Origin: Patescibacteria group bacterium | GTDB taxonomy: Bacteria > Patescibacteriota > Doudnabacteria > UBA920 | Direction of reading: 5' to 3' | Length of the DNA stretch: 34,082 nucleotides | NCBI GenBank assembly: GCA_013387205.1 | Contig: WARV01000017.1 | Coordinates: 1-34,082, forward strand | In this document: positions 1 to 34,082 of the stretch, piece by piece | Layout: each line of letters begins with the position of its first letter | Numbering within the stretch: position 1 is the stretch's first letter | The notes under the pieces: generated by a model | What the model was told of the DNA's origin: nothing | Databases searched by the model: none | The model's input: the letters and a program-made list of their open reading frames with translations, nothing else | Program-made: the position numbers and the translations under genes

Positions 1-918
1 AAAGATTTAAGCAAAAAAGACGTTAATATTGCCGGGGGTAAGGGGGCGAGTTTGGGAGAGATGACCCAAACGGGTTTGCCTGTGCCGCCGGGATTTGTGG
101 TGCTATCTTCCGCTTTTGAAAGATTTTTGGAAGAAACTGAACTAGAAGCGGATATAGAAGCCATAATAAAAAAAGTGAACCACAAAGACATCAATTCGGT
201 TGACCGGGCTTCGAATGAAATTCGCCGGATGATTTTGGATGAGAAAATTCCCAAAGACCTGCAGAAAAAGATATTGGAACAATTCAAAAAACTTAAGGCG
301 AAATTTGTCGCGGTAAGGTCTTCTGCTACGGCCGAAGATTCATCGGTGGCTTCGTGGGCCGGAGAACTGGAAACTTATTTGAATGTAACAGAAAAAAATT
401 TGCTTTCTTCCGTTAAAAAATGCTGGTCTTCCCTATTTACTCCTCGCGCTATTTTTTACCGCTTTGAAAAAAAGCTGCACAAGCAAAAAGTATCAGTAGC
501 AGTGGTCGTGCAGCAAATGGTGCAGAGCGAAATATCAGGCATCACTTTTACCGTCCATCCGGTAACTAAAGACCTAAACCAAATGGTAATTGAAGCCGGT
601 TTTGGCCTTGGCGAAGCCATAGTCGGCGGCATGATTACTCCGGATACTTATATTGTCCACAAGGATGACTTTTCTATTTTGGATATAAATGTTTCCGAGC
701 AGACAATGGCAATTGTTAAAACCGGTAAAGGCAACATACAAAAAAAACTAAAAGCTAATATCGGTTCCAAGCAAAAACTTTCGGGCAAGCAAATTATCGA
801 GTTGGCCAAAATCTGCAAAAAAATAGAACAGCATTATAAAAAGCCGCAGGACATTGAATGGGCATTCTCAAAAGGAAAATTTTACATTACCCAGTCGCGT
901 CCTATCACAACTTTATAA
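1..918 (+). CDS. PEP synthase/PPDK-type ATP-binding (PPDK_N) domain protein, 5' truncated by the window edge
   Basis: Frame is open from base 1 (KDLSKKDVNIAGGKGASLGEM...), so the listed ATG at 52 is internal. Motifs GGKGASLGEM, VRSSATAEDS, GLGEAIVGG and C-terminal ITQSRPIT are typical of PPDK_N. The ORF stops right after this domain. Confidence 0.85.
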   Translation, partial: KDLSKKDVNIAGGKGASLGEMTQTGLPVPPGFVVLSSAFERFLEETELEADIEAIIKKVNHKDINSVDRASNEIRRMILDEKIPKDLQKKILEQFKKLKAKFVAVRSSATAEDSSVASWAGELETYLNVTEKNLLSSVKKCWSSLFTPRAIFYRFEKKLHKQKVSVAVVVQQMVQSEISGITFTVHPVTKDLNQMVIEAGFGLGEAIVGGMITPDTYIVHKDDFSILDINVSEQTMAIVKTGKGNIQKKLKANIGSKQKLSGKQIIELAKICKKIEQHYKKPQDIEWAFSKGKFYITQSRPITTL

Positions 919-933
919 TGATAAAAACAGCAA

Positions 934-965
934 TAAAACCCGCCCTCCCAAGAGGGCGGGTTTAA
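934..965 (+). terminator. Rho-independent terminator
   Basis: CCCGCCCTC-ccaa-GAGGGCGGG followed by TTT. Confidence 0.8.
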
Positions 966-1036
966 AATTCCTCCTGTGTAAGGTTTAAGTTTTAGGGTCG
1001 TCAATTATTGTAATTTTAAGAGAAATATTATCTGCT

Positions 1037-2065
1037 ATGGCAATGTTTCGACTGCCAAAAAAAAGAGACTTTAGTTTAAACGGACAGGCCGAAAAAATCC
1101 AAAAAATATTTTTTGTCCTTGCTTTTTCTAGCTGGCTTCTTTTGGGTAATTCTGCTTTTACGCTAAAAGTTTTTGCTGACAATAACGCTTCTGGCACTAC
1201 CAGTCCCCAAATGGATCAAAGCATAAACCAAAGTAATACCAGCCAAAGCAGCACTACCGGAACTAGCAACAGCAATACAAACCCGAGCAGCCAAAATCCA
1301 AATAACCAAAATATCTCTCCCACCCAAACCCAAAATACAGACAACAGCCAAAACAGCAATTCTCAGCCGAGCCAGCAATCAACCCAACCTTCACCATCTT
1401 CCCAACCTTCATCACCTTCTTCCGGCAGTCAAAGCCCTAATAGTCAAAGCGCTAACCAAAGTTCATCCGGAACAGCAACAAGCCAAAACCCTGACACATC
1501 AGGACAATCGAGTTCCCCATCCGCTCCCGCTAGCAACCCTTCTTCTGGTTCTTCAAATACAACTTCCAATCAGGCTCCGTTTTACGGGCTGACTGTTCCG
1601 GAGATTCAACAATATGAAAATCAGAATAAAGCTAGTCAATCTAATACTAACAATTCAAACCATCCAGCAGCAAATAAAAAACCCGCGACCCAAGCCAAAC
1701 CAAGCGCACCATTGAATGTTACGCCAGCAAAACCAATTACGCCAGCTAAACCTTCGAATTCCCAGACGCAACAAACAAACAATAGTTCAAACGCAGCAGA
1801 TACTGCCAGCCAAAATGCGCAAACTTCGGCGGTGACAGATCCGACAAATATCGGAAAATGGCTTGAGTCTACCCCTTCTAGCCCATACCAAAAAGGTTCA
1901 TTAAAACCTATAACGACCAAACTGCTATACGGCCTTGCCTTGTTAACCTCGATTGCGGGAATCTGGCTGGCAACCTCATCCAAAAAACATAAAACAGGTA
2001 TTTTGCAGCCAAAGCAAAAGGAAAATGGAAAACCATCTTTTACATTTTCCAAAGGTTTGCGGTAA
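1037..2065 (+). CDS. Low-complexity Ser/Asn/Gln/Pro-rich surface protein with N- and C-terminal hydrophobic segments
   Basis: N-terminal basic/hydrophobic signal-like segment, about 200 aa of S/N/Q/P/T-rich sequence, C-terminal hydrophobic helix (LLYGLALLTSIAGIWLA) with a basic tail. Confidence 0.7.
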   Translation: MAMFRLPKKRDFSLNGQAEKIQKIFFVLAFSSWLLLGNSAFTLKVFADNNASGTTSPQMDQSINQSNTSQSSTTGTSNSNTNPSSQNPNNQNISPTQTQNTDNSQNSNSQPSQQSTQPSPSSQPSSPSSGSQSPNSQSANQSSSGTATSQNPDTSGQSSSPSAPASNPSSGSSNTTSNQAPFYGLTVPEIQQYENQNKASQSNTNNSNHPAANKKPATQAKPSAPLNVTPAKPITPAKPSNSQTQQTNNSSNAADTASQNAQTSAVTDPTNIGKWLESTPSSPYQKGSLKPITTKLLYGLALLTSIAGIWLATSSKKHKTGILQPKQKENGKPSFTFSKGLR

Positions 2066-2138
2066 TACAACTAATTTTTAATAAAAATACAAGACCAATA
2101 AGCATAAATTATGGGTCGAGTTTTTTATTTGCGCATTC

Positions 2139-3383
2139 ATGGAATCTTTATATAAAAAAGCTGAATTCAAATTTCCTTTTGGCGGCAGGAATAATAAAAA
2201 AATCGGCATTGCCTTAGTTGCGGTTGCCGTGGTTATTTTAGGAATTCTCGCTTACCAAAATAGCCATAAACGCCAGCAGCCGCTTATTTTTTCTCCCAAG
2301 TTTATGCTTAATTCTTTGTGGGATACGTACAAGAAATATTATTGGGATCCTAATGTAGGAAGAACTGTCGACACCCAACGGGGAGGAATTACCACATCAG
2401 AAGGCCAAAGCTACACAATGCTCAGGGCAGTCTGGCAGGACGACAAGCCGGTATTCGACAAAACCTGGGGGTTCACTCGGGATATTTTAAGAAGAAAGCA
2501 GGACAACCTTTTCTCCTGGCTTTACGGAAAGCAGCAGAACGGCAGTTACGGGATATTAACCAACCAAGGCGGACAAAATACGGCTACGGACGCAGATACG
2601 GACATTGCCACGGCTTTGGTTTTCGCTTCTGTCAGATGGCAAGACCCGACATACATGGAGGAAGCGAAAAAAATTATCCAGGACATCTGGAGCCAGGAAG
2701 TGGTTTACATTAACGGCACGCCGTATATCACGGCCGACAATATAGAAAAAAATTCCCCAACTGGAGTTTTAGTAAACCCGTCATATTATGCGCCTTATTC
2801 CTACCGCCTATTCGCGAAAATCGACCCAACGCATGACTGGAATTCGGTAATCAACAGCAGCTATGACGTTTTAGACAAAGTGTCATCTTCTTCAATTGAC
2901 AAAAAGAGCAGCTCCGGCCTGCCTCCGGACTGGATTGTGATTGACAGGAAAACCGGACAGATTAAAGCAGCCCCGAACGATACTTTGACAACCAATTACA
3001 GTTACGATGCGATGCGCACGCCTTTTAGGCTGGCTTTGGACTGGAAATGGAACAACGAACAAAGGGCAAAAGAAATTTTGTCGCGCTACGGTTTTTTGGA
3101 CCAGCAATGGGAGAGCAGGAACAAGCTTTCCGCTTCTTACGCCCATGACGGGCAGGTAATTTCCGATTCCGAATCCCCTGCCATATATGGCGGAAGCCTT
3201 GGCTACTTTTTTGTCATAGACCCTAAAACTGCCAAGCAAGTTTACCAGCAAAAATTAGAGAGCCTTTACAGCCCGGATTACCAGGCCTGGAAACAGGTCC
3301 TAAGCTATTACGATGACAATTGGTCCTGGTTCGCCCTTGCGCTTTATAATAACGATCTTGTAAACCTTGCTCCCGTAAAATGA
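2139..3383 (+). CDS. Glycoside hydrolase family 8 (BcsZ-like endoglucanase), membrane anchored
   Basis: N-terminal TM; TTSEGQSYTMLRAVWQDDKPVFDKTW and DADTDIATALVFA match GH8 catalytic regions. Confidence 0.85.
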   Translation: MESLYKKAEFKFPFGGRNNKKIGIALVAVAVVILGILAYQNSHKRQQPLIFSPKFMLNSLWDTYKKYYWDPNVGRTVDTQRGGITTSEGQSYTMLRAVWQDDKPVFDKTWGFTRDILRRKQDNLFSWLYGKQQNGSYGILTNQGGQNTATDADTDIATALVFASVRWQDPTYMEEAKKIIQDIWSQEVVYINGTPYITADNIEKNSPTGVLVNPSYYAPYSYRLFAKIDPTHDWNSVINSSYDVLDKVSSSSIDKKSSSGLPPDWIVIDRKTGQIKAAPNDTLTTNYSYDAMRTPFRLALDWKWNNEQRAKEILSRYGFLDQQWESRNKLSASYAHDGQVISDSESPAIYGGSLGYFFVIDPKTAKQVYQQKLESLYSPDYQAWKQVLSYYDDNWSWFALALYNNDLVNLAPVK

Positions 3384-3416
3384 TTCCATCTAAAAAATTA
3401 AGTTAAGAAGTGATTC

Positions 3417-5030
3417 ATGAAAAATGAAAAAATCGTCCAAAACGATCCTCGCGAATCTTCTTTTTTACAGACGCCAACCAGCAAGCCGCTTTTTGCGCTG
3501 ACTATCACCATGGCGCTTATTTACCTTTGGATTATTGCTTTTTGGTTTCCGCGGGGCAATACCGTCTTGTTTATTTTATTGATTGTAGGAGAAATATTCC
3601 ATTTGTGGCAGGCGGTCAGCTACATCCATACCGTATGGAATACGGATTATAAAGCAAAAAATGACGAAAAGATAACACCTTTTGTCGATGTGTTCATTAC
3701 CGTAGCCGGCGAGCCGGCTGATGTGGTGGAAAAAACCCTAAGGGCGGCGCTTAACATGGATTACCCGAATTTTTTTGTTTATATATTAAACGACGGGTTC
3801 GTGGCAAAAAAAGAAAATTGGAAGGAGATTGAACTGCTCGCGGAAAAACTCGGAGCTTCCTGCATTACAAGGAAGACTCCCGGCGGAGCCAAAGCCGGAA
3901 ATATAAACAACGCGCTAAAGCTTACCGGCAGCCCTTTGGTGGCGGTATTTGACGCCGACCAGGTGCCGAAAGAAAATTTTTTGAAAAAGATGGCCGGATA
4001 TTTTGTTGACCAAAAAATGGGCTTTGTCCAATCGCCGCAGTATTACGAAAATTATGGCTTAAACGATGTGACTAACGGCGCTTGGGAGCAGCAGGAACTT
4101 TTTTTTGGCCCCATTTGTAAAGGCAAAAACCGCCTGAACTCGGTTTTCATGTGCGGCACCAACATGCTGGTCAGCAGAAAGGCACTGCTTCAGGCGGGGG
4201 GGATGTGCGAGACGAATATCGCAGAAGATTTTCTGACATCCCTGTACATCCATAAAAACGGCTGGAAGTCGGCATATGTCGACGAAGTGCTGGTAAAAGG
4301 CCTGGCTCCCGAAGATTTTTTATCATATTATAAGCAGCAATACCGCTGGGCAAGAGGAAGCCTGGAGCTGCTTTTTAGGCATAACGCCCTAACCAGAAAA
4401 CCGCTAAAATTCAACCAGGAAATTCAGTACGTTGCCTCTGCCAGCTATTACTTGTCAGGGATTGTGGTGCTGATTAATGCCCTGCTGCCTCTGGCTTTCT
4501 TTTATTTCGGGATCGTGCCTTTAAAAATCTCCACCATGGGACTGGCGGCCGTGTTTATCCCCTACATATTTTTAGTTCTGTTCACGCTGCGTTCCACCAG
4601 CAATAATTCTTATACCTTTAAAGCCCTGTCCTTTTCCATGAGTTCATTTATTATCCACATCCAGGCGCTTTTTGCCGTACTAACCAACCAGAAGACCGGA
4701 TTTTCAGTGACGTCAAAAAAACAGCTTGAAGGAAATTTTTGGCACTTGGTGATTCCACATATATTATATATTATGCTTGTCATTTACGGCATAGAAATTG
4801 CAATATTAAGAAACGGCATCAGCGCCCAAGTGCTGACCAACACCTGCTGGGCGTTATTTAACGTAGCGGTTTTTATGCCATTTATAATAGCTGCAAATCC
4901 AGGATGGTTTAAAGCGCTTAAGCAGCCAAGGGTGCTAAAAATTTACCGTTCCCAGCCTGCCAAAGAAACGGTTAAAGCCGGGCGGCCAGAAGTTCCCAAA
5001 CCCGATTTTTCTATTGCTGAAAGAAAATAA
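3417..5030 (+). CDS. Cellulose synthase-like family 2 glycosyltransferase (BcsA-like, no PilZ seen)
   Basis: LNDG, DADQVP, AEDFLTS and QQYRWARG (D, DxD, TED-like, QxxRW motifs) with N- and C-terminal TM segments. Confidence 0.85.
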   Translation: MKNEKIVQNDPRESSFLQTPTSKPLFALTITMALIYLWIIAFWFPRGNTVLFILLIVGEIFHLWQAVSYIHTVWNTDYKAKNDEKITPFVDVFITVAGEPADVVEKTLRAALNMDYPNFFVYILNDGFVAKKENWKEIELLAEKLGASCITRKTPGGAKAGNINNALKLTGSPLVAVFDADQVPKENFLKKMAGYFVDQKMGFVQSPQYYENYGLNDVTNGAWEQQELFFGPICKGKNRLNSVFMCGTNMLVSRKALLQAGGMCETNIAEDFLTSLYIHKNGWKSAYVDEVLVKGLAPEDFLSYYKQQYRWARGSLELLFRHNALTRKPLKFNQEIQYVASASYYLSGIVVLINALLPLAFFYFGIVPLKISTMGLAAVFIPYIFLVLFTLRSTSNNSYTFKALSFSMSSFIIHIQALFAVLTNQKTGFSVTSKKQLEGNFWHLVIPHILYIMLVIYGIEIAILRNGISAQVLTNTCWALFNVAVFMPFIIAANPGWFKALKQPRVLKIYRSQPAKETVKAGRPEVPKPDFSIAERK

Positions 5031-5058
5031 TTGAAAGAGCAGGTCTCAAAAATATTTT

Positions 5059-6702
5059 ATGGATTATACGACTGACACAAAAAAACTGAGCGCCTTTCCT
5101 GCTTCTGCCGGAAATTTTTCCGCTTTTGCCGCAAGGCCAAAAATCGGCTTTCTTTCAAAATACTCAACCAGGGTCATCCTGGCAATTTTTGTATTGTTTG
5201 CCCTGGGAATTTCTTTATTTGCCTTATTGCATCAAAGCCTGAGGCTCGATGAAGCCCAAAGCTTGTGGCAAAGCAACCGCAGCCCAACGGGAATTTTATA
5301 TATTATCGCCCAAGATGTCCACGTTCCACTATATGGCATACTGCTGCATTATTGGCTTTTATTTATCGGAAACAGCGTAACAGCAGGAAGGATTTTTTCT
5401 TTGTTTTTTTTCCTTTTAAGCATACCGGCCATCTATCTTTTGGGCAAAACTGCCTACAATAAGAGCCTGGCGCTTTTTGTCGCACTGTTGTTTTCCATAT
5501 CTCCTTTCCTGAACTGGTACGGGAATGAAACGCGCATGTACAGCATGCTGACCCTTTTTACCATTTTAAACCAGTATTTTTTCATAAGGCTTTTCCACAA
5601 AACTCCTGCAGATGTTGATGATAAAAACGGTGCTGGAAATAAAAGTGTTTGGGCCGGGTACATACTAACGGCGCTTGTCGGCATTTATATCCACTATTTC
5701 TTTTGGCTAATCCTGCTTACCCAGGTCATCTATTTTCTTTTTTCCAAAAAATTATTTCCGAACAACTCTTTAAGGAAATTTGCCGCGACTCTTTTAATTT
5801 TGGTTGTTGCCCTGTCCCCGTGGCTGTATTACGTTAAAAAAATCAATACCGCGTCAAACGCTTCACCGGTTTTGCTAAGGCCGACCACCATAAACGTATT
5901 CAACGCCTTTTCCCAATTCTTTTTCGGGTTCCAGGATGACCACATTAACACCTTGATAATCTCCCTTTGGCCACTTGTTGTAATTTTCGGTTTCTTAAGC
6001 CTAAGTAAAAGGCAAAAAATCCTGCCCGTATCGGTTTATTTTTTCCTTTCGGCTATCCTGCCAATTGCTTTCGCTTTCGCCATAAGCGTGGCTTACATGC
6101 CTTTGTTTATAACCAGGTATTTAATTCTCACAATCCCTTCGCTTTATTTATTTTTAGCCTGGTCTTTTGAATCTTTCACGCCAAGAATATCGGCAATTTT
6201 TAAAACTGTTTTGGTAGCAAGCATGGTAATGACCCTAATCGTCCAGGTTAAAGCCGCTGATAATCCCGCCAAAGAAAATTATGAAGGCGCCGCCCAATAC
6301 CTCAGCAGCCATACCTCGCCCCAAGACGTAATTGTAATATCCGCGCCATTTACCGTGTATCCTGTGGAATATTATTACGACGGCCCTTCCGGCATGGTTA
6401 CCCTGCCTTTATGGAACCGGTTCGTGTTCGGTGCCATCCCCAAATTTTCCGAACAGCAGCTGCCTGCCGAAGTCGACCAGGTCAAAGCGGGGCATGAACG
6501 GGTATTTTTGCTGTTATCCTACGACCAGGGATATGAACAAAAAATAAAAACTTATTTTGACACGCATTTCCCAAAAATATATGAAGAAAATTTTTCTCCG
6601 AAATTAAATTTGTATGTTTACCAAATAAACCAAAATAACCTGGGCTTCAACAGCCTGGTAAATTCCACCAACCAAAGCAGCCCTGTTTCTTCTGGCCAAT
6701 AA
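5059..6702 (+). CDS. GT39/PMT/ArnT-like polytopic glycosyltransferase
   Basis: Multi-TM protein with LRLDEAQSLW near the N-terminus and NWYGNETRMYSMLTLF, typical of dolichyl-phosphate-mannose-like GT39 proteins. Confidence 0.75.
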   Translation: MDYTTDTKKLSAFPASAGNFSAFAARPKIGFLSKYSTRVILAIFVLFALGISLFALLHQSLRLDEAQSLWQSNRSPTGILYIIAQDVHVPLYGILLHYWLLFIGNSVTAGRIFSLFFFLLSIPAIYLLGKTAYNKSLALFVALLFSISPFLNWYGNETRMYSMLTLFTILNQYFFIRLFHKTPADVDDKNGAGNKSVWAGYILTALVGIYIHYFFWLILLTQVIYFLFSKKLFPNNSLRKFAATLLILVVALSPWLYYVKKINTASNASPVLLRPTTINVFNAFSQFFFGFQDDHINTLIISLWPLVVIFGFLSLSKRQKILPVSVYFFLSAILPIAFAFAISVAYMPLFITRYLILTIPSLYLFLAWSFESFTPRISAIFKTVLVASMVMTLIVQVKAADNPAKENYEGAAQYLSSHTSPQDVIVISAPFTVYPVEYYYDGPSGMVTLPLWNRFVFGAIPKFSEQQLPAEVDQVKAGHERVFLLLSYDQGYEQKIKTYFDTHFPKIYEENFSPKLNLYVYQINQNNLGFNSLVNSTNQSSPVSSGQ

Positions 6703-6864
6703 GAATCTATTCGAAAAATAATTTTTAGGCGAAATGCGGGAATTTCTAGGCAGTCGGACAAAACAAATTTCGATGTTTAGCTAAAAGCTAAACGGAGAAA
6801 TTTTTTTGGCCGAATGGCCGAAATTCCAGAATTGCAGCCAAGAAGGATTTTTCGAATAGGTTCT
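6702..6864. repeat. Long imperfect palindrome (about 70-nt arms) with nested central hairpin
   Basis: Left arm AGAATCTATTCGAAAAAT...GGAATTTCTAGGCAGTCGGACAAAACAAATTTC matches the reverse complement of the right arm AGAACCTATTCGAAAAATCC...GGAATTTCGGCCATTCGGCCAAAAAAATTTC; centre GTTTAGCtaaaaGCTAAAC. Confidence 0.85.
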
Positions 6865-6967
6865 AAATTAAGATTAATGGCTGTTTTCCGTCAAAACAAC
6901 CGCAGTGTCCTGCCATAAAATACAGGGATTTTGAAACAAAGGTCGATATTTAACAAAAGGAGTTCAT

Positions 6968-7192
6968 ATGAAAAATTTAAATGGCTTTGAATGGCTGGCA
7001 ATATTTTTGGTAATTATTGGAGGGTTAAATTTGGGATTACTGGGGTTATTTGATTACAACCTGATTGAAAGCATTTTTGGCGTAATGTCGGGCATCACCA
7101 GGATCATTTATACGATTATCGGATTATCCGCTCTTTACCTGGCTATCCTTTCCCCTTCACTGCATAAACGCGCTGAAACTGCTATAGAATAA
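6968..7192 (+). CDS. DUF378 family small membrane protein
   Basis: LNGFEWLAIFLVIIGGLNLGLLGLFDYNLIESIFG...ITRIIYTIIGLSALYLA; upstream AAGGAG RBS. Confidence 0.85.
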   Translation: MKNLNGFEWLAIFLVIIGGLNLGLLGLFDYNLIESIFGVMSGITRIIYTIIGLSALYLAILSPSLHKRAETAIE

Positions 7193-7210
7193 TAAAAAGA
7201 TAAAAAAGAA

Positions 7211-7247
7211 AAACCCCGCCCTGAGCAAAGCCGAACGGGCGGGGTTA
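7211..7247. terminator. Bidirectional terminator between DUF378 and GH6 genes
   Basis: AACCCCGCCC...GGGCGGGGTT between convergent genes with A/T tracts. Confidence 0.75.
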
Positions 7248-7261
7248 ATTTCATTTTACTT

Positions 7262-8911
7262 TTACCAGTTTGCTCTTTGTGCTAAGCCTAAGGCGTATTC
7301 AGGCCACCACACGCCGGCAGAAGGGCCGCCATTACATTGCCCGTCTGATTCTCCCGGCTGTTTGCCCCAGATAAACGCGTCTGCCAAAGGGTTTCCAGTA
7401 GACACGGTTGGCTTACTGCCCAAAGCCCTGCCCAAAGGATTGCACCATTGGCTGTCAGGAGTCGAACCGTTGCCGTTCCTGCTGGTATCAATAATAAAGT
7501 GTTTGCCTCCAATTTTTGACGACACCGCTTTTCCGTAGTTAAGGTTGTCCTGAGTAGTTGTAAAATTGGAAGTATTCAAGGCAAACCCGTCAGCGTAATC
7601 CACCCCTGCATTTTTCAGCTTGGCCGCAATCTCGTCAGGAGACAGCCAGTTGGCGTGCCCGGCATCAATGTAAACCCAGGTTGATCCCAAGGACTTAAGC
7701 GTAGCTACCGCGAATTTTAGCATATCGTACCTGTCCTGAAGCTGGGCCTGGGACAAACAGTTGGTCAGGGCTACTGCATCCGGCTCTAAGACAATCAAAG
7801 CCCTGCGGTTGCCTATACCGGCTGCCAAATTTTTTATCCATGCTTTATACGCGTCAACTGTCTGTGCGCCTCCCGCTGAGAACCCTCCACAGTCGCGGTT
7901 TGGGATGTTGTAAACGATCATTGTCGGCACAGCTCCCTTGCTGGCAGCGGCGGTCACCAGCTTGTTAACGTCGCCCTTAATATCCCCGTTCCAACCGCCA
8001 AGCCATACGGAAGCAGGCTGGGAAGCAATTTTATCCATCATCAAAGCGTCCGCTGGCTTAGATTTCCTCCAGGCATCTGCCTGGCGCTTGGCATTGGAGT
8101 TAGGATCCAGATAGAATTTTACTCCCGAAAGGGGCTTGCCGATTTTTGCAGAAACCAAAACCGGGGCAGGGTCGGAATTTGGAGCTGGAAAAGTTTGTGA
8201 TGTTAATTTAACGTCGTTATTGCTGGCTGGTGCCGCTGCAACGTTATCCAAATAAATGGAAACGAATTTTTCCGCGAATTTCTGGTTGTTGTTATCATAA
8301 GCGGAGAAGTCCAAAACATAAGGACCGCGGCCGTTCCAGGACCAGTTTGTCAAATCTACGCTTGATTCTTTGTGGGGATAATCAGTGTAATTGTCTGACA
8401 TCAAATTTAACTGGCCTTTGTCTACCTGCCAGTACATTTTGTAATCGCCTAAATTTTTGCCATTGACCAATGCCTTAAAAGGCTGGACGCCCGTAACGCG
8501 GGCGTTATCTACAGGCCACCAAATATTAACCGAACTATCGCCCCAGGCTTTGGCGATAGTCACCTTTTTGCCTAACGGACCGGATGAGATATGCTGGCTT
8601 GCTATTGGCTGTATTATCGTACCCATAAGGCCGACTAACAAAGCCAAAAAGGCGTACTTGGCAGTCGAGGTTAAGCTGAAATTCCTGTTTTGGGTTTTGC
8701 TGTTTTTAAAGCTGCTTTGTAAGTAAGAGCTTGCGGGCTTTCTCGTCTTGTACTTTGAAGAGTTAAGAAAAGTTCGTATATTGCCCAGCCCGCTAGAAGA
8801 AAGCGGGCTGGGTTCTTTTATATCTGTATCCGACATTTTAACCCTGCCCGTCTTCTGGAAACCAGGCCGCCCTAAAACTTTTGGCAGCCTGTTAGAGGTT
8901 GTCTTGTTCAT
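7262..8911 (-). CDS. Secreted/anchored glycoside hydrolase family 6 (cellobiohydrolase/endoglucanase)
   Basis: GH6 motifs VPTMIVYNIPNRDCGGFSAGG and ALIVLEPDAVALTNC; N-terminal TM and an Ig-like/CBM-like domain (VNIWWPVDNARVTGVQPFKALV...). Confidence 0.9.
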   Translation of the reverse strand: MNKTTSNRLPKVLGRPGFQKTGRVKMSDTDIKEPSPLSSSGLGNIRTFLNSSKYKTRKPASSYLQSSFKNSKTQNRNFSLTSTAKYAFLALLVGLMGTIIQPIASQHISSGPLGKKVTIAKAWGDSSVNIWWPVDNARVTGVQPFKALVNGKNLGDYKMYWQVDKGQLNLMSDNYTDYPHKESSVDLTNWSWNGRGPYVLDFSAYDNNNQKFAEKFVSIYLDNVAAAPASNNDVKLTSQTFPAPNSDPAPVLVSAKIGKPLSGVKFYLDPNSNAKRQADAWRKSKPADALMMDKIASQPASVWLGGWNGDIKGDVNKLVTAAASKGAVPTMIVYNIPNRDCGGFSAGGAQTVDAYKAWIKNLAAGIGNRRALIVLEPDAVALTNCLSQAQLQDRYDMLKFAVATLKSLGSTWVYIDAGHANWLSPDEIAAKLKNAGVDYADGFALNTSNFTTTQDNLNYGKAVSSKIGGKHFIIDTSRNGNGSTPDSQWCNPLGRALGSKPTVSTGNPLADAFIWGKQPGESDGQCNGGPSAGVWWPEYALGLAQRANW

Positions 8912-9391
8912 TTATTATTTTTGAATTTAAAATTTAATGGTTAGCTGTTGCGCGGGCAAAATATTACGATTAATTATTTCTAAGATTGCCCTTGGTCCGA
9001 AGTGTAAATAGCGGATGCGCGAAATTAATTATTTCACATTAAAATTTTATCAAAGATGCAAACGGAAAGTCGAGAAAACAAGCAGCTCGATGGCTGTTTT
9101 ATGCATTGTTGAAACAAAGAAAAAAATATTTCTTGAAAATATAGCTGTTTTAACCGGCCGCTTTTTGCTTTTATGTATAAAGGATTTGGCAAATTTTTTT
9201 TACAAAAACTTTTTTTGAAAAAAATATCCACATGGCTGGCCTGGGCAACCCGAGCTTTCATTAGTATAAACAACAATAAATATGTTAAAATAAACCTGCC
9301 TTTCAACAATACCTGCTAAACGGACTGGCAAAATATCTCTTAAATATAACCGATTTTTGTTGAAACCAAAAAATAATCACCTTTGTAACAA

Positions 9392-9982
9392 ATGGAAATA
9401 AATCCCGTCTATACTTTTGAACCGGCTAAAATAAGCCAAAACCAGGATGCCTTGCAGGCTTTGATCGCCAAAGCCAAAGAAGGCAGCCAGCCTGCTTTCG
9501 CTGAAATTTATAATTTGTATTTTAAGAAAATTTACAAATTTATTTATTTCCGGGTCGGGCACAAAGAAGCGGCAGAGGATTTAGCCGAAGATGTTTTTGT
9601 TAAAGCGTTTGAAAAGATAAAAACTATCAACAATAACAATTCTTTTGACGCCTGGCTTTACCAGATAGCCAGGAACAAGATTATAGATTACTACCGGGAA
9701 AAGAAATCGACCATTGCATTGGAAGAAGTAGAAAACACTCTTGAATACGAAACCAACGTTATCGATGCGGTTGATTTGAAAGACCGGCAAAAAGCCCTCC
9801 TTAAAATGATGAAGGAGCTGGGAACCGAACAGCAGGCAGTGCTCAAGCTAAAATTCCTGGAAGATTTCAGCAACAAGGAAATAGCGGAACTCCTAAATAA
9901 AAACGAAGGAGCGATAAGGGTTATACAGCACAGGGCAATTACCAAGCTCCAGGAACTAATTAACAAGCCAGACTTAAAATAA
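9392..9982 (+). CDS. RNA polymerase sigma factor, ECF/sigma-70 family
   Basis: FAEIYNLYFKKIYKFIYFRVGHKEAAEDLAEDVFVKAFEKI (region 2), FDAWLYQIARNKIIDYYR, and a C-terminal region 4 HTH. Confidence 0.9.
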   Translation: MEINPVYTFEPAKISQNQDALQALIAKAKEGSQPAFAEIYNLYFKKIYKFIYFRVGHKEAAEDLAEDVFVKAFEKIKTINNNNSFDAWLYQIARNKIIDYYREKKSTIALEEVENTLEYETNVIDAVDLKDRQKALLKMMKELGTEQQAVLKLKFLEDFSNKEIAELLNKNEGAIRVIQHRAITKLQELINKPDLK

Positions 9983-9985
9983 TTT

Positions 9986-11179
9986 ATGGAAGAAATCTTA
10001 AACATTGCCTTGAATATGATGAAAAACGGATCTTCATTGGAAGAAGCTCTTTTGAACTGGCCGGACAAGGCAAATGAATTAAGACCCCTGCTTCAAACCG
10101 CGGCTTTGCTCATGAGCCTTCCGAAAAATTCCGTTCCCGAACCGGTAATGCAAAGGAAATACATTTTGTCGCCTGCCAAACATACCTGGCTGAAGCTTTT
10201 CCCTGTTTCCAAATTGGCCGGGCTCAGCATGAGCCTTATCCTGCTTGCTTCCTTAGTTGCCGGGACAAGCTATGCGGCATACAGCAGCGTACCCGGAGAA
10301 GCTTTGTTTACTTTAAAAAAATCATCTGAGCAAATCCAGTTAAAGCTGGCGACAACCCCGGAAAAAAAGGCCAGCATACAGATTGAAATTACCAAAAAAC
10401 GCCTAACGGACGCGCAAAAAGTTTTAAATAACCCTGAGGCCAAACCGGAACTGGAAATCGCCGCCATCAACGAACTAGTTAACCAAACCCGCAACACCAT
10501 TGAAGAAGTAAGCGCTGTCACCAAAAACAGCCCCTCCCCTGACCAAAACCAGACGGCAGTAGCCTCTTTGGAAGACATAAACAAGCAGCAACAAAACATG
10601 CTGCAGGAAATAAAGCCGGAAAACAACCTGCCCGATAACGCCAAACTTGCCATGCAGGCAGTTAAAGAAAATACCTCCAAAGTTTCGGAGATTAAAAAAT
10701 ATATCGAAGCGGCCAGCAACGAACAGACACTGGTTAAATTAAGCTCAGACCCAAATACCGTTGTTTTGACCGGTAACATCAACTCCGTAGAAAAGAAATC
10801 TTTTTCCGTGGAAAACACCATATTTTACATTAACGACAACACGGAAATTAAAAACAGCAATCTAGACAAAAAAGACGAATCGATTCTTAACATTAAAGCA
10901 AAAGTCAGCGTAATTGCCGTAAGGAATAACGATAAATTAATAGCTAAGCAGATTACTTTAATAAGTGGCCCTGCGGAAGAAGAAGGTGTTGTTAAAGGCA
11001 CAAACACCGAAACCGCGTCCAGCACTGCCCCTACCGCAACCGCAAAAAAAACCGAAAGCGCTTCGACGGATAAAAGCAATGAAGGTTTCCAAAATCCTGA
11101 ATCAGTACCGACGACCAGCCCTTATACCGTAACCGGATCCTTTATTATCGAAGATCCCACACCGCAAACAGCCCAATAA
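9986..11179 (+). CDS. DUF5667-like membrane protein, candidate sigma-factor partner
   Basis: 4 bp downstream of the sigma gene; single TM; SVPGEALFTLKKSSEQIQLKLATTPEKKASIQIEITKKRLTDAQKVL resembles DUF5667; C-terminal DUF5666-like OB segment is possible. Confidence 0.7.
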   Translation: MEEILNIALNMMKNGSSLEEALLNWPDKANELRPLLQTAALLMSLPKNSVPEPVMQRKYILSPAKHTWLKLFPVSKLAGLSMSLILLASLVAGTSYAAYSSVPGEALFTLKKSSEQIQLKLATTPEKKASIQIEITKKRLTDAQKVLNNPEAKPELEIAAINELVNQTRNTIEEVSAVTKNSPSPDQNQTAVASLEDINKQQQNMLQEIKPENNLPDNAKLAMQAVKENTSKVSEIKKYIEAASNEQTLVKLSSDPNTVVLTGNINSVEKKSFSVENTIFYINDNTEIKNSNLDKKDESILNIKAKVSVIAVRNNDKLIAKQITLISGPAEEEGVVKGTNTETASSTAPTATAKKTESASTDKSNEGFQNPESVPTTSPYTVTGSFIIEDPTPQTAQ

Positions 11180-11203
11180 ATTCATACTGTATTTTGATCG
11201 GGT

Positions 11204-11316
11204 GAAGGAAATCTTCCTTCTCCTAAATCAGGATGACAGTTCGTTACTCCCGCATTTGCGGGACGTAATCCTGAAACAGAATAGAAAACGGCTCTATCTA
11301 GAGGGAGCCGTTTTTG
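11204..11316 (+). terminator. Three consecutive hairpins ending in a terminator
   Basis: GAAGGAAatcTTCCTTC; CAGGAT...TTACtCCCGCatttGCGGGacGTAATCCTG; AACGGCTCtatctagagGGAGCCGTTTTT. Confidence 0.7.
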
Positions 11317-11342
11317 TTATATTTTACAGGAAATGGTATAAT
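11314..11342 (+). promoter_or_regulatory. Sigma70-type promoter upstream of tRNA-Ser
   Basis: TTGTTA - 17 bp - TATAAT with extended -10 TGG. Confidence 0.6.
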
Positions 11343-11427
11343 ATATGGGTTAAAAGCAGCTTTTCTGGAAACCCAATCATCCGATTGGGTCCGGTCGGAT
11401 GACTGGGAAAATCGAATATAAATATAT

Positions 11428-11519
<92 letters not shown>

Positions 11520-11609
11520 CGGTCCGCTGAAGCGGACCTACGGCGTGACAAAGTCCGCCAGAAGGTCTGCGAAAGCGACCAAAAAAATAACCATGCTACG
11601 GCATAATAT

Positions 11610-11849
11610 ATGTATTATATTTATAGCCTTAAATGCAAAGATGGGTACTATCTTGGATGCACTGATGATTTGAAAGATAGGATAAGTAGGCATCAAAAGG
11701 GTCATGTTCCAGCAACAGCATACCGACTTCCTGTTAAACTTGAATTTTATTTTGCAATTGACGATAAATATAAAGCGTTTGATTTTGAAAAGTATTTAAA
11801 ATCAGGTTCGGGCAGGGCTTTTATAAAGAAGCATTTATCAACAACATGA
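11610..11849 (+). CDS. GIY-YIG nuclease domain protein (UvrC/Slx1 type), 79 aa
   Basis: MYYIYSLKCKDGYYLGCTDDLKDRISRHQKG...KAFDFEKYLKSGSGRAFIKKH; classic short GIY-YIG layout with variant YIY/YLG. Confidence 0.85.
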   Translation: MYYIYSLKCKDGYYLGCTDDLKDRISRHQKGHVPATAYRLPVKLEFYFAIDDKYKAFDFEKYLKSGSGRAFIKKHLSTT

Positions 11850-12181
11850 ACTCCCTATTATCTATCCCCTATATAGTCTGGCTGATTATTTCCGCAATCT
11901 TTTTTGCCGTCGGGGAATTCGTTTCAAAAAAATTCGCAATTGACAGGAAGCTGATTTATATAGCATATATTTTAATCGCTTACACTTTGGGCATCTTAGC
12001 CTGGCTGCCGGCCATTGTGCAAAAAAACCAATTATCCATTGTTGGCACCATCTGGTCAGTCTTGAGCCTTTTGGCCACAATATTAATAGGCATCCTTATT
12101 TTCAATGAAAAATTAAGCGTGTTGGGGATTTTTGGAATTATAACAGCGTTTATTTCCATAATTCTCTTATCTATAGGCTAA
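11846..12181 (+). CDS. EamA/SMR-like 4-TM transporter-type protein
   Basis: Four hydrophobic helices, LSLLATILIGILIFNEKLSVLGIFGIITAFISIILL; start overlaps the GIY-YIG stop (ATGA). Confidence 0.6.
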   Translation: MNSLLSIPYIVWLIISAIFFAVGEFVSKKFAIDRKLIYIAYILIAYTLGILAWLPAIVQKNQLSIVGTIWSVLSLLATILIGILIFNEKLSVLGIFGIITAFISIILLSIG

Positions 12182-12183
12182 AT

Positions 12184-12654
12184 ATGCAAAACCAAAATCA
12201 AAACGTCGTCTGGCAGGCTTTGGAATACAAGCATTACGAAAAAAACCCGGGCTGGTATATCGCTTTAATTTCGATATCCATCCTAGTCACCGGATTTTTC
12301 ATAATCCAAAAAGATATTTTTGCTGCCATTACAATGGTGATACTGACATTTTTTATAATTGTTTTTTCCCGTCACACCCCAAAAGTCGTAACCATTGAAC
12401 TGAACCATAAAGGGATAAAATTCGACAATATTTTTTATCCGTATAAACAAATAAAGTATTTTTGGATAGTCAATAACCAAAATCATAAAACCGTCAATTT
12501 CCACACCAACACTTATATTAACAATACGGTTATTTTGGAACTTGAACAGCAAGACCCGGATGTTGTCCGCGACCATCTTCTTATGTACCTGCCCGAACAC
12601 GAACAGACGCACGAAACCATGGCGCAAAAAATAATGCATAAGCTGAAATTTTAA
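12184..12654 (+). CDS. Hypothetical membrane protein (two N-terminal TM helices)
   Basis: WYIALISISILVTGFFIIQKDIFAAITMVILTFFIIVF, then a soluble beta-rich domain; tight operon spacing. Confidence 0.6.
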   Translation: MQNQNQNVVWQALEYKHYEKNPGWYIALISISILVTGFFIIQKDIFAAITMVILTFFIIVFSRHTPKVVTIELNHKGIKFDNIFYPYKQIKYFWIVNNQNHKTVNFHTNTYINNTVILELEQQDPDVVRDHLLMYLPEHEQTHETMAQKIMHKLKF

Positions 12655-12655
12655 T

Positions 12656-13144
12656 ATGAGCCAAAGAGTATTCTCACAAGCTTTCGTAGTTGTCGGGGCA
12701 ATTATTGAAAAGGATGGGAAAATCCTTCTCGTAAAAGAAAACATGAAAGGGCCAGACAATTTTAAATGGAACCAGCCGGCAGGCTGGGTTGACGTCGGCG
12801 AAAACCCCATCAATGCCGTTATTAGAGAGGTTAAAGAAGAGACTGGTTTGGATTTTACTCCTACCGCGCTCTTGGGTATTTACTCTTTAGTAAGAAACGA
12901 TATTACTTCCGAGCGAGGCACGCCACATGCGCTAAAATTAATTTTTAAAGGAACGGTTGGCGGAAAACCGAAAGAACCTAATGAAGAAATCGCCGAACTG
13001 CAATGGTTTAGCTTGGAAGAAATTGATTCCATGGACAACAAGACTTTAAGGGATTTGGATATCAAACAGGAAGCAAAGAATTATTTTGCAGGTAAAGCTT
13101 ATCCGCTCGAAGTCATTAGACATACAATGGCCAAAAACAAGTAA
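12656..13144 (+). CDS. Nudix hydrolase
   Basis: Nudix box GWVDVGENPINAVIREVKEETGL. Confidence 0.9.
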   Translation: MSQRVFSQAFVVVGAIIEKDGKILLVKENMKGPDNFKWNQPAGWVDVGENPINAVIREVKEETGLDFTPTALLGIYSLVRNDITSERGTPHALKLIFKGTVGGKPKEPNEEIAELQWFSLEEIDSMDNKTLRDLDIKQEAKNYFAGKAYPLEVIRHTMAKNK

Positions 13145-13181
13145 GGTCCTGTAGGCCCAAGCTCACCCCGTCACTCATCGT

Positions 13182-13256
13182 GTCCTTATAGCTCAATGGA
13201 TAGAGCGCGGCCCTCCGAAGGCTGAAATGCAGGTTCGACTCCTGCTAAGGGCACCA
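13182..13256 (+). tRNA. tRNA-Arg(CCG), CCA encoded
   Basis: GTCCTTA/TAAGGGC acceptor, anticodon loop CTCCGAA, GGTTCGACTCC T-arm, ACCA end. Confidence 0.95.
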
Positions 13257-13329
13257 TAAGTGACTGGGTGAAACTTCTGCCAAAATCACCAATGAAATAT
13301 GCGGAAAGGAAAACTGAAATAATACCATT

Positions 13330-15369
13330 ATGCTGGATATAAACTCATCAACATCAGAAATTCCCAAAATCACCAAGCCGCAGATTGCGGCTTTAAAAAA
13401 ACTTGGAGTTTTTAGCGTCCAGGACCTGCTTTTTTATTTCCCTTTCCGGTATCTTGATTTTTCAAAATTCAGCACAATTTCCTCCTTAAAGCCCGGGGGA
13501 AATGTCACGATAAAAGGAGTAATAAAAAACATTGAAAGCCGCTTTTCTTTTCGCAGCAGAATGTCCATGGCCGAAGCGGTAATTTCAGACGAAACCGGAT
13601 CAATTAAAGTTATCTGGTTCAACCAGGGCTATTTGGCAAAGACACTAAAAAAAGGTGAGGAAATTTTCTTAGCCGGATCTCCGGAATATTACAAAAATTC
13701 CTTGCAACTGACTAATCCGATTTACGAAAAAGCTTCGGATTTCCCTATCCACACTTCCAGGCTGGTTCCAGTATACCACCTGACTTCCCAGCTTTACCCG
13801 AAAACTTTAAGAAATTTAATAGCGTTCGTCCTGCCATTGACAAAGAGCATAACTGATATTTTGCCAAAGAATATCCTGTCTAACCAAGGCTTGTTGGATA
13901 TTGTTCAAACGGTTAATTATTCCCATTTCCCCGAAAATCTGCAGCAGGTTGAGGAGGCAAAAAAGCGCCTGGCTTTTGAAGAAATCTTTTTAAACCAGCT
14001 CCTGGCGCAAAAATACAAATTGGAATTGCAGAAAAAGAAAAGTTTTAAAATTAAATTTGACCAAAATTTAATTAAGAATTTTGTTTCTTCCCTGCCATTT
14101 GAACTAACCGCCGGGCAAAAACGGGCTGCTTGGGACATTCTGCAGGACATGGAAAAAACCTTGCCGATGAACCGCCTGCTTGAGGGTGATGTAGGAAGCG
14201 GCAAAACTTTGGTGGCATTCATTGCCGCTTTGCAGGCCATAGATTTAAAATACCAGGTTGCACTTTTGGCTCCTACTGAAATTTTAGCTGCACAGCACTT
14301 TCAAACCGCGAAAAAATATTTGGACAAATATAAAATCGGGCTGCTCACAAATCATTATTCGAAACTCAACAACAATGACGAACCAAAAGCCAAGCTAACT
14401 TCTTTAATTAAGGAAGGTATGCCGGGATTGTTTATTGGCACCCATGCCCTGCTGCAAAAAAACGTAAAATTTAAAAAGCTTGCCTTGGCGATAATCGACG
14501 AACAGCACCGTTTCGGAGTTGAGCAGCGAGCCAATCTCTTAGCAAGCAGTAAAAAAATCCCCCATCTTTTATCGCTGTCTGCAACCCCCATGCCAAGGAC
14601 TTTACAGCTTGCCTATTACGGTGAGCTGGACATTTCCCAAATCAAATCAAAACCGGCGGGAAGGAAACTGATTATTACGCGTATGGCTAAAAAAGACGCG
14701 CGCCAAAAAGCGTATGATTTTATCAGGCAGCAAATCAAACAAGGCCGCCAAGCTTTTGTCATTACACCGCTTATTGAAGAAAGCGATGTTTTGGGGGTAA
14801 AAGCCGCCAAAAGCGAGGTAGAAAGCCTTAAAAACATCTTCCCTGAGTTCAAAACTGGCCTAATGCATGGCAAGCTTAAAGGAACTGAGAAAGAACAGGT
14901 TATGGCTGATTTCCTGGCCAATAAACTGAACATATTGGTTTCCACTTCTGTCGTGGAAGTCGGGGTCGACGTTCCAAACGCCACGGTTATGGTTATTGAG
15001 GGAGCCGAAAGGTTTGGCTTAGCCCAGCTCCACCAATTCAGGGGCCGCGTCGGCAGGTCGGAAAAGCAAAGCTATTGCATTTTATTTTCAGAAAACGAAA
15101 ATCAGGAATCTTTAAACCGCCTGGAAGATTTTTCCAAAACCAATGACGGCTTTGCCTTGGCAGAACTGGATTTAAAGCTCCGCGGCTTCGGGGAGATGTA
15201 CGGCTCCCAGCAGTCAGGATGGAACTTTAAATATTTTAACCCATCTTACACCTCGCTTATTCCCGCTGCCCGCCAGGAAGCTTTAGATATCTTAATGAAT
15301 GATTTAGAACTTGACCAATACCCGCTACTAAAGGAAAAAACCAAAGGAAAAGTTATCCACTTTGAATAA
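13330..15369 (+). CDS. recG: ATP-dependent DNA helicase RecG
   Basis: LLEGDVGSGKTLVAF, IIDEQHRFGVEQR, LSATPMPRTLQLAYYGELDIS, VVEVGVDVPNATVMVIEGAERFGLAQLHQFRGRVGR. Confidence 0.95.
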   Translation: MLDINSSTSEIPKITKPQIAALKKLGVFSVQDLLFYFPFRYLDFSKFSTISSLKPGGNVTIKGVIKNIESRFSFRSRMSMAEAVISDETGSIKVIWFNQGYLAKTLKKGEEIFLAGSPEYYKNSLQLTNPIYEKASDFPIHTSRLVPVYHLTSQLYPKTLRNLIAFVLPLTKSITDILPKNILSNQGLLDIVQTVNYSHFPENLQQVEEAKKRLAFEEIFLNQLLAQKYKLELQKKKSFKIKFDQNLIKNFVSSLPFELTAGQKRAAWDILQDMEKTLPMNRLLEGDVGSGKTLVAFIAALQAIDLKYQVALLAPTEILAAQHFQTAKKYLDKYKIGLLTNHYSKLNNNDEPKAKLTSLIKEGMPGLFIGTHALLQKNVKFKKLALAIIDEQHRFGVEQRANLLASSKKIPHLLSLSATPMPRTLQLAYYGELDISQIKSKPAGRKLIITRMAKKDARQKAYDFIRQQIKQGRQAFVITPLIEESDVLGVKAAKSEVESLKNIFPEFKTGLMHGKLKGTEKEQVMADFLANKLNILVSTSVVEVGVDVPNATVMVIEGAERFGLAQLHQFRGRVGRSEKQSYCILFSENENQESLNRLEDFSKTNDGFALAELDLKLRGFGEMYGSQQSGWNFKYFNPSYTSLIPAARQEALDILMNDLELDQYPLLKEKTKGKVIHFE

Positions 15370-15435
15370 CTTGATTATTTAACTGGTATCATGTAAATTA
15401 TGGTAAATAACAGGGGGAGTTTTTCAAGTAGGTAA

Positions 15436-15918
15436 GTGGATAAAATGCTTACAAACCAACAACGCTACGAAGCTGGCAGAACACCAGAAAACCACAGCAC
15501 GCTTCCTGCCCCGTTGCGGGCAGGAAAAGAGTTACCGCCGCTGCCAAAGCCGGCAAAAAAGATGATGCGACAGGACCTGCTTGCACTCTCGGGTTCTGGA
15601 AACATGTACCTCCACGGGCTTTGGGAGCGCTTACACTCAATATGCGGCGATCCGTCCAGGATCGAACAAGTCAAAAACGCGATCAAAAACGGCACCTACG
15701 GCGCCTGCCCGGAATGTTTAGAAGAGGTGCATGACCAGCAAAAACGCCACCAGGCCTTAGTCGACAAATGGAATGTTCAAGGCCTCACGTATACCGGCCC
15801 GACGCCGCCAACTGCCGAAAAAGCGTTTTTGTCTTTATGCGAGTTATTTGCCGACCCGGCCAAAAACCGGTGTGACAGGCACAACGCTCTCAAAAACAAA
15901 ACAAGCACACCGGCGTAA
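15436..15918 (+). CDS. DksA/TraR-like divergent zinc-finger protein
   Basis: IEQVKNAIKNGTYGACPECLEEV resembles the DksA helix plus CxxC; second half degenerate (NRCDRHNAL). GTG start at 15436; ATG alternative at 15445. Confidence 0.6.
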   Translation: MDKMLTNQQRYEAGRTPENHSTLPAPLRAGKELPPLPKPAKKMMRQDLLALSGSGNMYLHGLWERLHSICGDPSRIEQVKNAIKNGTYGACPECLEEVHDQQKRHQALVDKWNVQGLTYTGPTPPTAEKAFLSLCELFADPAKNRCDRHNALKNKTSTPA

Positions 15919-15936
15919 TACAGCTTTACCCGCTTG

Positions 15937-16053
15937 CCTTAGGAATTTTTAGATTGGCTTCTGCTATTTGGGCTTCTTCTGCCAAAAGCAGTTTGAACGC
16001 AAAGCTTTATCTGCGCGTTAAAAACGTCTAGGTTAATCTAAAAACTTTTAAGG
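15937..16053 (+). ncRNA. Candidate multi-branched structured RNA
   Basis: Outer stem CCTTAGGAATTTTTAGATT/AATCTAAAAACTTTTAAGG (18/19 pairs including two G-U), extended inward by further G-U/C-G pairs; encloses CTGCTaTTTGG...CCAAAAGCAG and AACGC...GCGTT hairpins. Confidence 0.5.
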
Positions 16054-16090
16054 TTCGCTCAGGCTTTAGAAGAAAGCTCAGGCGTTTGCA

Positions 16091-16150
16091 AAGAGTAGTG
16101 CGACAAAGCCAGGAAAGACGATCCCTGGCCGAGTTTTACTACTCTTTTTT
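16091..16150 (+). terminator. Terminator with nested hairpin
   Basis: AAGAGTAGT...GCCAGG...CCTGGC...ACTACTCTT then TTTT. Confidence 0.75.
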
Positions 16151-16187
16151 GTTGAAATTTTCACATATTTCGGCTTAAATTTACAGC

Positions 16188-16216
16188 TTGACAACAAAGC
16201 TGTTTTTTGTTATAAT
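16188..16216 (+). promoter_or_regulatory. Near-consensus sigma70 promoter
   Basis: TTGACA - 17 bp - TATAAT. Confidence 0.85.
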
Positions 16217-16226
16217 ATGGCTAATT

Positions 16227-16269
16227 CAAAAGAGGATCTATCGCAAAGTTACGCGATGATTCTCTTTTG
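16227..16269 (+). promoter_or_regulatory. 5'-UTR stem-loop at the start of the DksA-like transcript
   Basis: CAAAAGAG...TCGCaaagttaCGCGA...CTCTTTTG, a few nt after the predicted TSS. Confidence 0.6.
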
Positions 16270-16296
16270 TGTATTCCAAAATAAGGAAAGACAAAG

Positions 16297-16707
16297 ATGA
16301 CAAAAGCAGATTGTCTGAAGTACGAGAATTTAATCAAAGCCAAGCTGATCGAACTTGGAATATCGTTACAAAACAAGGACGACATCCAAATCGAAAGAGC
16401 AGCTGACCCGGTCGATCTATATCAGTACCAGGACGCGATATTAAACGCGGCCAATTGCAAAACCCGTGAGACAACGATGCTCCGCCAAATCGAAGAAGCT
16501 ATTCGGCGGATGCAGGAAGGCACTTACGGAACATGCTCGGGATGCAACAAGCCCATCAGCCCCAAACGGCTGAACGCAATCCCCTGGGCAGAACTGTGCA
16601 CTAAGTGCCAGGCAACTCAAGAGACAGAAAACAGCGACAGTATCCCGGTAGGCCGGGATCTTTCCGCCCTAAACGGCGGCAGATACAATACCTCTTCCCT
16701 CACGTAA
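16297..16707 (+). CDS. DksA/TraR family zinc-finger protein
   Basis: LRQIEEAIRRMQEGTYGTCSGCNKPISPKRLNAIPWAELCTKCQ: full C4 DksA zinc finger. Confidence 0.92.
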   Translation: MTKADCLKYENLIKAKLIELGISLQNKDDIQIERAADPVDLYQYQDAILNAANCKTRETTMLRQIEEAIRRMQEGTYGTCSGCNKPISPKRLNAIPWAELCTKCQATQETENSDSIPVGRDLSALNGGRYNTSSLT

Positions 16708-16723
16708 CTAACAAGAAGCCCGC

Positions 16724-16795
16724 ATTGCAGACTCTTCCGGATATTCCAGATGTCCGGCATGACGATAATTTCGTCTTTTGAGTGGAGCCTGCAAT
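16724..16795 (+). ncRNA. Candidate three-way-junction RNA element in the 3' region of the DksA-like gene
   Basis: ATTGCAG+ACTC pairs with GAGT+CTGCAAT, enclosing CCGGA...TCCGG and GACGAtaattTCGTC. Confidence 0.5.
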
Positions 16796-16848
16796 ATCGG
16801 TTTTAAGTGCAGCTTGTGTCAAGGCGGCTACTGGGGCCGCTGAGATGC

Positions 16849-16897
16849 AAAAGCCGGGCAGTATGGAGACTCAACCCATACTTGCCCGGCTTTTTCA
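16849..16897 (+). terminator. Strong Rho-independent terminator
   Basis: AAAAGCCGGGCA-GTATGG...CCCATAC-TTGCCCGGCTTTTT. Confidence 0.9.
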
Positions 16898-16906
16898 ATT
16901 TATTAT

Positions 16907-18235
16907 TTATATTTGCATTATCGCTTCCTGCAAAGTTTTAACCCCGACAATTTCAATTCCTGAAAACTTGGCGGATAGTTTCGTTTTCGGACAGATTATC
17001 CTTTTAAACCCGAGCTTTTGGGCTTCCTTTATGCGCTTTTCCAAATTCGGAACAAAACGAACCTCGCCCGAAAGCCCCAATTCGCCCAAAGCCACTGTTT
17101 TATCTATTACAATGTCTTTTACGCTCGAAACGATAGCCAAGGCTACTGCCAAATCTGCGCTTGGTTCGGTAACTTTAATGCCGCCGACCACATTTATATA
17201 AATATCCTGGTTTCCCAAAGACACGCCGGCGCGCTTGGCCAGAATTGCAGTTAATAGCTGCAAGCGGTTGTTGTCATATCCGGCAGTCGTCCTTTTGGGA
17301 TACCCGAAGTTGGTCACAGAAGTTAAAGCCTGTATTTCCAAAAGCAAAGCCCTGCTTCCTTCCACAATGGAAGTAATAACGTTTCCGGTGGCTTTTATTT
17401 CCCCGTCTCCCAAAAACAATTGTGACGGGTTTTTTACTTCCACCAATCCTTCCCGGACCATTTCAAACACCCCGACTTCATTAGTTGTTCCGAAACGGTT
17501 TTTCACGCAGCGCAAAATCCTGAAACTGGCAAATCTTTCTCCTTCCAAATACAAAACCGTATCCACCATGTGCTCCAAAGTTTTCGGCCCGGCTAAATAC
17601 CCTTCTTTGGTCACATGGCCGATGATTATAAAAGAAATATGCAGCTGTTTGGCCAAACGCATTATTTTTTGCACCGCATTAGTCACTTGCGCCACGCCTC
17701 CAGCCACACCGCTGGCTTCCTCGCTATACATGGTCTGGATGGAATCTATAATTACCAGTTTCGGCAATTGCGCTTCTATGGTCGCCAAAACGGCATCAAG
17801 CGCCGTTTCCGAAAGCACTTGCAGCTCGCTGCCTTTTTCCAGGCGGTTAGCCCGCAGTTTTATCTGATGCACCGATTCTTCGCCGGATACGTACAAAATA
17901 CCATCTCCCAATTTCATGGAGAGCTGCAAGGCCAAAGTCGATTTCCCTATGCCCGGGTCGCCGCCTAGCAAAATTAAGCTGCCAGGAACCATTCCGCCGC
18001 CTACCACTTCGTCGAATTCGGAAATTCCGGAAATTATCCTTTCCCTTTGCGCTGTCTCAACGCTTTGCAAAAGCACTGGAGCTGACGCTGTTGCCACTGC
18101 ACTGCCGCGGCTGGAAACCACGGTTTTCTGCTCCTCTAAAGTATTCCACTGCCCGCAATTCGTGCATTTCCCCTGCCAACGCGGCGTTTTAAAACCGCAA
18201 TTGGAGCAGACAAAAATTGTTTGTGATTTAGACAT
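16907..18235 (-). CDS. radA: DNA repair protein RadA
   Basis: CSNCGFKTPRWQGKCTNCGQWNTL zinc finger, GGDPGIGKSTL Walker A, KNRFGTTNEVGVFEM. Confidence 0.96.
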   Translation of the reverse strand: MSKSQTIFVCSNCGFKTPRWQGKCTNCGQWNTLEEQKTVVSSRGSAVATASAPVLLQSVETAQRERIISGISEFDEVVGGGMVPGSLILLGGDPGIGKSTLALQLSMKLGDGILYVSGEESVHQIKLRANRLEKGSELQVLSETALDAVLATIEAQLPKLVIIDSIQTMYSEEASGVAGGVAQVTNAVQKIMRLAKQLHISFIIIGHVTKEGYLAGPKTLEHMVDTVLYLEGERFASFRILRCVKNRFGTTNEVGVFEMVREGLVEVKNPSQLFLGDGEIKATGNVITSIVEGSRALLLEIQALTSVTNFGYPKRTTAGYDNNRLQLLTAILAKRAGVSLGNQDIYINVVGGIKVTEPSADLAVALAIVSSVKDIVIDKTVALGELGLSGEVRFVPNLEKRIKEAQKLGFKRIICPKTKLSAKFSGIEIVGVKTLQEAIMQI

Positions 18236-18239
18236 AAAG

Positions 18240-18357
18240 TAAATGACAAAAATTAAAAAATTGACAAAGTTGACATAAATGAACTACTTTGAAAAGTCCT
18301 CTTAGGGAAAAATTAATTATGTTCAATTTTGTCAATTATGTCAATTTTGCTCAATAA
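18240..18357. repeat. Intergenic long hairpin, TTGACAWARTTGACATAA word type
   Basis: ATTGACAAAGTTGACATAAATGAAC versus the reverse complement of TTAATTATGTTCAATTTTGTCAATTATGTCAATTTT. Confidence 0.75.
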
Positions 18358-18359
18358 AA

Positions 18360-19538
18360 CTACTGATTCAGATCGAGATAATACAACCCTCCGTCCTGGG
18401 CATTCCTTAAGAATAACTTGGACAGATCACTGCTTAAAAACATATCCCTGGCATCAACGGTCACGCTCTCGGAAGATTTCAGTTCGGTTTTTTCCAATGT
18501 CTGCGTGTTCAATTTATAGAATGCGTCCGCGCTGAACGAATCCGAACCGGAACTGCCGCTTTTTGGCACGGCAGCATAAACAGTCTGGCTGTCTTTTCCC
18601 CACAAAACCTTTTCAACATTGGTGGCAAGGTTTAAATTTTTGGTTTCTCCGGTCAGCAAATCATAAAACCATGTCTGGTATTTTTGGGTGGCTTTATCGA
18701 TTTTGTTGAACAAAAACTTCTTTCCGTCAGGGCTCCACAACACTCCAGAATTGTAACCGTCTTTAACCAGGCTCTTCCACATCTTGCCGTCTGGAGAGGT
18801 AAGGTTAATCGCGTTACTGTCTTCCCCGCTGTTTTTGCGGTAATATAAAATATTCAACCCATCCGGCGATACGCTAATCACGTCATCCGTTTCCCACATC
18901 TCGGAAATTTCTTTCCAGTTTTTACTGTCAGGATCGGAAATATTCAAGGTCGCTTTGTTGTTTTCCAGCCAGACATACATTATCTGGTTCCCTGCAGGCA
19001 TCCAGTCTACAGATATGATTTGGGAAGGAAGGTCGGTAAAAGAGCCTTCTGAACTTTTAAAGTAACTCCAGCTTTTTTTGCCGGACGAATCAGTGAACTC
19101 CGCAATAAAGTCGTCACCCTTTTTAGGCCATAATATCCTGCTAATATTGGAGCGGGTTTCAATTGACAGTTCTTTTTTCCGGGCCAATTGCAATTTTCCG
19201 CCGCTATCCTCTAAATTGGATTGGTAAAGCTTCCCTTGTTTGTCAAAATAAGTGATTCCATCACCGTTATAAAACAATATCGGGGACATAACCTGATCAC
19301 TGGTTAGTTTTACCAGATATTCCGCCACGGGAGACTGCTGCTCTGCTGGCGGGTTATTTTGATTATTCTGGTTATCCTGGTTGTTGTTTGCGTTATTGTT
19401 GTTATTACTCTCGCCCTGGGTAACCGGCGGGGTTACCGGAGTTTTTGAACCGCCGTATTTTGAGTAAATTAAAAAACCCAACGTCCCGACAATAAGAAGG
19501 AAAATTGCGCCTAAAATAGCAATAGCTTTTTTATTCAT
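18360..19538 (-). CDS. Membrane-anchored beta-propeller (TolB/WD40-like) protein
   Basis: N-terminal TM; repeated blades such as VISVSPDGLNILYYRK, VLWSPDGKKFLFNK, VLWGKDSQTVYAA. Confidence 0.75.
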   Translation of the reverse strand: MNKKAIAILGAIFLLIVGTLGFLIYSKYGGSKTPVTPPVTQGESNNNNNANNNQDNQNNQNNPPAEQQSPVAEYLVKLTSDQVMSPILFYNGDGITYFDKQGKLYQSNLEDSGGKLQLARKKELSIETRSNISRILWPKKGDDFIAEFTDSSGKKSWSYFKSSEGSFTDLPSQIISVDWMPAGNQIMYVWLENNKATLNISDPDSKNWKEISEMWETDDVISVSPDGLNILYYRKNSGEDSNAINLTSPDGKMWKSLVKDGYNSGVLWSPDGKKFLFNKIDKATQKYQTWFYDLLTGETKNLNLATNVEKVLWGKDSQTVYAAVPKSGSSGSDSFSADAFYKLNTQTLEKTELKSSESVTVDARDMFLSSDLSKLFLRNAQDGGLYYLDLNQ

Positions 19539-19576
19539 CCTGGTTTATGTTTTAATTTTTATCCTTTATATTATTA

Positions 19577-19692
19577 CCACTGATACACAGATACCACAGA
19601 TGACGCAGTTTGTTTACCAGCTATTCATTGCGCCAAATTTTCATTATATAATGCGCAGACTGTGCTATCTGTGTAATCAGTGCATCTGTGGA
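19577..19692. repeat. Intergenic long hairpin, ACTGATACACAGATACCACAGATGACGCAG type
   Basis: Left CCACTGATACACAGATACCACAGATGACGCA pairs with right GCGCAGACTGTGCTATCTGTGTAATCAGTGCATCTGTGG. Confidence 0.85.
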
Positions 19693-19694
19693 TT

Positions 19695-20255
19695 TTATTT
19701 TGTTTCCAAATCATCAACTATCCAATTTTTTCCGTAGCTTTTTAAAGTTAATATTTCAGTTAAAACCTTAGTTTTTTGTTCACCTGGATTTCTGGCGCTG
19801 GTACTTAATCCTGAATTGGAATCTTGGGAAATACCAGCCTTTATACTGACTGACAAAGTATCGGCATTGGTATATTTATAACTGAAAGTAGACAAGTCTG
19901 CTTCTGCAGTCTGGCTGAAACCTTCGAGGGTATTTTCTTGCAGGTTTTTTATGGTTTCCAAAGTTTTTTCCTGCATCTTTTGCGTTTCGTAATCTCCCAC
20001 AGCAGTCAAATTGGTATAATCACCGTAACTATAATTATTATACAATTCAACGTAATTTTTGACAAATTGCCTGACCTGAGTTTCTTCTTGGGCATCCAAC
20101 TGCAATATCGGCTTAGTATCTGTTGTGGGCTGGTTGGTGGATGCGTCTGGTGTTTTTGGTGCAGGCTTAGACATGCTAATCACTATGGCAAACAAAGCCG
20201 CCAAAAGGACAAAAGCTCCAATAATTACCAAAATAATTTTATAACTTTTATTCAT
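19695..20255 (-). CDS. Hypothetical single-TM protein (start moved from TTG 20276 to ATG 20255)
   Basis: MNKSYKIILVIIGAFVLLAALFAIVISMSK...; the upstream MVNLIRN of the ORF track lies in the intergenic repeat. Confidence 0.65.
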   Translation of the reverse strand: MNKSYKIILVIIGAFVLLAALFAIVISMSKPAPKTPDASTNQPTTDTKPILQLDAQEETQVRQFVKNYVELYNNYSYGDYTNLTAVGDYETQKMQEKTLETIKNLQENTLEGFSQTAEADLSTFSYKYTNADTLSVSIKAGISQDSNSGLSTSARNPGEQKTKVLTEILTLKSYGKNWIVDDLETK

Positions 20256-20383
20256 ATTACGAATTAGATTAACCAATCAACGAATTCATACTAATAATAA
20301 CCAATAACAACTAATAATCTCTTAGTACGCATTAGTTGTCATTCGCTTTATTCGTTACATTAGTAGATTAGTCAATAATATTA
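20256..20383. repeat. Intergenic long hairpin, type A copy 1
   Basis: Contains CTTAGTACGCATTAGTTGTCATT and the reverse complement of CTACTAATGTAACGAAT; both arms are built from ACTAAT words. Confidence 0.85.
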
Positions 20384-23356
20384 GTTGCCATTATTTTTAC
20401 ACATATCATATAAAACCATGCTGGCATTTGCGTAATTTATTGCGCTTGCGTTGGGATTACTGCCGCCGTTATATTGGGCATAAGACATTCGCAATGCCGC
20501 TCGAAAAGGATCATCAACAGAATTCAATCTTTGTGAAAGATTGGATGAGTTTGCGCTAATCTTGGTAGAAAAATCCCGCGCAGTCAAATCTAAGCTGGTA
20601 TCAGGATTTAACAAATCAGAAACTTTATACCAGGAACTATAAATATTCCTGCTTGGGGTTTGACTGTCAATCCAGGAACCTGCTTTATAAGGAAAAATTG
20701 TCCACTGGGTCAGGCCAATGCCATGCGAATAGCTCCAATTTAAATTATAAGCAGGGGGGTTAATTAAATTAAACTGGTCATTAACGCCATTATGCCCATC
20801 GTGGCCAATGCTGTTAGGATTTCCGCTGGATTCCTTTTGCACCACCACACGCAAAATACATGCGTCAATGTTCCATTTTTGGGAGTGCTGGTTAATCTGA
20901 TTAGTCCATTGCTGGGTGGAATTCAACTGGCCCGGAACGTTGAAACTACCGGAAAAAGAACCGGATTGGGTAAGCTTATTGGCAAAAGTCCCGATTGTTG
21001 AAGTTTCAATGGACTGGCAAATTTGGTCCATGCCCGAAATGTTCTTAATTGGATACGTAAGCCAGGACTTGCACACCCCCCAAAGCATTGTCATGACAAA
21101 AACAATTATAACCATTACCATTGCCGCGGCTGCCAAATTCATTCCTAGAATATGCATTTTTACCTGGCCGCTGAATTTTATCTTCTTGCTTATTTCTCCC
21201 TCTGCATTCTTTAGCCCGCTGGTATTCAAAAGCGGAGTTAAAAATTTTCTTGCGATCCAACCCTTTAAGATCAACAAGACATCCCCGGCGATTGCCCCCA
21301 AAAAAATCGATAGCCCCAAAGTTACCCAGGCCGACCCCCAAACCCAAAAAGCTAATTTTGACAAAGCCGCGTTCATTAGCTGGCTTGCTTCATTGGCTAC
21401 TGCCTCGATTTTCTGCTCTTCAATTCCGGTTTTTTTCCTGTCAGGCAACGCCAAACTTTGGTTCTGGGCTCCTCCGGTCGTTGGCGGTTGGATATTGGAA
21501 TCTTCTTGTTCGTCCATATCCGATCCCGGAGCTTCCCCACTGGCATCACTTTGGCCATCTAACTGTCCTTCTGGTTCTTGGGATTTTTTTGCCAACTCCT
21601 CCGAATTAATCGGAGACGATATAAAAGAACCCCCGCTTTGTCCTTGAAGCGATGGCTGGCCAGGCAATTCTTCCTGCCCGCCTTTTATCTTTCCAGCCAT
21701 AGTCCGGGCAGGAATATCAACTTTTACAGCGCCGCCTTTTGGACCAATAACAGACTTACCGCTTTTCGATGTAGCAATATCTTGGTTGGTAAGAAACGAT
21801 TTTTCCTGCTGCCTAAACCCGGCTAAAGTTTTCGCGTACTCTTCCCGGTGAGGCAAATCTTTTCCTGACTCTGTTTTTTCTTTTAATCCTTCATCCGGTT
21901 TGGTTATTTTGCCTTTTACTGATGATTGTTGCAATCCCGGCTTTTCCTGCAGATTCCCCCGTATGAATGGCGCTTTAAACCCCTCTTCCTGGCTTTCTGG
22001 TTTTGCGTTGAAATCTTGCCCGGGCTCTGTTGTTGTTTTATATTGCATCTGTCCTTCATCCGGATTTTCGGCAATATTATTTTTTTCCTGTCCAACCTCT
22101 TGGCTGGCATTAGTTTGCGCGGTTGCGTTCTGGGAAATTTCACCGTTTATTTTTTGCCCAGCTTCTGAATTGGCAAAACTGCCACCTTTTGCCGCAGTTC
22201 CTGATTGTTGATTTTTTTGGGCGGCATTGCCAACCGCCTGGCCTTCCATGCTAACTTTACCTGAGAATACTGCCGTGCCTGATTGATTAAGCGGGTTAAT
22301 TTTATCCTTAACCTCTGTTGTTTGGCCTGCCTCAATTGCTCCGTCTACAGATACCGAAACATTCCCACCTGTTTCCATTTTACTTTCAAATGCTGTTTCA
22401 GTAAGCCCTTCAACAGCTGCTTGGCCTGTTTGAACCACTGATGACACCTCAGCCTGCACGGAAGATCCGCCGTTAGCTTCGGTTTCCTGGCTGACATCTG
22501 CCTCCTGTCTAACCTCAGAACTTGCAGTCCCAGCAACTTCCGTTTTACCAGAAGCTTTAGCAGTGCTCTTTATAGTTGCCTGAATTTCATTACTAAACTG
22601 GCTCGCCCCTTCGTAAGACAAAGCTTCCTTAAGCCCTTCCGTATCACCAAGACTCTTTACTTCTTTTATTGCATCTAAAACTTTTTGCCGGTTGCCGCCC
22701 TTTAATGCAGCTTTTAGATTATTCCTTGATTGTGATTTTAGTATAGCGTTAGGTAAAAAAGGCTTAACCGCTCCTCCCATTGCCGTACCTGTCGCATCCA
22801 TCATCAAATTAACCGGATTTATGACTTCTTGTTTTAATTGCTGCAGCCTTTCTTGGATACCCCCTTCTTGCTGCTTTGTTTTTTCGCTTTTCTCCTCTTT
22901 TTCTTTTTCCTTTGTCTGGTAATTTAAATAATCAGATAAAACCCCAGCGTCATTTCCGCTTTTTAAGCCGACCCAAACAGGCCCGCCCTGGTCCAAGAAT
23001 TGGTCGAAATCCGGCAAAACAAAAACAATCCACTTTCCATCATTTGGAGGAAGGTGGTAAGAAAGATCGTTCTTGCCGACGCGAAAAAAAATCTGATCAA
23101 AAACTTCCAACCCGCCCTTTTCAGAGTGGATGGAAATTTTCGACCCGGCACGGGCGCTTATGCTTCTGTTTGCGACTGCCCCATTGTCATCAGCAGTAAA
23201 ACTGTCAAAAATAATATTCCTGCCTTTGAATATATTTACCCGTTTCGGCCCAACCCAAAAAGTATACGCCTTTCCAGATGGCGCTGCGTTGCTATTTTTT
23301 TCCTGGACTAACCCTCCCGCCTGTTCTTCTGTTGTATCTATTACATCTCGAGCCAT
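20381..23356 (-). CDS. Large T4SS-associated membrane protein with C-terminal SLT/lysozyme-like transglycosylase domain
   Basis: C-terminal WNIDACILRVVVQKESSGNPNSIGHDGHNG...YSHGIGLTQW (SLT motifs ES and GLTQ); two TM segments; long Q/S/G/E-rich middle. Confidence 0.75.
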   Translation of the reverse strand: MARDVIDTTEEQAGGLVQEKNSNAAPSGKAYTFWVGPKRVNIFKGRNIIFDSFTADDNGAVANRSISARAGSKISIHSEKGGLEVFDQIFFRVGKNDLSYHLPPNDGKWIVFVLPDFDQFLDQGGPVWVGLKSGNDAGVLSDYLNYQTKEKEKEEKSEKTKQQEGGIQERLQQLKQEVINPVNLMMDATGTAMGGAVKPFLPNAILKSQSRNNLKAALKGGNRQKVLDAIKEVKSLGDTEGLKEALSYEGASQFSNEIQATIKSTAKASGKTEVAGTASSEVRQEADVSQETEANGGSSVQAEVSSVVQTGQAAVEGLTETAFESKMETGGNVSVSVDGAIEAGQTTEVKDKINPLNQSGTAVFSGKVSMEGQAVGNAAQKNQQSGTAAKGGSFANSEAGQKINGEISQNATAQTNASQEVGQEKNNIAENPDEGQMQYKTTTEPGQDFNAKPESQEEGFKAPFIRGNLQEKPGLQQSSVKGKITKPDEGLKEKTESGKDLPHREEYAKTLAGFRQQEKSFLTNQDIATSKSGKSVIGPKGGAVKVDIPARTMAGKIKGGQEELPGQPSLQGQSGGSFISSPINSEELAKKSQEPEGQLDGQSDASGEAPGSDMDEQEDSNIQPPTTGGAQNQSLALPDRKKTGIEEQKIEAVANEASQLMNAALSKLAFWVWGSAWVTLGLSIFLGAIAGDVLLILKGWIARKFLTPLLNTSGLKNAEGEISKKIKFSGQVKMHILGMNLAAAAMVMVIIVFVMTMLWGVCKSWLTYPIKNISGMDQICQSIETSTIGTFANKLTQSGSFSGSFNVPGQLNSTQQWTNQINQHSQKWNIDACILRVVVQKESSGNPNSIGHDGHNGVNDQFNLINPPAYNLNWSYSHGIGLTQWTIFPYKAGSWIDSQTPSRNIYSSWYKVSDLLNPDTSLDLTARDFSTKISANSSNLSQRLNSVDDPFRAALRMSYAQYNGGSNPNASAINYANASMVLYDMCKNNGN

Positions 23357-23361
23357 AAAAA

Positions 23362-23439
23362 TTATCCACTAATTCACTAATATCACTAATATAGCATTAG
23401 TGTAATTAGTGTTTATTCGTGAATTAGTGGATGAGTAAT
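23362..23439. repeat. Intergenic hairpin, ATCCACTAATTCACTAATA type
   Basis: ATCCACTAATTCACTAATATCACTAATA versus TATTCGTGAATTAGTGGAT. Confidence 0.85.
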
Positions 23440-23447
23440 ACTGTCAG

Positions 23448-25298
23448 TTAATTAACTTTTTCCTGGCTTTCCTGAATTTCCAAAAGCTGCTTGGGATCTG
23501 TCGTTATTATCTGGTCTTCCACGTATGAGGCATAAATTTTAATGGCCGCGTGCTTTAGCCCGGCAAAGAAAATCCCTTCCCCGACTTCGCTTTCGAGCAG
23601 CAAGTATTTTTCCCCTTCAGTCAAGTAAAACGTTTCTGCAATGATATTTATGGCAGCCGGGCTCTGCTTTAACAGCAGCTGGATAGACGAGTTAGTGACA
23701 ATCGGCTTGCCGTAAGGAGAGGCCATAAAATCCGCCACGTCCTGGGTAATGGTGGTAAGCCCCAAATAATACTTACGGCAGCGTTTGGCAATACCGAATA
23801 CGAACCTGGCGCTGTCTTCGTGCTGCATTAAAATCCAGGCTTCGTCCAAAACCAATATCCTCTTTTTCATCTCGCTCCTGACAGTGTTCCAAATGTATCC
23901 CAGAATAATATACATGGCAATGGGCCGCAGCTGGTCTTCCAAGTCGCGAATGGAAAATATCACCAGCTGGTTGTTTAAGACCACATTAGTCGGTTGGTTG
24001 AAAATTCCTGCAAAAGTCCCTTCCGTAAATTTCGAAAGCCTCTGAGCCAGGCTTTCCGCCCCGACCATGCCGTTTAAAATCTCCACCAAATCGTTCATAG
24101 TCGGGTATTCAGCCGTGCGAAAGTCCGAGGATTCGGTAATGTCTTTCTTGGCATAAGTCGCCCAAACGGCCTTATCCATTAAAGCCTCTTCTGTCGGGTT
24201 CAGTTTTCCAATCATCAAATTAAACAAACCGAGCAGGTTAACCACCGCGCTTCTCAATACATCAGCATTTTCCTCGCCTTCAATAACTGCAGGCAAATCA
24301 AACGGATTAATGCGGGAATTGGAATTAAGCGAAACGTTCAAATACGTGCCGCCTACGGCTTCAGCCAAATGCTTGTATTCATTTTCCGGATCTACGATAA
24401 TCACTTCTATGCCGACCATCAAAGACCTTAGCACTTCCAGTTTGACGGCGTAAGATTTGCCGGCTCCGGATTTGGCAAAAACCACTGAGTTGGCGTTTTC
24501 CATGGCAAAGCGGTCAAACAAGACCAAGCTATTATTATGCCTGTTAATGCCATATAATATTCCGTCATTACTGGTCAAATCAGACGACACAAAAGGAAAG
24601 GCTGTAGACAACGGGCCGGTGTTCATGTTATTAGCAACATCAAGAGCGTCGAGACCTAAGGGCAAAGTGGAATTAAACCCGTCTTGGGTCTGGAGCATTG
24701 CTCTTTTTGTCACAATCAGCTTGGCGCCAAGCGCGCTTTCCAGCGCCACGGAATTTCTATCCAGCTCTTTTAAGTCGTCGGCGTAAATAGTGAAATACAA
24801 AGCAAACCGGAAATACTTTTCCGTGCCCTGCATTAACGAATCGCGCAAGCCTTCCACGTCATGGTAAGCTGTTTCCAGCATCGGGTCGCGCACCGCGCCT
24901 TTTTCCTGGTTAATGGCAATTTGCGAGCCTATTTCCCCGACTTTAGACTTTAATTTTTTCAAAATTGTTTCCGAATCAATCGGATAAATGAACATTGAAC
25001 AGTCCAAGGCTCCCTCTGCATTTATAATGAAAGACAGCCAATTCGTGGAAAGGAACCTGGGGTAAGTCAGTACAAAAAAACTCCTGGCAACTTTGCCGTT
25101 AAGCTCAAAATGCGAACTTTGGAACTTTAAAGAAGCCGGAGCCAGCAAATCCCTTAAGGTTGTCAGCCCTTCCTTATACGTCCTGTCCAAATCCGACAGC
25201 CGCCTGTTGAAATTTTTCTCATTCTCCAATTCCTGGAGCCGTTGTTTTTTCTCCGCTATTTCTTTTTCGTTTATGTTTCCAAATAAGCTCATATACAA
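23448..25298 (-). CDS. VirB4/TraC-like conjugation ATPase, C-terminal ATPase part
   Basis: Walker A FAKSGAGKSYAVKLE, IIVDPENEYKHL, Walker B RILVLDEAWILMQ, LGLTTITQDVADFM. Confidence 0.92.
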   Translation of the reverse strand: MYMSLFGNINEKEIAEKKQRLQELENEKNFNRRLSDLDRTYKEGLTTLRDLLAPASLKFQSSHFELNGKVARSFFVLTYPRFLSTNWLSFIINAEGALDCSMFIYPIDSETILKKLKSKVGEIGSQIAINQEKGAVRDPMLETAYHDVEGLRDSLMQGTEKYFRFALYFTIYADDLKELDRNSVALESALGAKLIVTKRAMLQTQDGFNSTLPLGLDALDVANNMNTGPLSTAFPFVSSDLTSNDGILYGINRHNNSLVLFDRFAMENANSVVFAKSGAGKSYAVKLEVLRSLMVGIEVIIVDPENEYKHLAEAVGGTYLNVSLNSNSRINPFDLPAVIEGEENADVLRSAVVNLLGLFNLMIGKLNPTEEALMDKAVWATYAKKDITESSDFRTAEYPTMNDLVEILNGMVGAESLAQRLSKFTEGTFAGIFNQPTNVVLNNQLVIFSIRDLEDQLRPIAMYIILGYIWNTVRSEMKKRILVLDEAWILMQHEDSARFVFGIAKRCRKYYLGLTTITQDVADFMASPYGKPIVTNSSIQLLLKQSPAAINIIAETFYLTEGEKYLLLESEVGEGIFFAGLKHAAIKIYASYVEDQIITTDPKQLLEIQESQEKVN

Positions 25299-25304
25299 AT
25301 ATTA

Positions 25305-25412
25305 TTGACCAATCTACTAATGTAACGAATGAAACTAATGACAACTAATATCATCATAGTACACATTAGTTGTCATTAGTTATTATTAGTATGGATTAGT
25401 AGATTAGTTAAT
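25305..25412. repeat. Intergenic long hairpin, type A copy 2
   Basis: CCAATCTACTAATGTAACGAATGAAACTAATGACAACTAAT versus the reverse complement of ATTAGTTGTCATTAGTTATTATTAGTATGGATTAGTAGATTAG. Confidence 0.9.
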
Positions 25413-25420
25413 CCAATTAG

Positions 25421-26101
25421 TTATTCTGCGATTTTAATTTCTCCCAGCTGGCTTGGGTCAATGATCGGACCTGCTTCAAAGTTATACGAATTATAAAATA
25501 GCTGGATTATCTCTTCAGTTTTAAGCCTTTCGGCTTTAATCCCCAATCCGCCCAAATTGCCAGAAACGGAAGCAACCCTATTATCCAAAGTTTCTTTGGC
25601 CTTTTCGAAATTTTCTATCCTTTGGGATACTTCCTTGGCCTTACCCCCGAACATCTTCCCGAAAAATCCGGCCGCAGGCGGAAAAATACTTTCTCCGAGC
25701 GGAACGATTATATAAAAATTCTTGTTCATTATACTCGCGTTCTCAATAAGCCTATTGATAAATTCTATATATTCCAAAGTCTGCACTCTTAAAAGCTCAT
25801 TGGTCTGTTTTTCTGCGATCTTTTTCAATTTTTCCAGGTAATTGCTAATTTCCATCTTGCGGCTTTGCATCAAAATCTGTATGGAAAATTCCAAAGAATT
25901 CAAAAACCTTTGGAACCCGAAGATTATCGAATTTTGCTCGTCTTGGCTTTTTAAATCAAAATTAGTCGAGGATACGGCTAAAATCGCGCGCAAGGTGCCG
26001 TCGTCCAAAACCACGGCATCATTTTTAATTTCAGATATCCTTAAAAAGCTTTGTGTGGTTTTCACGCTTATTGGCTTTTTTTCTTGCATTTCCAACTTCA
26101 T
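25421..26101 (-). CDS. VirB4/TraC N-terminal-domain-like protein
   Basis: ISEIKNDAVVLDDGTLRAILAVSSTNFDLKSQDEQNSIIFGFQRFLNSLEFSIQILMQSRKM resembles the TraC N-terminal domain; directly upstream of the ATPase gene. Confidence 0.75.
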   Translation of the reverse strand: MKLEMQEKKPISVKTTQSFLRISEIKNDAVVLDDGTLRAILAVSSTNFDLKSQDEQNSIIFGFQRFLNSLEFSIQILMQSRKMEISNYLEKLKKIAEKQTNELLRVQTLEYIEFINRLIENASIMNKNFYIIVPLGESIFPPAAGFFGKMFGGKAKEVSQRIENFEKAKETLDNRVASVSGNLGGLGIKAERLKTEEIIQLFYNSYNFEAGPIIDPSQLGEIKIAE

Positions 26102-26115
26102 AAACGAATATTATT

Positions 26116-26220
26116 AACCAATCAACTAATGTAACGAATATTGCCAATGACAGCTAATTTCCACTTAGTACGCATTAGTTGTCATTAGTATGTATTCGCA
26201 GATTAGTTATATGATTGGTT
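26116..26220. repeat. Intergenic long hairpin, type A copy 3
   Basis: AACCAATCAACTAATGTAACGAAT... and ...CTTAGTACGCATTAGTTGTCATTAGT...TGATTGGTT; outer ends pair exactly (AACCAATCA/TGATTGGTT). Confidence 0.9.
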
Positions 26221-26221
26221 A

Positions 26222-26674
26222 TTATTTAATTTTTCCTGCCAATTCCCTTTCTTCGGCAGCTTGTTTTTGTAGTAATATATTTATTTCTTTAATTCTGGTT
26301 TTGGTTTCATTAACGGCTTGGGGCTGGATTTTTACAGTACTCGCCGAAACCAGTTCCGCGTTCCTCATTGTTGATGATTTTCCCAAAAAAACAGATTCTT
26401 TGTGGAAGACCATGACTTTCGGACTGGTCAAAAACTTTATAACAAACCCGAAACTGTTATACAGAGGACGTCCATTCAGCTTGCCGAATGCCAGCCCTAA
26501 AGTTGGCAATCCAACCAATAATCCGAATAAAATCGTGATGGGAATGCTTTTGCTTGCGGAAAAAACCCCGAACACAATAGCTCCGCCTCCAAAAATTATC
26601 CCAAACTGCTTTAAAGTCAGAGAGCCGATTATCCTGTCTTCAACATCGGTAAATTGTGGTACTGGAAATTGCAT
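26222..26674 (-). CDS. PrgI family T4SS protein
   Basis: MQFPVPQFTDVEDRIIGSLTLKQFGIIFGGGAIVFGVFSASKSIPITILFGLLVGLPTLGLAFGKLNGRPLYN. Confidence 0.85.
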   Translation of the reverse strand: MQFPVPQFTDVEDRIIGSLTLKQFGIIFGGGAIVFGVFSASKSIPITILFGLLVGLPTLGLAFGKLNGRPLYNSFGFVIKFLTSPKVMVFHKESVFLGKSSTMRNAELVSASTVKIQPQAVNETKTRIKEINILLQKQAAEERELAGKIK

Positions 26675-26686
26675 ATCATTATTTTA

Positions 26687-26692
26687 ATTATA
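26687..26692 (-). promoter_or_regulatory. Extended -10 promoter element (TGGTATAAT) upstream of prgI-like gene
   Basis: Minus-strand TTATGGTATAATTAAAAT a few tens of bases before the ATG; same TGGTATAAT as upstream of the VirB6-like gene. Confidence 0.5.
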
Positions 26693-26751
26693 CCATAAAA
26701 ATTTGTTTTCTCGGTCTTTTATATCTTATTTTATTCCATGACTGCAAATTT

Positions 26752-26890
26752 CTAATTAACCTAATTGTTCCTAAGTACCCTAAATAATGCCTAATGACTA
26801 ATTCCTAATAGTTACTAGTTACCAATTACTTGTTATTAGTCATTTGAACATTAGTCATTAGTGCTTGTTTAGGTCAATTAGAATAATTAG
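26752..26890. repeat. Intergenic long hairpin, CTAATGACTAAT type
   Basis: CTAATTAACCTAATTGTTCCTAAGTACC...GCCTAATGACTAATTCCTAATAG versus right arm TTATTAGTCATTTGAACATTAGTCATTAGTGCTTGTTTAGGTCAATTAG. Confidence 0.85.
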
Positions 26891-26900
26891 AATAATTTTA

Positions 26901-27962
26901 TTACCCTGCCTGAATCTTCCTCAATAAATCCACAAAATCCTCAAATTCTTTTTTGCTTAAATATTCCTGTTCTTTCAAGGCGCCCGGACTTTTCATTTTT
27001 TCCAAATCCTCAAAATCAATCTGCTCGTTCAATATTTTACTGCCGGTATTCATATACATTTTGTATAGCGGGCTTTTTTCCAAGTTGAATATAAGCTCGT
27101 GATATTCCTGGTATTTCAAAAGCCCTGCCAATTGTTTTAGTATTCCTTCGATTCCTGCTTCTTTAAACAAACCCAAACTTAATTCCGAAGGATTTTTTAA
27201 GGAGCCTGCCGCTTTGGATTTTCCCTCTTCGATAATTGGAGTTTCGGGAAGCTTTATTTTATTGTCCTTGGCGGAAAATGCATTAATATTCGAGGTCATT
27301 CTCGGCAAAGAAACACCGGGTGTAAATTTATCCTGGGGCGAACTTACAGGAGCCTTTTTATGTTCCGGCTCTTTAGGCTTAGCAGAAAGCACGACTGGAG
27401 AAACTGCCGGTTTAGGCTTTGGTTTTTCTTTTGGCGGCATTGGGGGAACCGGCGGCTTCTTTTCTTCATGCTTAACCACTTCATATTTTATGACTTTTTT
27501 TGACTGCGCTGGTTTTGCCGCACCAGGAGCTGTTAGTTCCAGAGGAAATCCTTCCTTGCTGGTCGGCAATTCTTTTTCATTGATAATATTCTGCAAGTTA
27601 GCGCCAAACTTGGATTCTTTTTTAGCAGGCTCGGCTTGCTGTTTCTTTTTCTTATCCTCCACATCCGGAAAATTCATGATATGGCTAAAACCGTAACCGA
27701 AATGCGTGCTTGAGCCCGGCGTTTGCGGCTGCTCTTCTTTTTTCCGTTCAGGTTGCTGCAAAGGCTTAACCGGAGCTTGCGGCTTTGGCTGAGGTTTTGG
27801 CGCTGAAGTTTCCTCGAATCCCGTCAAAATCTTTTCCAGCTCGTTCACTTGCTTATCATTCATCAAGCCAAGCAAAGCCAGCCATTCCGACCGCTCAGCG
27901 CTAGTCAAGATGGGCGAAGCATTAACCAATTGTTTGATTTTTTCTTCTTTTATTTGATCCAT
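26901..27962 (-). CDS. Hypothetical protein with Pro/Lys-rich linker, T4SS operon member
   Basis: Structured ends flanking a long PKPQPKPQAPVKP/KPKPAVSP linker; co-oriented with T4SS genes. Confidence 0.6.
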   Translation of the reverse strand: MDQIKEEKIKQLVNASPILTSAERSEWLALLGLMNDKQVNELEKILTGFEETSAPKPQPKPQAPVKPLQQPERKKEEQPQTPGSSTHFGYGFSHIMNFPDVEDKKKKQQAEPAKKESKFGANLQNIINEKELPTSKEGFPLELTAPGAAKPAQSKKVIKYEVVKHEEKKPPVPPMPPKEKPKPKPAVSPVVLSAKPKEPEHKKAPVSSPQDKFTPGVSLPRMTSNINAFSAKDNKIKLPETPIIEEGKSKAAGSLKNPSELSLGLFKEAGIEGILKQLAGLLKYQEYHELIFNLEKSPLYKMYMNTGSKILNEQIDFEDLEKMKSPGALKEQEYLSKKEFEDFVDLLRKIQAG

Positions 27963-27971
27963 AATTTAAAT

Positions 27972-28415
27972 GTAATCCTAATTCCCCGAATTAACACCCG
28001 AATACCCCGAAAAATTACTATTTAATACGCGCTTATAACTTAAACGATAGCCTCTAAAATTAACTATTATACCTAATTCTAGGTTAGCTGCATTTAAATA
28101 TCTTTGCATTTGTAGATAATCTTCTTTTGTAATAAATGATTTTACTTTTAAATCAAGAATAATTTTTCTCTCCACAAAAAAGTCTAACCTATTTCCTTTT
28201 GGAGAGCTGCTTTGAAAATTTTTTATTTCATATTCTCTTTCATACAATACTGAATTATCTTTAAACATTTCCTCCAAATAGTCAGCACATTGTTTTTCCC
28301 TGGCAAATCGTCCAAGTTTTTTATGGACTTTATAACACAGTCCAATAATCTTATAGGATAAATCTTTCTCAATTATTCGGGTCATTTGGATACTCATTTG
28401 GGGTATTCGGATTAT
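27972..28415. mobile_element. Candidate non-autonomous element: inverted-repeat arms flanking a GxxExxY gene
   Basis: Left GTAATCCTAATTCCCCGAATTAACACCCGAATACCCCGAAAAATT versus the reverse complement of the right arm ATAATCCGAATACCCCAAATGAGTATCCAAATGACCCGAATAATT. Confidence 0.55.
27978..28397 (-). CDS. GxxExxY family protein (PD-(D/E)XK-like nuclease fold)
   Basis: YKIIGLCYKVHKKLGRFAREKQCADYLEEMFKDNSVLYEREYEI...NRLDFFVERKIILDLKVKSFITKEDYLQMQRYLNAANLELGIIVNF. Confidence 0.85.
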   Translation of the reverse strand: MSIQMTRIIEKDLSYKIIGLCYKVHKKLGRFAREKQCADYLEEMFKDNSVLYEREYEIKNFQSSSPKGNRLDFFVERKIILDLKVKSFITKEDYLQMQRYLNAANLELGIIVNFRGYRLSYKRVLNSNFSGYSGVNSGN

Positions 28416-28417
28416 AC

Positions 28418-29548
28418 TTATTTCGCGATTTTCGCATTACGTTCTTTCCTAGTTTTCAACTCCGCTAGTTTTTCATCTATATCCACCTTCACGACAATCA
28501 CGTCTTCTTTTTCTTCCCTTGCCTTCTTGGCCAGAATCTCGTCCATATTAACGGTTCTGGGTGGAACCTTGACATTAAACCCGAATTTCGGCTTTGGCGC
28601 CACTGCCGGCGCCTGCACCGCTTCTACAGCTTCTTCAGATCTTCCAAATTGCACTGTTGCCACCGGTATTTCTTCTTTATTACCCTCAGACTCCGCCTGT
28701 CCACCTCCGACTGACCCTGCCACCTTAGCAGAACTGCCCACCTCTTCATCTTCTACCGGAATAGCATTATAATTTTTTAATTGAGGGGGCGATTCCTCTG
28801 GAATAACAAACCTTTCTTGGGTAATATATGGGGTGGTTTCTTTCTTTGCGGCCTGCCTTTCTTCAACATAGGCAATCGGGCTGGATAACCAATTATACAA
28901 TTCAAGCAATTCCTTTAAAACATCTTTTTCTTCAGAAGTTAAATATTTTACATAAGAATTGGTATCCAAAAATTTTACTATATGGAACGCTCCTGGTTCC
29001 ATGTTCATGTCCGCAGACGATTTAAATACTGTCTGATACTCCCTTATCCAATTTCCAACCGTGGGCCTAAAATTAAATTTTTGAAATTCGTCAATTTGAG
29101 TGCCTAAATTCTCCTTATTATTATTTAATGCAAAAATTAAACTTTTTGATTCTTCTTTAATAATTTTTTCCGATGCAAAAAAACTGAAATATCGGGTAAT
29201 TACCCTATTTAAATCTAAACCGCTTTGTATTATAAAGGCTGCATGATCCTTAAGCAGGTCTTTTTGCTCCAAGACAGACAGGTTACTAAAAGAAAAAAGT
29301 CTTAGTTTCAAAACCCAAAACCTTAGGACATTGAGGCCGATCTGTTCTTCGCTGTTATCTAGCTGAAGACGTTCCAACTTTTCTTCAAGAGTTCGGGCAA
29401 AAGAAACCGCCCCATCCCAATCCAAACTGTCTATATAGTCGCAAGCGCGATACTTAATTGCCTCAAAATTTTCCTCATCCAGAATCGATGAAGCATTCAA
29501 ATTTTTTAAGTCCTCTGAATTTTTTATTTTATTATAATCCATCATCAT
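28418..29548 (-). CDS. Hypothetical T4SS-operon protein
   Basis: Long co-oriented ORF, helical N-terminal part, acidic low-complexity linker. Confidence 0.6.
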   Translation of the reverse strand: MMMDYNKIKNSEDLKNLNASSILDEENFEAIKYRACDYIDSLDWDGAVSFARTLEEKLERLQLDNSEEQIGLNVLRFWVLKLRLFSFSNLSVLEQKDLLKDHAAFIIQSGLDLNRVITRYFSFFASEKIIKEESKSLIFALNNNKENLGTQIDEFQKFNFRPTVGNWIREYQTVFKSSADMNMEPGAFHIVKFLDTNSYVKYLTSEEKDVLKELLELYNWLSSPIAYVEERQAAKKETTPYITQERFVIPEESPPQLKNYNAIPVEDEEVGSSAKVAGSVGGGQAESEGNKEEIPVATVQFGRSEEAVEAVQAPAVAPKPKFGFNVKVPPRTVNMDEILAKKAREEKEDVIVVKVDIDEKLAELKTRKERNAKIAK

Positions 29549-29568
29549 TTTGTATAAAATCGATGTTT

Positions 29569-29877
29569 CTATTTCTCATAAGTTTTTTGATAATAAGCCT
29601 GCAAAAAATCATCCAACGGAAATCGCTGAGGCAAATTCCAAAAACCAAAATAACTTTGCGCGTCCGCAAGTTCTCTAACTGCCCTGTTTTTTACAGCAAC
29701 AAACCACGATTCATAATCAGCACTGCCTGTCAGCTTGTTTTCATAAACGCTGGATACTGCTGAATATAAAACATCTGCCATTCTGTCTACTTCTTGAACA
29801 GAAAAATACGCCAAAAGAAGTTTTATGCTTTGCAAAGAAACCATTATTTCTGTTATTTGCTCAGTATTTAAAACCAT
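29569..29877 (-). CDS. Small hypothetical protein
   Basis: 8-20 bp spacing to both co-oriented neighbours; plausible helical protein. Confidence 0.55.
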   Translation of the reverse strand: MVLNTEQITEIMVSLQSIKLLLAYFSVQEVDRMADVLYSAVSSVYENKLTGSADYESWFVAVKNRAVRELADAQSYFGFWNLPQRFPLDDFLQAYYQKTYEK

Positions 29878-29884
29878 AATTTAA

Positions 29885-32800
29885 TTAATCTTTAAGTTCG
29901 ATATTATTGCCTAGATCATCTTTTAACATATTTCCACTCTGATCTTTAAAAGTAAAAGTATTTTTTGACAAATCTTTTACGCCAGAAAACTTCTGCAGTA
30001 AAATTCTCGCAGCATCTTTATCTATTTCCCACATCATTTTCACATTCTTTGCAAAATTAGGATTACTAAGCCTAATTTCTAAATCAGTTTTTCCAGCCTT
30101 AATATCTTCCTTGATTTTCTTTGAATTTTTCGCAACTTCATCATCAGACGCGCTAGCATGGCCCGTAATTAAAAAGTTTGCCATTCTTTCCTGTACAAAA
30201 CCAGGGTTATCTTTTACACCTTTTGCCCAAACGGCAAAAATAGCTTTGCTGAAATTCTGGCCATCGGAACTAACCAAAGAATGCCAGGCTATCTGCGCTG
30301 ACCTTCGTCCTTCAAACTTGGCAAGCTCCGAAGCTGCCATCCTCTTTTCACCGTCACTGACCCACATAACTTTACCCGTAACATCATCTTTAACTTTCCT
30401 TAAAGCATAAGCAGCATAATGTCCAGTACCAGGTTCTGTTTCCATGTCGGTCATAAACTGCAAATGTCCGGTAGATTTTGCTTCGCTTTCTCCTTCTTGG
30501 GTAATCAACCTTGCTGCGGCATGATCTTTGATACTATAAGTTTCTTCCACGGCTTCATCTGCAGCATTCCTCTTATCTCCAGTATATCGTTCCCCTGTTG
30601 CGCTATCAACGTATGTTCGAGTCAATTTACCGCCAAACATAGCTAACTGGAAAGCTCTTCTGGTTGAATGGCTGTTAGGTACAAGGCCAACCTCACTGCG
30701 ATCAACAGATGTAACCGTTCCGGTTATCATATCTTTCTCAGAAAAAGTTCCGTCAGGATTTTGGATAATCTTATTGCCATTATTCTTATTGACTAAATCA
30801 GAAGTATCATAATCGTCTGTATGCAGCCATTTATTTTTTAGCATTTTATCAATCACAAACTGCCCTTCTTTGGTATTACTGGTTTCTCCCACCGCATCGT
30901 CAATATAACCCTTGCTCATGGCAAGTTTGTAACTTCCTCTCTTGTATGCCATATCTTCTTCAGTATCCCCCATCATGGCAATCTGATGGATTCTCCTGGC
31001 AACTTCAGCACGCGACAAGTTCTGTAATTTCTTTGCCTGCTCGTCTTCTTCTTCCTTTTCATGCTGCAACACATGAGGGTTTATTTTATAACTGCCTTTA
31101 AAGATAGCCCGTGGAGAAGAAAAGCGCTGCTCTGCCATTTCCAAACCAGTAGACTCAGCTTTTGCCTGTGCCCTGTGAATTCTTTCCTCTGATTGTTTTT
31201 TCATCCCCTTAATAAAAGATTTTGGATTCAATACAGCGAAAGCCGCGGCCCTACCAAAACTAACCTTTTCTTCATGGCCTCTAATTTTAGAGGACGATGT
31301 CCACTCGTTCCATTTCCTGCCTACATAATGTTCCCCGACTTTCGCCAGTCCACCAGCTGCACCAAACGGGGCAAAAACGCCTTTTTGGGCGATGTCGGAG
31401 ATGGCATGGGCGCCGAAGATTCCCATCTGGTCGGCGACTTTAATGGCAGCTATCAAAAATACCAAAATTAGAATATTGCTGGCGACTTTTACCACAAAAT
31501 TTGCTAAATCGGAACCGCCAATGGATGAAGGGTCGCCGACTAATGTTTTTAATACCGGATTATCTTTCTGCACGCTAAGCATCACAGCTGTGATATTTAA
31601 AAAGAATGCCATTATGGGAGTAAAAAACGCATACTTGATAAAATTACTCCACCACACGCTGCGGTATTTAGCGGTAACCGGCAAAACTCCGGCCACGTAA
31701 GCAATCGGTGAAATAAGCAGCAGCACCCACAAAGCCACAATCCTAATTACCAAATATGCGGCAACCGCACCAAACACCAGAAAGCTTCCCAAAGACAGCC
31801 CTAAGAAGAATAGCGGCTGGATAGTGTTGGCAAAATCACCCTGGCTGGCAAAATCCACGTTATAAACCACGCTGCGGTATCCGACCATCAAATCTTTCGC
31901 CAACGCGCGTATGACTTCCACGTTGTTAGGCAAAAACTGGCTTTGGATGGTATCTGCCAAACCCAAAATCGCTTGGGCAATAACCAAGCTGAAATTTACC
32001 AAAAGCGCGGCAATAATCAACTGGACCAAAAGATGCTTATACTGGTAACTCTCTATCCTAAACAAAGTACCAAGACCAATTGCAATTATGGAAATAATAA
32101 ATAAAATATTGCAGATATTCCTGACAATAATCCATCCCGGATATATAATTCCTACGAACGTATCCGTATAAGTCCTAACAGAAAGCATAGCCTGGATTAT
32201 CGGGGCGATAAGCCAATAAAACACCAAAAATATAAATTCCTGGATGAGCCCGAGCAAACCGCCAATAACCTGGTTGATAAACCCTAGAACCGGGCTTCCT
32301 TGCCCCGCAACCTGCGCGTTGCCAGTCCTGCTTCCGTACGCAGGAGCGCCGCCCCTATCGTTATTTGAAACCGCAGTATTTAAGGAAGCTTGGTCGTTAA
32401 AATATTGCACATACATGTATGTGGATGCGTTGGTAAATGTAATGTTCTTTTGGGTAAAGGATCCCGCTATATCCAAATCCATGTACGGATAAATTGCAAA
32501 ACATGACGCTGTTATACTAGCGCCTTTATTGTCGCTACATGGACGGGATTTTGTTAAGGCGTCAACTTGGGAAGCGCTTAAATTAAAAGTTTGGGAGTAA
32601 CCCTGTCCAGCAGATACGTTATTTGGCTTGGCAAGATAATCTTTTTTTACACCACCAGTATCAAAAGGGCAATACGCAAAGGTCTGTGAACCGACAATAT
32701 TAGTTATTCCTGCCGTTTTACAAGAATTTTCACTACCAACAATATCCAATCCCGCCCCAAAGCTTAAAATCGGCCTATTGGCAAAAACCGTAGCTTTTGT

Positions 32801-33079
32801 ATCAAGAGTATCTGTCCCCAAAACAATTCCCGAAGGCGGACTAACCAGTTTTAATGTTACCTGGAAAGTCGCCCCTTGCCCTTTAACCACTCTGATTAAA
32901 TTATCATTACTGCCTCCCACGGACATACTAGTTTCCACAGATACATTTTCCGCCGGGAAAGATGCAGCTTTGGCTCTGCTAAACATTAAAAAACTGCCTA
33001 CGGATGACAAAACGAAGGCAATAAAAAGCAAATACGCTCTTATTTTACTATAGTTTTTTGTTTTTAGTTTCTTGAACAA
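29885..33079 (-). CDS. VirB6/TrbL-like T4SS polytopic membrane protein with long cytoplasmic C-terminal region
   Basis: Signal/TM, beta-rich extracytoplasmic N-terminal region, then a cluster of hydrophobic helices (FIFLVFYWLIAPIIQAML...; RIVALWVLLLISPIAYVAGVLPVT) typical of TrbL/VirB6, and about 450 aa soluble tail. Confidence 0.8.
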   Translation of the reverse strand: MFKKLKTKNYSKIRAYLLFIAFVLSSVGSFLMFSRAKAASFPAENVSVETSMSVGGSNDNLIRVVKGQGATFQVTLKLVSPPSGIVLGTDTLDTKATVFANRPILSFGAGLDIVGSENSCKTAGITNIVGSQTFAYCPFDTGGVKKDYLAKPNNVSAGQGYSQTFNLSASQVDALTKSRPCSDNKGASITASCFAIYPYMDLDIAGSFTQKNITFTNASTYMYVQYFNDQASLNTAVSNNDRGGAPAYGSRTGNAQVAGQGSPVLGFINQVIGGLLGLIQEFIFLVFYWLIAPIIQAMLSVRTYTDTFVGIIYPGWIIVRNICNILFIISIIAIGLGTLFRIESYQYKHLLVQLIIAALLVNFSLVIAQAILGLADTIQSQFLPNNVEVIRALAKDLMVGYRSVVYNVDFASQGDFANTIQPLFFLGLSLGSFLVFGAVAAYLVIRIVALWVLLLISPIAYVAGVLPVTAKYRSVWWSNFIKYAFFTPIMAFFLNITAVMLSVQKDNPVLKTLVGDPSSIGGSDLANFVVKVASNILILVFLIAAIKVADQMGIFGAHAISDIAQKGVFAPFGAAGGLAKVGEHYVGRKWNEWTSSSKIRGHEEKVSFGRAAAFAVLNPKSFIKGMKKQSEERIHRAQAKAESTGLEMAEQRFSSPRAIFKGSYKINPHVLQHEKEEEDEQAKKLQNLSRAEVARRIHQIAMMGDTEEDMAYKRGSYKLAMSKGYIDDAVGETSNTKEGQFVIDKMLKNKWLHTDDYDTSDLVNKNNGNKIIQNPDGTFSEKDMITGTVTSVDRSEVGLVPNSHSTRRAFQLAMFGGKLTRTYVDSATGERYTGDKRNAADEAVEETYSIKDHAAARLITQEGESEAKSTGHLQFMTDMETEPGTGHYAAYALRKVKDDVTGKVMWVSDGEKRMAASELAKFEGRRSAQIAWHSLVSSDGQNFSKAIFAVWAKGVKDNPGFVQERMANFLITGHASASDDEVAKNSKKIKEDIKAGKTDLEIRLSNPNFAKNVKMMWEIDKDAARILLQKFSGVKDLSKNTFTFKDQSGNMLKDDLGNNIELKD

Positions 33080-33134
33080 GAATGTAAGCTAAAATTTTAA
33101 TAAACTGGTTATCAGCCATTCAAATTTCATTAAA

Positions 33135-33140
33135 ATTATA
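33135..33140 (-). promoter_or_regulatory. Extended -10 element (TGGTATAAT) upstream of the VirB6-like gene
   Basis: Minus-strand TTTATGGTATAATTTTAATG about 60 bp before the ATG. Confidence 0.5.
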
Positions 33141-33292
33141 CCATAAATATTTTTAAAACACAAAATTTTACCGCTGTGGAAAAAGTTTAAAGTTTTTGCA
33201 GTATTTACCGCCACCAAACCCAATATCCCCAAGGAGACAACATTTAACAACCGTTATTTTGACCACACCTTTAGACAAACCTTCAAATCATG

Positions 33293-33330
33293 ATTCCTCG
33301 ATATTTCACGGCCGTGAAATATCGAGGAAT
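33293..33330. repeat. 38-bp perfect palindrome 1
   Basis: ATTCCTCGATATTTCACGG|CCGTGAAATATCGAGGAAT, no spacer. Confidence 0.97.
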
Positions 33331-33384
33331 AAAACATCAAGTATAAAACTTAAACACACGGCCACATCCAGCCTTAATATTTCC

Positions 33385-33422
33385 ATTCCTCGTTTTATCA
33401 CGGCCGTGATAAAACGAGGAAT
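33385..33422. repeat. 38-bp perfect palindrome 2
   Basis: ATTCCTCGTTTTATCACGG|CCGTGATAAAACGAGGAAT, no spacer. Confidence 0.97.
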
Positions 33423-33455
33423 AAATGCGTATCCATTAAAGGACCATTCCAAATG

Positions 33456-34016
33456 CTATTTCAACCCGAAGTGCTTTTTTAAATCAATATCATTATCCAT
33501 TTCTTCAACTTTCATAATTCTGATGTACTTAATAAGGCCGCTTTCATTTAAATAGCTAATCGCTTCCCTATTAAAAGGATATGGATTTATAAAAACGCTT
33601 GCTTGAAGTTTTTTAAATCCGGATGTTTTAAGCATCTTTCGTAATACGTCCCGTCTACCCCTAGCTTCCTCCGGGATATCAAAAGTTACCACCCTCCACT
33701 TTCCGTCCCAATTTTCCAACACCTTAACTTTTGCTTTAATGAATAATGTTTCAAGGAGCCCGGGTTTTGTTAATTCAATATATTGATTTTTGGTTACCTT
33801 GTCTTTATAAATTTTTATTAAACCTTTTTTCTCCAAATAATTTATCGCATTCAGGTAACTATGGTAAGAAACACCCTGGCCTGAAAAGGTACGCCTAAAA
33901 TACGATGTTTTTGATTCAAACGGCCTGGGCATTAAATCCACCGCGGCAAAAATAAAAAGCAAGATTTTTGCCGGGATAGTCAAATCCCTTTCTTGCTCTT
34001 TCTTCCTTCTTTTCAT
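33456..34016 (-). CDS. PaaX-like transcriptional regulator (wHTH plus Cas2-like C-terminal domain)
   Basis: N-terminal winged-helix-like region (GVSYHSYLNAINYLEKKGLIKIYKDK), then WRVVTFDIPEEARGRRDVLRKMLKTSGFKKLQASVFINPYPF as in PaaX-C/Cas2-like domains. Confidence 0.8.
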   Translation of the reverse strand: MKRRKKEQERDLTIPAKILLFIFAAVDLMPRPFESKTSYFRRTFSGQGVSYHSYLNAINYLEKKGLIKIYKDKVTKNQYIELTKPGLLETLFIKAKVKVLENWDGKWRVVTFDIPEEARGRRDVLRKMLKTSGFKKLQASVFINPYPFNREAISYLNESGLIKYIRIMKVEEMDNDIDLKKHFGLK

Positions 34017-34082
34017 AAATTTTGATTTTAGTAATAAATTCTAAAATCATTATTACTCATATTTTCACGGCCGTCAATTTTT

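Follow-up and report, generated by a model that had tools for sequence, protein, structure and literature searches.

The window, the whole stretch of 34,082 nucleotides analysed here, is contig C9 of a Doudnabacteria genome of 1.30 Mb in 24 contigs. The Doudnabacteria are a group of tiny uncultured bacteria. Towards its end the window carries a PaaX-like gene and three palindromes (Table 1). Direct inspection of the sequence confirmed what the earlier note had described: two of these are perfect 38-bp palindromes with centres 92 bp apart, and three of the five arm positions differ between them, each change being compensated on the other arm. ATTCCTCGTTTTATCACGGCCGTGATAAAACGAGGAAT is the downstream copy of the PaaX-like gene, 34 bp past its stop codon. 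The core of the third copy, TCACGGCCGTCA (34065-34076), lies 49 bp upstream of the start codon. The contig ends 6 bp past this core, so assembly may break at such repeats, in which case palindrome copy numbers are possibly underestimated. A 1064-residue open reading frame with many membrane segments (29885-33079), perhaps a secretion-type membrane protein, adjoins the palindromes.

Table 1. Palindromes, gene and promoter-like element at the end of the window.
Feature	Position	Strand	Description
Palindrome ATTCCTCGATATTTCACGGCCGTGAAATATCGAGGAAT	33293-33330	.	Perfect, loopless, 38 bp; TCACGGCCGTGA core class; spacer ATATT
Palindrome ATTCCTCGTTTTATCACGGCCGTGATAAAACGAGGAAT	33385-33422	.	Perfect, loopless, 38 bp; spacer TTTTA
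PaaX-like gene	33456-34016	-	186-residue winged-helix and Cas2-like protein (PaaX_M, PF20803)
Promoter-like element TTGACG-17-AATAAT	34049-34077	-	-35 box inside upstream palindrome
Third, upstream palindrome copy	34058-34082	.	Imperfect, cut by contig end

Chance does not account for such palindromes. With up to two mismatches, the TCACGGCCGTGA core has five occurrences in the window, where 0.72 would be expected, and loopless palindromes with a half-length score of at least 12 number 70 in 598 kb of the genome (some of them ordinary terminators) against none in five Markov shuffles. Nor did one copy arise by duplication of its surroundings, as the earlier note had allowed: the palindrome at 33293 recurs unchanged on contig C3 (27132-27169), and the flanks of the two copies match at 6/30 and 9/30 positions, the level of chance, which excludes a segmental duplication. 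Neither window palindrome has a U-tract or was called terminator-like, in keeping with the view that they are poor terminators, and the class as a whole was rejected as terminators on these grounds.

The protein family and its palindromes

The 186-residue protein has an N-terminal winged helix followed by a Cas2-like domain. Its Pfam matches are PaaX_M and CRISPR_Cas2, with no Y1_Tnp among them. The PaaX_M match (PF20803, 2.9e-21) scores 75.8 bits against a gathering score of 24, and the Cas2 model TIGR01573 scores 28.7 bits against a cut-off of 24.5 over residues 107-143 only (about 37 residues). The PaaX equivalog model TIGR02277 gives 37.5 bits, below its cut-off of 264.55, and the C-terminal PaaX domain is missing. 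An AlphaFold2 model built with 63 homologs (pLDDT 87) found E. coli PaaX as its best solved structural match (PDB 8a39, E=1e-4), followed by Cas2 structures; a search of the PDB by sequence gave no match. Conservation across 42 Doudnabacteria-type sequences lies in the Cas2-like domain, the winged helix being highly variable. W103, D104, R108, D113, P115, E116, R122, R126, L129, Q138 and S140 are invariant, but D113 is also a general residue of the PaaX/Cas2 fold, so its invariance does not establish catalysis.

The genome encodes nine paralogs, eight of them close (175-190 residues) and one distant, and the genes neighbouring those we looked at are unrelated. The distant one, of 163 residues (L029:1405-1896, on C13), has its stop codon within a 40-bp palindrome with core GCTTAAGC; weakly matching homologs like it occur in many genomes of the family, some of which lack the palindromes. 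A PADLOC scan for defence systems returned only Cas2 models, and alignment found no homolog in IMG/VR contigs; a defence system and viral carriage were rejected accordingly.

Each close paralog adjoins its own palindrome class (TCACGGCCGTGA, TTGACGGCCGTCAA, GAGCGATCGCTC, GAGCGGCCGCTC and TAACGGCCGTTA), often on both sides. The link to a PaaX-like gene drawn in the earlier note therefore stands as a matched gene-palindrome system, but was too narrow, as there are eight close paralogs with classes of their own. Under strict palindrome thresholds, and among the 38 Doudnabacteria-type genes with enough flanking sequence, a palindrome of at least 26 bp lies upstream of 19, downstream of 27 and on both sides of 16; for control ORFs at the same loci the figures are 1/100, 5/100 and 0/100. 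More distant homologs give 5/57, 13/57 and 4/57 (controls 0/141, 3/141 and 0/141), and detectable palindromes are missing at most distant homologs.

We ran a covariance model trained on 40 palindromes, whose E-values are rough, on 60 relatives. Palindrome number followed gene number (Spearman 0.86 over the 60 relatives, 0.92 within the family), and at least two model sites were present in 18 of the 19 genomes with a strong gene against 1 of the 41 without (Fisher 4e-13). A forward test used matches in families left out of model building. Two matches in G199, 608 bp apart, enclose a homolog (E=5e-33). G145 likewise has a homolog with a match on each side, plus two solitary copies of that class elsewhere, and one match in G030 is close to a homolog; most other far matches had no homolog within 1-3 kb. 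Protein distance and site distance correlate weakly (Mantel r 0.14) and N-terminal variation does not strongly track the core (Mantel p=0.70); the outer block alone correlates with it, weakly. At one locus, orthologous genes of congeners carry different classes (ACGTGGCCACGT in G021, TTCTCGGCCGAGAA in G018, TTCACGGCCGTGAA in G017), and in each case the two flanking copies agree.

Further copies, sought in the genome and its relatives, were found: the family comprises about 35 sites in this genome, 1-18 in each of the other positive genomes of the family, and many more among relatives taken together. The dispersed palindromes are loopless and 30-58 bp long. They are not always beside PaaX-like genes, a point that the earlier note had proposed to check. 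In the 598 kb sampled, where a simple ORF rule served to call genes, 13 of them flank such genes, another 11 stand alone between genes and 5 fall within ORFs, one of which is perhaps spurious.

Other repeats are present as well. For two more classes of multi-copy loopless palindrome no cognate gene was recognised: CAACCGTACGGTTG (C11:25691, C22:36063, C22:10602) and CACTACTTCGAAGTAGTG (C17:26212, C17:36319, C17:36860, C16:38381). A repeat of about 113 bp beginning ACTAAATACTAAAAGGTACTAAAT, at C11:24452-24564 and about 11 other places (C2, C4, C6, C8, C17, C19, C20, C23), is MITE-like, partly self-complementary and 84-89% identical between copies; its 35-bp ends also occur in G004, G014, G018 and G020. 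Intrinsic terminators of this clade are themselves often loopless perfect palindromes (for example C2:32388 and C11:44764; L257, L262 and L264 in relatives), a form that may reflect a template-switch mutation bias.

Site anatomy and promoter overlap

Comparing the upstream with the downstream palindrome of 25 genes gave the anatomy of the half-site. Conservation covers positions 1-5 and 13-16, numbered outward from the centre, and positions 6-11 vary. A site thus has two conserved parts, the core and an outer block, and between them a free spacer of 4-6 bp that is usually symmetric. The arm covariation that the earlier note proposed to look for is there: 61 of the 86 differing positions are altered on both arms, a symmetry that is partly ascertainment, since palindromes with at most three mismatches were chosen, and that also appears when sites are selected by core only. 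The exact TCACGGCCGTGA core occurs at 13 sites genome-wide, all 13 within longer perfect palindromes (12 with a half-length of at least 13) whose arms vary from site to site. As these sites were picked by core and not by symmetry, the symmetry of their differing arms is a real property, and the suggestion that symmetry persists while arms drift holds. Exceptions, in which an asymmetric spacer lies between conserved ends and core, are mostly upstream copies. The idea of nuclease or transposase sites with fixed ends and a fixed core survives in part: both elements are conserved, but they differ between paralogs and genomes, so there is no single end motif.

In upstream copies the core is often a -35 box, followed after 17 bp by a -10 box. 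Such a pair accompanies 11/31 upstream and 2/37 downstream palindromes, and 6/66 orientations of solitary ones. This overlap suggests that the gene may regulate itself. It also bears on whether the palindromes act as RNA, as hairpins or terminators at mRNA 3' ends, perhaps cut or bound by a Cas2-like RNase. Cas2-like domains do include RNases, and many copies lie 6-60 bp after genes. Upstream copies that overlap the -35 box would, however, not be transcribed from that promoter, an Rfam search matched the palindromes to no known RNA family, and the missing U-tract and terminator calls point the same way; we regard an RNA-level role as very improbable.

The chief rival to a mobile system is that the proteins are ordinary autorepressors, the palindromes their operators and the solitary copies a small regulon. 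The best solved structural match, E. coli PaaX, is a repressor, the upstream palindrome covers the -35 box in 11/31 genes, and each gene has few solitary sites, a few of which (C11:17310 and C11:24909) lie on promoter-like sequence. The placement of most solitary sites fits less well. In the 598 kb sampled none of the 11 is in a divergent intergenic region (the flanking genes are oriented ++ in seven cases, -- in three, +- in one and -+ in none), they are often within 60 bp of a gene 3' end, and they seldom overlap promoters. Plain operators alone do not account for the copies inside tsaD, miaA, prmC and mutM, described below. Nor does this reading explain why a downstream copy lies directly beyond the stop codon or why the unread spacer is symmetric, and exact copying that includes the free spacer indicates a duplicated unit. 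The earlier suggestion of operators for a symmetric dimer is thus upheld in so far as gene and palindrome are matched and the upstream copy lies on a promoter, but leaves in-gene and exact dispersed copies unaccounted for. We consider the repressor-operator reading unlikely as a whole; it nevertheless keeps a substantial share, because autoregulation, unlike catalysis, is well supported.

Dispersed copies and copies inside genes

Identical palindromes occur in unrelated places. Besides the window copy and its C3 counterpart, C3:40195 equals C11:24893, and there are identical pairs in G009, G011 and G017 and an identical triplet in G008. Identity between dispersed copies includes the spacer and stops at the palindrome edge, with no shared sequence found beyond it. 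As the copies share nothing outside, the palindrome itself is the dispersing unit, and as the free spacer is copied too, the identity is not the product of convergent selection on a binding site.

Some copies lie in frame within housekeeping genes, and their classes are specific to the genome. In tsaD of three genomes one and the same loop is lengthened by about 14 codons of palindrome, with three different sequences and offsets that are not all equal; most other genomes have a clean 45-nt empty loop. A palindrome is present in miaA of three genomes and in prmC of one. Seven genomes have one at an identical codon position of mutM; two of the seven have two extra codons, and the others show no net change of length. 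Several further genomes have a decayed CGGCCG core there. Here coding sequence has been overwritten by a palindrome at constant length, unlike a simple insertion, and no target-site duplication was found. A palindrome in the 3' flank of the RNase J gene is lineage-specific, in intergenic DNA too diverged to give insertion borders. These genomes are metagenome assemblies compared at species level or beyond, and it is from this comparison that we infer movement of the palindromes.

The mutM copies can match the class of their own genome (ATTATGTTTTTTCACGG against the element GGATTATGTTTTTTCACGG in G008, and ACTAGCATTATGCGCGG against ACTAGCATAGTGCGCGG in G020). More generally, solitary sites resemble the gene-flanking sites of their own genome: across 35 of them the similarity was 9.86, whereas the null gave 8.30 (sd 0.16) and never exceeded 8.83. 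Occupied positions, then, are long-lived, with a sequence that follows the resident protein.

Two other sources of such copies were weighed. One is passive mutation, in which perfect palindromes would arise and be maintained by template switching during replication, wherever inverted repeats occur by chance, and the proteins would merely bind some of them. Template-switch repair of palindromes, which makes perfect hairpins and compensatory changes, is documented (PMC8794818), the genome also holds loopless perfect terminators, and mutM was overwritten at unchanged length. This would leave unexplained the link between gene presence and palindromes, the genome-specific outer blocks and the identical copies at unrelated places, and as a full account we find it very improbable; template switching may well be part of the answer, as the source of spacer symmetry. 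The other is mobilisation by a Y1 (HUH) transposase encoded elsewhere in the genome, which would make the palindromes genuine REPs or IS200-type elements. Y1_Tnp genes are found in 14 of the 22 family genomes, with three matches in this one. Their distribution does not follow that of the palindromes, however: G004, G006, G011 and G015 have palindromes without a Y1_Tnp match, and G002 and G016 have Y1_Tnp without palindromes. With no GTAG-like head seen and unrelated flanks, a Y1 transposase is disfavoured as the mobiliser, to the point of being scarcely credible.

Proposed system and its relation to known ones

It seems probable, at roughly 0.6, that the palindromes and the winged-helix and Cas2-like proteins form a REP/RAYT-like system that relies on an unrelated protein. 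It looks like a counterpart of REP/RAYT in Doudnabacteria that has not been reported before. Low copy number, the weak Mantel correlation, the lack of target-site duplications, the overwriting at constant length in mutM and the scarcity of palindromes at distant homologs count against this reading. We infer that the protein causes both the dispersal and the overwriting. The winged helices of a protein dimer would recognise the two outer blocks and its Cas2-like centre the core, and binding to the upstream copy would repress the gene. The protein would also cut or exchange strands at palindromes, copying a palindrome to new places, and the same strand activity would overwrite old copies with the resident class. 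Spacer symmetry would be kept by a folded hairpin during copying or repair (template-switch correction), the spacer itself not being read.

More speculatively, a Cas2-like fold joined to a fast-evolving winged helix might, without Cas1, copy and homogenise palindromes through hairpin intermediates. Such an enzyme could conceivably represent a new kind of DNA-mobilising protein, and the symmetry of the palindromes would then be the mark left by its mechanism. Whether a Cas2-like domain can move or convert DNA without Cas1 is the question that this raises. If the REP/RAYT-like reading is right, the arrangement evolved a second time, independently, in an uncultured group whose mobile elements are poorly known, and palindromes that change class with the resident protein, even in tsaD, miaA and mutM, would clearly exemplify concerted evolution of protein and site.

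The results suggest that in Patescibacteria the PaaX-like genes do not encode phenylacetate regulators. PaaX repressors (TIGR02277, PDB 8a39) share the winged helix, the Cas2-like middle domain and the upstream promoter site, but here the C-terminal PaaX domain is absent, each genome has many paralogs and the sites disperse. The FDIP motif with Asp113 is retained, as in Cas2; unlike Cas2, the Cas2-like domain is fused to a winged helix, matches the model over a short stretch and is accompanied by palindromes instead of a CRISPR array. In the open-access literature searched, no paper was found that linked palindromes to PaaX or Cas2, and none that connected PaaX to the Candidate Phyla Radiation. 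Rickettsia palindromic elements also lie in frame inside housekeeping genes; they are longer than the palindromes described here, and we know of no cognate gene for them.

The closest likeness is to REP/RAYT (TnpA-REP) systems and REPINs; REP/RAYT repeats are extragenic and usually number more than 100. Here there are tens of copies, not hundreds, and some lie in frame within coding genes. The palindromes are loopless and without a bulge, with no GTAG- or GGAG-type head beside the hairpin and no shared sequence beyond the palindrome edges, and the protein lacks a Y1/HUH domain. The co-evolution of repeat with gene, a REP/RAYT trait, is seen here in the correlation of gene and site and in own-genome similarity, with a weak protein-site Mantel result. 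In REP/RAYT the gene is flanked by two repeat copies (PMC2817692), as are 16 of the 38 genes here against none of the 100 control ORFs. The two systems share the palindrome-gene-palindrome layout, solitary copies, gene-specific classes that co-evolve, compensated arm changes and orthologous genes in the same context (PMC2817692).
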